Assembly: GCA_029210625.1 (NCBI GenBank) | Contig: JARGFU010000017.1 | Span: forward strand, 62,001-126,000 | DNA from: Deltaproteobacteria bacterium | GTDB taxonomy: Bacteria; Myxococcota; Myxococcia; SLRQ01 | DNA: 64,000 nucleotides | Reading direction: 5' to 3' | Shown: positions 1 to 64,000 of the stretch, piece by piece | Position numbering within the stretch: position 1 is the first letter of the stretch | Layout: every line of letters begins with the position of its first letter | Notes under the pieces: generated by a model | What the model saw: the letters and a program-made list of their open reading frames with translations, nothing else | Told to the model about the DNA's origin: nothing | Databases searched by the model: none | Position numbers and translations under genes: made by a program

Positions 1-527
1 AAGCCGTAGTGGCCGGGGCAGGGCAGGAGGCTGGTCGGCTCTCCGATCACGGTGAGGGGGGCGTCGAGCTCCCCGGCCCGCAGGAGGGCCTCGGCGCCGT
101 CCCCGCTCTCCTCCTCGCCGACGAGGAGGGCGAGCAGCACGCCGCCCTGATCCTCGCCCGGCAGGCCGGCGGCCAGGAGGCAGCGCAGCGCCTCGACCAT
201 CGCCACGCAGCCCGAGCGCATGTCGGCCGCGCCGAGGCCCCAGAGCAGATCGCCCTCGCGCCGCACCTCGCGGGGCTCCTCGGGATCGATGGTGTCGAGG
301 TGACCCACCAGGGCGATGCGGGCAGGGCGGGCGCCGAGCCGCACCAGCAGGTTGGAGCGGCCGGGGGTCACCGGCTGGCGCCGCACCGGCGCGCCGATGC
401 TCCGCAGCGCCGCCTCGAAGAGATCGACCGTGGGCCCCTCGGCGCCGCTGGGGCCCTCCACCCGCAGGGCGGCCTCCAGGAGGTGCTCGACCCTCCCCGG
501 ATCGACCGCTCTCCAGGGTTCGTTCAT
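1..527 (-). CDS. M20-family metallopeptidase (ArgE/DapE-like), C-terminus cut by window edge
   Basis: Reading the minus strand from ATG at 527 gives about 175 codons that run off position 1. Visible M20 motifs in order are GHLDTID (first metal ligand), GLGAADMRSG (bridging Asp), GEEESGDG (catalytic and metal-binding Glu) and VIGEPT, the arrangement of succinyl-diaminopimelate desuccinylase, acetylornithine deacetylase and related zinc hydrolases. Only the N-terminal catalytic half is present, so the substrate cannot be named; DapE- or ArgE-like amide hydrolysis is inference. The start codon overlaps the stop of the upstream GNAT gene (ATGA), indicating translational coupling. Confidence 0.85.
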   Translation of the reverse strand, partial: MNEPWRAVDPGRVEHLLEAALRVEGPSGAEGPTVDLFEAALRSIGAPVRRQPVTPGRSNLLVRLGARPARIALVGHLDTIDPEEPREVRREGDLLWGLGAADMRSGCVAMVEALRCLLAAGLPGEDQGGVLLALLVGEEESGDGAEALLRAGELDAPLTVIGEPTSLLPCPGHYG

Positions 528-1054
528 CGAGGGGGCTTCCTGCCCCTCCGGGCCCCTTTCTGCTCCTTCTCCGCGCGCCGGCGGGCGTAGGAGGGGTGGG
601 TCTTGAGGTTCCGGGAGAGGTAGACGTGGGCCTGGGGGTTGCCGAAGCCGGCGTCCTCGAAGAAGCGCACCGCCGTGACGTTGTCGGGATCGGTGTCGAC
701 GAGCATCATCCGGGCGCCCTGCTCGATGAAGATCTCGGTGAGCGCGTCGAGGAGGCGGCGGCCCACTCGCTCCTTGCGGCTGCGCGGCCGGACGGCGATC
801 CAGGTGAGCCAGCCGTAGGCCCAGGGGCCTCCCCGCTTCTCGAGGAGGGTGCCCAGCACGAAGCCCACGATGCGGCCCTTCTCGTTCTCGGCGACCAGGC
901 AGCTCTCGGAGTCCGAGGCGAAGGCCAGGGCCAGATCGAACTCGTCCCAGGTCCGGTGCAGGCTCGGCCAGGCCTCGGCGGTGAACACGCGCTCGCCGAG
1001 GTCGTAGACCTCGGGCAAGTCCTCCAGGGTCATCTCGCGGATCTCGATGGACAT
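524..1054 (-). CDS. GNAT-family N-acetyltransferase
   Basis: A 176-residue protein with a GNAT fold: an N-terminal strand (IEIREMTLEDLPEVYDLGE), a central strand/acetyl-CoA loop (LTWIAVRPRSRKERVGRRLL, the V-x-P-x3-K/R-x-x-G-x-G/R-R-L signature) and a late DTDPDNVTAVRFFEDAGF segment typical of the helix-strand ending of the fold. The C-terminal 25 residues are strongly basic and probably disordered. It is the first gene of a two-gene unit, overlapping the M20 peptidase start by four bases. The acceptor substrate (protein N-terminus, amino acid or drug) is not readable from sequence. Confidence 0.85.
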   Translation of the reverse strand: MSIEIREMTLEDLPEVYDLGERVFTAEAWPSLHRTWDEFDLALAFASDSESCLVAENEKGRIVGFVLGTLLEKRGGPWAYGWLTWIAVRPRSRKERVGRRLLDALTEIFIEQGARMMLVDTDPDNVTAVRFFEDAGFGNPQAHVYLSRNLKTHPSYARRRAEKEQKGARRGRKPPR

Positions 1055-1117
1055 CGGCGCAGAGGATCCGTCCGCGCCGCGGGCCGCGCAAGCGGAAACT
1101 CGACCCGAGGGCGCTCT

Positions 1118-2308
1118 TCAGCAGGCCTGCCCGCAGCAGTGCCCGCTCGACCAGGCCCACTGCAGGTTGTGGCCGCCCAGCTGCCCGGTCACGTCGACGC
1201 ACTCGCCGATGAGGTGGAGGCCCGGGACCTTCTTCGCCTCGAAGGTCCTCTGGGAGAGCTCGTCGGTGTCGATGCCGCCCCGGGTGACCTCGGCGCTGCG
1301 GTAGCCCTCGGTGCCCGCCGGCAGGAGCCTCCAGCGCTGGAAGGCGGCCGCGACCGCCTCCAGCCGGGCGTTGCTCTGTTGACCCACCTCACCCGTGAGG
1401 CTCCAGTGGGCACAGAGGGCCCGCGCCAGGCGCTTGCTCATCCCCTCTCCGAGGCAGCGCTCGAGGCTCCAGCGGGGGTGCTCGTCGCGCAGGCGCCTCA
1501 GGTCGGCCGCGAGGTCCGCCCCGGGGAGCAGGTCGATCTCCACCTCGCTGCCCGGGGTCCAGAAGGAGCTGATCTGCAGCACCGCCGGTCCGGAGAGGCC
1601 CCGGTGGGTGAAGAGGAGGCTCTCCTCGAAGCTCCGGCCGGCGCAGCGGATCCTCGCCGGCTGGGAGACCCCCGAGAGCTCCTGCAGGGGCTCGAGCAGC
1701 TCGGGGGGCAGGGTGAAGGGCACGAGGGCCGCGCGCCGCTCGACCAGGCGCAGGCCGAAGCTCTGCGCCAGGTCGTAGGCGAAGCCGGTCGCGCCGGCCT
1801 TCGGGATCGAGAGCCCCCCGGTGGCCACCACCACCGCCTCGGCCTCCACGGCGCCCCGGGAGGTCTCCACCCGGAAACCGGGGCTGCGCGCCGCGACCGC
1901 GCCGATGGTGACCCCGGTCTCGATCCGGACCCCGGCCCAGCCGGCCTCGGTGAGGAGCATCTCCAGGATCTCGCGGGCGGAGCCGTCGCAGAAGAGCTGC
2001 CCGGGCGCCTTCTCGTGGTGGGCGATGCCGTGGCGCTCCACCATCTCCAGGAAGTCCCGGGGACCGAAGCGGGAGAGGGCCGAGCGGCAGAAGTGGGGGT
2101 TCTCGGAGAGGAAGTGCTCCGGCGTCGAGTGGAGGTGGGTGAAGTTGCAGCGCCCGCCCCCCGAGATCAGCAGCTTCCTCCCCACCTTCGTGGTGTGCTC
2201 CAGGAGCAGGACCGAGCGGCCCCGGTAGCCGGCGGTGAGGGCGCACATCAGGCCCGAGGCGCCCGCGCCGATCACGATCACATCCGTCCTGGGGGGAAGC
2301 TGGCTCAT
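1118..2308 (-). CDS. HI0933/YhiN-family FAD-dependent oxidoreductase
   Basis: 396 residues. An N-terminal dinucleotide-binding motif (VIVIGAGASGLMCALTAG) is followed by KVGRKLLISGGGRCNFTH, diagnostic of the HI0933-like (YhiN, BaiN-type) flavoprotein family. A late segment GECVDVTGQLGGHNLQWAW carries the second FAD-contacting glycines. Length fits the family (about 390-420). Physiological substrate is not established for most members; reductase or aminoacetone-oxidase activities have been described for relatives. The start at 2308 is preceded by a GAAGAGAAC Shine-Dalgarno-like stretch. It is monocistronic and divergent from the fumarase gene. Confidence 0.9.
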   Translation of the reverse strand: MSQLPPRTDVIVIGAGASGLMCALTAGYRGRSVLLLEHTTKVGRKLLISGGGRCNFTHLHSTPEHFLSENPHFCRSALSRFGPRDFLEMVERHGIAHHEKAPGQLFCDGSAREILEMLLTEAGWAGVRIETGVTIGAVAARSPGFRVETSRGAVEAEAVVVATGGLSIPKAGATGFAYDLAQSFGLRLVERRAALVPFTLPPELLEPLQELSGVSQPARIRCAGRSFEESLLFTHRGLSGPAVLQISSFWTPGSEVEIDLLPGADLAADLRRLRDEHPRWSLERCLGEGMSKRLARALCAHWSLTGEVGQQSNARLEAVAAAFQRWRLLPAGTEGYRSAEVTRGGIDTDELSQRTFEAKKVPGLHLIGECVDVTGQLGGHNLQWAWSSGHCCGQAC

Positions 2309-2424
2309 CGTTCTCTTCGGCGGGCACCCTCGCCGCCACGACCATCGCCCGTGACTACCTTTCGCCGTAGACTGCGGGCCCTGTAAACGGGGGCCTCAAC
2401 CGGCCGCACTCCAAGGAGAGAGAC

Positions 2425-4044
2425 ATGCCCGAGTTCCACTACCAGGACCCCTTCCCGCTGGCCAAGGACGAGACCGAGTATCGCAAGCTCGAGGGCTCGG
2501 AGAAGTACGTCTCGGTCGTCGACTTCGACGGCCAGGAGATCGTGAAGGTCGACCCCGAGGCGCTGACCGTGCTCGCCAACACCGCGATGCGCGACGTCTC
2601 GTTCCAGCTGCGCCCCGCCCACAACGAGTCGGTGGCGAAGATCCTGAGCGATCCCGAGGCGTCGAGCAACGACAAGGGCGTGGCCATCGCGTTCCTGCGC
2701 AACGCCGAGATCGCCGCCAACTTCGAGCTGCCCATCTGCCAGGACACCGGCACCGCCACGATCATCGCCAAGAAGGGACAGCAGATCTGGACCGGCGTGA
2801 AGGACGAGGAGTTCCTCTCGAAGGGGGTCTTCAAGACCTACACCGAGGAGAACCTGCGCTACAGCCAGACCGTGGCGCTGGACATGTACACGGAGAAGAA
2901 CACCGGCACGAACCTCCCGGCCCAGATCGACATCGCGGCCACCGAGGGGGACGCCTACAAGTTCCTCTTCATGGCCAAGGGCGGCGGCTCGGCCAACAAG
3001 AGCATGCTCTACCAGAAGACCAAGGCGCTCCTGAACCCGGAGTCGCTCGAGGCCTTCCTGGTCGAGCAGATGAAGTACCTGGGCACCGCCGCCTGCCCGC
3101 CCTACCACATCGCCTTCGTCATCGGCGGTAACTCGGCCGACGCCAACCTCAAGGCCGTGAAGCTCGCGAGCACGAAGGAGCTCGACGGCCTGCCGACGAC
3201 CGGCAACGAGCACGGCCGGGCCTTCCGGGACATCGAGCTCGAGCAGCGCCTGCTGAAGGCCGCCTATGGGCTGGGCATCGGCGCGCAGTTCGGCGGGAAG
3301 TACTTCGCCCACGACGTGCGAGTCATCCGCCTGCCGCGCCACGGCGCCTCCTGCCCGGTGGGGATGGCGGTCTCCTGCTCGGCCGACCGCAACGTGAAGG
3401 CCAAGATCACCCGGGACGGCCTCTTCATCGAGCAGCTCGACACCAACCCGGCCCGCCTGATCCCCGAGGAGTACCGGGGCAAGCACGGCCACGGCACCCC
3501 CATCGATCTCGACCGGCCGATGAGCGAGATCCTGGCCGAGCTCGACAAGCTCAAGGTCGGTGACGCCCTGCTCCTCTCGGGGACCATCGTCGTGGGCCGC
3601 GACATCGCCCACGCGAAGTTCAAGGCGCTCCTCGACGAGGGCAAGCCGCTGCCCGACTACCTGAAGAACCACCCGATCTACTACGCCGGCCCCGCCAAGA
3701 CGCCGAAGGGCAAGGCCTCGGGCTCCTTCGGGCCGACCACCGCCAACCGCATGGACTCCTATGTCGACCTGCTGCAGTCGAAGGGCGGCTCGATGGTGAT
3801 GATCGCCAAGGGCAACCGCTCGGCGCAGGTCACCGAGGCCTGCCAGAAGCACGGCGGCTTCTACCTCGGCTCGATCGGCGGCCCGGCCGCGGTCCTCGCC
3901 GAGGAGAACATCAAGAAGGTCGAGTGCATCGACTACCCCGAGCTCGGCATGGAGGCCGTCTGGAAGATCGAGGTCGTCGACTTCCCGGCCTTCATCCTGG
4001 TCGACAACAAGGGGAACGACTTCTTCAAGAAGCTCGGCCTCTAG
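2425..4044 (+). CDS. Class I fumarate hydratase (iron-sulfur, FumA/FumB type)
   Basis: 539 residues, matching the roughly 540-residue single-chain class I fumarases that carry both alpha-like and beta-like halves. The N-terminal half has [11 protein letters not shown] and the GGGSANKS segment; the C-terminal half has the beta-domain [20 protein letters not shown] and [16 protein letters not shown]. Cysteines consistent with 4Fe-4S ligation are near residues 110, 230 and 310. It hydrates fumarate to malate in the TCA cycle (cytoplasm). An AAGGAGAGAGAC Shine-Dalgarno supports the ATG at 2425. The downstream malic enzyme (7020-9299) acts on its product, but is separated and on the other strand. 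Confidence 0.95.
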
Positions 4045-4069
4045 CCGAGGTCCCTCTGGAGGCCTCCCG

Positions 4070-4100
4070 GTCCACCGTTCGGCAATCCCGGACGGTGGAC
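4070..4100 (+). terminator. Perfect 9-bp hairpin after the fumarase gene
   Basis: GTCCACCGT (4070-4078) and ACGGTGGAC (4092-4100) are perfect inverted repeats with a 13-base loop, 25 bases after the fumarase stop and 14 bases before the next start. There is no T-run, so it may be a weak terminator or an mRNA-stabilising stem rather than a full intrinsic terminator. Confidence 0.45.
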
Positions 4101-4114
4101 TAGAATGGTGGGCT

Positions 4115-6970
4115 GTGAACCCGGAGGCGACGGACAGCGCGATGACGATGGAGGGGCTGCTCACCCACGAGCGGCCGGTCCTCTTCGTGGAGTTCGTCAA
4201 CGCGGACCAGTTCCCGGGCCGGATCAACGCCAGGTTCCCCCTGGTGAGCGGCTACTTCCGCTCCCGGGGCGTCCCGACCCGGTGGATCCGCTTCGGCGTC
4301 TCCACCCTCAACCTGATGGAGAACGACCGGGACGAGATCACCCTCACCGAGGAGGAGCTCGCCCGGCTGCTCGCCCTTTCCCGGGAGCACGCGCCTGCGC
4401 TGGTGGTCATCACCGACGCGCTCCATCGGCCGCAGCTCGAGGCCCTGCGGGCGGCCGCGCCCGGGGTGCAGCTGCTCTGCCTGAGCGACGATCACCAGGG
4501 CGGCCTCTTCCACGAGACCCGCATCCGGATGCAGGTGGCGCCGGGGCTGCGCCCCTTCTACGGCTTCGAGCCCGGCAACGCGGCCGCCGAGCAGCGGCGC
4601 ATCGACAACGTCTACCTCCTCACCACCGAGGGCTGCGGACACCACCTCCAGCTCGCGATCAACCCTCGCCTGGCGCAGCTCGATCTCTCGAGCTTCGGTG
4701 ACAACCTCGGCTGCACCTTCTGCACGAGCAGCCGGGACCCCCTCGGGAACCCCAAGGAGTCGGAGCTGCGGGTGCGCAACCTTCGGGCGTGGATCGAGCA
4801 GCAGGTGGAGACGCTGGCCGAGGACCGCCGGGCCGTCGGCCGGCTGCCCAACGCCGTGCTCTTCGAGCGCCTCCCGGGCAAGGGCGTCCAGGAGGCCTGC
4901 CTCGAGGCCCTCGGCCGCGTGGGCCTCGACGACGAGCTGCAGGTCCTCTTCGCCGTCCGGACCAACCGGATGCGGGCCTTCGAGGAGAGGATGGAGGAGC
5001 ACTTCGCTGCTCACCCGGACTCGCCCCTCTGCTTCGGCATCTACGCCAGCGGCATCGAGAGCTTCTCGGACCGGGAGCTGGAGCTCTACAACAAGGGCGC
5101 GACCTCCCTCGACAGCGTCCACGCCTTCGTGGCCCTGCGCCGGCTCTCGCACCGCTACCCGGACCGCTTCTGGTACACCGGCCTCTCCTTCCTCCTCTTC
5201 ACGCCCTGGACCTCCCTCGACAGCCTGCACCTGAACGTCGGCCTGATGATGAGCCTGGGCATCAGCCGCAAGGAGTCGGGCAACATCTTCCAGTCGCGGC
5301 TCCGCCTGCACGAGGGGTTGCCCCTGAAGCTGCTGGCCGAGCAGGAGGGGCTGCTGGTCGACGAGGTGAGCGACCCGGTGCTGGTGATGAACCGGCGCAA
5401 GCTCTTCAGCGAGGAGCACCCCTGGAGGTACGCCGATCCTCGCCTCGAGCCGCTGACCCAGATCGTCCTTCGCTTCGATCTGCTGGAGGAGGCCGGCGAC
5501 GATCCCGTCACCGGCGAGATCGCCGCGGCCCTCGCGCCCCTGGCGGGGCGGGGCAAGGTCACCGACGATCGACTCCTCCTGCCCTTCCTGCTGGCGCTGG
5601 TGGAGGAGGCGACGGCCGCCGAGGAGGTCCTCGAGCTGCCGCTGCTCCTGCGGAGGGCCACCGCGCGCCTCGCGGAGCGGCTCGCAGCTCGGGCCGCGCC
5701 AGCGCCCCTCCAGCGCTTCCGCCTCGGCCACGCGCTCTTCACGCTGCCCGGCTTGCTCGAGCGCCTCTCGAAGCTCGGCAAGGCGGGCCCGGCGATCATC
5801 GCCCTTCAGGGCCTCGAGCCGCGCGACGACTTCGACCCGGCGCGGGCCTTGCTGGTGGACGCCGGCTACGGGTACGCGCTCGACGAGGAGCGCGGGGCGC
5901 TCCTGCTCGCCGCGGACAGCCGGGATCTCGAGGCCTGGCGAGGCGCCGACGCCCTCGGGCGGGCTCGCCTGCAGGGGCTGCCGGCCTGCTGCGCCGAGGC
6001 CGCGGCCCGCGCCGAGGCCAGCGAGGATCTCCCGGGCGGCCCGGCGTGGCGGGCCTGGGGGGCGCGCCTCGAGCACGCGGGGGCGCTGCCGGAGACCCTG
6101 CTCCCGCTCGTCCCCGCGCTCGACTTCGCCCGCTGCTCGCCGGACTGCGCGGCCGCCGACCGGATCCTCGCGGGCTGGCTGGAGGCCCTGGGCCTGGCGT
6201 CCGACCCCGGGGAGGCGCACCTCCTGGGGCTGGAGGTGAGCGGCTCGCTGAGCTCCTTCCGGGTCCGCCGGCGAGAGGCGGGGCTGCTCCACTACGATCC
6301 CGGGACCCTTCGATCCTCCGACCCGGAGCTGCTCGCGTTGCTCCAGCGAGGCGATCGGCTCCGCCAGGAGCCGGCGCAGATCCAGATCCTCGCCGGGGAT
6401 CGGCTGCTGGCCTGCCTCACCGCGACCCACGCGCTCTGGGAGGCCGGCGCGGCGCCCGAGGACCGGGTGGCCGAGGTCTGGCGGGAGCTGGGCCGGGGCC
6501 TCGCCCTGCGCCAGGCGGTGGGGCAGACCGAGACGATCTATCAGCCACCCTTCGTGGCTCCCGATCAGCTCGGCGACCTCCAGTCCCTGGAGACCGGCGC
6601 CGGCGCCGAGGAGGGGAAGGAGCAGGTCGAGGGCTTCGGGCGAGCGACCCACCCGAGGGGCCTCGAGCTCTTGCGGCAGGCCTGCGCCGCCGCCACCGAG
6701 CCCGTGGGGGATCTCTCCATCGAGGACTGCTGGCTGGAGGACGCGGGCCTGGGCCTGCGCGTCTCGGCCGGGGACAGCGTCTACACCCTGCTCCTGGTCG
6801 GCCAGCAGGCGGGGGGGGACCACCTCCTCTCCACCGGGCGCTTCCTCCTCAAGCAGCCGCCCTCGAAGGACGACGCCCTCCGCAGCGGCGAGCACCGGGC
6901 CTGGGTGGGCGCCGCCCTGCGGGCCTTCGATCGTCTGGCGGCGGGCGAGGCGGCCGGGCTGATCCCTTGA
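4115..6970 (+). CDS. Large radical-SAM-like protein with degenerate cluster motif and B12-binding-like N-terminus
   Basis: 951 residues from a GTG start. Residues 20-190 resemble a Rossmann/B12-binding-like region. At residues 196-203 the sequence reads DNLGCTFC, so the canonical C-x3-C-x2-C has Asp where the first Cys should be. Downstream segments FGIYASGIESFSDRELELYN and FLLFTPWTSLDSLHLN are typical of a radical-SAM barrel in peptide- or B12-dependent subfamilies. The C-terminal third includes CSPDC (Cys674, Cys678), reminiscent of the cysteine motif next to radical-SAM peptide-maturase genes (DUF483-like), but that link is weak. Function unknown. It may be a pseudo-enzyme, or may ligate the cluster with another residue such as Cys174. 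Confidence 0.75.
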   Translation: MNPEATDSAMTMEGLLTHERPVLFVEFVNADQFPGRINARFPLVSGYFRSRGVPTRWIRFGVSTLNLMENDRDEITLTEEELARLLALSREHAPALVVITDALHRPQLEALRAAAPGVQLLCLSDDHQGGLFHETRIRMQVAPGLRPFYGFEPGNAAAEQRRIDNVYLLTTEGCGHHLQLAINPRLAQLDLSSFGDNLGCTFCTSSRDPLGNPKESELRVRNLRAWIEQQVETLAEDRRAVGRLPNAVLFERLPGKGVQEACLEALGRVGLDDELQVLFAVRTNRMRAFEERMEEHFAAHPDSPLCFGIYASGIESFSDRELELYNKGATSLDSVHAFVALRRLSHRYPDRFWYTGLSFLLFTPWTSLDSLHLNVGLMMSLGISRKESGNIFQSRLRLHEGLPLKLLAEQEGLLVDEVSDPVLVMNRRKLFSEEHPWRYADPRLEPLTQIVLRFDLLEEAGDDPVTGEIAAALAPLAGRGKVTDDRLLLPFLLALVEEATAAEEVLELPLLLRRATARLAERLAARAAPAPLQRFRLGHALFTLPGLLERLSKLGKAGPAIIALQGLEPRDDFDPARALLVDAGYGYALDEERGALLLAADSRDLEAWRGADALGRARLQGLPACCAEAAARAEASEDLPGGPAWRAWGARLEHAGALPETLLPLVPALDFARCSPDCAAADRILAGWLEALGLASDPGEAHLLGLEVSGSLSSFRVRRREAGLLHYDPGTLRSSDPELLALLQRGDRLRQEPAQIQILAGDRLLACLTATHALWEAGAAPEDRVAEVWRELGRGLALRQAVGQTETIYQPPFVAPDQLGDLQSLETGAGAEEGKEQVEGFGRATHPRGLELLRQACAAATEPVGDLSIEDCWLEDAGLGLRVSAGDSVYTLLLVGQQAGGDHLLSTGRFLLKQPPSKDDALRSGEHRAWVGAALRAFDRLAAGEAAGLIP

Positions 6971-7019
6971 GCCGTCTCGCCGGCACGCCAGAGCCGATCG
7001 GATTTCCCGGGCTCTCGAG

Positions 7020-9299
<2,280 letters not shown>

Positions 9300-9305
9300 C
9301 ACCGC

Positions 9306-9334
9306 TCGGTAGGCGCCGATTGGGGCGGTGTCAA
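9306..9334 (-). promoter_or_regulatory. Predicted sigma-70 promoter of maeB, leaderless arrangement
   Basis: On the minus strand TTGACA (9334-9329), a 17-base spacer and TACCGA (9311-9306) precede the maeB ATG at 9299. The expected +1 falls on or within a base or two of that ATG, so no 5' leader or Shine-Dalgarno would be transcribed. Confidence 0.55.
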
Positions 9335-9367
9335 GGCGCACCTCGTCGAAGGTGCAGAACCCCGAAG

Positions 9368-9397
9368 TTGCCTGGCTTCCAGGCCTCCCACTACGAT
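9368..9397 (+). promoter_or_regulatory. Possible promoter for the secreted protein gene at 9450
   Basis: TTGCCT (9368-9373), an 18-base spacer and TACGAT (9392-9397) lie about 52 bases upstream of the ATG. Only moderate matches to consensus; identified by eye. Confidence 0.35.
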
Positions 9398-9449
9398 GGC
9401 TGGATGCCGCCCGAGGAGGCCCGGTCGGGCGGCGAGGGAAAGGGACACG

Positions 9450-10316
9450 ATGAAGCTGCTCCAGGGGATCTTCGCTGCTCTCGCGCTGCTGGCGCTCCTC
9501 CTCGTCTCCTCGCCTGCTCGCGCTCAGATGGAGCGCCCGGAGTGGGTCGAGGACGTGAAGTGGCACGCCACCGTCGGCACCGGCATGGCCGCCGAGACCG
9601 GGGGCGCCCACTACCCGGAGCCCGTGACGGGGCGAGAGCACTACGATGATCCGCTGCTGCTCTACTTCGGCGGCAACGTGAAGAAGTCGTGGCGGTGGTG
9701 GTACGGCCTGACCTTCAAGGCCAAGGTCGATCTCTACACCGGCATCACCGAGTACCCGATGATGCCCTACAAGCTCGGCTCGGAGGCCTACCTGGGCATG
9801 GGCGCGCCCATGTTCCAGATCGCGGTGGCCCGGGCCGAGCTGATCAGCGAGTTCGACGGCGTCTGCCAGAGCGGCTGCACCGGCTATCCCACGGGGACCA
9901 TCGTCCGCCTGCAGGCCAGCACCCTGCCGACCTTCACCGGCGACGTGACCCTGGCCGACGGGAAGCACATCCTCACCTACCTCGGCGTGCCCCTGCAGAT
10001 CGTCTTCGGGCGCTACTCGACGATGGTCCAGCCCAACGCCGATGACTACAACTGGAACCCCTACACCGGCGGGCAGATCCGGCTGCAGGACGTGATGATC
10101 CTCACCGACTGGGCTCAGCTGCACGGCGGCGTGACCTTCCACAAGGCCTACAGCAACCCCGAGTACCGCCTGGTGTTCGACATCGGGGTCGCGGTGGGCA
10201 TCATGCAGAACGCGGTGCAGTTCGGCCTGGACATCGTCGACGATCAGTGGCGCACCCCCGGTGGCCTCTCGATGAACACCGCCACCTTCACCCTCTCGGC
10301 GCGGCTGAAGATCTAG
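9450..10316 (+). CDS. Secreted/outer-membrane protein of unknown function
   Basis: 288 residues from an ATG preceded by GAGGGAAAGGGAC. Residues 1-25 form a classical signal peptide (positive start, Leu/Ala-rich core, cleavage after SPARA). The mature part is rich in aromatic residues, with alternating hydrophobic stretches and Tyr/Trp/Gly-rich segments ([39 protein letters not shown]) and ends in FTLSARLKI, a pattern suggestive of an outer-membrane beta-barrel. No family was recognised. Its stop codon directly abuts the TTG start of the next gene, so the two are probably co-transcribed. Confidence 0.75.
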
Positions 10317-11450
10317 TTGGCCGACAGCCTCTCCGAGCTGCGGGGGCAGATCGACGCGATCGACGCGCAGCTGATCCAGCTGCTCGTCGAGCGGGCCCGG
10401 CTCACGGCGCGGGTGGGGCAGGTCAAGGAGGCCGAGGGTCTCCCCCTCTACGCCCCGGAGCGCGAGGCCGCCCTGCTGGCCCGGCGGCGGGAGCAGGCTG
10501 CCGAGGCCGGGCTGGCGCCCGAGCTGATCGAGGACCTCCTGCGCCGGGTGATGCGGGACTCCTACGCCAGCCAGGAGGGGAGCTTCTCGGCCACCGGGGA
10601 CGCCGGGCGGCCGGTGGTGATCGTCGGCGGCGCCGGGCAGCTCGGCCGGCTCTTCGCCTCCTTCTTCGAGCGCTCGGGCTACCCCGTTCGGATCCTGGAG
10701 GTCGAGGACTGGCCGGAGGCCGCCGGGCGGGTCGCGGGGGCCGGGCTGGTGCTGGTGGCGGTCCCCATCGACCGGACCCTCGAGGTCATCGAGCGGCTGC
10801 CCCCCCTTCCCCCGGACTGCGTCCTGGCGGACCTCACCTCGGTGAAGCGGGCGCCCCTCTCGGCGATGCTCGCGGCGCACGCCGGCCCGGTGGTCGGCCT
10901 GCACCCGATGTTCGGACCGGACGTGCGCAGCCTGGCCAAGCAGGTCGTCGTGGTCTGCGAGGGTCGGGAGCCCGGCGCCTGCCGCTGGCTCCTGGACCAG
11001 CTCGCGCTCTGGGGGGCGGTGCTACGCAAGGAGGCCCCCGAGGGGCACGACCGGGCCATGGAGCTGATCCAGGCCATGCGCCACTTCACCACCCTGATCT
11101 ACGGGGCCTTCCTCGCCCGCCAGCAGGCCGACCTCGACGAGCTCCAGCGCCTCTCCTCGCCGATCTACCGCCTCGAGCTGGCCATGGTCGGCCGCCTCTT
11201 CGCCCAGAGCCCCGACCTCTACGCCGACATCATCCTCTCGGCCTCGGGCCTGCCGGCGCTGCTGGAGGCCTACCGGGAGACCCTGGACGGTCTGCTCACG
11301 CTCGTCAGGGAGGGCAGCCGGGAGGCGATCATCGAGCGCTTCGACACGGTGGCAGACTACTTCGGGGAGCTGGCCCCGGCCCTGCTCCGGGAGAGCGGCG
11401 CGCTCCTGCGCACCGCTCACGACGCGCGGGATCCCGGGGACTCACCATGA
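10317..11450 (+). CDS. tyrA: Bifunctional chorismate mutase/prephenate dehydrogenase (T-protein)
   Basis: 377 residues with the enterobacterial T-protein architecture. Residues 1-85 are an AroQ-type chorismate mutase helix bundle ([38 protein letters not shown]). Then a Rossmann NAD-binding motif ([18 protein letters not shown], about 99-116) and the prephenate dehydrogenase domain with [19 protein letters not shown] and [18 protein letters not shown]. It converts chorismate to prephenate and then to 4-hydroxyphenylpyruvate for tyrosine synthesis. The TTG start immediately follows the upstream TAG and has no strong Shine-Dalgarno, so re-initiation is likely. Confidence 0.93.
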
Positions 11451-11495
11451 GGTGATCCGCCGGGGTCGAGAAGCTGATAAGGATCGGGGTGCCGT

Positions 11496-12251
11496 ATGTC
11501 GGATCCCAGGGAACAACGTCGAGGGGTACGCACCGAGGTCTTGCTCCGGGTCGAGTACGACGATCCGGGCACGCTCGCGGACGACTACCTGACGAACCTC
11601 GGGAGCGGGGGCCTCTTCGTCCGCAGCATCCAGCCGCTGGAGGTGGGGAGCACCCTCTCGCTGACCATCTCGATGCCTGGCTTCCTCGAGCCGCTCACCC
11701 TCTCGGGCGTCGTGCGCTGGCGCCGGCTGGAGGACGACATCGGCAGCGGCGAGCAGTCGGGGATGGGGATCGAGCTGGATCTCTCCAACCCCATCACCGC
11801 CGAGATCTTCGCGGCCCTCACCGAGCGCCTGGAGCGGCCCCGGCCGATGACCGGCGGTCCCCTCCAGCTGCTCCTGGTCGAGGACAACCAGGTGGTCATC
11901 GGGCTCTTCACCCATGCGATCCGGAAGTTCTCGAAGGAGCGCAGCGAGAAGGAGGAGGTCGTGGTCACCACCGCGGGTGACGGCGCGGAGGCCCTGGAGA
12001 TCCTGCGGGCCGCCCCGGTGCACCTGGCGATCGTCGACCAGATCCTGCCGGTGCTCTCCGGGCCGGCCCTGATCCGGCAGATGCGGGCCGAGCCGAACCT
12101 CCGCGCCATCCCGGTGCTGGCCGTGAGCGCCGGCGGCGAGGAGGCGAAGATCGAGGCGCTGAAGGCCGGCGCCGACATCTACCTCGACAAGCCGGTGACC
12201 CTGGCCCGCCTGGTGGCCACCCTCCGCACCCTGATCGCGCTGCGGAGCTGA
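11496..12251 (+). CDS. PilZ domain-response regulator receiver protein
   Basis: 251 residues. Residues 3-105 form a PilZ domain: RRGVR supplies the R-x3-R c-di-GMP contact and LTNLGSGGLFV the D/N-x-S-x2-G-type motif, here N-x-G-S-G-G. Residues 122-250 form a receiver domain (LLLVEDNQ acidic pair; phosphoacceptor Asp in AIVDQILP; late Lys in YLDKPV). PilZ-receiver combinations are common in Myxococcota and could couple a kinase to c-di-GMP-linked motility or polysaccharide output. The degenerate second PilZ motif makes ligand binding uncertain. The ATG at 11496 follows AAGGATCGGGG. Confidence 0.88.
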   Translation: MSDPREQRRGVRTEVLLRVEYDDPGTLADDYLTNLGSGGLFVRSIQPLEVGSTLSLTISMPGFLEPLTLSGVVRWRRLEDDIGSGEQSGMGIELDLSNPITAEIFAALTERLERPRPMTGGPLQLLLVEDNQVVIGLFTHAIRKFSKERSEKEEVVVTTAGDGAEALEILRAAPVHLAIVDQILPVLSGPALIRQMRAEPNLRAIPVLAVSAGGEEAKIEALKAGADIYLDKPVTLARLVATLRTLIALRS

Positions 12252-12258
12252 GGTCTGG

Positions 12259-13881
12259 CTAGAGCTCGGCGGCCTTCGCCAGGAGCTTCTTGGCCGAGCG
12301 GCCGATCTTCTTGCGCCCGGCCTTCTGCACGACGGTCTCGAGGAGGCCGGCGCCGATGGGGTCCTCCTCGCCGAGGAGGTGGAAGCCGACGTAGTAGAGC
12401 ATCTCGAGGTCGAGGCTGCGATCGGCGCGCAGGGCCTTCTCGATGTCGAAGCCGTCGGCGGCCAGCCTCTCGATGGTCTGCAGGCAGGCGTCCCGGGCGC
12501 GGGCCGAGGAGCGAGGGTCCCGGGCGCTCTGGCGCAGCTGCAGGCTGGCCAGGAGGTAGCGGTCGTCGGTGGTGCAGGCCGGGGTCCGGCAGAGGGCCTC
12601 CAGGAGCACCGTCGCTGGCTTGAGGCGACGGGCCTTCTTGTGCGCGGCCGCCCCGGCGCGAAGCTGCTTGGCCAGGGCCGAGGGGTCGGCGGCGAAGGCG
12701 ACGGTCAGCCAGGGGGCCGCGGCCTTCGCGTCCTCCTCGAGGGTCTCCACGGCCTTCTTCGAGATCCGGGTGGTCAGGCGGGCCTCGAGCTTCCCGGCGT
12801 GGGGGAGCAGGGCGGTCACCAGCCGCTCGAGGGTGGCCTCGTCCTTCGCCTCGAAGAGGGCCTTGCCCAGGGCCGCGGCGGCTCCGGAGCGCTGGCCGAG
12901 CAGCTCGGCGGCGCGCTCGGCCCGCTTGCCGCCGGTGTTGAGGAGGACCGACACCAGGCCCTCGCTCACCGGCGTCGTCTCGGCGCCGGCCAGGGCCTCC
13001 AGGGCGAAGAGGCCGATGGACTCGTCGCTGTGCTCCATCAGGCGAATGAGGCGGGCCCGCGCGCCGGAGGGGAGGGGGACGAAGGCCAGGGTGTCCCGGG
13101 CCATGCGGCCCACCTCGGGGGGCGCGGTCTCGATCACGCTCAGGAGCTCGAGGGCCAGCTTGCTCTGGTCCTTCGCGTTCCGGGACTTGGCCAGGGCGAA
13201 GCGCAGAGCCAGGAGCGCCTCCTGGCGCACCTCGATCGCCTCGGCCTTGGCCACCGCGTGCTCGAGGAGGAGGGGGACGGTCGTCGGCTCCTCGAGGTAG
13301 CCGATGAGCTTCACCGCCGCGGCCCGGGCGGCGGCGCTCTCCTTGGCCCGCTTGGAGGTGAGGAAGCGCTTGGCCTGCCCCAGGGTCGTCTTGCGATCTT
13401 CCTCCTTCAGCTCCCGCAGGGTCTGCCGGGCCGCCACCGCGGCGCGGCGGGTCTCCTCCTCGTCCTCGTCGAGGAAGGAGTCGAGGAGGGTCGAGAAGGC
13501 GTCCTTGCCCCCGAGGCTGCCGAGCACCTCCGAGAGCAGGCGGCGCTCCTCGGGCCCGGCGGCCTCGAGGCGGGCCTTGATCAGGGGGACGATGCTCTTG
13601 CCGATGCCCTCCAGGGCGTGCACGGCGGCCTTGCGCACCTCCCGGGGGCCGCCCTCGAGCAGGGGCAGGATCGACTCGGCGGTCTTCTTGGTGCCGACCA
13701 CCGCCAGGGCCTCGAGGGCGGGGAGCTGCTGGGCCGGGTCGCCCCCCAGCGCCATCTCCAGGAGGGCCGCCCGGGCGGGGTCGGTCTTGATGCCCAGCTC
13801 GGCCACCACCACGGCCGCCGCCGTGCGGACGCGGGTGGACTGCGCCGAGAGGAGCTTCACCAGCCTGTCCGAATCGCTCAT
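12259..13881 (-). CDS. HEAT-repeat protein
   Basis: About 540 residues of tandem two-helix repeats of the HEAT/PBS-lyase type, for example RTAAAVVVAELG, AVHALEGIGKSIVPLIKARL and EVRQEALLALRFALAK. This forms an alpha-solenoid scaffold likely used for protein binding. No catalytic domain, signal peptide or membrane segment is visible. The ATG at 13881 (MSDSDRLVKLLSAQ) was chosen over an in-frame ATG at 13920 because the extra 13 residues look unrelated to the repeat. It converges with the PilZ-receiver gene, with 7 bases between the stops. The partner is unknown. Confidence 0.8.
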   Translation of the reverse strand: MSDSDRLVKLLSAQSTRVRTAAAVVVAELGIKTDPARAALLEMALGGDPAQQLPALEALAVVGTKKTAESILPLLEGGPREVRKAAVHALEGIGKSIVPLIKARLEAAGPEERRLLSEVLGSLGGKDAFSTLLDSFLDEDEEETRRAAVAARQTLRELKEEDRKTTLGQAKRFLTSKRAKESAAARAAAVKLIGYLEEPTTVPLLLEHAVAKAEAIEVRQEALLALRFALAKSRNAKDQSKLALELLSVIETAPPEVGRMARDTLAFVPLPSGARARLIRLMEHSDESIGLFALEALAGAETTPVSEGLVSVLLNTGGKRAERAAELLGQRSGAAAALGKALFEAKDEATLERLVTALLPHAGKLEARLTTRISKKAVETLEEDAKAAAPWLTVAFAADPSALAKQLRAGAAAHKKARRLKPATVLLEALCRTPACTTDDRYLLASLQLRQSARDPRSSARARDACLQTIERLAADGFDIEKALRADRSLDLEMLYYVGFHLLGEEDPIGAGLLETVVQKAGRKKIGRSAKKLLAKAAEL

Positions 13882-13941
13882 CGTGGTCGCAGGGTAGCTC
13901 CCGGATTGGTGGAGGGCCACGGTCTTCGACGAAATCGCCCT

Positions 13942-15888
13942 TCAGGCGAGGAGGGTCTCGACCTTCGCCAGGAGGTCCACCGGCCGGAAGGGCTTGGCGA
14001 GGAGGTCGGCGCCCGTGAGGTCGTGGAGATCCAGGGCCTGGTCGGAGTAGCCGGAGATGTAGAGCACCGGGAGGTCGGGGTAGGTCGTCGCGAGGCGGCG
14101 GATCAGCTCCGGGCCCGAGAGCCCCGGCATGATGACGTCGCAGACGAGCAGCTCGACCTCGTCGCCGCGCGCCGAGAAGAGCGCCTCGGCCTCGAGGCCG
14201 CTGGACGCAGCCAGGACCCGGTGCCCGGCCATCTCGAGCACCCGGACGATGACGCCCAACACGTCGGGTTGATCCTCGACGACGGCGATGGTCCTGCCCC
14301 GCGCCTGGCCGACCTCGGGCTCGGACGGCGCGCTCTCCGACCCCCTCCGGCGGCTGCGCGGCAGGTAGACGTCGAAGCGGGTGCCCTCCCCGGGGCGGGA
14401 CTCGACCTGGACGCCGCCCCCGCAGCCCGTGACCAGCCCGAAGACGACCGCCAGGCCCAGCCCGGAGCGGCCCTCTGCGCGCCGCGTGGAGTAGAAGGGC
14501 TCGAAGAGCTTCGCCAGGGTGTCCTCGTCCATACCCTCACCGGAGTCGGTCACCGAGAGGCAGACGTAGTCGCCGGCGGGGAGGGTGCCGCTCGAGACCG
14601 CGCGCGAGGTCTGGAGCTGGACGTTGCCTGCCTCGAGGAGCAGCGAGCCGCCCTCCGGCATCGCGTCGCGAGCGTTGATGCAGATGTTGAGCAGGACCTG
14701 CTCGACGTGGGTGGTGCGGCCCGAGGCCGCCCAGACCTCGTCGGGGAGGCTGATCTCCAGGGTGAGCTCTCGCCGCGCCTGCTGGCGGATCAGTCCCGCG
14801 ACCTTGTGCAGGCAGGCGGCCACGTCCACGCCCTCGTCGGCCGCGGGCTCGGGGCGCGCGAAGAGGAGCAGCTCACGGGTCAGGCGGGAGCCCAGGTTGG
14901 CGGCCTCCTGGATGCGCCCGAGATCCTCGCGCATCTGGGGGCTCGCCTCCGGTGAGAGGGCCAGCACGTCGGAGAGCCCCATGATCACCGAGAGCAGGTT
15001 GTTGAAGTCGTGGGCCACGCCCCCGGCCAGGATGCCCACGGCCTCCATCCGCTGCGCCTGACGGATCCGCGCCTCGAGCTGCGCGTGCTCGTGCTCGATC
15101 CGCTTGCGCTCGCTGATGTCGCGCAGACCGGCGACCCGCGCGAGCTTCCCCCGGTACTGGGTGTGCCGGGTGACGATCTCGAGGGGGAAGGTGCTGCCAT
15201 CCTTGCGCTGCCCGACCACCTCATAGGGGCCCTCCAGGCCGGCTTTGATGCGATCGAGGATGATCGGCCGGGAGGCCTCGGTCGCGAAGTCCAGCACCGA
15301 GCGCCCGATCATCTCCTCGATCGTGTAGCCCCACATCTCCGAGCAGCGGGCGTTGACGTCCTGGATCACCCCGCGCTCGTGAATGGTGATCCCCTCGATG
15401 GTCGACGAGGAGAGCCAGCGGTAGCGCTCCTCGCTCTCGCGCAGCTCGGTCACGTCCAGCCCGGTGCAGACGAAGCGCCGCGCTTGCCCCGGCAGAGAGG
15501 GCTCCCGGATGCTCCAGGCCACCTGGTGCCGGGCTCCGCCGACGTCGATCAGAGTCGTCTCCAGCGCGAGGGTGTCACCCGCGGTGCTCGCGGAGAGCCT
15601 CCGGGGAACCTCCTCCCAGGGCGCGTCGGAGAAGATCCGCGCCACCTCGTCTCCCAGGAGCTCGCGGGCGGCCTGGTTGGCGTAGTGCAGTGTCAGGGCC
15701 TCGTCGGTCACCAGCACCAGCGCATCGACGGCGCCGAGGATCTCTCGGGAGTGGGTCAGCTCGGTTTCGTCTTCTCTGGAGCGCACGCGAAGAGTCCCCT
15801 CGGATTCCCGGGGAGTGGGCCTCGAATCGAGGCGAGCGAGGGGTCTCTCCCCTGATCGCCCGGACTCGAGCAACGAATGATAGCGCAT
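13942..15888 (-). CDS. Hybrid histidine kinase (PAS-PAS-HisKA-HATPase-receiver)
   Basis: About 648 residues. Two PAS domains (about 50-150 and 155-275, the latter ending in LRDISERKRIEHEH), a HisKA-type dimerisation region with GGVAHDFNNLLSVIMGLSDV (phospho-accepting His near 293), an ATPase domain with the N-box (LNICINARDAM), DSGEGMDEDTLAKLFEPFYS and GLGLAVVFGLV, then a receiver domain (AVVEDQPDV; Asp near 584 in VCDVIMPGLSG; KPFRP). No transmembrane helices, so it is a cytoplasmic sensor. The cognate regulator is unknown. Start chosen at ATG 15888; the frame stays open upstream across the divergent nuclease gene by chance. Confidence 0.9.
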   Translation of the reverse strand: MRYHSLLESGRSGERPLARLDSRPTPRESEGTLRVRSREDETELTHSREILGAVDALVLVTDEALTLHYANQAARELLGDEVARIFSDAPWEEVPRRLSASTAGDTLALETTLIDVGGARHQVAWSIREPSLPGQARRFVCTGLDVTELRESEERYRWLSSSTIEGITIHERGVIQDVNARCSEMWGYTIEEMIGRSVLDFATEASRPIILDRIKAGLEGPYEVVGQRKDGSTFPLEIVTRHTQYRGKLARVAGLRDISERKRIEHEHAQLEARIRQAQRMEAVGILAGGVAHDFNNLLSVIMGLSDVLALSPEASPQMREDLGRIQEAANLGSRLTRELLLFARPEPAADEGVDVAACLHKVAGLIRQQARRELTLEISLPDEVWAASGRTTHVEQVLLNICINARDAMPEGGSLLLEAGNVQLQTSRAVSSGTLPAGDYVCLSVTDSGEGMDEDTLAKLFEPFYSTRRAEGRSGLGLAVVFGLVTGCGGGVQVESRPGEGTRFDVYLPRSRRRGSESAPSEPEVGQARGRTIAVVEDQPDVLGVIVRVLEMAGHRVLAASSGLEAEALFSARGDEVELLVCDVIMPGLSGPELIRRLATTYPDLPVLYISGYSDQALDLHDLTGADLLAKPFRPVDLLAKVETLLA

Positions 15889-15960
15889 CGGGGGGCGCCG
15901 ATCTGCCTTCGGCGTCACACCCCGACTTCCTCTGAGGCGGGAGTGATAGAAAGGGGCTCG

Positions 15961-16677
15961 ATGATCGGTGTCCAACCGCAGCCACGCCTCGGTCCCACCT
16001 CCGCGAGGCGGCGGGCTACCCTGGTGCTCGCCCTCTCGAACGCCATCGCGGGCCTGGCGCTCGCGCACCCCGGCGGGCGCGACGCCGAGGGCTGCCACAC
16101 CTGCCGGACCAAGTGCGAGCAGTACGGCCTCTCGGCCGGGGAGCGGCACTGCCACGGCGAGGGTGAGGCGGCGCCGCCCGCGCCTGCCCGCCCGGAGCTG
16201 CGCGCCACGCCCCGCGCCGCCAGCCACGGCACCAGCCTGGAGCTGGCCTACGTGGACAAGGTCCTCGACGGAGACACGATCAAGGTCCGCGCGGGTGGCG
16301 AGAAGCTGACCATCCGGGTGCTCGGCATCGACTGCCCGGAGTCGAAGCGCAACCGCAAGTGCAAGGCCGACAAGACCGGCTGCGCCTGGCAGATCCCCTG
16401 GGGGATGAAGGCCGCGAAGCGGGCCGCTGCCCTCCTCAAGCACCAGCAGGTGACCCTCGAGTGTGAGGGCAAGTGCGGCGCCGGCCGCTTCGGCCGCCCC
16501 TTGCGCTACGTCCGCCTCCCCGACGGCCGGGACTTCGGCCAGGTGATGATCGAGGAGGGCTTCTGCGCCGACTACGGCTGGAAGTACCCCCACCCCCGGG
16601 GCCGCGCCTACCGCCGCGCCCAGGCGCCGGTGCAGGCCGCCGGCCTCGGCGTCTGGCAGGAAGCGCGCTGGAAGTAG
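15961..16677 (+). CDS. Secreted SNase-like thermonuclease with Cys/His-rich N-terminal motif
   Basis: About 238 residues. A signal-peptide-like N-terminus (basic, then TLVLALSNAIAGLALA) precedes a Cys/His-rich segment, GCHTCRTKCEQYGLSAGERH, a type often attached to bacterial nucleases. The rest is a staphylococcal-nuclease fold: VLDGDTIKV (catalytic-loop Asp), VLGIDCPESK, and a late EEGFCADY segment; the usual catalytic Arg/Glu positions appear present. It is predicted to cleave nucleic acids outside the cytoplasm. ATG 15961 follows GAAAGGGGCTCG. It is divergent from the hybrid kinase with 72 bases between them. Confidence 0.82.
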   Translation: MIGVQPQPRLGPTSARRRATLVLALSNAIAGLALAHPGGRDAEGCHTCRTKCEQYGLSAGERHCHGEGEAAPPAPARPELRATPRAASHGTSLELAYVDKVLDGDTIKVRAGGEKLTIRVLGIDCPESKRNRKCKADKTGCAWQIPWGMKAAKRAAALLKHQQVTLECEGKCGAGRFGRPLRYVRLPDGRDFGQVMIEEGFCADYGWKYPHPRGRAYRRAQAPVQAAGLGVWQEARWK

Positions 16678-16724
16678 GCGGCCCCGCCCGCCGGGAAACC
16701 AACTCGGTTCTGGGCTAGGCTCGC

Positions 16725-18062
16725 CTGACGGTAGCCGGCCACAAGACCCGAGCGATCCTGTTCACGGACATCAAGGGCTACTCGGCCCTGATGGGCCGGG
16801 ACGAGCCCCTGGCGCTCTCCCTCCTCGAGGAGCACAACGCCATCCTCGTGCCCGTGATCGAGCGCCACGGTGGCGAGATCATCAAGTTCATCGGGGACGC
16901 CATCCTGGCGATCTTCGAGAGCGCCCGGGACGGGGTGCGGGCCGCGGTGGAGGGGCAACGGGCGCTGGCCGAGCGCAACCGCGAGCTCCCCGAGGAGCGC
17001 CGGATCCTGGTGCGCATGGGGCTCCACGTCGGCGACGTCAGCTTGCGCGACGGGGACGCCTTCGGCGACGGAGTGAACATCGCCTCCCGCCTCGAGCCCC
17101 TCGCCGATCCGGGCGGGCTCTGCGTCTCGCAGACGGTCCGGGACATGGTGGCGGCCCACCCCGAGTTCGTCCTGGAGTCGATGGGGCAGCGGACCCTGAA
17201 GAACATCCAGCACCCGGTCGAGCTCTATCGGGTCCGGATCGAGCCGGGCCTCTCCGCTCCGTCGCCGGCGGCGCCGAGGTCCGGCCCGCGCTCGAGAGCC
17301 TGGGGGGTGGCCGCCGCGCTCGCGGTGGTCGCGGTGGGCGTCCTCCTGACGATCCTGGGCCGGGAGCCTGGGACCACGGCGGCGCCAGCCCCTTCGCCTC
17401 GCGAGGAGCTGCGCCAGGTCCTGGCCGACCGCGCGGGTACGATGCGGATCGGCCTGATCCCGCTGGAGCCCGTCGGGACCGAGGCCTCGCTGGCGCGCGC
17501 CATGGGGATGCACCTCCAGGGCCGGCTGGCCGAATTGCCGAACGCGGAGGTGCGCGTCGTGCCCTCGACGGAGGCGGCCGGGGAGGGTGCGCACGTCATC
17601 CGCGGCGCGGTCGGGGCCCTGGGCTCGAAGCTGATGCTCAACCTCGAGCGGGTCGATGGCGCCGAGGGGGTCGTCTCCCGGGTCTACCGGGATGCCGACG
17701 ATCTGGATGCGCTGGTGGCGTCGGTCGACGAGGCCCTCCTCGACCTGCTGGTCCGCAAGGTGCCGGAGCCCTCGTCCGAGACCATGGTCCGGATCATCCG
17801 GGAGCGCCTCGGCGAGGTGCGGAACTGCTACGAGAAGATCCTGGCGGACCACCCGGACGCGGAGGGCAAGCTGACCGTGGAGTGGGGCGTCGCCCCCTCC
17901 GGGCGGACCCGGGACGTGACCATCGCCGAGGACGAGATCGGGGTCCCGGAGCTCGACCGCTGCGTCCGGGAGGCGATGGGGCGCTGGCTCTTCCCGGCCA
18001 CCGCGAAGGGGCTCGGCAAGGTGAGGTACCCCCTGAGCTTCGCGAGCTCGGCGGACGACTGA
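16725..18062 (+). CDS. Class III adenylate/guanylate cyclase with TM segment and AgmX/PglI-like C-terminal domain; probable CTG start
   Basis: The cyclase domain begins TVAGHKTRAILFTDIKGYSA, with the first metal-binding Asp in FTDIKGYS. The only conventional start (ATG 16791) would delete that Asp. Upstream, the frame closes at TAG 16716-16718 and holds no ATG, GTG or TTG before the domain, leaving CTG at 16725 as best start. The second metal Asp is in KFIGDAILAIF, and FGDGVNIASRLEPLADPGG is typical of the family. A hydrophobic segment (WGVAAALAVVAVGVLLTILG) follows the cyclase. The C-terminus (EVRNCYEKILADHPDAEGKL and on) resembles the TonB-like AgmX/PglI domain of myxobacterial gliding proteins. 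Product (cAMP or cGMP) not determined. Confidence 0.85.
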   Translation: MTVAGHKTRAILFTDIKGYSALMGRDEPLALSLLEEHNAILVPVIERHGGEIIKFIGDAILAIFESARDGVRAAVEGQRALAERNRELPEERRILVRMGLHVGDVSLRDGDAFGDGVNIASRLEPLADPGGLCVSQTVRDMVAAHPEFVLESMGQRTLKNIQHPVELYRVRIEPGLSAPSPAAPRSGPRSRAWGVAAALAVVAVGVLLTILGREPGTTAAPAPSPREELRQVLADRAGTMRIGLIPLEPVGTEASLARAMGMHLQGRLAELPNAEVRVVPSTEAAGEGAHVIRGAVGALGSKLMLNLERVDGAEGVVSRVYRDADDLDALVASVDEALLDLLVRKVPEPSSETMVRIIRERLGEVRNCYEKILADHPDAEGKLTVEWGVAPSGRTRDVTIAEDEIGVPELDRCVREAMGRWLFPATAKGLGKVRYPLSFASSADD

Positions 18063-18838
18063 TCAGCGGGCCGGGAGGCGGCCGGCGGCCCACCAGGCGC
18101 CGATGCCCAGGCCCACGCCGGAGAGCACGTCGAGGAGGTAGTGCTGGTGGGTGAAGAGGGTGGAGAGGCAGATGATCGCGCAGGTGATCCCGGCCCAGAG
18201 CCCCAGCCCCCGGTGGGTGCCGCGCAGGGAGAGGGCGCCGCAGGTGGCCAGCGCGCAGTGGGCCGAGGGTAGGCAGTTGGCCGCCGGGTCGGTGGCGTAG
18301 ACCTGGCCGAGCACCCAGCTGCCCAGGTCGCCCGCCCCTTCCGGGGGCAGGACGCGGATCGTCGCCACCGGCCAGGCGAGCCAGACGGCCACGCTCACTC
18401 CGAGCATCAGGCCCATGGCCAGCGCCAGCCGCTTCAGCGCAGCCGCGCTGGGGTGGAGGAACCAGGGCAGGGCGTTGAAGGGGTGGACCGCGACGTAGAT
18501 CACCGAGAAGGCGGGGGTCACCGGCAGCCAGGAGAGGACGGGGTCGGGCAGGGTGTGGTGGCGGCTCTCGGGGATGAGCGCCCCGAGCACGAAGTAGGAC
18601 GAGCCCCAGCACAGCACGTTGATCACCCCGGCCAGGGCCCAGCCGCCGCCGGGGCCGCCCTCGAGGGGGTGGCCGAGGCGACGCCAGAGCAGGGCCAGGG
18701 CGAGGCCCGGGCCGGCGAGGAGGATCCCCACCACCCCCGGCGTCACCGGGAGGGGGAGCCCGAGGAGGAGGAGGAGGGTGGCGAGCTCGCAGAGGACGAC
18801 GACGGCGAGGAGGTAGAGCCCGAGCCCCCGCCGCAGGC

Positions 18839-18842
<4 letters not shown>
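18063..18842 (-). CDS. PAP2-superfamily membrane phosphatase
   Basis: About 259 residues, almost entirely hydrophobic with six or more transmembrane segments. The PAP2 signature is present as ANCLPSAHCA (P-S-x-H motif) and a later TLFTHQHYLLDVLSG (S/T-x3-H-x5-D motif). The first K-x6-R-P motif is not clear. Related enzymes act on phosphatidic acid, undecaprenyl pyrophosphate, inositol phosphorylceramide or similar lipids. The TTG start overlaps the uvrA stop (TTGA), implying translational coupling to uvrA. Confidence 0.82.
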
Positions 18843-21721
<2,879 letters not shown>

Positions 21722-21814
21722 GATCTCGCTCTCGCTCGCTCCTCTTAGGATCCGCTGCAGCCCCTAGCCAAGGCCCGCGGCCGGCAGGAGCAACTACGGT
21801 ACATATGTTTAGTG

Positions 21815-21843
21815 ACTCGGGGGGCCCCTGACGAGCCCCGAGT
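21815..21843 (+). promoter_or_regulatory. Inverted repeat between uvrA and the first multicopper oxidase gene
   Basis: ACTCGGGG (21815-21822) and CCCCGAGT (21836-21843) form perfect 8-base arms with a 13-base loop. An 8-base palindrome ACATATGT (21801-21808) lies just before it in a locally AT-rich patch. The region sits between divergent uvrA and the oxidase gene and could be a leader hairpin or operator; no regulator is assigned. Confidence 0.35.
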
Positions 21844-21924
21844 TGCAGAATTCCGGGCGGGCACCAAGCTAGGGCGCGACCACGGGGGTCTCGGGGGGGC
21901 CGAACCAGCCGGGGAGAAGAAGAA

Positions 21925-23349
21925 TTGGGGTCCTTCCACGTCCGTCCCGCGTCTCTGACGCGCTCGTCGATCTGTGTCTTCCTGGCCTCGGCCAGCCTCG
22001 CCTGCGGGCCGGCCGCCATGCCGCCCGTCGAGGAGCCGGTCCTCGCCCTCCCGCCCCTGATGTGGGGCGGGGTGGCCGCCGAGGATCTCGATCCCGACCC
22101 CGACGTGGTGGAGGTGTCGCTGCGGGCCGAGGAGCGCGCCCTCGATCTGGGCGGCGGCAAGGTCCTGCCGATGTTCACCTACAACGGGCTCTTCCCGGGC
22201 CCGCGGATCGAGGCGAAGGTCGGTGACGAGGTCGTCGTGCACTTCTTCAACGACCTCGACACGCCGCAGACGATCCACTGGCACGGCCTGCGGATCTCCG
22301 ACCAGATGGACGGCTCGCCCCGGATCCAGGATCCGGTCGAGCCCGGCGGCTCCTTCGAGTACCGCTTCGTCGTCCCGGACGCGGGCACCTACTGGTACCA
22401 CCCCCACGTCCGCTCGAACGTGGGCGTCGAGCGCGGCCTCCAGGGCGCGCTGGTGGTCCACGACCCGGCCGATCCCCACTTCGATCTCGAGCGGGTGCTC
22501 GTGCTCGACGACCTGCTCCTGGGGATGGACGGGAACCCTCCCCCCTTCCTGGCGACGCCGATGGAGCAGCGCCACGGCCGCCAGGGCAACGTGATGCTGA
22601 CCAACGGCCAGCTCGGGGGGACCGTCACGGCCGAGGCCGAGGTGGGCCAGGTGGAGCGCTGGCGCCTCGTGAACAGCGCCAACGCCCGGACCATGGTCCT
22701 CACCGTGGCGGGGGCCTCCTTCTGGGTGGTGGGCACCGACGGGGGGCGCCTCCCGGAGCCCTACCGCACCAGCCGGCTCACCCTCACCACGGGGCAGCGC
22801 TACGACCTGCAGGTCCACTACGAGACCCCGGGGCGAGTGACCCTCGTCAACCGCATGACGAACCACGACATGCAGGGCAACCACGTCATGGTGGTGGAGG
22901 AGAGCTTCTCGGTCTCCGTCCTCGACACCCGCCGGGCCCCCACCGAGATCGTCTGGGCGCCGATGGCGGACTTCCCCGAGCGCGCCATCGATCGCTGGGA
23001 GGAGATGATCTTCGACCTGGTGCAGGGGGACGACGGCCTGGAGTGGCGGATCAACGGGCGCACCAACCCCATGCGGCCGATCTACACCTTCGAGGAGGGG
23101 GACACCGTCTCCCTGCGTCTGCGTAACGAGTCGGATCACGAGCACCCCTTCCACCTCCACGGGCAGTTCTTCGAGATCGCCGGCACGGCCAACCCGGGCC
23201 TGAAGGACACCGTGCTCGTCACGGCCTGGAGCGATGTGTTGATCACGGCCTACCTCGACAACCCGGGCCGCTGGATGGCCCACTGCCACAACCTCGAGCA
23301 CGCCGAGCTGGGGATGATGGCCGAGATCCTCATCAACCCGGCCCCCTGA
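21925..23349 (+). CDS. Multicopper oxidase lipoprotein, copy 1
   Basis: 474 residues from a TTG start preceded by GGGGAGAAGAAGA. A lipoprotein signal (hydrophobic core then LASASLAC, Cys27) predicts membrane anchoring outside the cytoplasm. All four copper motifs are present: HWHG, WYHPHV, HPFHLHG and HCHNLEHAELGM, the last with the T1 copper Cys, His and an axial Met. Three cupredoxin domains fit the length. Substrate (metal ion, phenol or other) cannot be read; there is no Met-rich CueO-like insert. It is paralogous to and directly followed by the next gene. Confidence 0.93.
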   Translation: MGSFHVRPASLTRSSICVFLASASLACGPAAMPPVEEPVLALPPLMWGGVAAEDLDPDPDVVEVSLRAEERALDLGGGKVLPMFTYNGLFPGPRIEAKVGDEVVVHFFNDLDTPQTIHWHGLRISDQMDGSPRIQDPVEPGGSFEYRFVVPDAGTYWYHPHVRSNVGVERGLQGALVVHDPADPHFDLERVLVLDDLLLGMDGNPPPFLATPMEQRHGRQGNVMLTNGQLGGTVTAEAEVGQVERWRLVNSANARTMVLTVAGASFWVVGTDGGRLPEPYRTSRLTLTTGQRYDLQVHYETPGRVTLVNRMTNHDMQGNHVMVVEESFSVSVLDTRRAPTEIVWAPMADFPERAIDRWEEMIFDLVQGDDGLEWRINGRTNPMRPIYTFEEGDTVSLRLRNESDHEHPFHLHGQFFEIAGTANPGLKDTVLVTAWSDVLITAYLDNPGRWMAHCHNLEHAELGMMAEILINPAP

Positions 23350-23458
23350 CCCGGTCAGGTGTCTTGACGGTCGGTTGCGGGGCGCCCGCGGGGGTCCATC
23401 CTTGGGCCTGGCCGCCAGGGACCGCTCCGGTCCTCGGGCGCCCGTTGGGGAGAGTCAC

Positions 23459-24889
23459 ATGAAGCCGATGTCCGTCCGCCGTCCCTCCGTCCTGATTCCT
23501 TCGATCGCCGCCGCGCTGCTCCTCGGGAGCACCGCCTGCGGGGCCGAGCCCACCCCGGAGCTCCCCGGGGGCGACACGCCGGAGGTGCTCGCGCCGGTCG
23601 TCTGGGGCGGGGAGGTGGCAAAGGACGTCGATCCCGATCCGGACGTGGTCGAGGTCTGGCTGACCTCGGAGGAGAAGGAGATCGATCTGGGCGGCGGCAC
23701 GGTGCTGCCGATGCTCACCTACAACGGCCTCTACCCGGGCCCCCGCATCGAGGCGAAGGTGGGCGACGAGGTGGTGGTCCACTTCGTCAACGGCCTCCGG
23801 GAGCCCCAGACGATCCACTGGCACGGCCTGCGGATCTCCGACCAGATGGACGGCTCGCCGCGCATCCAGTCCCCGGTGGAGCCCGGCGACTCCTTCGAGT
23901 ACCGCTTCGTCGTCCCGGAGGCGGGCACCTTCTGGTACCACCCGCACGTGCGCTCGAACGTGGCGGTGGAGCGGGGCCTGCAGGGCGCGCTGGTCGTCCA
24001 CGACCCGGCCGATCCCCACTTCGATCTGGAGCGGGTGATCGTGGTCGACGACCTGCTGCTGAACGCCGATGGCACCCTGGCCAGCTTCTTCGGCAGCCAC
24101 ATGGAGGGGATGCACGGGCGCTGGGGCAACGTGCTGCTCACCAACGGCCGCTTCTCCGAGCTCGCCACCGGCGAGGCCGTGGTGGGCCAGGCCGAGCGCT
24201 GGCGGATCGTGAACACCGCGAACGCCCGCACCATGAGCCTCTCGGTCGAGGGCGCCGACTTCTGGGTGGTGGGCACCGACGGCGGTCGCCTGCCGACCCC
24301 CTACCGCAGCAGCCGGATCACGGTGGCGGTGGGGCAGCGCTACGACCTCGAGGTGCACTACGACGCCGTGGGCGAGGTGAGGCTCTACAACCATGTCCTC
24401 TCCTCCGATGCCCAGGGCAACACCGTCGAGCTGGCGCTGCCCAACCTGGTCGTCGACGTGGTGGACACCGCTCGCGCCCCGACCGAGATCGTCTGGGCGC
24501 CGAAGGACGCCCTCCCCGAGCGGAGCGTCGATCGCAGCGAGGAGCTGGTCTTCGACGCCGTGCAGGGCGCGAACGGCCTCGAGTGGCGGATCAACGGCGT
24601 CTCCCACGGGATGGAGCCCCTCTTCACCTTCGCCGAGGGCGAGACGGTCGAGCTGCTCCTGCGCAACACCCTGGGGCCCGAGCACCCCTTCCACCTCCAC
24701 GGTCAGTTCTTCGCGATCGCGGGGACCGCCCAGCCCGGCCTGAAGGACACGGTGCTGGTGCCGGGGATGAGCGACGTGCGCATCACGGCCTTCATGGACA
24801 ACCCGGGACGGTGGATGGCCCACTGCCACATCCTCGAGCACGCCGAGCTCGGGATGATGTCCGAGATCGTCGTCACGCCGGCCCCCTAG
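23459..24889 (+). CDS. Multicopper oxidase lipoprotein, copy 2
   Basis: About 476 residues. ATG 23459 is chosen because it follows GGGGAGAGTCAC and yields a proper lipoprotein signal (LLLGSTAC, Cys27); an upstream in-frame ATG lacks both. The copper sites are HWHG, WYHPHV, HPFHLHG and HCHILEHAELGM, complete for T1, T2 and T3 centres. Long blocks are identical to copy 1 (the stretch from TIHWHGLRISDQMDGSPRIQ and the block around WVVGTDGGRLP), so the pair arose by tandem duplication. The two differ most in the signal region and in the middle domain. Confidence 0.93.
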   Translation: MKPMSVRRPSVLIPSIAAALLLGSTACGAEPTPELPGGDTPEVLAPVVWGGEVAKDVDPDPDVVEVWLTSEEKEIDLGGGTVLPMLTYNGLYPGPRIEAKVGDEVVVHFVNGLREPQTIHWHGLRISDQMDGSPRIQSPVEPGDSFEYRFVVPEAGTFWYHPHVRSNVAVERGLQGALVVHDPADPHFDLERVIVVDDLLLNADGTLASFFGSHMEGMHGRWGNVLLTNGRFSELATGEAVVGQAERWRIVNTANARTMSLSVEGADFWVVGTDGGRLPTPYRSSRITVAVGQRYDLEVHYDAVGEVRLYNHVLSSDAQGNTVELALPNLVVDVVDTARAPTEIVWAPKDALPERSVDRSEELVFDAVQGANGLEWRINGVSHGMEPLFTFAEGETVELLLRNTLGPEHPFHLHGQFFAIAGTAQPGLKDTVLVPGMSDVRITAFMDNPGRWMAHCHILEHAELGMMSEIVVTPAP

Positions 24890-25024
24890 GGTCGCCGGCC
24901 CAGGTCGTCACGCGCGAGCGCCCCGGCCGCCTTGATGGCCCCGGGGCTCGATGCGAGTATGCGCGCCGCCAGGCGCGGGATCGGTCGATCCGGTGCCCCT
25001 TCGTGTACCCAGGAGACGATCGAG

Positions 25025-26872
25025 ATGACCGCTCTGAGAGACCCCTTCGCGACCGGAACCGTGGTCCACACCAACGCCTACCGTATCCGGCGCTTCCTGA
25101 ACTGGTTCCCCCTCGGGCTCACCTACGCCTTCCTCTACATGGGGCGGTACAACCTGACCGTCGCCAAGACCGAGCTCGGCAGCCTGATGACGAAGGAGGA
25201 CTTCGGCATCATCTTCGGTGTCGGAACGGTCACCTACGGCTTCGCCTTCCTCCTGAACGGTCCGCTCACCGACCGCTTCGGGGGCAAGAAGGCCATGCTG
25301 GTCGCGGCCCTCGGCTCGGGGCTCATGAACCTGATCATGGGCTACGCGATCTGGACCCTCGCGGGGAACCCGACGAGCGACATCAGCATCCGGGTGCTCT
25401 TCTCCTTCCTCTACGCGGCGAACATGTACTTCCAGTCCTTCGGGGCGGTCGCGATCGTGAAGGTGAACGCCTCCTGGTTCCACGTGAAGGAGCGAGGAGG
25501 CTTCTCGGGGATCTTCGGCACGATGATCTCCTCGGGCATCTTCCTCGCGTTCACGGTCAACGGCTGGATCGTGGATCTGACCCGGACCGCCGGCTCGGCG
25601 CAGACCTGGTGGGTCTTCTTCGCTCCCACGATCGCCCTCTGGGCGATGTTCGTGATCGAGCTCATCCTCCTCAAGGATCGCCCGGGTCAGGCGGGCCACG
25701 AGGACATCGAGACCGGTGACGACGACTCGGGCGACGACGGCAGCCCGATCAGCACCTGGGCGATCCTCAGGCGGATCTTCACCCACCCGATCATCCTCAC
25801 CGTGGCGTTCATCGAGTTCTGCACCGGCGTGCTGCGCAACGGCGTGATGCACTGGTTCCCGATCTACGCCAAGGAGGTCTGGGTCCTGCCGAGCGACCAC
25901 TGGCTGGTCTACGGAAACTGGGGTGAGCTCTACACGATCCTGCCCTTCTTCGGGGTGGCCGCGGTCCTCATGATCATCGGCGGCATCCGCAAGCAGAAGG
26001 GCAAGCCCTCGGCGGTCTTCTGGTCCCTGGGCGGCGTCCTCTTCCTGGTGCCCTTCATGCAGGGCGGCTGGGGTGGCCTCCTGATGGTCGCCGGCGTCAT
26101 CGGCGGCAACGTGGCGGGCTGGGTGAGCGACATCGTCTTCCAGAGCCGGCGGGCGCCGGTGGCGGCCCTGCTCTACGGCCTGCTCTGCGTGGCCTCCGTC
26201 GGCATGTTCTTCAGCCTCGGCTCCACGACCAACGAGGTGTCCTGGGCCAAGGAGGGGAAGACCCAGCTGCAGCCCGGCGACGTGATCACCGAGGTGAACG
26301 GCCAGGCGACCGAGGACTGGACCGACATCTCGAGAGAAGTGGCCTGCCTCCCGGCCGCCTGCGAGGGCGACGCGAAGTGGGACACCGAGAAGTGCTGGTG
26401 CTCGACCAAGCCCAAGCTCACCGCCGACGACCTGAAGGTCAGCACCGGCGTCATCCCGGTCGTGGTGCAGCGCGGGGGTGAGACCCTCACGTTGGAGCTG
26501 AAGGATCCCAAGCCCAAGATGCGGGCGGGTGACAAGCGCAAGCTCCCGGCGGGGCCGGTCCTGCCTCTCTCCCCCACCTGGCTCGGGGTGATCGTCTTCC
26601 TGATGAGCCTGGCGGTCATCGGCACCCACGGCCTGCTCTCGGGCACCGCCACCATGGACTTCGGCGGGAAGCGGGGCGCGGCCACCGCGGTCGGCGCCAT
26701 CGACGGCTTCGTCTACCTCGGGACCGGGCTGCAGTCCTTCTCCCTCGGGATCATCACCTCCTGGGATTGGAGCTACTGGCCCGTGTTCCTCTTCCCCTTC
26801 GGGCTGCTCGGTCTCTACCTGCTGACCCGGATCTGGAACGCCGTGCCCAAGGGCAAGAAGGCGGCCCACTGA
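25025..26872 (+). CDS. MFS transporter (GlpT/OPA-like) with a PDZ-like domain inserted between two late helices
   Basis: About 615 residues; ATG 25025 follows AGGAGACGATCGAG. Residues 1-390 and 515-615 read as a 12-helix MFS protein of the organophosphate:phosphate antiporter type (LNWFPLGLTYAFLYMGRYNLTVAK; later TMDFGGKRGAATAVGAIDG). Between about residues 398 and 513 there is a hydrophilic insert with a PDZ core (LQPGDVITEVNGQATEDWTD; VIPVVVQRGGETLTLELKD) and four cysteines in 17 residues (CLPAAC, CWC). By comparison with GlpT topology, the insert falls in the TM9-TM10 loop, on the periplasmic side. Substrate unknown; the PDZ role is inference. Confidence 0.85.
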   Translation: MTALRDPFATGTVVHTNAYRIRRFLNWFPLGLTYAFLYMGRYNLTVAKTELGSLMTKEDFGIIFGVGTVTYGFAFLLNGPLTDRFGGKKAMLVAALGSGLMNLIMGYAIWTLAGNPTSDISIRVLFSFLYAANMYFQSFGAVAIVKVNASWFHVKERGGFSGIFGTMISSGIFLAFTVNGWIVDLTRTAGSAQTWWVFFAPTIALWAMFVIELILLKDRPGQAGHEDIETGDDDSGDDGSPISTWAILRRIFTHPIILTVAFIEFCTGVLRNGVMHWFPIYAKEVWVLPSDHWLVYGNWGELYTILPFFGVAAVLMIIGGIRKQKGKPSAVFWSLGGVLFLVPFMQGGWGGLLMVAGVIGGNVAGWVSDIVFQSRRAPVAALLYGLLCVASVGMFFSLGSTTNEVSWAKEGKTQLQPGDVITEVNGQATEDWTDISREVACLPAACEGDAKWDTEKCWCSTKPKLTADDLKVSTGVIPVVVQRGGETLTLELKDPKPKMRAGDKRKLPAGPVLPLSPTWLGVIVFLMSLAVIGTHGLLSGTATMDFGGKRGAATAVGAIDGFVYLGTGLQSFSLGIITSWDWSYWPVFLFPFGLLGLYLLTRIWNAVPKGKKAAH

Positions 26873-26891
26873 TCGCGGGCGGGCGGCGGCT

Positions 26892-27389
26892 TCAGGCGCG
26901 GACGTCCGACCCCGGCGTCAGCAGCGGCGCGGCGTCGAGCTCGGTGGCGTCCATCAGCCCCGAGATCCGGCGCAGCGCATCCAGCAGCTCGAGCCGCTCC
27001 TCGGGCTCGAGGGCGAGCAGGCGCTCGACGAAGCTCTCCTGCAGAGGGATGGGCAGGGTCTGGTAGCGCTCGGCGCCCGCGGCCGTCAGCGCCAGGCAGA
27101 CCTTGCGGCGGTCCTTCTCCTGCCGCGTGCGGGTGATCAGCTCGGAGCGGACCAGCCGGTCGAGGATCCGGGAGGTGGTCGCCGGGGAGAGGTGCACCTG
27201 GTTGCCCACCTGGGCCACCGTGATCTCCTCCCCGCGCTCCTCCAGCTCTCCGATGGCCTTGAGGCACATCAGTTGAGGCACCGTCAGCCCCACATCCCGG
27301 GAGAGGAGCTTGGAGTGCTCGGAGATCCGGCGGACGATCTGGCGGATGGCCCGGAGGACCTCGTGGGCGATGTCGGCCTCGCTCGGCAT
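26892..27389 (-). CDS. MarR-family transcriptional regulator
   Basis: 165 residues with the MarR winged helix: VTVAQVGNQVHLSPATTSRILDRLV (recognition-helix region, about 80-105) followed by the wing LITRTRQEKDRRKVCLALT, where the D-x-R-R motif is characteristic. It forms dimers that bind palindromic operators. Convergent with the PDZ-bearing transporter and divergent from ablB; a palindrome typical of MarR sites lies at 27491-27507 in the divergent interval, making it the likely local regulator. Ligand unknown. Confidence 0.92.
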   Translation of the reverse strand: MPSEADIAHEVLRAIRQIVRRISEHSKLLSRDVGLTVPQLMCLKAIGELEERGEEITVAQVGNQVHLSPATTSRILDRLVRSELITRTRQEKDRRKVCLALTAAGAERYQTLPIPLQESFVERLLALEPEERLELLDALRRISGLMDATELDAAPLLTPGSDVRA

Positions 27390-27490
27390 GGGGGCTCCGT
27401 GGGTCGAGGGGAGGGGTCAGCCATAGCACGGGCCCCCGGGCCGACCCAGCAGGTCGTGCCCCACAAAGACTTGAGGGACAAAGGTTGCTG

Positions 27491-27507
27491 TGACAATTAT
27501 ATTGGCA
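27491..27507. promoter_or_regulatory. MarR-type palindromic operator candidate
   Basis: TGACAATTATATTGGCA matches TG-n-CAAT-n3-ATTG-n-CA, symmetric apart from the three central bases and one position per arm. This resembles known MarR/OhrR boxes. It lies in an AT-rich pocket in otherwise GC-rich DNA, 101 bases upstream of the marR start on one side and 108 bases upstream of the ablB start on the other. A weak -35 (TTGAGG, 27471-27476) would place a -10 inside the palindrome. Confidence 0.6.
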
Positions 27508-27614
27508 ACATGTATTCCTGCAGTACGACCGTGGTGCCCGTCCATGCTCTCTCACCCGAGGATCCGCGTCCCCGGGGCTTCCCGGTGAAGATCCCCCTCC
27601 CGGAGGAGGCGCCG

Positions 27615-28409
27615 GTGACCGCCCGGGTGGACCTCTACTCGGACCGGCTGCGCTGCGATCACCCGCGCGCCCACAACGGGGAGGCCCTCGGGCTGGCGCT
27701 GGTGGCCGAGGCCGAGGAGCAGCGCCGGGGAAGGATCGTCGTCCTGGCCAGCGAGGAGGTCTCCGAGGGCCTCGAGGCGGTGGGCTACGAGACCGAAGCG
27801 GTGATGCCCGGCTTCTACCGCGGCGAGGACGACTGCGCGGTGCTGGCCTACGCCCTCGACGGTGAGCGCAGCGATGGCGGGCACCCCCTGGAGGTGGCGC
27901 GGGTCGACGCCCTGATCGAGCGCGGGCCTCGCCCCGGCCGGACCCACCTGCCGGTGGAGACCCACCGCGCGACCCCCGCGGACGCGCCGGAGATCGCCGA
28001 GCTGATCGCCGAGACCTTCGAGCAGTACCCGACACCGAGCGGCAACCCGGAGTACATCGCCGGGGCCATCGAGGAGGGCACCCCCTTCCGGGTGGTCCGC
28101 GATCAGGGCGAGGTCGTGGCCTGCGCCAGCGCCGATCTGATCCGCGAGGCGCGCACCGCCGAGCTCACCGACTGCGCCACCCTGCCGGAGGCGCGCGGGC
28201 GGGGCTACCTGCAGGCCATCCTCGAGGATCTGATGGGCGACCTGCGGGACCTGGACTACCCGACCGCCTTCACCCTGGCCCGGGCGCGCATCGCCGGGGT
28301 GAACCTGGCCTTCCAGCGCCTCGACTTCGAGTACCGCGGCCGGATGACCCGCTCGTGCCGGATCGGTGAGGGGCTCGAGGACATGAACGTGTGGAGCCGG
28401 AGCCTCTAG
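27615..28409 (+). CDS. ablB: Putative beta-lysine N-acetyltransferase
   Basis: About 264 residues from GTG 27615, chosen because GGAGGAGG lies 5 bases upstream and the length then matches AblB proteins (about 265). The N-terminal half has the AblB-like GFYRGEDDCAVLAYAL; the C-terminal GNAT half has DCATLPEARGRGYLQAILED (acetyl-CoA loop), TIARAR-like FTLARARIAG and ends EDMNVWSRSL, close to the ESMNVWYK-type ending of the family. Known AblB acetylates beta-lysine to the compatible solute N-epsilon-acetyl-beta-lysine. The partner lysine 2,3-aminomutase (AblA) is not in this window. Followed after 17 bases by the amidohydrolase gene, probably an operon. Confidence 0.8.
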   Translation: MTARVDLYSDRLRCDHPRAHNGEALGLALVAEAEEQRRGRIVVLASEEVSEGLEAVGYETEAVMPGFYRGEDDCAVLAYALDGERSDGGHPLEVARVDALIERGPRPGRTHLPVETHRATPADAPEIAELIAETFEQYPTPSGNPEYIAGAIEEGTPFRVVRDQGEVVACASADLIREARTAELTDCATLPEARGRGYLQAILEDLMGDLRDLDYPTAFTLARARIAGVNLAFQRLDFEYRGRMTRSCRIGEGLEDMNVWSRSL

Positions 28410-28426
28410 GGCGCTAGGTTCGAGCC

Positions 28427-29470
28427 GTGCCAGCCCCGATCCCCGTCTACTTCCACGACGCCCAGCTCGCGTTCAAGCCGCGCTACGAGTGGGCCTTCGG
28501 CGAGAAGATCGATCACCCGGAGACCACGGCGCGGGCCGAGTCGATCCTCGCAGCGGTGCGGGCCGCCCCGGAAGACTTCGAGCGGCGCGTGCCCCGCGAG
28601 GTTCCCCTCGGCGCCCTGCGGGCCCTGCACAACTACAGCCTGTTGACCCTCTACAACACGGCGGCCAAGGAGCTGGCCGAGGGCGAGACCTTCTCGCCGA
28701 TGGTCTTCCCCCGCCACCGCGACGGCACCGGCGATCCCACCAACCTCCACCAGGCCGGGGCCTTCTGCTTCGACTCGGGTACGCCCCTGGCGAGGAACAC
28801 CTGGGAGGCGGCGGCCTGGAGCGCCGCCTGCGCCCGGGACGCGGCCGCCGAGGTGAGCGGCGGCCGCCACCGCCTGACCTACGCCCTCTCGCGCCCTCCC
28901 GGACACCACGCCACCCGCGCCTCCTTCGGCGGCTACTGCTACTTCGCCAACGCGGCGGTGGCGGCCCGCCTGCTCAAGCGCAAGGGGAGGGTGGCGGTGG
29001 TGGACATCGACTTCCACCACGGCAACGGCACCCAGAACATCTTCTACCGCACGGCCGGCGTCTTCACGCTCTCCGTTCACGGTGATCCCCGCGAGGTCTT
29101 CCCCTACTTCGCCGGCTACGCCTCCGAGACCGGCGCCGGGCCGGGCCTGGGCTTCAACCTGAACATCCCCCTGCCGATGGGTCTCGACGGCGAGGCCTAC
29201 CTGCGGGTGATCGACGACCACGTCCTGCCAGCCGTGCAGCACTTCGCGCCGGACGCCCTGGTGCTCGCCGCGGGCTTCGACACCTACAAGAAGGATCCGG
29301 TGGGGCACTTCCAGCTCGAGCGCGGTGACTACCAGGCGCTGGGCGAGCGCTTCGGCCGCCTCGGCCTGCCCACGGTGGTGGTGCAGGAGGGCGGCTACCA
29401 CGCCGCGGATCTGGGCAAGCTCGCGACGACCTTCCTGCGCGGGGTGCAGGCGGGCCTGGCCGCGAGCTAG
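28427..29470 (+). CDS. Histone-deacetylase-superfamily amidohydrolase (acetylpolyamine amidohydrolase-like)
   Basis: 347 residues from GTG 28427, a length typical of bacterial acetylpolyamine amidohydrolases. HDAC-superfamily motifs are in order: RPPGHHATRASFGGYCYFAN (active-site His pair), VVDIDFHHGNGTQNIFY (zinc-binding Asp and His), SVHGDPREVFPYFAG, and a third zinc Asp in LAAGFDTYKKDP, then the catalytic Tyr region EGGYHA. It would hydrolyse N-acetyl groups from an acetylated amine. Position right behind ablB suggests an acetylated diamino compound as substrate; that is inference. Confidence 0.88.
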   Translation: MPAPIPVYFHDAQLAFKPRYEWAFGEKIDHPETTARAESILAAVRAAPEDFERRVPREVPLGALRALHNYSLLTLYNTAAKELAEGETFSPMVFPRHRDGTGDPTNLHQAGAFCFDSGTPLARNTWEAAAWSAACARDAAAEVSGGRHRLTYALSRPPGHHATRASFGGYCYFANAAVAARLLKRKGRVAVVDIDFHHGNGTQNIFYRTAGVFTLSVHGDPREVFPYFAGYASETGAGPGLGFNLNIPLPMGLDGEAYLRVIDDHVLPAVQHFAPDALVLAAGFDTYKKDPVGHFQLERGDYQALGERFGRLGLPTVVVQEGGYHAADLGKLATTFLRGVQAGLAAS

Positions 29471-29473
29471 CGA

Positions 29474-30868
29474 TCAGGCGCGCGCCTCGCGGGGCGAGAG
29501 CAGGGTGAGGACGATCAGCACCGCCGCCGAGGCGAGGATCGCCGGGATCACCGGATCGGGGCCGGGCGCCCAGGCCGGGACGAGGTTCAGGGTGACGGCC
29601 ACGCCGCCGCCGACCAGCATGCTCCAGAAGGCGGCCCGGGCGCCGGTCCGAGGCCAGAGCAGCCCGGCCAGGGTGGGGACGAAGAGGCCCGAGACCATGA
29701 AGGCGTAGGCGAGGAGCACCGCGTCGAGCACGCCGGGGAGGGCCAGCGCGACGCCGACCGAGAGGGCGCCGACCAGCAGGGTCAGGGCGCGCGAGAGCTT
29801 CAGGAGGCGCGCCTCGCTGGCGCGCTCACCGAGGTGAGGCTCGATGAGGTCGCCCACCAGGTTGCCCACCGAGGCCAGCAGGCAGCTGTCGGCCGTGGAC
29901 ATGATGGCCGAGAAGTACGCGGCCATCAGGATGCCCACGACGCCGACCGGCAGGACCTCGCGGATGAGCATCGGCAGGCCCAGCTCCGGCTCGACCTCGG
30001 GGAAGAGGATCCGGGCGAAGACGCCGAGGGTGACCCCGAGGAAGGCGATGAGCGGCCACTCGAAGAGCCCGGCCAGGTAGAAGGCGCGCCGGGCGGTCTT
30101 CACGTCCCGGCTGGCGTAGATGCGCTGGTAGAGGGTGTTGCCCACGAACCAGATGGGGATGATGGTCACCGCCCAGACCAGCAGGGTCTGCCCGTCGACG
30201 TTCGAGAGCGAGAGGTGGCCCTCGGGCAGCCCGGCGCGGAGCCCCTCGAGGCCGCCCACCGCTTCGAAGCCGAAAGGAAGCCCGAAGAAGAGCAGGCCGC
30301 CGAAGAGCACCGCCCACTGGAGGGTGTCGGTGTAGACCACCGCCTCGAGCCCGCCGAGGGTGGTGTAGAGGATGACGATCGCCGCCATCACCAGCACCGC
30401 GGTGGTCAGGTCGATCTGGAAGGCCACCGAGGAGAGCTTGGCGCCGGCGAGGATCTGGGCCCCGACGAAGGCGGCGTAGCCCACCGCCGAGACCACCGCC
30501 GCCAGGGTGCGGGTGCGGCCGTCGAAGCGGTGCTCGAGGTAGTCGGGGAAGGTGGTCCACCCCAGCTCCTCGCCCAGGGGCTTCACCCGGGGGATGATCA
30601 GCACCGCCGCGATCCAGGCGCCCACCAGGCCGGTGAAGAGGAGCCAGGAGCCCGAGAGGCCCATCGTGAAGCCCAGGCCTCCCAGCCCGATGGAGAAGCC
30701 CCCACCCACGTCGGTGGCGACGATGGAGAGGCCGAGGTGGCCGGCGCCCATCCGCCGGTTCCCCACGAAGTAGGCGTCGGTATCGGTCTGCCGCCGCAGG
30801 AAGTAGAGCCCCACGCCGACGAGGACGAGGCCGTAGCCGGCCACGATGGCCAGGTCCCAGCCGCTCAT
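29474..30868 (-). CDS. Sodium:solute symporter (SSS family)
   Basis: 464 residues with about 13 hydrophobic segments. The family pattern includes the early DTDAYFVGNRRMGAGHLGLS, ATDVGGGFSIGLGGLGFTMG (unwound first core helix with Na+ site), TLGGLEAVVYTDTLQWAVLFG and a PILMAAYFSAIMSTADSCLL-like stretch (VGILMAAYFSAIMSTADSC). It couples sodium influx to uptake of a small solute across the inner membrane; relatives take up proline, pantothenate, sugars or acetate. It is convergent with the amidohydrolase gene, only three bases apart, so any functional link to that locus is suggestive only. Confidence 0.92.
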   Translation of the reverse strand: MSGWDLAIVAGYGLVLVGVGLYFLRRQTDTDAYFVGNRRMGAGHLGLSIVATDVGGGFSIGLGGLGFTMGLSGSWLLFTGLVGAWIAAVLIIPRVKPLGEELGWTTFPDYLEHRFDGRTRTLAAVVSAVGYAAFVGAQILAGAKLSSVAFQIDLTTAVLVMAAIVILYTTLGGLEAVVYTDTLQWAVLFGGLLFFGLPFGFEAVGGLEGLRAGLPEGHLSLSNVDGQTLLVWAVTIIPIWFVGNTLYQRIYASRDVKTARRAFYLAGLFEWPLIAFLGVTLGVFARILFPEVEPELGLPMLIREVLPVGVVGILMAAYFSAIMSTADSCLLASVGNLVGDLIEPHLGERASEARLLKLSRALTLLVGALSVGVALALPGVLDAVLLAYAFMVSGLFVPTLAGLLWPRTGARAAFWSMLVGGGVAVTLNLVPAWAPGPDPVIPAILASAAVLIVLTLLSPREARA

Positions 30869-30987
30869 CGCTTCCGATCCTCACGAGTGCGCATGATGAT
30901 TGCTACACTAACTATTGCTTGTGCAGCTTGATCTCAAGGAGAGGGTCCGCTCTTGCGCCTCGACGGAGACCTGCGAGACTCGCGCAG

Positions 30988-33021
30988 ATGCGACTCGCGA
31001 TCCTTGCCGGGGTGATCGCGCTGGGGGCGCCGCTGCCGGCGGCGGCGCAGAGGATCGTCCGGGGTCCCTATCTCCAGCGGGGTGCGCCCACCGAGATGAC
31101 GGTGGTGTGGCGCACCGACGAGCCCACGGCGGGGGTGGTCCACTTCGGACCCTCCCCCGGCTCGCAGGAGGGCACGGTGCGGGTCGACGAGGCCGCCACC
31201 CAGCACGAGGTCCGCCTCACCGGCCTCGCACCGGCGACCCGCTACTACTACTCGGTGGGGGACGGCGCCGGGCTCTCGACCGACACCGACGATCCCACCT
31301 TCTTCTTCGAGACCTCACCCGAGGCGGGCTCGGTCACCCGCTTCCGGGCGTGGATCGTCGGCGACTCGGGCACCGGCGACGGCCGCCAGGCCGCGGCGCG
31401 CAACGGCATGTACAAGGTCGCCGGCCGCGATCCCCCGGAGCTCTTCCTGCACCTCGGAGACATGGCCTACACCGACGGCAAGGAGGTCGAGTTCCAGACC
31501 CGCTTCTTCGAGCCCTACTTCCTCACCCTCCGCAACACGGTGACCTGGCCGACCCTCGGCAACCACGAGGGCAACAGCTCCGACTCGGCCAGCGAGTCCG
31601 GGCCCTACTTCGACGCCTACGTCCTGCCCCGGGCCGCGGAGGCCGGTGGCCTGCCCACGGGCACCGAGGCCTACTACAGCTTCGACCACGCCAACGTGCA
31701 CTTCGTGGTCCTCGACTCGCACCACTCCTCCCGGGCGGTGGACGGGGCGATGCTGACCTGGCTGCGGGAGGATCTCGCGGCCACCTCCCGCACCTGGATC
31801 GTCGCCTACTGGCACCACCCTCCCTACTCGAAGGGCAGCCACGACTCGGACACCGAGAGCCAGCTGATCGAGATGCGGGAGAACGCCCTGCCGATCCTGG
31901 AGGAGGCGGGCGTCGATCTGGTGCTGGCCGGCCACTCCCACATCTACGAGCGCTCCTACCTGGTCGCCGGCGCCTACGAGACCCCCACGACGGCCGACGG
32001 GAAGATCCTCGACGGCCGCGACGGGAAGCTCGGCGGGGAGGGCGCCTACGTGAAGGGGCCCGCCTCGCTGGCCCGCGACGGCGCGGTCTACGTGGTGGCC
32101 GGACACGGCGGGGCGAGCATCAGCCAGGACGGGATGCACCCCCTCATGTACTTCGCCGAGACCGAGCTGGGCTCGTGCCTCCTCGACGTCGAGGGCAACC
32201 ACCTCACCCTGCGCAACCTGCGCCACGACGGGGAGATCACCGACACCTTCACCCTGGTGAAAGGAGAGGCCTTCCTCGTCACCGCCCCCGATGGAGGCGA
32301 GCGCCTCGCGGCGGGGAGCACCACCCCCCTCACCTGGAGCACGGTGGGCAGCGCGGCCACGGTCGATCTCCACTACAGCCTCGACGACGGGAGGACCTGG
32401 CAGCCCCTGGCCACCGGCGTCGCCAACGACGGCAGCCACGACTGGACCCTGCCCGACGCCAGCAGCGAGACCCTGCGGGTGCGGGTGAGCGATCCCGCGG
32501 GCCGGGTGGCGGCGGACGGCTCGGACGGCAGCGCGACCCTCTACCAGGGCAGCGACCCGGGCCCGGGCAACCACCCGCCGGTGGTCCTGCCGGTGGGGGA
32601 GCTCCAGGTCGTGCAGGACACCCTCGTGGTCCTGCAGATCCGCAGCATCGATCCCGACGGCGATCCGGTGCGCTATGCGGTCGAGCCCCTGCCCGACGGC
32701 GCCACCCTCGACGCTCCCTCGGGGCTCTTCACCTGGGTGCCCGACGCCGATCAGAGCGGGCGCTGGTGGCTCGAGTTCTCCGCCGAGGACGATCAGGGCG
32801 CCCGGGGGACCGGGGTCGGCGCGGTGATCGTGCAGGACGGCGCCGGAGGGATCGGCGACGCCGGCAACTGGCCCGAGGACGGGGACAGCGACGCCGGTGC
32901 GCCCTCTCCCCCTCCGAAGACCTGCAAGTGCACCCAGATGGTCGAGCCGGGGCCGGGCGCGCTCACCCTCCTCGGGCTGCTGCTGCTGGCGTGGACCCGG
33001 CAGCGGGGAGCGCGGGCGTGA
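30988..33021 (+). CDS. Secreted purple-acid-phosphatase-like metallophosphatase with MYXO-CTERM-like tail
   Basis: About 677 residues from ATG 30988, chosen because it begins a clean signal peptide (LAILAGVIALGAPLPAAAQ). Residues 20-120 form a fibronectin-III-like domain (RGPYLQRGAPTEMTVVWRTD). The metallophosphatase core shows IVGDSGTGD, HLGDMAYTDG, TLGNHEGN, VAYWHHPPYSKGSH and LAGHSHIYERSY, the five metal-ligand motifs. Ig-like repeats follow (Asp/Gly-rich). The end is CKCTQM, then ALTLLGLLLLAW and TRQRGARA, the Cys-hydrophobic-Arg pattern of MYXO-CTERM surface-sorting signals. The stop overlaps the kinase start (GTGA). Confidence 0.9.
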   Translation: MRLAILAGVIALGAPLPAAAQRIVRGPYLQRGAPTEMTVVWRTDEPTAGVVHFGPSPGSQEGTVRVDEAATQHEVRLTGLAPATRYYYSVGDGAGLSTDTDDPTFFFETSPEAGSVTRFRAWIVGDSGTGDGRQAAARNGMYKVAGRDPPELFLHLGDMAYTDGKEVEFQTRFFEPYFLTLRNTVTWPTLGNHEGNSSDSASESGPYFDAYVLPRAAEAGGLPTGTEAYYSFDHANVHFVVLDSHHSSRAVDGAMLTWLREDLAATSRTWIVAYWHHPPYSKGSHDSDTESQLIEMRENALPILEEAGVDLVLAGHSHIYERSYLVAGAYETPTTADGKILDGRDGKLGGEGAYVKGPASLARDGAVYVVAGHGGASISQDGMHPLMYFAETELGSCLLDVEGNHLTLRNLRHDGEITDTFTLVKGEAFLVTAPDGGERLAAGSTTPLTWSTVGSAATVDLHYSLDDGRTWQPLATGVANDGSHDWTLPDASSETLRVRVSDPAGRVAADGSDGSATLYQGSDPGPGNHPPVVLPVGELQVVQDTLVVLQIRSIDPDGDPVRYAVEPLPDGATLDAPSGLFTWVPDADQSGRWWLEFSAEDDQGARGTGVGAVIVQDGAGGIGDAGNWPEDGDSDAGAPSPPPKTCKCTQMVEPGPGALTLLGLLLLAWTRQRGARA

Positions 33022-35111
33022 GCGACCTTCCGGCCACCATCGGTCCCTACGAGATCGTCCGCCGCCTCGGGGTCGGGGGCATGGCCGAGGTCTTCGAGGC
33101 CCGGGCCCACCGGGCGGCGGGGGTGGTACAGCCGGTCTGCGTGAAGCGGATTCTGCCCGCCTACACCAGCGATCGCCGCTTCGTGAAGCTCTTCGTGCGG
33201 GAGGCGCGGGTCTCCTTCGTGCTCCACCACGGCAAGATCGCGCAGGTCTTCGACTTCGGGCACGAGGAGGGCGAGGTCTACCTGGCGATGGAGCTGGTGG
33301 ACGGTCGCTCGGTCTCGGAGCTGCTGCGCCGCCTCGGCCAGGCCGGTCGAGCGATGCCCCTCGCGCACGCCCTCAAGATCGTCACCGACGTCCTCGAGGC
33401 CCTCGAGCACGCCCACACCCGCACCCACGAGAGCGGGGAGCCGCTGGGGATCGTCCACCGCGACGTCTCGCCCCAGAACGTGCTGGTCGCCTTCGAGGGG
33501 CAGGTGAAGCTGGTCGACTTCGGCATCGCCCGGGCGCTGGCGCAGGCCGGGCGCGAGGGCCCCGGCGGAGTGCAGGGCAAGCTGCCCTACCTCCCACCGG
33601 AGCAGGCGCGGGGGGACGAGGTGGACCTGCGCTCGGACCTCTACTCGGCCGGCGCGCTCCTCTTCGAGCTGCTGGCCGGGCGGCCCCCCTACGTCGGGAC
33701 CGCCGAGGCCGCGCGGGCGGCCCTCCTCCTGGGCCGCATTCCCCAGCTCGCCGAGGTGGCGCCGGGGATCGATCCGGCCCTGGCGGATCTGGTGAGCTGG
33801 GCGATGGAGCCGCGCCCCGAGGACCGGCCCGCCTCCGCCGCCGAGCTGGCGGAGGCCCTCCTCTCCTGGGCGCGCGCGGCGGGGGAGCTGGCCAGCGAGC
33901 GGGAGCTGGGCGAGCTGATGCGCTTCGGCTTCGCCGACGAGCTCTCCGGATCGGGCCGGGAGGTCGCCCTGCCGCCCGACTACGAGCTGACCCTCCACCG
34001 CCGGGCGCCCCGCCTCGCCGCGGGCGGGGGCCGCCCCTGGACCGCCGGGCGGGTGGTCGAGGTCGCCCTCCTGGCCCTCGTGCCCCTGGCCGTCCTGGTG
34101 GGGGCCTTCTGGTGGGCGGCGGTCCCCGACACCCCGCCCTGGAACATGGAGGTCCGCAGCCGGCCGCCCGGCGCGAGGATCCTGGTGGACGGGATCGACA
34201 CCGGCCTGGCCACCGACGCATTCCTGCAGGACCTCGACCGCGCCACGCCCCGCCGGATCCGCCTGGAGCTGCCCTCCTACCAGCCCCTCGAGCAGCTGGC
34301 GGAGCCGGGCACCTCGGTGCTGGCCCTCACCCTGCGGCCCCAGCTGCAGGTCCAGGTGAAGCCCAGGCCTCCCCCGGAGGTGGAGCCGCCACCGGAGCCC
34401 CTGCCCCAGATGCGGGTGGAGGAGCGGGAGGGGGGACACCTCGACCTCACTCTCGACCTCGCCCGGCCGGCGGTCGACGCCGGCAGCTGGACCCTGAACT
34501 GGGTGGACGTGGATCCGCGGCGCCGCCACTTCCTGACGGTGAGCGGCGACGTGTTGGTGGTGATCGGCCGGCAGCAGGACGTCGGCTTCTGGCTGGCCCG
34601 GGACGGCGCGGGGGGTCACCTCGGCAGCGGGCTGGTCCGCCCCGACCAGAAGGTGCGGCTCCCGCCCGGGACCGCCCGCCTGGGCCTGGGGGTGCTGGAC
34701 GGCGACTCCTGCCACAACAACGCCGATCACCTGCGCATCCGGATCCAGAGCCCGGGGAGGAGCCAGGCCGTCCGGGTGGACGGCCGGGCCCACTGCATCA
34801 GCCTGGGGGGGCGGGGCCTGCCCCAGCTCTCGAATCTGGACGGAGAGGCCATCTACGAGGTCTCCTACCGGGCTCCGGAGGGTGGGCCCGCCTACATCGT
34901 GCTGGGCTACGCCGGGGGGAACCTGATGTCCCTCTCCCGGGACCCCGGGGACTCGCTGCAACATCTGCACCCGGGGGAGACCGTCAGGCTCCCCTACGTC
35001 CAGGAGGTGGTCCTGGTCCGCCTCGAGGCGAACCTGGCGGGGAGCCCCGAGGCCCGGATCCACCTCGAGCACCGGCCCGGTGCCGGCATGAAAGCCTTCG
35101 AAACGCCTTGA
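33018..35111 (+). CDS. Membrane-anchored Ser/Thr protein kinase with PEGA-like domain
   Basis: About 697 residues from GTG 33018. Kinase motifs: LGVGGMAEVF (Gly loop), CVKRI (ATP Lys), IVHRDVSPQNVL (catalytic loop, with Asp and Asn), VDFGIA (metal Asp), PEQARGDEVDLRSDLYSAG. A transmembrane helix near 350-375 (VVEVALLALVPLAVLVGAFWWA) separates it from an extracytoplasmic part with a PEGA-like segment (MEVRSRPPGARILVDGIDTG) and a long C-terminal region with no recognised family. Pro/Glu-rich linker follows PEGA. The overlap with the phosphatase gene suggests coupled expression. Substrates unknown. Confidence 0.9.
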   Translation: MSDLPATIGPYEIVRRLGVGGMAEVFEARAHRAAGVVQPVCVKRILPAYTSDRRFVKLFVREARVSFVLHHGKIAQVFDFGHEEGEVYLAMELVDGRSVSELLRRLGQAGRAMPLAHALKIVTDVLEALEHAHTRTHESGEPLGIVHRDVSPQNVLVAFEGQVKLVDFGIARALAQAGREGPGGVQGKLPYLPPEQARGDEVDLRSDLYSAGALLFELLAGRPPYVGTAEAARAALLLGRIPQLAEVAPGIDPALADLVSWAMEPRPEDRPASAAELAEALLSWARAAGELASERELGELMRFGFADELSGSGREVALPPDYELTLHRRAPRLAAGGGRPWTAGRVVEVALLALVPLAVLVGAFWWAAVPDTPPWNMEVRSRPPGARILVDGIDTGLATDAFLQDLDRATPRRIRLELPSYQPLEQLAEPGTSVLALTLRPQLQVQVKPRPPPEVEPPPEPLPQMRVEEREGGHLDLTLDLARPAVDAGSWTLNWVDVDPRRRHFLTVSGDVLVVIGRQQDVGFWLARDGAGGHLGSGLVRPDQKVRLPPGTARLGLGVLDGDSCHNNADHLRIRIQSPGRSQAVRVDGRAHCISLGGRGLPQLSNLDGEAIYEVSYRAPEGGPAYIVLGYAGGNLMSLSRDPGDSLQHLHPGETVRLPYVQEVVLVRLEANLAGSPEARIHLEHRPGAGMKAFETP

Positions 35112-35135
35112 CAGGGGCGCCTGACCCCATAAGGT
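35108..35135 (+). promoter_or_regulatory. Predicted sigma-70 promoter of rpsU operon
   Basis: TTGACA (35108-35113) overlaps the kinase stop codon; a 16-base spacer is followed by TAAGGT (35130-35135). The predicted +1 near 35142 gives a leader of about 90 bases before rpsU. Confidence 0.55.
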
Positions 35136-35234
35136 GGCGGGTTCTAGGTTTCGTCGCCACAGCCGCCCGGGGGCCGAAGGATCCGATGATCGGGTCCCCG
35201 AGCGAGTTTCGAGATGAGAGGCAGGTGATAGTCA

Positions 35235-35426
35235 ATGACCAGCGTACGCCTCAAGGAAGGCGAGTCCTTCGAGGGCGCGATGCGGCGCTTCAAGAAGAGT
35301 TGTGAGAAGGCCGGCATTCTCTCCGAGATTCGCAAGCGCGAGCACTACGAGAAGCCCAGCGTCAAGAAGAAGAAGAAGGCCATCGCGGCTCGCAAGCGCA
35401 CCGGCAAGAAGATCCGCCGGCGCTAG
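35235..35426 (+). CDS. rpsU: 30S ribosomal protein S21
   Basis: 63 residues beginning [20 protein letters not shown] and ending in a Lys/Arg-rich tail ([20 protein letters not shown]), the S21 pattern. S21 sits near the anti-Shine-Dalgarno end of 16S rRNA and assists initiation. An AGGTGATAGTCA stretch precedes the ATG. It is the first gene of the rpsU-dnaG-rpoD cluster. Confidence 0.97.
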
Positions 35427-35492
35427 CAGCACCCGCACTCACGATCGTCTCGGGTAGCGACGGTCGGAGTGTGCGCGAAAGTCGTAGCAAAA

Positions 35493-35552
35493 GGGTCCCC
35501 CCGGCGACGGGGACCCACCCACATGGAGGGCGCTTCTGTCTTGGCGCCCTCC
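35493..35552 (+). terminator. Two consecutive strong hairpins between rpsU and dnaG
   Basis: GGGTCCCC (35493-35500) pairs with GGGGACCC (35509-35516), and GGAGGGCGC (35525-35533) with GCGCCCTCC (35544-35552). Neither has a T-run. Position matches the partial terminator/processing region between rpsU and dnaG known in E. coli, where it makes S21 mRNA more abundant than primase mRNA. Same role here is inference. Confidence 0.55.
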
Positions 35553-35583
35553 CTCGAACAGGCGGTCTGGATTCTCTAGAGTC

Positions 35584-37425
35584 GTGTCAGGAATCCCGGA
35601 CGACAAGATTGCCGAGGTCCGCTCTCGGGCGGACATCGCGCAAGTGGTGGGGCGAACAGTCTCCCTGAAGAAGGCGGGGCGCAGCTTCAAGGGGCTGTGT
35701 CCCTTCCATCAGGAGAAGACTCCGTCCTTCCACGTGGTTCCCGACAAGCAGATCTTCCACTGCTTCGGCTGTGGTGCCGGAGGTGACGTCTTCCGCTTCT
35801 TGATGGACATCGACGGTCTCTCCTTCCCGGCGGCGGTGCGTCAGCTGGCGGAGGAGGTGGGGGTGGAGATCCCCTTCACCTCCAGCGCCGAGGACGCGCG
35901 GGCGCGGGCGCAGCGGGAGGAGGCCAGGCGCCTCACCGAGGCGAACCGCAAGGCAGCCGAGGCCTTCGCCCACTGGTTGTGGAAGACCGAGGCGGGTGAG
36001 CCCGGGCGGGCCCACCTGCGCGAGCGCGGCATCCTCGAGGAGACCGCCCGCACCTTCGGGCTGGGCTACGCGCCGATGCGGAACGATCTCTGCGCGCGGC
36101 TGTCGGCTGCAGGTGTGAGCGAGGAAGATCAGCGCAAGGCCGGCCTGCGCGTCACGGGCCGCCACGGCGACTACGAGCGCTTCCAGGGCCGCCTGATGGT
36201 CCCGATCCGCACGACCGACGGGAAGACCGTGGCCTTCGGTGCGCGGGTGGTCGAGGGCGATCACCCGGCGAAGTACCTGAACTCCGCCGAGTCGCCGGTC
36301 TACCACAAGAGCGAGGTGCTCTTCGGTATGGACCTGGCCCGCGGCGCGATCCGGCGCGCGGGCGCCGCGGTGCTGGTCGAGGGCTACTTCGACGTCATCG
36401 CCCTGCACCAGGAGGGCGTCGAGCGGGCGGTGGCCTCCTGTGGCACCGCCCTGACCCCCCAGCACGGCCGCACGATCCAGCGCCTGGGCGCCGACCTCCA
36501 CCTGGTCTTCGACGGCGACGCCGCCGGCGAGCAGGCGGTGGTGCGGGCCCACGACGTGGTCGCCCAGACCGAGGGGCTGCTCACCCGGGTGGTGCGCCTG
36601 CCCGCGGGAGACGACCCCGACGCCTACGTCTGCCGCGAGGGCGCCGAGGCCTTCGAGAGCCTCTGCGCCGACGCGCCGCCCATCACCGAGTTCCTCATCG
36701 ATCGGGTGCTCGGCGCCGTCGGCGCCACCGTCGAGGAGCGGGTGCGGGCGGCGAAGGAGATCCGGCCGCTCCTCCAGCGCATCTCCGATCCCCTGGCCCG
36801 CTCGCTCTACCTCGGGCGGGTGGCCGATCGCCTCGGCTTCGACGAGGGCGAGCTGCGCGGGCACCTCGGCCTGGGCCGCCCCTCGTCGCCGCGCCCCTCC
36901 TCCGGTGAGAGGCGGCCCCAGCCGCCTCCCGGCCGCTTCCCCGACCGGGACGAGCCCCCTCACCCGGCCGAGGCGCACGGCGCGCTCCCGCTGGCCCCGG
37001 CGAACGAGCAGGCGCTCTGCCTCCAGATCCTCGAGCGCCCGCTCCTGGCCAAGGCCCTGGCCGGACACCTCGACGACTTCGCCCACCCCGAGACCCGGGC
37101 CCTCGTCTCCGCGGCCCTCGACGCCGTGGAGGAGGGCCTGCCCACCGACGCCGCCAGCCTCCTCGCCCACCTGCGGGACGAGCGCCTGGTGGCCTCCCTG
37201 CGCCGCCACCTCACCGAGAACGCCTCGAGCGCCAGTGAGAAGAGCGACGAGGAGGCCCAGCGGTGGTTCCAGCACACCCTCAGGCGCCTGCGCCTCGACG
37301 CCCTCGACCGGCGCGAAGCCCAGCTGCGCCGCGAGACCCACCCGGACGAGGATCCCATCGCCCGGGCCCGGCGTCTCTCTTCGCTCAAGGACCAGCGCCG
37401 GCAGCTCCAGGCCGGCAACGAATAG
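35584..37425 (+). CDS. dnaG: DNA primase
   Basis: 613 residues from GTG 35584. The N-terminal CHC2 zinc finger is visible ([20 protein letters not shown] then [12 protein letters not shown]), followed by the TOPRIM catalytic core ([30 protein letters not shown]) and a C-terminal helicase-binding domain after a Pro/Arg-rich linker near residue 440. It synthesises RNA primers at the replication fork. No strong Shine-Dalgarno precedes the GTG, which fits the low DnaG expression typical of this operon. Confidence 0.97.
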
Positions 37426-37438
37426 CCCAGGAGAACAC

Positions 37439-39568
<2,130 letters not shown>

Positions 39569-39593
39569 TCGGGTGGTGAGAGGTGGGTCCGAA

Positions 39594-39622
39594 CCCCCTG
39601 AGGGCTCGCGCCGATCAGGGGG
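39594..39622 (+). terminator. Hairpin after rpoD
   Basis: CCCCCTGA (39594-39601) and TCAGGGGG (39615-39622) are perfect 8-base arms, 26 bases after the rpoD stop. No T-run follows; the next base starts a promoter -35 (TTGATC). Confidence 0.5.
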
Positions 39623-39651
39623 TTGATCCTCTCGCGCCAGGGGCCTATACA
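39623..39651 (+). promoter_or_regulatory. Strong predicted sigma-70 promoter downstream of rpoD
   Basis: TTGATC (39623-39628), a 17-base spacer and TATACA (39646-39651) give one of the best consensus matches in the window. The predicted +1 is about 39658. The nearest terminator is at 39788 and no convincing gene lies between. Confidence 0.65.
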
Positions 39652-39657
39652 GCCGCT

Positions 39658-39812
39658 TCTATGCTGTTTTGTATTCGTGTCGAGAGGAGCCGAGCCGGGG
39701 AGGGGGTCTTTCCCGGAGCGTGCGGGCACAAGCCCGGTGCCCTCCGAGTCGAGCAGCAGAAGAAGAAGATAGATGAGCAGTAAGCGACGCCCGGGAACCC
39801 CGGGCGTTTTCA
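39658..39812 (+). ncRNA. Candidate small RNA or leader transcript, about 155 nt
   Basis: Bounded by the promoter at 39623-39651 and the terminator at 39788-39812. The interior is GC-rich with a pairing stem CGGGC-acaa-GCCCG (near 39722-39740) flanked by GGAG/CTCC. No known family (6S, SRP, tmRNA) was recognised. A 14-codon frame from ATG 39773, after an A/G-rich tract, runs through the terminator, so a leader peptide is a possible alternative. Confidence 0.4.
39788..39812 (+). terminator. Intrinsic terminator (perfect 8-bp GC stem, T-rich tail)
   Basis: CGCCCGGG (39788-39795), loop AAC, CCCGGGCG (39799-39806), then TTTTCATTT. The best intrinsic terminator in the window; it separates the small transcript from the zinc-ribbon gene. 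Confidence 0.75.
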
Positions 39813-39840
39813 TTTAAGAGCCCACACCTGGAGAAGACAC

Positions 39841-40590
39841 TTGGACGAGCGGTTGAGGAAGCTTCTGGCCCTGCAAGAGATCGATACCCAGATCCACGAG
39901 CTGATGGAGGCCGCCAAGGCCTACCCGGAGCGGCTCGCCGAGATCGACACCGAGCTGGCTGCCGATCGGGCCGAGAGCGACGCCAAGCAGACCGAGCTGG
40001 ATGCACTGGAGGTCGAGCGCAAGAACATCGAGGCGCAGATCCAGATGCAGAAGGATCAGATCAAGAAGTGGGAGGCGCGCCTCACCGACATCAAGACGCC
40101 CCGCGAGTACGCCGCGCTCTCCCGTGAGATCGACATCGGCAAGAAGGGCATCCGCAACCAGGAAGAGGAGGTGCTCAACCTCCTCGAGCAGGGTGAGGCC
40201 CTGAAGAACGAGATCGAGCGGATCGAGCGGACCATCCTCGACAAGGAGAACGGCTACGCCGGCGAGCGCAAGGAGCTCGAGGGCAAGATCGCCGGCATCG
40301 AGGGCGACAAGGCCGTCTTGAGCGAGCGCCGCAAGGCCGCCACCGAGGCGGTCGAGAAGCGGGTCCTCTCCCAGTACGACCGCATCCGCACCCGCCGGGG
40401 CGGGCAGGCGATGGCCGCCGCCCTCGAGGGCGGCAGCTGCGGGGCCTGCCGGATGCGCCTGCGTCCGCAGCTCTACCAGGAGCTCGTCTCCGGCCGGGGC
40501 GGTATCTCCCAGTGCCCGAGCTGCATGCGGATCCTCTACGTGGCCCCGGAGGAGGAGGCCGCAGGCCTGGGCGACGAGGCTCAGACTTGA
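39841..40590 (+). CDS. Coiled-coil C4 zinc-ribbon protein (COG1579-like)
   Basis: 249 residues from a TTG start after GGAGAAGACAC. Residues 1-180 are a long antiparallel coiled coil (RLRKLLALQEIDTQIHELME; EIERIERTILDKE), with the conserved KTPREYAALSREI in the first helix pair. The C-terminal zinc ribbon has GGSCGACRMRL and QCPSCMRIL, two CxxC pairs. This family is widespread; a role in nucleic-acid or ribosome-associated processes has been proposed, but function is not established. Its stop overlaps the next start (TTGA), so the two are co-translated. Confidence 0.88.
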   Translation: MDERLRKLLALQEIDTQIHELMEAAKAYPERLAEIDTELAADRAESDAKQTELDALEVERKNIEAQIQMQKDQIKKWEARLTDIKTPREYAALSREIDIGKKGIRNQEEEVLNLLEQGEALKNEIERIERTILDKENGYAGERKELEGKIAGIEGDKAVLSERRKAATEAVEKRVLSQYDRIRTRRGGQAMAAALEGGSCGACRMRLRPQLYQELVSGRGGISQCPSCMRILYVAPEEEAAGLGDEAQT

Positions 40591-41018
40591 GCCGGGTGCA
40601 GGTCTGCACGGATGGCGCCGCCCGGGGGAACCCCGGGCCGGCGGGCGCTGGCGCCGTGCTCCAGTCGGCCGACGGCCGGGTCCTCGGCCGGGTCGGCCGC
40701 TACCTCGGCCACCAGACCAACAACGTCGCCGAGTACGAGGCGATCCTCCTCGGCCTGCGGGCCGCCCAGGAGCTGGGCGCCACCGAGGTGCGGCTGGTCA
40801 GCGACTCCGAGCTGCTCATCAAGCAGATCAAGGGCGTCTACCGGGTGAAGGCCGCCCACCTCAAGCCCTACCACGCCGACGTGATGCGCCTGGCGCGCAC
40901 CTTCGCCGCCTTCGAGGCGGTGCACGTCAAGCGCGAGCAGAACAAGGCCGCCGACCAGATGGCCAACCGCGCCGTCGACGAGGAGCTCGACGGCACCCTC
41001 GAGCGCACCGGCCTCTAG
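40587..41018 (+). CDS. Ribonuclease HI-family protein
   Basis: About 143 residues. The RNase H fold motifs are in order: CTDGAARGNPGPAG (first Asp), NNVAEYEAILLGL (Glu), LVSDSELLIKQIKG (Asp), and a late VKREQNKAADQMAN (fourth acidic residue). This is the single-domain ypdQ/RVT_3-like subfamily rather than E. coli RnhA. It would cleave RNA in RNA:DNA hybrids. The TTG start overlaps the zinc-ribbon stop. Convergent with the RNase P RNA gene, 60 bases downstream. Confidence 0.9.
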   Translation: MSRVQVCTDGAARGNPGPAGAGAVLQSADGRVLGRVGRYLGHQTNNVAEYEAILLGLRAAQELGATEVRLVSDSELLIKQIKGVYRVKAAHLKPYHADVMRLARTFAAFEAVHVKREQNKAADQMANRAVDEELDGTLERTGL

Positions 41019-41077
41019 GAAGAGCTGCCGGAGGCGAGCAGGGCCGAGCTCGGGGCTGACAGTTCGAAGAGGCCTTG

Positions 41078-41476
41078 CGTGAGAGGCAGGCTGTAAGCCG
41101 GATTTCGTTCCCACCCCCGAGGGGATGAGTGATGGACATTCGTCTGGGAGCGCCGTTACCGACGCCCTCTGGCGAGCCACCCGAAGCGGGAGGCGGGCCG
41201 CCTCCTGGATCCGGTGAGGGATCCGCCGCTTCCTATTCGCTCTTGCTCCCGCTGGGGTTTACCCTGCCACGCCCGTCACCGGGCGCGCGGTGAGCTCTTA
41301 CCTCACCATTTCACCCTTACCCTGACCCGAGGGTCGAGGGCGGTATCTTTTCTGTGGCACTTTCCGTCGGGTCGCCCCGCCTGGCCGTTAACCAGCAACG
41401 TGCCCTATGGAGTCCGGACTTTCCTCGAGCCGACCCCGAGGGATCGGCCCGCGTCCATCCACCTGCCTCTCACGAA
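41078..41476 (-). ncRNA. rnpB: RNase P RNA (class A)
   Basis: Read on the minus strand, the 5' portion has GAGGAAAGTCCGGACTCC, a near-invariant RNase P core segment, and the 3' portion has CGAAATCCGGCTTACAGC. GGTAAGGGTGAAATGGTGAG and GGCAGGGTAAACCCC are the other conserved core pieces. Helix P1 is formed by GAGAGGCAGG near the 5' end and CCTGCCTCTC near the 3' end. Length is about 400 nt. It is the catalytic RNA that matures tRNA 5' ends. End coordinates are approximate to a few bases. Confidence 0.95.
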
Positions 41477-41522
41477 GGCCAGAGGCCATCCTAGCGAGTG
41501 GCGTCGAGCCCGGCTAGCTCTA

Positions 41523-42119
41523 CTACTCGGCGGCCAGGGGGATGACGCCGATCATCGCCCGGTTCTGGCCGTCGTTGCGGACGCCCGAGCGGGGGACGAG
41601 GCCCTGGCGGGTGCCGCCCTGGTACATCCCGGTCCAGATCTCGATGCCCGAGGTCTGCAGGTAGCCGGGGATGGTGAAGGCCCACCGGTCGGCGACGACC
41701 TCACCGGTCCGCCAGACCCGCGTGGGATAGCGGCCGCCGGCGGGGTCGTGGTCGCCGTTGATCCGGCCGCCCTCGACGGCGATGGGCTCGAGGTGGACGA
41801 AGACCCGCCAGTCGTCCTGCGGCTCCTCGAGGACCTCCCAGTAGAACTCCACGGTGACCCGGTCGCCGGCCCGGGGCCGCTCGGGCTCGGTGCGCCAGCC
41901 GGCGAGCTTCACGCCGTCGTCGAAGCTGGGCTGGCTGGGGTTCGCGCCCGGGGGGACCGCCCGGAGGATGACGTCCCCGAGGGCGGCGCGGTCGAAGTCC
42001 CGGCGGGCGGCCTCGGTGGACTCCGGGCGGATGATGCAGGCGCCCAGGCCGAGGAGGAGGAGGAGCCCGAGGGCGAGCCCCCGGCGGCGGTGGTGTGGAT
42101 CGTGCTGAAGACCGGTCAT
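41523..42119 (-). CDS. Lipoprotein of unknown function
   Basis: About 198 residues. A basic start and LGLLLLLGLGAC form a lipoprotein signal. The mature part has a beta-rich domain (AGDRVTVEFYWEVLEEPQDD; WRVFVHLEPI; DPAGGRYPTRVWRTGEVVAD; IEIWTGMYQG) resembling the small carbohydrate-binding-like or DUF4401-adjacent domains found at the ends of glycosyltransferase membrane proteins, but no family is assigned. It lies behind a PDZ lipoprotein gene, both on the minus strand, probably one operon. Confidence 0.75.
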   Translation of the reverse strand: MTGLQHDPHHRRRGLALGLLLLLGLGACIIRPESTEAARRDFDRAALGDVILRAVPPGANPSQPSFDDGVKLAGWRTEPERPRAGDRVTVEFYWEVLEEPQDDWRVFVHLEPIAVEGGRINGDHDPAGGRYPTRVWRTGEVVADRWAFTIPGYLQTSGIEIWTGMYQGGTRQGLVPRSGVRNDGQNRAMIGVIPLAAE

Positions 42120-42154
42120 CGCGTCTCTCTGTCTCCCAGAGGGGAGGGGCGGGG

Positions 42155-43141
42155 TCAATCGTCCGCTCTGCGGGGGAGGACGAGCTGGACGGTGCGCAGG
42201 TTGCGCCGCACCTCCAGGCGCACGCCGGTCTCGGCCCGGGCGAGGTGGCGAAGCACGGTCTCGGGGCCGGTGACGGTCATGTCGTTGCAGGCGGTGATGA
42301 TGTCCCCCACCATCAGCCCGGCCTCGGTGGCGGGGCCGTCCAGGGCGGCCACCCGGGCACCCCGCCCGGCGCGCTCGAGGGCCTTGAGATCCGAGGGGCC
42401 CCAGTCGGGCTGGAAGTAGGCGAAGAAGCCCAGCTGGAGCAGCTCGGTCTGGAGGGGATCGGCGCCGCCGCTCGGGGCCGCCGCCGCCGGGTTGTGCTGG
42501 AGGACCAGCTTCGTGCCGGGGGAGGGGTGACCCTTCCCCTCCAGGCGCTCGAGGGCCTCGGTGGCCATCTGCCGCAGGGCGAGGGTGAGGGGGTGGAGGG
42601 GGTCGTAGTCGGGCTGGATGGCCAGGGGGTCGAAGGGGATGCTGCGGTGGCCCTCCAGCAGGATCCGGCCCTTCTCCACCTCGACCAGCTGCAGGTGGGC
42701 GATGACCACCCGCTTCTCCCCCTGCTGCCGGGCCACCGGGCGCCCCGCCTGGTCGAAGATGAGGCGGGTGTTCTTCTCCCGCCGCTCCTCGGCCCAGGCG
42801 CGCAGGACGACGGCCTCGCCCGGGGTCAGCCCCAGCTCCATCAGCCGGGGCAGGAGGGTGGAGCCGGCCAGGACGTTGGGATCGTCGGGCCGGTAGACGG
42901 TCAGCTCCTCGGGGCCCACCACCAGGAAGCGGCCCTCGGCGAGGGCGGCCGAGACCAGGTCCCGGCTCTTCTGGTGCGTGCGCCACTCGGGCTCGGCCCA
43001 GCGGAAGCGGAAGGGGTAGATCACCACCACCTTCGGCTCGAGGGTCTCGAGCGGCTCGGCGGCCTTCCAGCGCACCTGGGTGCCCGGGCAGGCCGCGAGC
43101 AGGCCGGTGAGCAGGGCGAGGCCGAGGAGCGAGCGCAGCAT
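42155..43141 (-). CDS. PDZ-domain lipoprotein
   Basis: About 328 residues; ATG 43141 gives a lipoprotein signal (LLGLALLTGLLAAC). The central part (about 40-200) has the look of a periplasmic LpoB/curli-like assembly domain (VVVIYPFRFRWAEPEW; RVVIAHLQLVEVEKGRILLE), not confirmed. The C-terminus (about 235-325) is a PDZ domain (ARVAALDGPATEAGLMVGDI then RHLARAETGVRLEVRRN). PDZ suggests peptide binding or protease regulation at the envelope. It precedes the other lipoprotein by 35 bases. Confidence 0.8.
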   Translation of the reverse strand: MLRSLLGLALLTGLLAACPGTQVRWKAAEPLETLEPKVVVIYPFRFRWAEPEWRTHQKSRDLVSAALAEGRFLVVGPEELTVYRPDDPNVLAGSTLLPRLMELGLTPGEAVVLRAWAEERREKNTRLIFDQAGRPVARQQGEKRVVIAHLQLVEVEKGRILLEGHRSIPFDPLAIQPDYDPLHPLTLALRQMATEALERLEGKGHPSPGTKLVLQHNPAAAAPSGGADPLQTELLQLGFFAYFQPDWGPSDLKALERAGRGARVAALDGPATEAGLMVGDIITACNDMTVTGPETVLRHLARAETGVRLEVRRNLRTVQLVLPRRADD

Positions 43142-43178
43142 GCGAGCGGGTCTACCCGCCCGGCCAGCGGCTCGCAAC

Positions 43179-43442
43179 TCAGTCGGCGAGGGCGGCGAGC
43201 TTGCGATCGAGCTCTCCCTCGCGATCCAGGGCGTGGAGATCGTCGCTGCCGCCGATGCACTCCTCGCCGATGAAGATCATCGGCACGGTGCGCATGCCGG
43301 TCCTGGCCGAGAGCTCGGCGCGCAGCGCGGGGTTGCGCGAGAGGTCGATCTCCTCGAAGTCGATCGACTTCTTCTGGAGGAGCCGCTTGGCCATGACGCA
43401 GTAGGGGCAGATCGGGGTGGTGTAGATGGTGACCTGGCTCAC
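43179..43442 (-). CDS. grxC: Glutaredoxin (GrxC type)
   Basis: About 87 residues from GTG 43442, which matches the usual glutaredoxin 3 length; an upstream start would add an unrelated 14 residues. Active site CPYC is in TPICPYCVMAKRLL, and the cis-Pro/glutathione segment TVPMIFIGEECIGGSDDLHA is complete. It reduces disulfides and mixed glutathione disulfides in the cytoplasm. It lies between the groEL terminator and the PDZ lipoprotein gene. Confidence 0.92.
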   Translation of the reverse strand: MSQVTIYTTPICPYCVMAKRLLQKKSIDFEEIDLSRNPALRAELSARTGMRTVPMIFIGEECIGGSDDLHALDREGELDRKLAALAD

Positions 43443-43476
43443 GGGGGTACCTTGGCGCGAACGAGCAGAAAAGCAA

Positions 43477-43510
43477 GGGCCCACGGCCGCGCGAGGCGAG
43501 CCGTGGGCCC
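43477..43510 (-). terminator. Intrinsic terminator of groEL
   Basis: GGGCCCACGG (43477-43486) and CCGTGGGCCC (43501-43510) form a perfect 10-bp stem. Read on the minus strand it is followed by TTGCTTTTC, a T-rich tail, right after the groEL stop. Confidence 0.8.
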
Positions 43511-43537
43511 AGGTCGGTCAGGGACCGGGAGGCGGGC

Positions 43538-45193
<1,656 letters not shown>

Positions 45194-45238
45194 CTATCTA
45201 TTGAGTCGGTTGAAACGTTGTTTTCGATGAGGCGCGCG

Positions 45239-45529
45239 CTACTTCTCGATGATCCCGAGGATGTCGTCCTCGCGCATCATGAGCAGCTCCTCGCCGTCGA
45301 GCTTGATCTCGGTGCCGGCGTACTTGCTGAAGAGCACCCGGTCGCCGACCTTCACGTCGAGGTTGCGGACGGTGCCGTCCTCGAGGATCTTGCCGTTGCC
45401 CGCCGCGACGATCTCGCCCTCGAGGGGCTTCTCCTTGGCGGAGTCGGGGATGATGATGCCGGACTTGGTCTTCTCCTCGCCCTCGATGCGCTTGAGCACC
45501 ACGCGGTCGTGCAGGGGACGGATCTTCAT
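45239..45529 (-). CDS. groES: Co-chaperonin GroES (10 kDa)
   Basis: 96 residues beginning [20 protein letters not shown], with the mobile loop [17 protein letters not shown] and the beta-barrel segments [23 protein letters not shown] 45529 follows AAAGGAGAAGAACC. It caps GroEL and is normally co-transcribed with it; the next gene starts 54 bases downstream. Confidence 0.98.
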
Positions 45530-45571
45530 GGTTCTTCTCCTTTGGAGGTTGTGGGGCCTCGCGGTGCCGGC

Positions 45572-45598
45572 TTGGCACTCCCAGGCCCCGAGTGCCAG
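45572..45598 (-). promoter_or_regulatory. CIRCE element (HrcA operator)
   Basis: TTGGCACTC-N9-GAGTGCCAG matches the consensus TTAGCACTC-N9-GAGTGCTAA with the exact 9-base spacer. It lies just downstream of the predicted +1 of groES, where HrcA blocks transcription until heat stress. The hrcA gene itself is not in this window. Confidence 0.92.
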
Positions 45599-45608
45599 GT
45601 CGGGGGGA

Positions 45609-45636
45609 TCTATAAGGCCCCTGTCGAGCACGTCAA
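45609..45636 (-). promoter_or_regulatory. Predicted groESL promoter
   Basis: On the minus strand TTGACG (45636-45631), a 16-base spacer and TATAGA (45614-45609), with +1 near 45602 immediately upstream of CIRCE. Close to vegetative sigma-70 consensus rather than the RpoH type. Confidence 0.65.
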
Positions 45637-45660
45637 GGCGCCGCTCTCCAACTTTCTTCA

Positions 45661-45680
45661 TAAGTAAAAACAATTACTTA
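45661..45680. promoter_or_regulatory. AT-rich palindrome upstream of groESL promoter
   Basis: TAAGTAA (45661-45667), loop AAACAA, TTACTTA (45674-45680): perfect 7-base arms in an isolated AT-rich pocket, 25 bases upstream of the groESL -35. It could be an activator/repressor site or an UP-like element. The rest of 45681-45865 shows only a weak promoter (TTGGAA 45783-45788, TAGGAT 45807-45812) for the plus-strand operon. Confidence 0.4.
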
Positions 45681-45865
45681 CAAGAGCCGCTCGCCGGAGG
45701 CCGCCCGCCCGGGTGAAAGGGGGTTCCGGGGCCCCGGACGGAACAATCTCCCCGATGTAGGTGGGTGTAGGAGTCCAACTATTTGGAATCATTGACTTCT
45801 TCCCGCTAGGATCGACCTGGGCCCCGTGGGGACGGGGCCGGATAGGCCAAACAAGGAGGTAGAGC

Positions 45866-46483
45866 GTGCCTACCCACGAGATCCTGGCAGCAGCAGATGT
45901 CCGGGCCTTCTTCCGGGACGAGATGAGCACCGTCCTGAAGCACCAGCGGCTGACGCTCACCCCCGATACGGAGTTCTACCTGGTCAACCTCCTGGGGGAC
46001 TTCGTCCGGACCGAGCACCTCTACGAGCTGCAGTCGAACGGCCGCCACGACGAGGTGCCCCTGGCCTTCCTCCTTCAGCGCGCGCTGGAGGCGGAGGGGA
46101 GGATGCGGGTGAGCAGCCTCAAGAAGCTCGGCGACACCTCTCTGGTGGTGAGCGGCTTCTTCTCCGACCGGCTGGCCCGGCGCCTGGTCGATGTCGACTA
46201 CTACATCGCCATGGGCGAGCGGGCCTACGACGGGGCCGCCGACCTGGCCGGGGCCCACCGGGCCACCGCCGCCCTGCGGGAGATCTTCGCCGAGCTGGCC
46301 CGCACCTTCGCCCGGGTGGTCGACTGCCTGATGGAGGTCAGCGAGCGGGCCCGCACCACCGCCCCCGACGACCTGGTGCGGCTCTACGAGCGCTGGCGGG
46401 CGACCGGCAGCGAGCGCCTGGCCCGGCGCCTGGCCGCGGCGGGCATCCTCCCGGCGGGGGCCGGCGAGTCGGGCCTCGCGTGA
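45866..46483 (+). CDS. Conserved-type protein of unknown function, first gene of a three-gene operon
   Basis: 205 residues from GTG 45866 behind AAGGAGGTAGAGC, a strong Shine-Dalgarno. The protein is soluble and mostly helical (VRAFFRDEMSTVLKHQRLTL; FYLVNLLGDFVRTEHLYEL; SGFFSDRLARRLVDVDYYIA), with no signal peptide or cysteine motif. Long charged helices suggest a structural or regulatory role. I do not recognise the family. Its stop overlaps the GTG of the next gene. Confidence 0.78.
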   Translation: MPTHEILAAADVRAFFRDEMSTVLKHQRLTLTPDTEFYLVNLLGDFVRTEHLYELQSNGRHDEVPLAFLLQRALEAEGRMRVSSLKKLGDTSLVVSGFFSDRLARRLVDVDYYIAMGERAYDGAADLAGAHRATAALREIFAELARTFARVVDCLMEVSERARTTAPDDLVRLYERWRATGSERLARRLAAAGILPAGAGESGLA

Positions 46484-47133
46484 TCGTCGCCCTCGAGCGG
46501 ATGCAGCGGGAGCTGGAGGCCATCTACGGCCTGCAGCTTCCCCTGCGGGTGAGCGACTTCCTCCTGCCGGCGGGCCCGCGGCCCGGCGGCGGGGGAGGGG
46601 CCAGCGAGGCGCTGCTCATCTCCCAGGAGGGGGAGGAGCTCTCCCTGGGGCTCTACCTGGAGCCCGCCCTCCTCGCGCGGCTCGCGCTCCACGATCCCGA
46701 CGATCCGCTGCCCTCGATGATCACCGAGGGCCTGCCGGACTTCACGACGGTGCTGGAGGGGGTCAGCCACTTCGTCTACCTGGCCTGGCGGGCCCTGCGC
46801 GACGAGGAGGTGAGCCTGCTGGAGCTGGAGATCCAGGCCGAGATCGACAAGTTCGTGGCCTCGCTCCTCCACCTCTGGCGTCGAGGCCAGAAGGGGGCCT
46901 CGGCGGCCCTGCGCGAGCGGCTCTTCGAGCGGGTGCGCTTCCGCGAGTCCCTGAGCGAGGGAGAGTCGGATCGCTACCGCACCGCCAACGATCTGGCCCG
47001 GGGCTACTGCCGCCTCCTCGAGGCCCGCTTCCTCGCCGAGGGCAGCCCCGAGGGCCTGCTGCGGGAGGTGCGCCGCCTCTACCGCCTCGGGGGTGCCCAG
47101 AAGCGCGCCCACCTGCGCCGCTCGCGCGCGTGA
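46480..47133 (+). CDS. Unknown protein, second gene of the operon
   Basis: About 217 residues from GTG 46480, overlapping the previous stop (GTGA). The fold looks alpha/beta at the start (MQRELEAIYGLQLPLRVSDF; EELSLGLYLEPALLARLA) and helical later (FVYLAWRALRDEEVSLLELE; ANDLARGYCRLLEARFLAEG). No signal peptide and no catalytic motif recognised. Tight overlap on both sides implies stoichiometric production with its neighbours. Confidence 0.75.
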   Translation: MIVALERMQRELEAIYGLQLPLRVSDFLLPAGPRPGGGGGASEALLISQEGEELSLGLYLEPALLARLALHDPDDPLPSMITEGLPDFTTVLEGVSHFVYLAWRALRDEEVSLLELEIQAEIDKFVASLLHLWRRGQKGASAALRERLFERVRFRESLSEGESDRYRTANDLARGYCRLLEARFLAEGSPEGLLREVRRLYRLGGAQKRAHLRRSRA

Positions 47134-49364
47134 GGAAGAGCGTCGCCTTCGGGCTCGGGGCCCTGACCTCGCTGGCCGCGGTCGCCCTGGTCCTCGCCGC
47201 GGTGTGGCTCGAGCGAGGGGAGCCCTCGGCCGCGCGCCGGGAGCCCGCGCCGATCGCGGAGGCGAGGACCGGCGCGGCGCCACCGGAGGAGCGGCCCTCC
47301 CTCGGCCTCGACGTCCCCCGGATCACCTCCACCCGAGACTTCGAGGCCATGGCGACCGAGGGGCCCTCCGGGGTGGTGCTCGGCCGATCGGTGAAGTTCC
47401 TCATCGACGCCCGGGATCCGGAGGCGCGCACCGTGCACTTCATCAACGGGCGCTTCGAGGGCGCGGTCCTCAACCGGAGGGCGCCCACCCTGCACTACTT
47501 CTTCGCGGTGGAGGTGCTGGGCATCTCGATGCCCCGCCTCGACTTCGACGACGTCACCTACCGCGCGGAAGAGAAGACCTTCGTCGCGGGCACGGTGCAG
47601 GAGTACCGGCTCGTCGGTGAGGACACGCCCACCTACGCCATCCAGTTCACTCCCCAGGATCCGATCTCGGAGGCCGAGCTCGGCCGGGCGGTGCTCCAGA
47701 CCGCCGAGCACCTCTCCCTGCCGGACGCGCGTGTCGTCTTCGTGTCGACCGGCCTGCACCAGACGACCGAGACCGTGGGGGCGCAGCTCGAGGCGAAGGG
47801 AGTGAAGGTGCTGGCCCTCGACCAGGTCCTCGGCGCGGTCGAGTACCTGCCGATGAACCCGGGAGAGGCCTGGGGAATCCTGCGGGTCTTCCCGGAGGAC
47901 CTCGAGGACCTCACCGCCGAGGACATCCCGGTCTTCGACGAGCTGCCCCTCGACCTCTCGGTCGTCGCGGCGACGATCACCCGCGCGGTGCAGGACAACG
48001 GCTCGCACATCAACCTCAAGGCCAAGGAGCGGGGGACCCCGAACATGGTCCTGCGCTCCGCCGGCCCCCGGCACCCGCGCCTCGCCTCGCTCGCGGACCG
48101 GCCGGTCCACCTCCGGGTGGAGGCCGGGGGCTACACCCTGGAGCCCTCCACCCTGGCGGAGGTCCGGGCCCGGCGCGCTGAGCGCAGCTCGCTCCCCTGG
48201 CAGCCCCTGCAGCTCGATCGCGAGGCGGGCCTGGCCTCCTTCGACTCGATGTGCGGCGAAGAGGCGTCGGCCTGCCTGAAGGCGACGGGCAAGTGGGGCG
48301 GCAAGGCCGCTAAGCTCGGCTTCCTCCGGCACGGGTCGGTGGTGGGCGAGATCGGGCTCTTCGGGCTCGCGGAGATGCTCGGCTACGAGCCGACCCCCCG
48401 CGGCGTCGGGGTGCCGGTGGTGACCTACCACGACTTCGTGGCCGCGAACCCCGACCTCGCCTCGGCGCTCGCCACCTTCATCGCCCGGGAGAAGGCCGGC
48501 ACCAGCTCCCCTCGCGAGCGGCGAGAGGCCATCGCGAAGCTCCAGGCGCTCTTCATGGGGGGGCGCTTCCCTCCCGGCGTGGTGCAGGAGATCCGGGACA
48601 TGGCGATCTCCGTCTTCCCGGAGGGGACCCGCGACCTGAAGGTCCGCTCCTCGGCCAACGCCGAGGATCTCCCGGGCTTCGACGGGGCCGGCCTCTACGA
48701 CAGCTTCCGGGCGAGCCTCTCGGCCACGCCCGGTCCCTGCCGGCGGGTCGTCGACCCGCGCACCCGCGAGGTGAGCATCCGGCCGCGCACCCTGGAGTGC
48801 GTGATCAAGGGCGTCTACGCCAGCCTCTGGAACAGGCGGGCGGTCGAGGAGCGCAGCTACGCCCGGGTGGATCATGCCACCGCGGGGATGGGGCTCGCCA
48901 TCGTCCCTCGCTACCGGCAGCTGGGCGACATCGTGGCGAACGTGGTGGTCATCACCCGGCCGATCAACGCGAGCGGCGTCTTCGGCTACACCCTCTCCAG
49001 CCAGCGGGGGAACAGCCTGGTGACGAACCCCGAACCGGGGACCCACGCCGAGTCGATCGCCGTCGGCCTGCTGCCCTACGAGGAGGCCACCTTCTCGGTG
49101 GTCCGCTTCGCCCGGCCCGACCCCGGAGGCCCCGAGCTGCGCCGGACCGTGATGAGCAAGAACGAGATGCTGGTCCTGCTGGAGATCGTGAAGCGGGTGG
49201 AGGTCGCCTATTGCCTGGCGGATCCCGCCTACTATCCGGCCTCCGAGGGCTGCCCGAACGTGATCTACGACGACGAGAAGCCCACCGCGCTCGATCTCGA
49301 GCTCAAGCTCTACGCCGACGGGCGCTTCCTCCTGAAGCAGGTGCGCGAGTTCGGTGGGCGTTGA
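47130..49364 (+). CDS. Membrane-anchored protein with PEP/pyruvate-binding (PPDK N-terminal type) domain
   Basis: 744 residues from GTG 47130, overlapping the previous stop. Residues 5-28 are a single N-terminal hydrophobic segment (VAFGLGALTSLAAVALVLAA), so the bulk should be periplasmic or anchored. Residues 60-330 are unrecognised. From about 400 it resembles the ATP-grasp-like nucleotide-binding domain of PEP synthase/pyruvate phosphate dikinase, with DLKVRSSANAEDLPGFDGAG near residue 505 (the K-V-R-S-S motif). The phosphohistidine and PEP-binding TIM-barrel domains of those enzymes are missing. A phosphotransfer reaction outside the cytoplasm would be unusual, so function is open. Confidence 0.82.
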   Translation: MRKSVAFGLGALTSLAAVALVLAAVWLERGEPSAARREPAPIAEARTGAAPPEERPSLGLDVPRITSTRDFEAMATEGPSGVVLGRSVKFLIDARDPEARTVHFINGRFEGAVLNRRAPTLHYFFAVEVLGISMPRLDFDDVTYRAEEKTFVAGTVQEYRLVGEDTPTYAIQFTPQDPISEAELGRAVLQTAEHLSLPDARVVFVSTGLHQTTETVGAQLEAKGVKVLALDQVLGAVEYLPMNPGEAWGILRVFPEDLEDLTAEDIPVFDELPLDLSVVAATITRAVQDNGSHINLKAKERGTPNMVLRSAGPRHPRLASLADRPVHLRVEAGGYTLEPSTLAEVRARRAERSSLPWQPLQLDREAGLASFDSMCGEEASACLKATGKWGGKAAKLGFLRHGSVVGEIGLFGLAEMLGYEPTPRGVGVPVVTYHDFVAANPDLASALATFIAREKAGTSSPRERREAIAKLQALFMGGRFPPGVVQEIRDMAISVFPEGTRDLKVRSSANAEDLPGFDGAGLYDSFRASLSATPGPCRRVVDPRTREVSIRPRTLECVIKGVYASLWNRRAVEERSYARVDHATAGMGLAIVPRYRQLGDIVANVVVITRPINASGVFGYTLSSQRGNSLVTNPEPGTHAESIAVGLLPYEEATFSVVRFARPDPGGPELRRTVMSKNEMLVLLEIVKRVEVAYCLADPAYYPASEGCPNVIYDDEKPTALDLELKLYADGRFLLKQVREFGGR

Positions 49365-49435
49365 CCCCCAGGCGGGGAGAGCCAGCGTCTCCGCCGGTTG
49401 ACGAAGGGGCCGATGTCTGACCACCTGCGTCGAAC

Positions 49436-49463
49436 GGTGGCCTCGACGACGGGTCGAGGCACC
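49436..49463 (+). terminator. Hairpin after the PPDK-like gene
   Basis: GCCTCGAC (49440-49447) and GTCGAGGC (49453-49460) are perfect arms; GGT/ACC extend it past one bulge. No T-run. It lies 75 bases after the stop, in the 200-base gap before the next gene; nothing else is seen there. Confidence 0.4.
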
Positions 49464-49567
49464 CACGAGGTCCGAAGACGTTGCGGGACTTCGCACGGGA
49501 GGCTCTCCCGGTCGCGCGCGATGCTCTCGCCTCTCACCCCGTAGAACCCACCCAACTGGAGCTGCTC

Positions 49568-49762
49568 GTGGCCAAGAACAAACACACCTTCGCCAAGCGT
49601 CAACGTGAGCTGAAGAAGATGCAGAAGGCCGCCGACAAGCGAGAGCGGCGCCAGAAGCTGACGGCGGCGGCCAAGCGCCCGGGAGATCCCGCGGACGCGG
49701 CCGAGGAAGAGACCCCCGAGCCCATCACCGAGCCGGGCGCGCCTCTGCCCTCGGAGGACTGA
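49568..49762 (+). CDS. Small Lys-rich protein of unknown function
   Basis: About 64 residues from GTG 49568, chosen because TGGAG precedes it and it gives the compact N-terminus AKNKHTFAKRQRELKKMQKA. The first half is strongly basic and helical, the last 25 residues acidic and Pro-rich. Short charged proteins with this MAKNKHTF-like start occur in proteobacterial genomes; function unknown. It is followed by a large bidirectional hairpin. Confidence 0.65.
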   Translation: MAKNKHTFAKRQRELKKMQKAADKRERRQKLTAAAKRPGDPADAAEEETPEPITEPGAPLPSED

Positions 49763-49788
49763 GGGGACCGCCGGAAGCCAGAACGAGA

Positions 49789-49821
49789 GAGCCCCGCCTT
49801 CCAGTGAGGAGGGCGGGGCTC
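49789..49821. terminator. Bidirectional terminator between convergent genes
   Basis: GAGCCCCGCC (49789-49798) and GGCGGGGCTC (49812-49821) form a perfect 10-bp stem between the stops of the Lys-rich protein and the RRM protein. Confidence 0.65.
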
Positions 49822-49848
49822 GCGGGGATCCCGGTGGGACCGAAACGA

Positions 49849-50109
49849 CTAGAGCCGGCCGGGACGGGGCTTGTTCTGAGCCTCGTTCACGCGGAGGTCC
49901 CGGCCGTCCATCTCGTGGCCGTCGAGGGCCGCGATGGCCTCCTCGAGGCCGTCGTCGTCCATCTCCACGAAGCCGAAGCCGCGAGGCCGACCGGTCTCCC
50001 GATCGGTGATCAGCGCGACCGACTGCACCGTGCAGTGCGCGGAGAAGAGGTCACGGACTTGGTCTTCGGTCGCCGAGAAGGGCAGGTTGCCCACATACAC
50101 TTTCTTCAT
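49849..50109 (-). CDS. RNA-binding protein with one RRM domain
   Basis: 86 residues. RNP2 is KVYVGNLPF and RNP1 is RPRGFGFVEM, with LFSAHCTVQSVALITDRETG between them; a short basic tail (KPRPGRL) follows. Single-RRM proteins of this kind in bacteria are often cold-inducible and act on mRNA structure. ATG 50109 is preceded by AGGAAAG; the frame open upstream of it is unrelated. The 290-base gap upstream (50110-50402) has no gene and may hold a long leader; no cold-shock motif was identified. Confidence 0.92.
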   Translation of the reverse strand: MKKVYVGNLPFSATEDQVRDLFSAHCTVQSVALITDRETGRPRGFGFVEMDDDGLEEAIAALDGHEMDGRDLRVNEAQNKPRPGRL

Positions 50110-50402
50110 CGAGTCATCTTTCCTGGTGCCGGATTTCCTGCACCTCGAAGTCAGGACGGAGCCCCGGCAACTTCCGGGTCGGCCGACCGACTTCAGACCC
50201 TGCAACATGCCGGGCCGTGTCTCCCCTTGCATCCGGTGGAGACAGGACACCCCTTGTAGCAGCTTCTTTTCGATCCGCACAGCTCTCGGGAGGAGGGAGG
50301 CCCCGAGGGCTGCCGGGGGGGTTCCCCCCACGGGCCATGGGCCCGGCGAGCCTGGCTGCGGGTGGCTTGCGCGCGGGCACCCCGGGCTGCCACCTTGCCC
50401 CG

Positions 50403-51176
50403 ATGAGCCTCGACACCGAGACCGCCCTGCGCGTCGCCGAGGTGCGCCGCCTCCTCGACGAGAGCCGCCGCCTGCTCTTCATCACCGGCGCCGGCCTCTC
50501 CGCCGACGCGGGCCTGCCGACCTACCGGGGGGTGGGCGGCATCTACGACTCGAAGAACACCGATCACGGGATCCCCATCGAGGTCGCCCTCTCCGGGCCG
50601 ACCTTCCGCCGCGATCCCGAGCTGACCTGGCGCTACATCCACGAGATCGAGCAGGCCTGCCGCGGCGCGCGGCCCGCCTTCGGCCACGAGTACCTGGCCC
50701 GCCTCGAGGCGACCCACGAGGTCGTGATCCTCACCCAGAACGTCGACGGCCTCCACCACGCCGCGGGCTCGAGCCGGGTGATCGCCATCCACGGCGATCT
50801 GCGCGCGCTGCGCTGCACCGCCTGCGACTGGCGGGAGCGGGTGGAGGATTACGCCCACCTCTCCCCCTTCCCCCACTGCGAGGCCTGCGGCGCGGTCCTC
50901 CGGCCCGATGTCGTCCTCTTCGAGGAGATGCTCCCCCTCGACGCGGTCGATGCCCTCCAGACCGAGCTGGCCCGGGGCTTCGATCTGATCCTCTCGGTCG
51001 GGACCAGCGCCGTCTTCCCCTACATCGCCGGGCCGGTGATGCAGGCGGCGCGGGCTGGCCGGCCCACCGTCGAGGTGAATCCGACGAGGACGATGATCTC
51101 GGGGGTCGTCTCGCACCGGCTGCCGCTCACCGCGGCGGTGGCGTTCGAGGCGATCGAGGCGCTCGGCGCGGGCTGA
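50403..51176 (+). CDS. Sirtuin-family NAD-dependent protein deacylase
   Basis: About 257 residues from ATG 50403. Family motifs: ITGAGLSADAGLPTYRG (NAD binding), TQNVDGLHHAAGS, catalytic His in IAIHGDL, zinc-binding CTACDW and CEACGAVLRPDVVLF, and a late SVGTSAVFPYIA. It removes acyl groups from protein lysines using NAD. The Tyr/Arg pair typical of class III (desuccinylase) sirtuins is not obvious, so plain deacetylase activity is more likely. It converges with rpoZ. Confidence 0.93.
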   Translation: MSLDTETALRVAEVRRLLDESRRLLFITGAGLSADAGLPTYRGVGGIYDSKNTDHGIPIEVALSGPTFRRDPELTWRYIHEIEQACRGARPAFGHEYLARLEATHEVVILTQNVDGLHHAAGSSRVIAIHGDLRALRCTACDWRERVEDYAHLSPFPHCEACGAVLRPDVVLFEEMLPLDAVDALQTELARGFDLILSVGTSAVFPYIAGPVMQAARAGRPTVEVNPTRTMISGVVSHRLPLTAAVAFEAIEALGAG

Positions 51177-51178
51177 GC

Positions 51179-51397
51179 CTAGAGGATCCCGGTGCGGCCG
51201 GAGGCCTCGGGGTTCTTCTCGAAGCTCACCTTCGCCGCGGCGATCTCCCGCAGGGAGAGGACCGGCGGCTTGTTCTTCGCATCGACCAGCTCCCGGGCCC
51301 CGGCCATCAGCTGGCGGGTGCGCTTGGCGGCCAGGATGGTGAGCGCGAAGCGGCTGGGGACGTTGGGAAGGCAGTCTTCGATGGTGACGCGTGCCAT
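51179..51397 (-). CDS. rpoZ: RNA polymerase omega subunit
   Basis: 72 residues. [20 protein letters not shown] and [14 protein letters not shown] match the omega N-terminal helix region that clasps the beta-prime C-terminus. A short tail follows. Convergent with the sirtuin gene, 2 bases apart. It is not next to gmk or spoT here, which is its common context in other Proteobacteria. Confidence 0.95.
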
Positions 51398-51479
51398 GAA
51401 ATCGACCTCTCGGGGCGGTCCGCCCTGCTCAGGGCGACGAGGATGGAACCCGAATGTCTATGCCACGGATGCCAGGGTG

Positions 51480-52448
51480 TCAATCGGAGGGCCCCGGCGC
51501 GGCGGGCTCGGGGGCCGGCCGGAGGGCGCCGAAGCGCTCCCGGAGGTCGGCGAGGGCCCCCGGCCGCAGCCGGACCCAGGGGGAGAGCTCGCTGCCCCGG
51601 AGGAGCACCCCCGGCTCGCCGTCCGCGGCCAGGGCGAAGAGCTCCAGGGTGCGGCGCTGGGAGCGTCCGCCGCCCTCGCCCCGGAGGCCGAGGGAGAGGA
51701 CGGCCTCGGGCTCGGCGTCCGCGGCGGGCAGCGCGGGCCCCTCCACCTCGAAGGCCACCGCCCGCAGCTCCCCGAGGTCCCGGATCAGGGCCCGGCGGGG
51801 CAGATCCCCGGCGGGCGCCGACGTGCCGCCCGCGGGGTCCACGACGGTCCAGCCGGCCTCGAGCTTCTCGAGGGCGATCTCCACCTCGCCTTCCTTCCAG
51901 TGGAGGAGATCGAGCTGCTCCGGCGGGGTGGTCACGACCCGCTTCTCCCGCCAGTGCAGCAGGCGCGGGTCGAGGCGGTGGCGCAGGGCGGAGCTCACCA
52001 GCAGGAGCCCCTCCCCGTCGACCAGGAGGTAGCTGCGGCCGTCGAAGGGGCTCTCGCCGCCGAGGGCCAGCCGCAGGGGGCCGGCGTCGGTCGTCAGCTC
52101 GAGCTCGAAGGCCGCCGGATCGAGGCCGAAGACCGAGAGGGGCTTCTCTCCGCGCTCGACCGCCTCACCGGGGCCGAGGGCGCAGAGCTGCTCGAGGAGG
52201 GTGCGCACCCGTTCCCCGTCCGCGGCGGTCTCCACCGGGGCGGTCAGGCGGAAGGCCGCGCCCTCCCGCTCGAGGACCAGGGCCGGGGCGCCGGGGGGCA
52301 GCAGGCGAAAGGCGCGGACCACCTCGGGGGAGGAGAGGAGGGGCGGGCCCGCGGCCTCCGGTGGCCGCGCGTCCTGCCGCAGCCAGAAGAAGAGGGCCCC
52401 CAGGACGAGGGCGCCGGTCAGGATCCAGGCGCGCAGCTGCCGCTTCAT
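51480..52448 (-). CDS. DUF4340-type protein, part of an ABC exporter set
   Basis: About 322 residues. One N-terminal membrane anchor (LRAWILTGALVLGALFFWL) and a beta-rich periplasmic region (VFGLDPAAFELELTTDAGPL; ALGGESPFDGRSYLLVDGEG; WREKRVVTTPPEQLDLLHWK) of the DUF4340 kind, repeated twice. Such proteins are regularly encoded after GldG-like genes. ATG overlaps the upstream stop (ATGA). Role: possible assembly or gating partner of the exporter. Confidence 0.82.
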   Translation of the reverse strand: MKRQLRAWILTGALVLGALFFWLRQDARPPEAAGPPLLSSPEVVRAFRLLPPGAPALVLEREGAAFRLTAPVETAADGERVRTLLEQLCALGPGEAVERGEKPLSVFGLDPAAFELELTTDAGPLRLALGGESPFDGRSYLLVDGEGLLLVSSALRHRLDPRLLHWREKRVVTTPPEQLDLLHWKEGEVEIALEKLEAGWTVVDPAGGTSAPAGDLPRRALIRDLGELRAVAFEVEGPALPAADAEPEAVLSLGLRGEGGGRSQRRTLELFALAADGEPGVLLRGSELSPWVRLRPGALADLRERFGALRPAPEPAAPGPSD

Positions 52449-53989
52449 GGACGTCGTCTCCGCCAGGCCACCGCGATCCCCAGACAGAGCAGGAGCAGGG
52501 GCAGGCCGTCGACGGTGGCCAGGCGCAGGAAGCGACCCTGAGCCACCGTGAGGAAGAGGGAGGAGGAGGCCCGGCGCCGGGGCCGGATGGTGATCCGCTC
52601 GCCTCGCTCGGTGAGCCAGGCCAGGGTGTTCAGGGCGAGATCCCGGTTGCCGAGCTGCTCGAGCCACTGCCCGCCGACCCACTCGCTGTCGCCGACCACC
52701 GCCAGGCGGAACGCCTCGGTGTCGGGCTCGCCGTCCTCGCCGGGCTCGCCCCCGGCGACCACCAGCAGGGGCAGGGGACCGCCCCGCTCGTCCTCGTCCC
52801 GCTGCAGGGGCTCTCCGGCCGGCAGGCCCTCGGCCCAGGCGGAGTCCGCCGAGAGGGCCAGCGGGGTGGGGCGGGGCAGGCCGGGCACCCCGAGGGGAAG
52901 GAGGGAGCGGGCGGTCGGCAGGATGACCGCCAGATCGAAGCGCTCGGTGATGGCGTGCTTGGCGTAGCGGGAGGCGACCACGACGCTCGGGCCGGTGCCC
53001 AGCCGCTGCCCGACGCCCTGGGGATCGACGACCAGGTCGTCGCCCGCGGCGATCCCGCGCCGCTCCAGGAGGCTGGAGAGGCCGGCGTCGATGGCGGGAT
53101 CCAGGAGGACCAGCAGGCGGCCGCCCCGATCGAGGTAGCGCTCGAGGGTGTCGGCCTCGGCGGGCAGGAGGGGGCGGCGCGGGCCGGCGACGATCACGGC
53201 GGCGGCGTCCGCGGGGACACCAACCTCCCGGGAGAGCTCCAGCTCCCGGGGGAGGTAGCCCTCACTCTCCAGGGCCCCCTTCAGGGCCGCGAGGCCCCGG
53301 GGGCTGGCGGCGTCGTCCAGCGCCGCCTCACCGTGGCCGGTGACGAAGTAGAGCAGCGTGCTGCGCTCGGTGGTGAGGCGCCGCAGGGCGGTGGTCAGGG
53401 CGGCCTCGCCGACGACCTCGAGCCGCACCGTCCGCTCGCCCTGCTCGAGGACCATCCGGGGGCCGGCGAGGTTCACGCCGTAGCGGGCGACGAGGTCCGG
53501 GTGCTGCGCGGGATCGAGGAGGCGCAGGGTGAGCCGGTCGGTGTGCTCGCGGTAGCGCTGCACCAGGGTCTCGAGGCGGGCCGCGGGGTTGCCGCCGGGG
53601 GCGAGGAAGGCCAGCAGGGTCACCGGCGCCGAGAGCCCCCGCGCGGTGGCGATGGAGTCGGGGGCCAGGGTGAAGACCTGCTCCCGGGTCAGATCGTGGC
53701 GCAGGTCGGCCCGGGCCGCCGCCCGCACGGTCGCGACGCAGAGGAAGACGACCGCGAGGGTGGAGATCGTGGTGGTCAGGGCGAAGGTCGTGCCCCGGCC
53801 CCGGGCCAGGTGCCCGAGGCTCCGGCCCGAGGCCCAGACCAGGTAGGCGATCCCGGCGGCGCCCAGCGCGGCCTGCAGCCCGAGCAGGAGGGGCCAGCGG
53901 CCGCCCAGGGCGATGCCCGAGAGCAGGGCCATGCCCAGGAGCGCGGCGCCGAGGCCTCCGGCGAGGCGGGGGAGGGAGTCGCCCTTCAT
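52445..53989 (-). CDS. GldG-like ABC exporter component
   Basis: About 514 residues. N-terminal and C-terminal hydrophobic segments flank a large soluble domain of the ABC_transp_aux/GldG type (REQVFTLAPDSIATARGLSA; VTLLAFLAPGGNPAARLETL; YFVTGHGEAALDDAASPRGL; GRLLVLLDPAIDAGLSSLLE). Start ATG 53989 shares one base with the upstream stop. In Bacteroidetes GldA/F/G support gliding; in myxobacterial relatives the same set is present without proven role. Confidence 0.85.
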   Translation of the reverse strand: MKGDSLPRLAGGLGAALLGMALLSGIALGGRWPLLLGLQAALGAAGIAYLVWASGRSLGHLARGRGTTFALTTTISTLAVVFLCVATVRAAARADLRHDLTREQVFTLAPDSIATARGLSAPVTLLAFLAPGGNPAARLETLVQRYREHTDRLTLRLLDPAQHPDLVARYGVNLAGPRMVLEQGERTVRLEVVGEAALTTALRRLTTERSTLLYFVTGHGEAALDDAASPRGLAALKGALESEGYLPRELELSREVGVPADAAAVIVAGPRRPLLPAEADTLERYLDRGGRLLVLLDPAIDAGLSSLLERRGIAAGDDLVVDPQGVGQRLGTGPSVVVASRYAKHAITERFDLAVILPTARSLLPLGVPGLPRPTPLALSADSAWAEGLPAGEPLQRDEDERGGPLPLLVVAGGEPGEDGEPDTEAFRLAVVGDSEWVGGQWLEQLGNRDLALNTLAWLTERGERITIRPRRRASSSLFLTVAQGRFLRLATVDGLPLLLLCLGIAVAWRRRRP

Positions 53990-54789
53990 CAGCCGGCCCA
54001 CCGGTGCCACTCGATGGCGCGGTGCGAGAGGAAGAGGCCCAGGACGATCCAGGCGCCGAAGTAGGCCAGGCTCGCCACGTCCAGGAGGCCCTGGGCCAGC
54101 AGCCGCAGGTGGTGTCCGGCCGAGAGCACCATCAGGAGCTCGCGGGAGCTGCCCTCCATCAAGGGCGCGGCCTGGGCCGCGAGGAAGAGGAGGAGGGAGA
54201 AGACCAGGGTGGTCAGCGCCGCGACGGCCTGGGAGCGGGAGAGGGCGGAGAAGAAGAGCCCCACGGCCGTGAGGGCGGCGCCGGTGAGGCAGACGCCCAG
54301 CAGCCCCGAGAGGATCGTGGGCCAGGCGACCGCCCCGGCCTGCCCGGTGCCGATGGCGGCGAGGAGGAGGGGCTCGACCAGGGAGAGGGCGAGGAAGCAG
54401 AGCACCAGGGTGAGCACGGCGAGATACTTGCCCAGCACGATGGCCGCCGGCCGCACCGGCGAGGTCAGGAGCAGCTCGAAGGTGCCCCGGCTGCGCTCGT
54501 CCGCGATCAGCCGCATGGTCATCAGGGGGGCGGCGAAGAGCAGGAGGGTGCCGCGGGTGCCCACCATCGGCACCAGCACGACCTCGGTGAGGTTGAGGGC
54601 CTCGAGGGCCTCGGCGGCGCCGGCCGCCCGGTACTGGGTGGAGAGCGCGATGAAGAGCTCGACCCTCCCGACGAAGAGCCAGCCGCAGACGAAGGTGAGC
54701 AGGGCCAGGAGCAGCCAGGCCAGGGGCGTGCCGAAGAGGAGGAGGAGCTCCCGGCGATAGATCGCCACCGTCTGACGCAGGAGGCTCAT
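53989..54789 (-). CDS. ABC-2-type permease (GldF-like)
   Basis: 266 residues with six hydrophobic segments, starting MSLLRQTVAIYRRELLLLFG, the usual cytoplasmic amphipathic helix of ABC-2 permeases. FELLLTSPVRPAAIVLGKYL is the conserved coupling region. The ATG overlaps the upstream ATPase stop (ATGA). Confidence 0.9.
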   Translation of the reverse strand: MSLLRQTVAIYRRELLLLFGTPLAWLLLALLTFVCGWLFVGRVELFIALSTQYRAAGAAEALEALNLTEVVLVPMVGTRGTLLLFAAPLMTMRLIADERSRGTFELLLTSPVRPAAIVLGKYLAVLTLVLCFLALSLVEPLLLAAIGTGQAGAVAWPTILSGLLGVCLTGAALTAVGLFFSALSRSQAVAALTTLVFSLLLFLAAQAAPLMEGSSRELLMVLSAGHHLRLLAQGLLDVASLAYFGAWIVLGLFLSHRAIEWHRWAG

Positions 54790-55511
54790 GCGGCGGTCAG
54801 CTCCCGGAAGAGGGCCTCGAGGTCGGGGCGCCCGCCCTCGCCCTCCCAGGCCTTCGAGAGCACCTCGAGGCGGTCGAAGGCCACGACCTTGCCGGCCTTC
54901 AGGACCAGCACCCGGTCGCAGACCTTCTCCACCTCGGTGAGGATGTGGCTGGAGAGGAGGATCGTGTGGTCTCCGGCCAGGCTCTGGATCAGCTCGCGCA
55001 GCTCGACCACCTGGAGGGGGTCGAGGCCCAGGGTGGGCTCGTCGAGGACGAGCACCGGCGGCGCGCCGAGCAGCGCGATCGCCAGGCCCAGGCGCTGGCG
55101 GAAGCCCCGGGAGAGGGTGGCCACCAGATCCCGGCGCACCTCGCGCAGGGCGGTCCGCTCGAGGCTGGCCTCGAGGGCCGCGCGGGCCTCGCCGCCCGCC
55201 AGCCCCCGGAGGGCGGCGGCGTGCCGCAGGGTCTCCTCCACCCGCAGGTCGGGGTGGACCGGCGGGGTCTCGGGGAGGTAGCCCACCCGGGCGCGGGCCA
55301 GGAGGGGCTCCTCGAAGAGATCGTGCCCTCCGATGCGGACCGTGCCCGAGGTCGGGGAGAGGGCGCCGGTGAGCATCCGCAGGGTGGTCGTCTTGCCGGC
55401 CCCGTTGGGGCCGAGGAGGCCCAGGATCTCCCCGGGCTCCGCCTCGAAGGAGAGGTCGTCCACCGCCAGGTGATCCCGGTACCGCTTCGTCAGCTGAGAG
55501 GCCCCGATCAC
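54786..55511 (-). CDS. ABC transporter ATP-binding protein (GldA-like)
   Basis: About 241 residues from GTG 55511. Walker A GPNGAGKTTT, signature LSRGFRQRLGLA, Walker B VLVLDEPTLGLDP and the H-loop SSHIL are complete. The GTG was preferred over a TTG at 55547 because that TTG is part of a TTGACA -35 box. First gene of the exporter operon; all four genes overlap by 1-4 bases. Confidence 0.93.
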   Translation of the reverse strand: MIGASQLTKRYRDHLAVDDLSFEAEPGEILGLLGPNGAGKTTTLRMLTGALSPTSGTVRIGGHDLFEEPLLARARVGYLPETPPVHPDLRVEETLRHAAALRGLAGGEARAALEASLERTALREVRRDLVATLSRGFRQRLGLAIALLGAPPVLVLDEPTLGLDPLQVVELRELIQSLAGDHTILLSSHILTEVEKVCDRVLVLKAGKVVAFDRLEVLSKAWEGEGGRPDLEALFRELTAA

Positions 55512-55519
55512 GCGGTGCG

Positions 55520-55547
55520 AACCTATCCTCGCCCCAGATCGTGTCAA
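55520..55547 (-). promoter_or_regulatory. Predicted promoter of the exporter operon, leaderless arrangement
   Basis: TTGACA (55547-55542), a 16-base spacer and TAGGTT (55525-55520) on the minus strand. Predicted +1 near 55513 is within two bases of the GTG at 55511. Confidence 0.45.
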
Positions 55548-55559
55548 GCGGCGCGTGGG

Positions 55560-57320
55560 GTGATTGACCCGCGGGAGGCGATCCGGGAGTCTCTACGGGT
55601 GCCCCCCCGCGAGCCCTTCCCCCGGATCATCGGAGACCTCGCAGCTAGCAAGGCCACGGGTTGTCTGAAGGTCACTGCTGGGTCGGTCGAGCGTGAGATC
55701 TTCCTCAAGAAGGGGAAGGTCATCCAGGCGCGCTCGCGCACCATGAAGGAGGCCCTCGGCCGGGTCCTGATCGATCAGGGCTGGGTCACGGAGGAGCAGC
55801 TCGACGAGGCCCTGATGAAGGCCGCGGCGCAGGGGATGCAGCTGGGCGACTGCCTCGTCTCCACCGGCATCCTCACCCCGCAGCAGGTCGTCGACGCGCT
55901 CACCGAGCAGATCAAGCTGCGGGTCTTCAACCTCTTCCGGGTCACCGAATACGAGCACGTCTTCGACGCGGGCCCCCTGCCCGAGCTGCACTTCCAGGTG
56001 CGCCTGCCGGTCTCGGAGCTGGTGGTCGAGGGGGTCGGGGTCTGCTTCTCGGTCGACCGGATCATGGACGAGCTCTCCCTCACCGAGGACACCCTGGTGC
56101 GGGCGACCAAGGACGCGGCGGACACCGCCGAGCGGCTCCACCTCGGTCCCCGGGAGCTGCGCCTGCTCCAGGCGGTGAGCGAGCCGGCCACCGTCGAGCG
56201 GCTCATCGAGGGCGGCGAGTACTCCTACCTGAAGCTCCTGCGCTTCCTCTTCGCTCTCTGGTGCCTGCGCCTCCTCGAGGTCGTCGTCCCCGAGCCCGAG
56301 GAGGAGCCCCTGCCCGAGCCGGAACCGGAGCCCGAGCCCGAGCCCGAGCCGGAGCCGGAGCCGGAGGCGGAGCCGGAGGCGGAGCCCGCCGAGGAGGCGG
56401 GCCGCAAGATCCAGCTCGAGGTCGAGGAGGCCCACGATCCGCGGCGGGCCGCCCTCCGGCGGCAGCTCCTCGAGCGCTACAAGAAGCGCTCCCGCCAGCC
56501 GACGGGCTCGACGCCGGCGCAGCCGGCCTCGCCGCCCGCCGGCGCGAAGGCGGAGGCCCCCCGGCGCCCGCCGAAGGAGGCGCCGCGGCCCGCGCCGAGC
56601 CTGCCCGATCGGGTGATGGCCCTCTACCTGCGCCTGCCCCGCCTCGACTACTTCCAGCTCCTCGAGATCCCGGTGAAGGCCACCGTCTCCGACGTGAAGA
56701 TCGCCTACGGTGGCTTCCTGCGGAAGTGGAGGCTCGAGCACATCCCCGAGGACTGGCCGGAGAAGGCCCGGGTGGCGGCGGGAGTGCTCCTCGATCGGGG
56801 CACCGAGGCCCTCACGGTGCTCACCGATCCCGAGAGCCGCCGCAGCTACCTCGAGCAGCGCGCCTCGGGAGGCGCCCGCACCCTCGAGGGCAACGAGGGG
56901 CTGATCACCGCCGGCGTCGCCCAGCAGAAGGCGCGCCGGGCCCGGGAGCGGGGCGAGACCGAGGAGGCGGAGGCCATCCTGCGCGAGGCCCTGAAGAAGG
57001 TGCCCGAGGAGGCCGCCCTCTGGCTGGGCCTGGGCATCCTCCTGGTCGATCGCCTGCGCGGCGGCGGCAAGGCCGACCTCCAGGAGGAGGCGGTGAAGAT
57101 GCTGCGCAAGGCCGTCGCCCTCGACCCCGCCCTCGATCTGCCCTGGGTCTACATCGGCCGGGTGGCCGAGATCCGCAAGGAGCCGGAGCTGGCCCGCAAG
57201 CTCTATCGCAAGGCCCTCTCGGTGAACCCCGAGTCGGAGCTCGCGGCCTCCGGCCTCCGGAACCTCCAGACCGCGCAGGAGAAGGGCAGCCTCCTCGACC
57301 GGCTGCTCGGCAAGAAGTGA
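55560..57320 (+). CDS. DUF4388 (PATAN)-like protein with Glu-Pro repeat linker, J-like domain and TPRs
   Basis: About 586 residues from GTG 55560. Residues 15-130 are DUF4388-like ([40 protein letters not shown]). A (PE)n/(AE)n linker lies near 245-275. Residues 365-440 resemble a J domain ([20 protein letters not shown]) but the HPD motif is IPED, so chaperone stimulation is doubtful. The C-terminus has TPR-type helices ([40 protein letters not shown]). DUF4388 proteins are frequent in Myxococcota signalling. Overlaps the aspartate kinase start. Confidence 0.85.
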
Positions 57321-58534
57321 GCACCCCCGAACAGCTCCCCATCGTCGTCCAGAAGTACGGCGGCTCGTCGGTCGCCGATCCCGAGCGGATGAAGAAGGTC
57401 GCCGCCCGGGTCGCGGCCACCGCCGCGTCCGGCAAGCGGGTGGTGGTGGTGGTCTCCGCCATGGGCGACACCACCGACGGCCTCCTCGAGCTGGCCCACC
57501 AGGTGAGCGACGCGCCCCCGCGGCGAGAGCTGGACATGCTCCTCACCGCCGGAGAGCGGATCAGCATGGCCGTGCTCTCCATGGCCCTGCAGGCCCGGAG
57601 CGTGGACGCCATCTCCTTCACCGGCTCGCAGTCGGGGATCATCACCAACGACGCCCACGCCGGCGCCCGCATCCTCGAGGTGCGCCCCTACCGGATCCAG
57701 GACGAGCTGGAGCGCGGCCGGGTGGTGATCGTCGCCGGCTTCCAGGGCGTCTCGTACAAGAAGGAGATCACCACCCTCGGCCGGGGTGGCTCGGACACCA
57801 CCGCCGTGGCCCTCGCCGCGGCCCTCGGTGCCGAGTACTGCGAGATCTGCACCGACGTCGACGGCGTCTACTCGGCGGACCCGCGGCGGGTGCCCGAGGC
57901 GCGCCGGATCGAGAGCATCGGCCAGGAGGAGATGCTCGCGCTGGCCGCCGGGGGTGGGAAGGTCCTCCACCGCGCGGCCGTGGACTACGCCCGCTCGGCC
58001 GGCATCGCGCTCTGGGTGAGGGCCACCGCCAGCGATCCCACGGCGAAGGGCGAGGGCACCCTGGTGCGGGTCGGCGCCCGGAGCGAGGATCCCCGGGTGG
58101 TCGCCGTCACCTCTCGCAAGGTGCTCCACCTCGAGGGCGAGGCCGGGGTCGGGCTCGCCGGGCTGATCGACGGGGTCGCCGAGACCGGCGGCACCATGCC
58201 GGATCTGGTCGCTCACGAAGGAGGCGCCTGCTCCCTCGTCCTCTCGCCCGACGATCTCCACGGCGCCTTGCCGGCGGCGGTGGAGGCGGCGCGGGCCGCC
58301 GGACGCCTCGTGGTGCACGACGACCGGGTGGCCCTCTCGGTGGTGGGCTCGGCCTTCGACCGGGCGCCGGCTCTCTGCGCCCGGGTCCTCGGCCTCCTCG
58401 AGGCCGAGGGGGTCCGGCCCGAGCTGATCGTCGCCTCTCCCCAGCGCCTGGCCTTCGTGCTGACCGAGGACTCCGAGCGGGTCGCCGAGCTCGAGGGCGT
58501 CCTCCACCGCGCCCTCCTGCCGGACGAGAGCTAG
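57317..58534 (+). CDS. lysC: Aspartate kinase
   Basis: About 405 residues from GTG 57317 (GTGA overlap with previous stop). N-terminal catalytic motif [52 protein letters not shown] and [13 protein letters not shown] are present, followed by two ACT domains (about 260-405) that normally bind lysine or threonine. It phosphorylates aspartate for Lys/Met/Thr/Ile synthesis. Single-gene placement next to signalling genes gives no extra clue to allostery. Confidence 0.96.
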
Positions 58535-58538
58535 GGCC

Positions 58539-60038
<1,500 letters not shown>

Positions 60039-60046
60039 GGCCGGGT

Positions 60047-60349
60047 TCAGAGGACCTGCTCGAAGCCCTCGAAGCGAGGGGGGCCGAGGAGGATGCCCTC
60101 GGGGGTGCGGGCGCCGGAGTGGGCCTTGCGGAAGGCCTCGGACTCGGTCCACGCGACGAAGGCCTCGTGCGAGGTCCACACCGAGTGGGAGGCGAAGAGG
60201 GTCTTGCCCTCGGCGGTCGCGCCGCGCAGGAGGTTGAAGGCCTCGAAGCCCGGCACCCCCGCGAGGTGGCTGTCGCGCTCGCGCCAGACGCGCTCGAAGT
60301 CCTCTTCGCGCCCCTCGGCGACGGTGAAGCGGTTCATCGCGATGTACAT
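60047..60349 (-). CDS. Antibiotic-biosynthesis-monooxygenase-domain protein (ABM)
   Basis: 100 residues: MYIAMNRFTVAEGREEDFER, RDSHLAGVPGFEAFNLLRG and WTSHEAFVAWTESEAFRKAH match the ferredoxin-like ABM fold of the IsdG/HmoB heme-oxygenase-like group. The N-terminal Asn and mid His residues seen in heme degraders are plausible (Asn7; His55 or His83). Heme or quinone oxidation cannot be told apart. Start follows GGAGAGACGACC. Confidence 0.85.
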   Translation of the reverse strand: MYIAMNRFTVAEGREEDFERVWRERDSHLAGVPGFEAFNLLRGATAEGKTLFASHSVWTSHEAFVAWTESEAFRKAHSGARTPEGILLGPPRFEGFEQVL

Positions 60350-60395
60350 GGTCGTCTCTCCTTCGCCCGGGACGATGCGCCCGGTGGCGCGGAGA

Positions 60396-61283
60396 TCAAC
60401 CGGCCGGCCAGGTCAGCCGGGCGCCCACCGGCCAGTGGTCGGAGGGGAAGCGGGGCGGATCGGCGTAGCGGGAGAGATCGACGATGTGCTCGAGGACCTC
60501 GTGGCGGGCGGGATCGACGAAGAGGTGATCGATCCGGTTGGCGGGGTCCCAGGGGGGAGGCGGATCCTCGGTGGTGAGCTGCGTCCGCTCGGCGGCGAGC
60601 GCGTGGGTCTCATCGAAGGTGCCGTCGAGGATCTGGAAGGCCTCGTCCGCGGGCTGGGAGTTGAAGTCGCCGGTGAGGATCACCGGCAGCTCGGCCAGGC
60701 GGCCGCCGGTGCGCTCGACGACCACCGGCGCGCTCCGCTCCTGGCTGGGGGAGTTGTTGTCGAAGTGGGTCGTGGCGAAGAGGAGGTGGCGGCCGTCGGT
60801 GAGCTGCTCGAGCTCGACCCAGGTCAGGAGGCGCCAGATCTGGTTGTCGGCGAAGCCTCCGCTCCAGGCCTCGTCGGGGGTGGGGGAGAGCCAGTACACG
60901 CCGGCATCGACCCGCCGGAAGCGGTCCCGCCGCCAGAAGACGGTGGCGTCCGGGGAGGCGGCCAGCGGCGCCGAGCCGGGGTCCGGATCGACGTAGTAGA
61001 AGGCGTCGTGACCGGGCAGGGCGTCGAGGAAGAGGTCGACGTCCTCCTCGGTGAAGAGCTCCTGCAGGCCGATCAGATCGGCGTCGAAGCGGTCGATGGC
61101 CTCGTGGAGGTGGGGCAGGCGGGTCTGCCAGTCGTCCAGCCCCGGGGAGGGGCAGAAGGAGCACATGACGTTGAAGGTGAGCACCGAGAGGGGGCGCTCG
61201 TCCGCTTCGCCCCCCTTCTCGCCGCAGCCGGGGGCCGCGAGGAGCAGGAGGATCGGGAGGGTCGGCCAGAGGAGGTAGCGCAC
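60396..61283 (-). CDS. Endonuclease/exonuclease/phosphatase-family lipoprotein
   Basis: 295 residues from GTG 61283. Lipoprotein signal LLWPTLPILLLLAAPGC. The EEP-fold motifs are VLTFNVMCSFC (Asn), LIGLQELFTEEDV (metal Glu), FATTHFDNNSPSQ (His), VILTGDFNSQPADEAFQIL (Asp/Asn pair) and SDHWPVGARLTW (final Asp-His). It likely cleaves phosphodiesters outside the cytoplasm: nucleic acid, phospholipid or inositol phosphate. Lies 46 bases after the ABM start region; both on the minus strand. Confidence 0.88.
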   Translation of the reverse strand: MRYLLWPTLPILLLLAAPGCGEKGGEADERPLSVLTFNVMCSFCPSPGLDDWQTRLPHLHEAIDRFDADLIGLQELFTEEDVDLFLDALPGHDAFYYVDPDPGSAPLAASPDATVFWRRDRFRRVDAGVYWLSPTPDEAWSGGFADNQIWRLLTWVELEQLTDGRHLLFATTHFDNNSPSQERSAPVVVERTGGRLAELPVILTGDFNSQPADEAFQILDGTFDETHALAAERTQLTTEDPPPPWDPANRIDHLFVDPARHEVLEHIVDLSRYADPPRFPSDHWPVGARLTWPAG

Positions 61284-61445
61284 GGTGCTTCGACCCTACG
61301 CCAGGAGATCGCGCCGAGGCCAGCAGGGGAAAAACGGGCCGGCGGTTTCCGGATCCGTGCCGCCCTTTGATAGGGTCCTCCTGTCGTCAGGCGAGCCTGG
61401 CGGCTTGCCCATCGCTGTGGGAGCCAGCGGTGTGTTCCCACCCCG

Positions 61446-61859
61446 ATGCGGCATCCAAGAATGGCAATGACCCGGCCCGTAGCCGAAGCGCGTCCGCGCA
61501 TCCTGGTGATCGACGACAGCAAGAGTCTGCTGGCGGCGGTGCAGTACACCCTGGGCAAGGCCGGGATGGAGGTCTTCGTCTCCGACAACCCGATCACGGT
61601 CGGGACCTTGATCCGCCAGCACCGTCCGCAGTTGGTCCTGGTGGACGTGGAGATGCCGGGCCTCGAGGGCGACAAGGTGGTCGAGATCATCGGCAAGCAC
61701 GAGGGGATGCGGGTGGTGCTCTACTCCAGCAAGGGGCTGGAGGAGCTGCGTGAGCTGGCCCGCCGCAGCCGGGCCGATGGCTTCATCGTGAAGCACGAGG
61801 TCGGCTTCGACTTCCTCCGCCGGGTGAAGGCCGAGCTCGAGCAGGTTCGACCTCGCTAG
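61446..61859 (+). CDS. Single-domain response regulator (CheY-like)
   Basis: 137 residues, almost all one receiver domain: ILVIDDSKSLLAAVQYTLGK (acidic pair), phosphoacceptor Asp in LVLVDVEMPGLEG, Ser/Ser in VVLYSSKGL and Lys in GFIVKHEV. No output domain, so it acts by protein contact or phosphotransfer. The start could also be ATG 61461 (five residues shorter); neither has a strong Shine-Dalgarno. Confidence 0.88.
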   Translation: MRHPRMAMTRPVAEARPRILVIDDSKSLLAAVQYTLGKAGMEVFVSDNPITVGTLIRQHRPQLVLVDVEMPGLEGDKVVEIIGKHEGMRVVLYSSKGLEELRELARRSRADGFIVKHEVGFDFLRRVKAELEQVRPR

Positions 61860-61867
61860 CACCAGAA

Positions 61868-61897
61868 GAGGGCGCCCCGGAGACCCGGGACGCCCTC
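61868..61897. terminator. Long hairpin after the response regulator
   Basis: GAGGGCG (61868-61874) and CGCCCTC (61891-61897) close a stem whose interior also pairs (CCCGG with CCGGG). It lies between the regulator stop and the tRNA, on the convergent side. Confidence 0.6.
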
Positions 61898-61901
61898 CAT
61901 G

Positions 61902-61972
61902 TTGGGGTGCCAGGATTCGAACCTGAATAGTCAGCTCCAAAGGCTGATGTCCTGCCGTTAGACGACACCCCA
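61902..61972 (-). tRNA. tRNA-Gln (anticodon TTG)
   Basis: On the minus strand a 71-nt cloverleaf: acceptor TGGGGTG/CACCCCA, D-arm region GTCTAACGGCAGGAC, anticodon stem TCAGC/GCTGA with loop CTTTGGA (anticodon TTG), and T-arm containing GGTTCGAATCC. Discriminator A. CCA is not encoded (the next bases are CATG), so it must be added enzymatically. Confidence 0.93.
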
Positions 61973-62039
61973 GTGAGACTCCGGGGGTACTTAGTGGACC
62001 CGGGAGATTCGAGGCAAGGGTGCCGATCCCGGCCCGGCT

Positions 62040-62195
62040 TCAGGTGCGCGGCATCAGGTAGCGCGGGTGGCGCGGGGCGACGTGGCTCACGTCGGGGGCG
62101 AAGAAGGCCCAGTAGAGGGGCCAGGCCACCAGGCAGAGCAGGGCCAGGGGCCAGGAGACGACGAGCAGGAGACACCAGAGGATGACGAGGGGCAT
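62040..62195 (-). CDS. Small membrane protein (51 residues)
   Basis: ATG 62195 with GGAGG eight bases upstream opens a 51-codon frame. Its first 35 residues are hydrophobic (MPLVILWCLLLVVSWPLALL, then CLVAWPLYWAFFAP), enough for one or two membrane helices, and the last 16 are basic and Pro-rich (HVAPRHPRYLMPRT). Clean Shine-Dalgarno, composition and a stop before the tRNA support it. No family recognised. Confidence 0.65.
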   Translation of the reverse strand: MPLVILWCLLLVVSWPLALLCLVAWPLYWAFFAPDVSHVAPRHPRYLMPRT

Positions 62196-62314
62196 GGGGG
62201 ACCTCCAGGGGCATTCCCTCTCGACTACGCGCCGACGACCCGTGCATTTCAGAGAACCTCGTCATCGGCCGGAACGCGTGCTAGCAACCCCGCCCGCGCA
62301 AGGAGACCCTCGAC

Positions 62315-63283
62315 ATGGAAGAGCAGAAGACCAAGCCCCTCGACCGTCCTCCCGTCCGCCTCGGCGACGAGGCCGCCGTGCTGGACGCCCTGGCGAAGGT
62401 CCGGGCGCGCCGCGCGAAGCTCGAGAAGCGCCGGGCCAAGAAGGCCGAGGCCGCGAGGGGCAAGAAGGGGAAGTCGGCGAAGAAGGTGGAGTTCTCCGCC
62501 AAGACCGCCGACCACCACGAGCTCTACCAGCGCAGCGTGCAGAGCCCCGTGACCGACATCAAGTTCCTGCGGCGGCTCTACAAGAAGCTCAACGACGGCC
62601 GCGAGCCCGAGCACTTCCGCGAGGACTTCTGCGGCACCGGCCTGCTCTCGGCCACCTGGGTCGGCCAGGGCGAGGGCTTCACCGCCGAGGGCTTCGATCT
62701 CGATCCCGATCCCGTCGCCTGGGGCCTGGACCACAACTTCGCCCGGCTCGGCGCCGCCGCCGGGCGCTACCTCGTCCACCTCGCGGACGTGCGGGAGCCC
62801 AGCGAGCGGAAGCCCGACGTGCGCTGCGCCCAGAACTTCTCCTGGTTCGTCTTCAAGACTCGCGACGAGCTGCTCGGCTACTTCCGCAAGGTCCACGACG
62901 ATCTGCCCGAGGACGGCGTCTTCGTGATGGACATCCAGGGCGGCCGTGAGGCCCAGGAAGAGATGGAGGAGGAGATCGATCACGGGGACTGGACCTACGT
63001 CTGGGATCAGGACGCCTTCCACCCCGTGACCAGCGAGTACGAGACGAAGATCCACTTCCGCTTCCCCGACGGCACCGAGATCCGCAACGCCTTCCGCTAC
63101 GACTGGCGCCTCTGGAACCTCACCGAGACCCTCGAGGTGCTCGCCGACGCCGGCTTCACGCGGGTGGAGACCTACTGGGAGGGCACCGACAAGGACGGCG
63201 AGAGTGGCAACGGCGTCTTCAAGCCCAGCCGCCTGGGCGAGAACTGCCTGGCCTGGGTGACCTACATCGTCGCCCAGCGCTGA
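62315..63283 (+). CDS. Class I SAM-dependent methyltransferase
   Basis: 322 residues. A Lys/Ala-rich N-terminal stretch (about 28-62) precedes the methyltransferase fold: EHFREDFCGTGLLSATWVGQ (SAM-binding Gly loop), GFDLDPDPVAWGLDHN (acidic ribose contact), CAQNFSWFVFKT (motif IV region) and EDGVFVMDIQGG. A C-terminal beta region follows. Substrate unknown; the basic tail hints at nucleic-acid or ribosome contact, which is speculative. Confidence 0.87.
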   Translation: MEEQKTKPLDRPPVRLGDEAAVLDALAKVRARRAKLEKRRAKKAEAARGKKGKSAKKVEFSAKTADHHELYQRSVQSPVTDIKFLRRLYKKLNDGREPEHFREDFCGTGLLSATWVGQGEGFTAEGFDLDPDPVAWGLDHNFARLGAAAGRYLVHLADVREPSERKPDVRCAQNFSWFVFKTRDELLGYFRKVHDDLPEDGVFVMDIQGGREAQEEMEEEIDHGDWTYVWDQDAFHPVTSEYETKIHFRFPDGTEIRNAFRYDWRLWNLTETLEVLADAGFTRVETYWEGTDKDGESGNGVFKPSRLGENCLAWVTYIVAQR

Positions 63284-63321
63284 GCGATCGCCCCGCGGGT
63301 GGGCCGTGGTAGCGTCGCGCG

Positions 63322-64000
63322 ATGCGCACGCTGGCCTGCCCGCTGATCGCTCTGCTGCTCCTCTCCGGCTGCGACGAGCCGGCGCCGGCAGACCCGACTC
63401 CGCCGCCACGGGTCGAGGCGCCGATCCCCGCGCCGACGACACCAGAGCAGCCGACGCCGGATCCGGTGGTGGCGGAGCCCACCACCTCGCCACTGCCCCT
63501 GGAGACCCTGGTGGCCCCCGGCCTGGACCTCGGGCCCATGACGGTCTGCGACACCTCGAAGCTCGCCATCCACCCCATCGGCTTCTCGAAGAGGGGTGCC
63601 TTCGCCTACTTCATCCGCACCGACGAGGACGCGATGCTGCTCTGGCGGCTGTTGATCGTGGACCTGGTCGAGGACCGGCGCCTGGCCCAGGTCTCCCTGG
63701 AGGGGGGGGAGGGGAAGACGCCGGCGCTGGCCGACTTCGTCGAGGCCCGGGGTGAGGCCATCCGGGAGGCCCTGGAGAAGCACGGCATCGTGCCCTCGCC
63801 GGGGGAGGAACTGCTCCCGAACTCCTTCGAGCAGGAGGAGGATCGCTACGGGCTGACCGTGATGGTCCGCCCCCTCGACGAAGCGGAGGCCGCGGCCCTG
63901 GAGGACCATCCCGTGCCGCCCGTCCGGGCGACCTTCCGCCTCCACTCGCGGGCGCGGGGTTTCAAGGACATCGCCACCGTGTACCACCGGAAGTGCTGCG
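63322..64000 (+). CDS. Lipoprotein of unknown function, truncated by window edge
   Basis: At least 226 residues, open to the window edge. ATG 63322 starts MRTLACPLIALLLLSGCDEP, a lipoprotein signal (LLLLSGC), followed by a Pro/Thr-rich linker and a domain with GFSKRGAFAYFIRTDEDAML and LLIVDLVEDRRLAQVSLEGG; Cys residues (VCDT, RKCC) may pair. No family recognised; the C-terminus is missing. Confidence 0.75.
   Translation, partial: MRTLACPLIALLLLSGCDEPAPADPTPPPRVEAPIPAPTTPEQPTPDPVVAEPTTSPLPLETLVAPGLDLGPMTVCDTSKLAIHPIGFSKRGAFAYFIRTDEDAMLLWRLLIVDLVEDRRLAQVSLEGGEGKTPALADFVEARGEAIREALEKHGIVPSPGEELLPNSFEQEEDRYGLTVMVRPLDEAEAAALEDHPVPPVRATFRLHSRARGFKDIATVYHRKCC

What the first reader, a model, noticed from the sequence alone, without database searches (positions are those of the whole stretch)
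26219..26567. PDZ-like domain with four cysteines inserted in a late periplasmic loop of an MFS/OPA transporter
Seen: the frame is continuous and a 115-residue hydrophilic segment with LQPGDVITEVNGQATEDW and VVVQRGGETLTLELKD splits a GlpT-like helix set between what should be TM9 and TM10. Known: MFS loops are normally short, and RseP-type PDZ domains sense protein C-termini or lipoproteins in the periplasm. Inference: a transporter whose activity or stability is gated by a periplasmic peptide ligand. CLPAAC and CWC could form disulfides that lock the insert.
Basis: partly seen in the sequence, partly recalled or inferred. Interest (0 to 1): 0.7.

Follow-up and report, generated by a model that had tools for sequence, protein, structure and literature searches.

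The report
Sugar-phosphate-type transporter carrying a PDZ domain
This bacterial membrane transporter, related to the sugar-phosphate carriers, has a protease-style PDZ domain, probably stapled by conserved cysteine pairs, inserted into one outside loop; the same build recurs in about 35 mostly uncultured relatives, so it is a real, inherited and apparently unreported combination whose job is still unknown.

Summary
ORF 25025-26872 (615 aa) is one continuous frame. It is an OPA-type MFS transporter (closest solved folds SLC37A2, G6PT, GlpT) with a ~115-residue periplasmic insert between canonical TM9 and TM10. AlphaFold models the whole protein (pLDDT 90) and the insert alone (pLDDT 91). The insert matches site-2-protease (RseP/MucP type) PDZ domains by profile (E 5e-10) and by fold. 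All four cysteines (441, 446, 457, 459) are kept in 30 of 33 distinct inserts; one genus lost exactly 441 and 457 together, which points to disulfides 441-457 and 446-459. All PDZ forms carry the hairpin and all hairpin forms are one clade (support 98); six members keep the hairpin but lack the PDZ. An unrelated domain sits in the same loop in KSB1 relatives. Known parallels at this loop are PepT1/2 (Ig domains) and OATPs (Kazal domain). Gating by a peptide ligand is not supported: the carboxylate-loop and groove positions are not specially conserved. I favour a rigid periplasmic docking or cover domain; its partner and the substrate are unknown. New variant of a known kind.

The parts
25025..26872 (+). 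OPA-type MFS transporter gene, 615 aa, start ATG 25025
   Evidence: translation; MFS_1 E 6.7e-21; AGGAG upstream; GlpT profile match E 6e-20; best solved folds SLC37A2/G6PT/GlpT
25073..25669 (+). N-terminal bundle, TM1-TM6 (residues 17-215), with invariant R41 at the GlpT R45 position
   Evidence: AlphaFold helices; invariant columns; alignment to 1pw4
25787..25882 (+). canonical TM7 (residues 255-286), invariant R271 at the GlpT R269 position
25928..26062 (+). extra transmembrane hairpin (residues 302-346) inserted between TM7 and TM8; basic turn RKQKGK on the cytoplasmic side
   Evidence: absent in plain orthologs; two helices in the model; hydrophobicity and positive-inside count; shared by one clade, SH-aLRT 98
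26150..26215 (+). canonical TM9 (residues 376-397), immediately before the insert
26228..26572 (+). periplasmic PDZ insert (residues 402-516) of site-2-protease type
   Evidence: AlphaFold pLDDT mostly 92-98; profile vs A. aeolicus S2P PDZ tandem E 5.4e-10; Foldseek 3wkm E 8.8e-5, MucP PDZ2 TM-score 0.75
26345..26401 (+). four-cysteine module C-x4-C-x10-C-x-C (residues 441-459) with invariant W452, between PDZ helix alpha-2 and the next long strand; disulfides 441-457 and 446-459 inferred
   Evidence: C446 and C459 in 33 of 33, C441 and C457 in 30 of 33 with paired loss in one genus
26522..26557 (+). RAGDxRxLxxxP segment (residues 500-511) joining the PDZ to TM10; most conserved stretch of the insert
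   Evidence: G502, R505, P511 invariant in 33 inserts
26573..26662 (+). canonical TM10 (residues 517-546)
26678..26830 (+). canonical TM11 and TM12 (residues 552-602)

Best explanation
Shown by sequence and models: an inner-membrane OPA-type MFS transporter gained a transmembrane hairpin in the TM7-TM8 loop, and a site-2-protease-type PDZ domain with a four-cysteine module in the periplasmic TM9-TM10 loop. Inferred: the cysteines form disulfides 441-457 and 446-459, which make the PDZ a rigid body, and the conserved RAGDxR...P linker fixes it to TM10 above the C-terminal bundle. Most likely role (inferred): an accessory periplasmic docking or cover domain. It would bring a periplasmic protein partner to the mouth of the transporter or shield the C-bundle, while the core carries out antiport of a phosphorylated solute as in GlpT and SLC37. 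I give the architecture about 0.95 and the docking/cover role about 0.45.
For: Architecture. Inheritance: 35 PDZ-bearing rows inside one hairpin clade. Disulfides: paired loss of C441 and C457 with C446 and C459 kept in L032/L033/L035, and the loop is predicted on the oxidising side. Accessory rather than core role: six hairpin-only members with an intact core and an unrelated domain in the same loop in KSB1 relatives. Parallels: PepT1/2 carry Ig domains inserted in the MFS fold that bind trypsin and can be removed without loss of transport (PMC4597091); OATPs carry a Kazal-like domain in ECL5 above the C-bundle (PMC10507018). Linker conservation.
Against: No partner protein was identified; the linked P-loop gene product has no obvious route to the periplasm and is also linked to forms without a PDZ. 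The hairpin-only forms may be losses that changed function. Docking cannot be told from gating with these data, and no model coordinates were available to measure the pose.
Confidence: 0.45

Rival explanations
1. Ligand-gated transporter: the PDZ binds the C-terminus of a periplasmic peptide or protein and opens or closes the transporter.
For: PDZ fold of the RseP/MucP type is real, and a MucP PDZ2 structure with a bound peptide, 7xfu, is among the hits. The domain is joined to TM10 by a highly conserved segment.
Against: Carboxylate-loop position 398-403 and beta-2 residues 406-407 are variable. Members without the PDZ keep the whole core.
Confidence: 0.15
2. Structural stabiliser or shield: the disulfide-stapled PDZ and the hairpin only brace the C-terminal bundle or protect the loop from proteases; no partner.
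For: PDZ core, cysteine module and linker are the conserved parts, not the groove. The OATP Kazal domain sits above the C-bundle with no known function.
Against: The domain is absent in relatives that keep the hairpin, so the core does not need it. Invariant W452 in the cysteine module may be more than bracing needs (inference).
Confidence: 0.25
3. Sensor (transceptor) like UhpC: the protein reports an outside phosphorylated solute or envelope state rather than transporting.
For: Part of the protein matches the UhpC receptor model (E 6.7e-17, below its cut-off). RseP-type PDZ domains belong to stress signalling (established knowledge).
Against: No sensor kinase was noticed beside it in the window or in the neighbour clusters inspected, though neighbours were not fully annotated. 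The transport arginines R41 and R271 are invariant.
Confidence: 0.1
4. Metal site: the four cysteines bind a metal instead of forming disulfides (two copper-oxidase-like genes lie upstream).
For: Two tandem multicopper oxidase genes end 136 nt upstream.
Against: A three-sequence lineage lost exactly two of the four cysteines. No multicopper oxidase lies near any relative examined.
Confidence: 0.05

Closest known systems
OPA family transporters GlpT, UhpC, PgtP and SLC37 (G6PT, SLC37A2)
   Same: MFS fold, best structural matches, conserved TM1 and TM7 arginines
   Different: extra TM hairpin after TM7 and PDZ insert after TM9; below the curated cut-offs of the GlpT, UhpC and PgtP models; GlpT H165 and K80 positions not kept, judged by eye in the alignment
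Site-2 protease (RseP, MucP, A. aeolicus aq_1964) PDZ domains
   Same: PDZ order beginning at beta-2 straight after a membrane helix; profile and fold match
   Different: single PDZ, four-cysteine module inserted after alpha-2, no protease motifs HExxH or LDG in the protein
PepT1/PepT2 (SLC15) extracellular domain
   Same: folded domain inserted within the MFS fold on the outer side, at the TM9-TM10 loop (PMC4597091; exact loop from general knowledge)
   Different: two Ig-like domains, a peptide transporter of animals; unrelated fold
OATP (SLCO) Kazal-like domain in ECL5
   Same: disulfide-rich domain in extracellular loop 5 above the C-bundle (PMC10507018)
   Different: Kazal fold, animal organic-anion transporters
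[quoted passage not shown]
   Same: bacterial MFS transporter with a periplasmic element in the same loop (PMC10576003)
   Different: a small hairpin only, lipid transporter; no PDZ

Membership tests
MFS, OPA family (GlpT/UhpC/SLC37) | MFS fold with two six-helix bundles | tested here: met
   MFS_1 above cut-off; Foldseek to SLC37A2 E 2.9e-10 and GlpT E 4.9e-9
MFS, OPA family (GlpT/UhpC/SLC37) | paired substrate arginines in TM1 and TM7 (GlpT R45, R269) | tested here: met
   R41 and R271 invariant in 65 sequences and aligned to GlpT
MFS, OPA family (GlpT/UhpC/SLC37) | membership of a named equivalog or subfamily (GlpT, UhpC, PgtP) | tested here: not met
   scores 51-88 bits against cut-offs of 408-748
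MFS, OPA family (GlpT/UhpC/SLC37) | organophosphate/phosphate antiport | not testable with these tools
   needs transport assay
PDZ domain, site-2-protease type | PDZ fold | tested here: met
   AlphaFold pLDDT 90.6 and Foldseek top hits nearly all S2P PDZ domains
PDZ domain, site-2-protease type | sequence match: GLxxGDxIxxxNG core and following strands | tested here: met
   profile E 5.4e-10; single sequences just below Pfam cut-offs
PDZ domain, site-2-protease type | conserved carboxylate-binding loop and groove | tested here: inconclusive
   loop 398-403 and beta-2 face not specially conserved; groove geometry not measured
PDZ domain, site-2-protease type | binds protein C-termini | not testable with these tools
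   needs binding assay
Site-2 protease | HExxH and LDG catalytic motifs | tested here: not met
   absent
PepT1/2-type MFS with extracellular domain | domain inserted in the TM9-TM10 loop | tested here: met
   for this protein; PMC4597091 for PepT
PepT1/2-type MFS with extracellular domain | tandem Ig fold | tested here: not met
   PDZ fold instead
OATP Kazal-domain MFS | Kazal-type cysteine-rich domain in ECL5 | tested here: not met
   PDZ fold, four cysteines

The most novel reading that the evidence does not exclude
An OPA-type transporter whose activity is switched by a disulfide-stapled, protease-derived PDZ domain that reads periplasmic protein C-termini, linking envelope protein status to phosphorylated-solute uptake.
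Probability: 0.12. Interest if true: 0.8.

Novelty: new variant of a known kind. Interest (0 to 1): 0.48.

Why it matters
A survey that classified 93% of 7,852 microbial PDZ proteins does not mention transporters or MFS in its main text (PMC6411480), so a PDZ built into a transporter looks unreported. Together with PepT, OATP, Rv1410 and the unrelated KSB1 insert found here, it suggests that the TM9-TM10 outer loop of the MFS fold is a recurrent landing site for accessory domains in bacteria as well as animals. The natural series plain, hairpin-only, and hairpin plus PDZ makes it testable what such a domain adds.

Tried and rejected
Frameshift or gene fusion artefact: rejected, 33 distinct inserts in frame; only L086 (a low-coverage metagenome contig) breaks. 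Single-sequence PDB search: only E 0.13; the profile was needed. Relation between the KSB1 insert and the PDZ: none found (hhalign probability 0.3%); the KSB1 insert has no Pfam family above cut-off. Copper link through upstream multicopper oxidases: not conserved in any relative examined. Conserved neighbours: the two largest neighbour clusters were mostly shadow frames of the transporter gene itself. Linked P-loop gene: no Pfam, NCBIfam or PDB match. Literature searches for PDZ-MFS fusions found none. Substrate could not be assigned. Failed or empty steps: one alignment call with wrong coordinates; repeat and promoter scans showed nothing useful.

Full report
Check of the observation. ORF 25025-26872 translates as one open frame of 615 residues. 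It has a ribosome-binding-like AGGAG before the ATG, and the insert has the same third-position GC (0.95) as the rest of the gene. Pfam finds MFS_1 (E 6.7e-21) and, in the insert, PDZ models just below their cut-offs. Compared with 490-518 aa orthologs in the same class, residues about 286-345 and 402-517 are extra.

Relatives. A scan of one genome per species and of 195 genomes of the phylum, with the relatives, gave 130 loci. Three builds occur: plain, hairpin only (L078-L082, L087), and hairpin plus PDZ (35 rows, 33 distinct inserts). A fourth, in the KSB1-type loci L083-L085 and L088, has about 110 unrelated residues without cysteines in the same TM9-TM10 loop. In a tree built without the insert columns, the hairpin-bearing proteins are one clade (41 rows, SH-aLRT 98). 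Hairpin-only rows fall in two places inside it, so one PDZ gain with two losses is the simplest history, though a quick tree cannot prove the order. L087 keeps a short TPDNVG stretch that resembles the start of the PDZ insert, which hints at loss (by eye).

Fold. AlphaFold with 65 family sequences gives mean pLDDT 90.4 and pTM 0.90, with the insert mostly at 92-98. The best solved matches of the whole are SLC37A2, G6PT and GlpT. The family profile matches GlpT at E 6e-20, and the GlpT arginines R45 and R269 correspond to invariant R41 and R271. The insert modelled alone (pLDDT 90.6) matches RseP, MucP and A. aeolicus site-2-protease PDZ domains (3wkm E 8.8e-5; MucP PDZ2 TM-score 0.75). The sequence profile of 29 inserts does the same (E 5.4e-10). 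The cysteine module lies between PDZ helix alpha-2 (432-440) and the next long strand (476-483). Loop charges are compatible with the positive-inside rule with the PDZ outside and the hairpin turn inside.

Cysteines. C446 and C459 are present in all 33 distinct inserts, C441 and C457 in 30. The three exceptions (L032, L033, L035, one genus) lost C441 and C457 together. This is one event, but it is what a 441-457 disulfide predicts and not what a four-cysteine metal site predicts. Pairing 446-459 follows by elimination.

How it may work. Conservation is highest in the PDZ core (GxxxGD, W432), the cysteine module (W452, D453) and the RAGDxR...P linker to TM10. The loop before beta-2, where PDZ domains hold carboxylates, and the beta-2 face are variable. 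This favours a rigid domain fixed to the C-terminal bundle over a conserved peptide reader, but does not exclude binding of varied partners. PepT1/2 offer a tested precedent: their extracellular domain binds trypsin and can be removed without loss of transport. The OATP Kazal domain sits above the C-bundle with unknown function. Rv1410 shows a small TM9-TM10 element in a bacterium. I therefore favour docking or cover, at moderate confidence.

Context. The gene follows two tandem multicopper oxidase genes (68% identical to each other), an arrangement not seen in relatives. An uncharacterised P-loop protein gene lies beside the transporter on the same strand, within 200 nt or overlapping, in 23 of 80 loci across several phyla. 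It occurs beside plain, hairpin, PDZ and KSB1 forms. The window's genome carries a copy elsewhere. Among 195 genomes, 6 of 8 with the PDZ-type gene have it against 25 of 187 others (Fisher p 2e-4, not corrected for kinship; in one of the eight, G194, the contig ends before the insert). This points to a shared pathway of the transporter core, not to the PDZ.

Novelty. No paper found describes a PDZ in an MFS transporter; the library holds open-licence papers only. The parts are known, the combination appears new and is inherited in a clade: a new variant of a known kind.

Noticed in passing
L055:7810-8811, L079:2621-3433, L101:7383-8183 and 20 more loci; own genome G000:C6:199240-200205: An uncharacterised P-loop protein family (LALPASGKSE / NGRPAAGKSE motif), with no Pfam, NCBIfam or PDB match, is tightly linked to this transporter family in several phyla, upstream or downstream, often overlapping: probably a functional pair.
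   Followed up: partly
L083, L084, L085, L088 (KSB1-type loci), TM9-TM10 loop: An unrelated, cysteine-free domain of about 110 residues (motif RFNKYK) inserted in the same loop of the same transporter family.
   Followed up: partly
G194:C100:11797-12759 versus G000:C6:199240-200205: The P-loop gene is 87% identical between the window's genome and a genome of the same phylum but another class, far above the ~50% of the other copies: recent transfer or mis-binning.
   Followed up: no
window 21925-23349 and 23375-24889: Two tandem multicopper oxidase genes (68% identical) directly upstream on the same strand.
   Followed up: partly
L086: Transporter homolog loses its frame after about residue 378 in a contig with stated coverage 0.94, probably a sequencing error.
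   Followed up: no
L036/L068 and L037/L076: Longer TM7-TM8 inserts (95-96 residues over the region instead of about 61) in two PDZ-bearing lineages; extra content not examined.
   Followed up: no

What the first reader, a model, noticed from the sequence alone, without database searches (positions are those of the whole stretch)
26892..29470. AblB next to an acetylpolyamine-type deacetylase under an apparent MarR operator
Seen: an AblB-like acetyltransferase and an HDAC-fold amidohydrolase 17 bases apart, with a MarR gene divergent and a TGnCAAT-n3-ATTGnCA palindrome between. Known: AblB makes N-epsilon-acetyl-beta-lysine, an osmolyte; the aminomutase AblA normally accompanies it. Here AblA is absent and a deacetylase takes its place. 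Inference: a make-and-unmake cycle for an acetylated diamine, or AblB re-purposed for polyamine acetylation. The convergent sodium symporter could import the substrate.
Basis: partly seen in the sequence, partly recalled or inferred. Interest (0 to 1): 0.6.

Follow-up and report, generated by a model that had tools for sequence, protein, structure and literature searches.

The report
Acetylated-lysine osmolyte operon with built-in deacetylase
A bacterium appears to carry a salt-stress gene cluster in which the enzyme that makes a protective acetylated lysine derivative sits beside an enzyme that could take it apart again; this would matter because we found no described enzyme that removes that protectant.

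Summary
The locus is real: an AblB-like acetyltransferase (27510-28409) and a catalytically intact HDAC/acetylpolyamine-amidohydrolase-fold protein (28427-29470), 17 bases apart, with a divergent MarR gene and a convergent sodium symporter. Two corrections. AblA is not absent: an unlinked KamA/AblA homologue with both lysine-side-chain aspartates lies on another contig. The palindrome is unique in the genome, but an inverted repeat of that quality is expected by chance in the gap; its support is that it overlaps the only sigma-70-like -10.

The pairing is not random. AblB is rare in the phylum (4 of 195 genomes); two have HDAC beside it, in opposite order, and those two HDACs form their own branch. 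The MarR belongs to the EctR/CosR family of osmolyte repressors, and no EctA passes its cut-off in this genome. The symporter (4 of 195) abuts ablB in a family-mate.

Best reading (0.5): an osmolyte module in which AblB makes N-epsilon-acetyl-beta-lysine or a close analogue under an EctR-type repressor and the deacetylase removes it. Polyamine acetylation is less likely: the polyamine determinants (Glu106, PIS motif) are missing. A lysine-catabolic, acetyl-protected route, as suggested by the Bacillus operon, is the main rival. Substrates are untested.

The parts
26892..27389 (-). MarR-family regulator of the EctR/CosR (osmolyte repressor) subfamily, divergent from ablB
   Evidence: PF01047; best BLAST to Aeromonas/Vibrio MarRs, 43-47%; 18-row EctR/CosR-containing group at 99/98 against 14 other phylum MarRs, one long-branched row inside
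27475..27503 (+). sigma-70-like promoter (GGGACA-17-TATATT), 9 of 12
   Evidence: consensus match only
27491..27507 (.). candidate operator TGACAATTATATTGGCA, overlapping the -10 and ending 2 bases before the likely ATG
   Evidence: unique in genome; repeat itself not beyond chance; not found upstream of the homologous MarR or ect genes tested
27510..28409 (+). AblB-like acetyltransferase (start ATG 27510 inferred; frame is open from 27192)
   Evidence: TIGR03827 189.7 bits, cut-off 205.1; 55% identical to the G182 protein, 67% over the C-terminal part in L011; start inferred from a similar N-terminus in L011
28427..29470 (+). HDAC/acetylpolyamine-amidohydrolase-fold deacetylase, 17 bases after ablB
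   Evidence: PF00850; PDB relatives; catalytic residues
29474..30868 (-). SSF sodium:solute symporter, convergent with the deacetylase
   Evidence: PF00474, TIGR00813 over cut-off; orthologue next to ablB in G001, 61%

Best explanation
An osmolyte module. AblB acetylates the terminal amine of beta-lysine (made by the unlinked KamA homologue) or of a close diamino-acid analogue, giving a neutral zwitterionic compatible solute; an EctR/CosR-type MarR represses the ablB-deacetylase operon at low salinity; the HDAC-fold enzyme hydrolyses the acetyl amide to return the solute to the amino-acid pool when it is no longer needed; the SSF symporter brings in the solute or its amino-acid precursor. Shown by sequence: the genes, their order, intact catalytic residues, the family of the MarR, recurrence of the pairs. 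Inferred: every substrate, the repression, and the direction of flux. Because both enzymes seem to share one operon, something must stop a futile cycle; a plausible switch, untested, is inhibition of the HDAC-fold enzyme by high K+, as measured for HDAC8 and HDAC3.
For: AblB is rare (4 of 195 phylum genomes, E<=1e-20), yet HDAC adjoins it in 2 of those 4: ablB-HDAC in the window, HDAC-ablB overlapping by 4 bases in G159, whose AblB passes the curated cut-off (260.9 bits). These two HDACs are each other's best match (329 bits in the phylum search, next 255) and branch together (91/84, long-branch warning). The MarR subfamily occurs in 8 of 195 genomes (186 bits or more, then a drop to 88); of 8 plasmid relatives of the L010 MarR that I opened (of 146 records matched), 6 lie by ectA/ectB genes and 1 is divergent from a BCCT transporter. 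It is next to or near ablB in 3 loci: window, L010, G182. No EctA over cut-off in any of 12 genomes incl. this one. SSF in 4 of 195; it ends 3 bases before ablB in G001 and lies about 3 kb from the EctR-like MarR in G040. KamA present with both aspartates. EctR/CosR repress osmolyte genes at low salinity (PMC7876524, PMC5924519, passages read). K+ dependence of HDAC8/HDAC3: PMC4016748 and PMC6287826 passages.
Against: Window AblB misses the TIGR03827 cut-off. The AblA homologue is unlinked and under its AblA cut-off. No sign of a matching operator near kamA or the related MarR and ect genes. The HDAC gatekeeper is neutral (DPVG), not the lysine that HDAC6 CD1 uses for free-carboxylate acetyl-lysine, so nothing in sequence shows that it takes an amino-acid substrate. 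Turnover of acetyl-beta-lysine is reported as little if any in methanogens (PMC1224877 passage). Two of the four phylum ablB genomes have an Amidohydro_3 protein near ablB instead of the HDAC, and G001 has no EctR-type MarR match. The window MarR's exact place in the tree is unsure (end branch 1.32).
Confidence: 0.5

Rival explanations
1. Lysine catabolism with acetyl as a protecting group. AblB caps the terminal amine of beta-lysine so that the beta-amino group can be removed and the chain shortened; the deacetylase uncaps a later intermediate such as 4-acetamidobutyrate.
For: Bacillaceae ablB sits in an operon aminotransferase - CoA transferase A/B - ArgE/DapE (M20) deacylase - ablB, with ablA following in the two longer records; L011 has ablB near an AstE_AspA/DoeB-like deacylase, a CoA-transferase A and a class III aminotransferase; a Rhizobium HDAC lies behind an aminotransferase, a BKACE fragment and a GNAT.
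Against: No aminotransferase, CoA transferase or BKACE lies at the window locus, at kamA or around the genome's BKACE gene, as far as the ORFs were read by eye; BKACE is common in the phylum (164 of 195), so its presence says nothing; the EctR-type regulator fits osmolyte control better.
Confidence: 0.22
2. Polyamine acetylation cycle: AblB is re-purposed to acetylate putrescine, cadaverine or spermidine and the HDAC-fold enzyme is an ordinary acetylpolyamine amidohydrolase.
For: All top solved relatives are named acetylpolyamine amidohydrolases; Pseudomonas ApaH enzymes act on acetylputrescine and acetylcadaverine, PsApaH with His in place of Glu106 (PMC11532494, PMC4784309 passages).
Against: The PIS motif, seen in 20 of 31 proteins read and described for bacterial polyamine deacetylases, is DPVG here and DPIG in the other ablB-linked HDAC; Glu106 aligns with His or Leu; the L1-loop Phe27 aligns with Pro (positions counted by hand); AblB keeps its full-length family match including the N-terminal part.
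Confidence: 0.13
3. No shared pathway: the HDAC is a protein-lysine or xenobiotic deacetylase that merely lies next to ablB.
For: HDAC-fold genes are common (117 of 195 phylum genomes at E<=1e-30) and bacterial members have protein and small-molecule substrates (PMC11532494 passages).
Against: Adjacency recurs in G159 with gene order reversed and a 4-base overlap, and the two proteins are closest to each other.
Confidence: 0.12

Closest known systems
ablA-ablB N-epsilon-acetyl-beta-lysine operon of methanogens (salt-induced)
   Same: AblB-type acetyltransferase with full-length TIGR03827 match; a KamA/AblA homologue in the genome
   Different: ablA homologue unlinked; operon partner is a deacetylase; EctR/CosR-type regulator and SSF symporter attached; AblB just under the curated cut-off
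Bacillaceae operon aminotransferase - CoA transferase - ArgE/DapE deacylase - ablB - ablA
   Same: ablB adjoins a deacylase
   Different: deacylase is M20, not HDAC fold; catabolic genes and ablA are linked there and not here
ectABC operons with divergent ectR (and Vibrio CosR)
   Same: MarR of the same subfamily divergent from a gene for an acetyltransferase that acts on a diamino acid
   Different: no ectABC; EctA absent from the genome above cut-off; operator sequence not shared
Bacterial acetylpolyamine amidohydrolases (ApaH, 'cluster 4'; Mycoplana ramosa, Pseudomonas)
   Same: fold, catalytic residues, about 220-230 bits
   Different: no PIS motif, no Glu106; linked to ablB

Membership tests
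AblB (TIGR03827 equivalog) | score over curated cut-off 205.1 | tested here: not met
   189.7 bits for the window protein; the G159 partner of the other HDAC scores 260.9
AblB (TIGR03827 equivalog) | full-length alignment including N-terminal domain | tested here: met
   profile positions 4-266 of 266
N-epsilon-acetyl-beta-lysine osmolyte system | lysine 2,3-aminomutase (AblA) in the genome | tested here: inconclusive
   KamA family TIGR00238 over cut-off, AblA best hit 405 bits but under 525.4; Asp293/Asp330 equivalents kept
N-epsilon-acetyl-beta-lysine osmolyte system | ablA and ablB in one operon | tested here: not met
   different contigs, C21 and C17
N-epsilon-acetyl-beta-lysine osmolyte system | salt-induced accumulation of the solute | not testable with these tools
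   needs culture and NMR or LC-MS
EctR/CosR regulators | falls with known-context EctR/CosR proteins, apart from other MarRs | tested here: met
   99/98 branch; best matches are Vibrio/Aeromonas; exact place inside unsure
EctR/CosR regulators | A/T-rich pseudo-palindromic operator at the target promoter (two 8-base halves, 2 apart, in M. alcaliphilum) | tested here: inconclusive
   7-3-7 repeat over the -10 but not beyond chance and not shared; description from PMC5924519 passage
Bacterial polyamine deacetylase (ApaH) | zinc ligands, tandem His, GGY tyrosine | tested here: met
   H160, H161, D195, H197, D285, Y324
Bacterial polyamine deacetylase (ApaH) | PIS gatekeeper motif | tested here: not met
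   DPVG instead of DPIS; motif described in PMC11532494 passage
Bacterial polyamine deacetylase (ApaH) | L2-loop Glu106 (Mycoplana) or His106 (PsApaH) | tested here: inconclusive
   no Glu; aligns with His108 by phmmer, Leu107 or gap by MAFFT, so the His form is not excluded
Bacterial polyamine deacetylase (ApaH) | activity on acetylpolyamines | not testable with these tools
   enzyme assay needed

The most novel reading that the evidence does not exclude
A self-limiting osmolyte switch: AblB and an HDAC-fold deacetylase are made from one EctR-repressed operon, and cytoplasmic K+ sets the balance. High K+ after osmotic upshift inhibits the deacetylase so acetyl-beta-lysine builds up; when K+ falls the deacetylase drains the pool. 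More widely, ablB has recruited deacylases of four unrelated folds (HDAC, Amidohydro_3, AstE_AspA, M20), and GNAT-HDAC fusion proteins (G055, G163) may be one-chain versions of such a pair.
Probability: 0.15. Interest if true: 0.75.

Novelty: new variant of a known kind. Interest (0 to 1): 0.5.

Why it matters
[quoted passage not shown] in the papers I could search, no enzyme that removes it is named, and methanogens are reported to turn it over little if at all (PMC1224877, passage). A deacetylase in the synthesis operon gives a direct, cheap test of whether and how the solute is recycled. It would also give a physiological substrate to a bacterial HDAC-fold enzyme placed only by resemblance to polyamine deacetylases, and extend the EctR/CosR regulon beyond ectoine and betaine.

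Tried and rejected
AblA missing from the genome: rejected. Palindrome as proof of an operator: rejected as proof and not found with few mismatches upstream of homologous MarR, ect, kamA or G159 genes (the best was 3 mismatches at Alloyangia). BKACE as a sign of catabolism: present in G000, G001, G159, G182 (4 of 6 genomes asked), but in 164 of 195 phylum genomes, so dropped. EctA as the MarR's target: no match over cut-off in 12 genomes; two weak GNAT matches in G000 (28.1 and 22.7 bits) ignored. Literature for yodP/yodQ/kamA gave only unrelated papers, and a later search for an acetyl-protected lysine pathway gave one EF-P paper. Structure prediction was not run: by its description the genome-search loci are not among the sequences it accepts, and it returns no coordinates. 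Co-occurrence by hypergeometric test (SSF with MarR 3 of 4, p 2e-4; ablB with SSF 2 of 4, p 0.002; ablB with MarR 2 of 4, p 0.009) ignores relatedness and is only a guide. In the MarR tree two rows labelled 'ectoine' (Vib190c, Aerom) had no ect genes nearby, so that label is looser than it reads. Of 31 HDAC rows, two gave no match to the gatekeeper pattern and stay in the count; L061 was dropped earlier because no ORF with the PGHH motif was found.
Full report
What is there. The window lies in a 6.11-Mb genome in 64 contigs. Reading the plus strand: a MarR gene (26892-27389, minus), a 120-base gap, an AblB-like ORF ending at 28409, 17 bases, an HDAC-fold ORF 28427-29470, 3 bases, and a convergent SSF symporter 29474-30868. 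The AblB frame is open from 27192; the most likely start is ATG 27510, because the L011 relative shares the following residues. The AblB match is full length but 15 bits under the curated cut-off. The HDAC protein keeps H160/H161, D195, H197, D285 and Y324 and its best solved relatives are acetylpolyamine amidohydrolases.

The palindrome. It overlaps the -10 of the only promoter-like site in the region, and the 51 bases around it are 41% G+C in a 71% G+C window. As an inverted repeat it is ordinary: 425 of 500 shuffles of the stretch have one as good somewhere. It has no counterpart upstream of the homologous MarR, ect or kamA genes that I checked. It is a candidate operator and no more.

AblA. 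The genome has a KamA-family protein on contig 21 (405 bits to AblA against a cut-off of 525.4, 380 to glutamate and 355 to arginine 2,3-aminomutase), next to a Rid-family gene. Aligned with 2a5h it keeps the residues at Asp293 and Asp330, which I recall as the pair that holds the lysine side-chain amine. Its closest relative among those compared is a G159 protein, 57%. G159 also has a second copy over the AblA cut-off (555 bits, one TAG inside the match). So the precursor pathway is probably present, unlinked.

Recurrence of ablB with the deacetylase. In 195 phylum genomes, 4 have AblB at E<=1e-20: G000, G001, G159, G182. G159, another family of the same class, has HDAC then AblB, overlapping by 4 bases, order reversed; its AblB passes the cut-off. 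HDAC-fold proteins are common (117 of 195), but the window and G159 proteins are each other's best match (329 bits, next 255) and branch together at 91/84, with a long-branch warning. The window and G159 AblBs are only 33% identical, so the pairing is either old or arisen twice.

Other ablB neighbourhoods. I opened 11 ablB loci in all. Eight have a hydrolase of a deacylase-type family within about 2.5 kb: HDAC in G000 and G159; Amidohydro_3 in G001 (106 bases downstream) and G182 (2.4 kb away, one gene between, other strand; the two are 61% identical); an AstE_AspA protein nearest DoeB in L011 (one gene between); ArgE/DapE M20 deacylases in L066, L068 and L142, three Bacillaceae that count as one lineage (families run on L066 and L068 only; L142 by its annotation 'peptidase' and place). 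Three do not: Peptoclostridium L067 (ablA-ablB alone), Ilyobacter L143 (ablA with ablB in one 716-aa CDS, aminotransferases on both sides), and L010, whose contig begins inside ablB. Amidohydro_3 is a broad family and its role here is a guess. I measured no base rate.

The regulator. A tblastn search of plasmids with the L010 MarR matched 146 records; I opened 8. Five lie divergent from ectABC (Alloyangia, Leisingera, Qingshengfaniella, Sphingobium, Aminobacter), one lies beside proVWX and ectA/ectB (Vibrio nigripulchritudo), one is divergent from a BCCT transporter (Aeromonas), and one, Vibrio THAF190c, has neither. The window MarR's best matches are the Aeromonas and Vibrio proteins, 43-47%, above every other phylum MarR compared. 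In a tree the ablB-linked, EctR/CosR and related phylum MarRs stand apart from 14 other MarRs at 99/98, with one long-branched outsider inside, and the window's exact place is unsure. Only 8 of 195 phylum genomes carry this subfamily at 186 bits or more, after which scores fall to 88. No EctA passes its cut-off in 12 genomes, this one included. EctR and CosR repress osmolyte genes at low salinity (passages of PMC7876524 and PMC5924519).

The symporter. The SSF protein has relatives at E<=1e-60 in only 4 of 195 genomes: G000; G001, where it ends 3 bases before ablB on the same strand (ablB itself is split between two contig ends); and G040 and G042, where it sits with an Ala_racemase_N protein and another GNAT. 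In G040 the EctR-like MarR lies about 3 kb away. An acetyltransferase gene is therefore within a few kilobases of it in 4 of 4.

Substrate clues. Bacterial polyamine deacetylases carry a PIS motif at the gatekeeper, and Mycoplana ApaH uses Glu106; HDAC10 has Glu, and HDAC6 CD1 a Lys that selects acetyl-lysine with a free carboxylate (passages of PMC11532494 and PMC5454378). Of 31 HDAC proteins read, 20 have DPIS; the window has DPVG, G159 DPIG, the two GNAT-HDAC fusions DPTG. Glu106 falls on His108 in the phmmer alignment, and on Leu or a gap by MAFFT. So the polyamine signature is lost in part, but nothing positive points to an amino-acid substrate.

How it most likely works. Shown: gene content, order, recurrence, intact catalytic residues, regulator family. 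Inferred: KamA supplies beta-lysine, AblB acetylates it, the MarR protein shuts the operon at low salt, the deacetylase clears the solute. A shared operon implies a brake on one enzyme; high K+ lowers the activity of HDAC3 and, less certainly, HDAC8 (PMC6287826 and PMC4016748 passages; the latter doubts a specific inhibitory site), which would suit an osmotic switch. That step is speculation.

Rivals and verdict. The Bacillaceae operon and L011 suggest that ablB can also serve lysine breakdown with acetyl as a protecting group. At the window no such genes are linked, and BKACE, found in this genome, is in 164 of 195 phylum genomes and so tells nothing. I hold the osmolyte reading at 0.5, catabolism at 0.22, polyamines at 0.13, no link at 0.12. 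I found no paper that pairs ablB or acetyl-beta-lysine with a deacetylase that removes it: searches returned none, and one paper that mentions a different deacetylase. The library holds open-licence papers only.

Noticed in passing
L050:553-2349 (G055) and L043:1426-3840 minus (G163): Single ORFs joining an N-terminal GNAT domain to an HDAC-fold domain (Pfam run on G055 only; G163 by its matching sequence): a one-chain acetyltransferase-deacetylase.
   Followed up: partly
L129:583-3645 (G042) and L107:3787-6912 minus (G040): Cluster of a GNAT, an Ala_racemase_N protein and the window-type SSF symporter; the GNATs are 60% identical.
   Followed up: partly
L116:2729-6029 (Rhizobium sp. CB3171 plasmid): Class III aminotransferase, BKACE fragment, GNAT and HDAC in a row: another acetyl-protecting-group candidate.
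   Followed up: no
L025:2210-12703 (G182): ablB amid an EctR-like MarR, a ProV-type ABC transporter, a fused methyltransferase/EgtD-like protein, an amino-acid ABC transporter and an Amidohydro_3 protein.
   Followed up: partly
L143:5483-7633 (Ilyobacter polytropus plasmid): The annotated ablA CDS is 716 aa and its C-terminal part matches AblB: a natural ablA-ablB fusion.
   Followed up: no
window 21925-24889: Two tandem multicopper oxidase genes.
   Followed up: no
window 24932-26872: MFS transporter (GlpT/UhpC-like) with a weak PDZ-like match inside the chain, convergent with the MarR gene.
   Followed up: no
L011:7306-8306: ablB read in two overlapping frames, so broken there or a sequencing error.
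   Followed up: no
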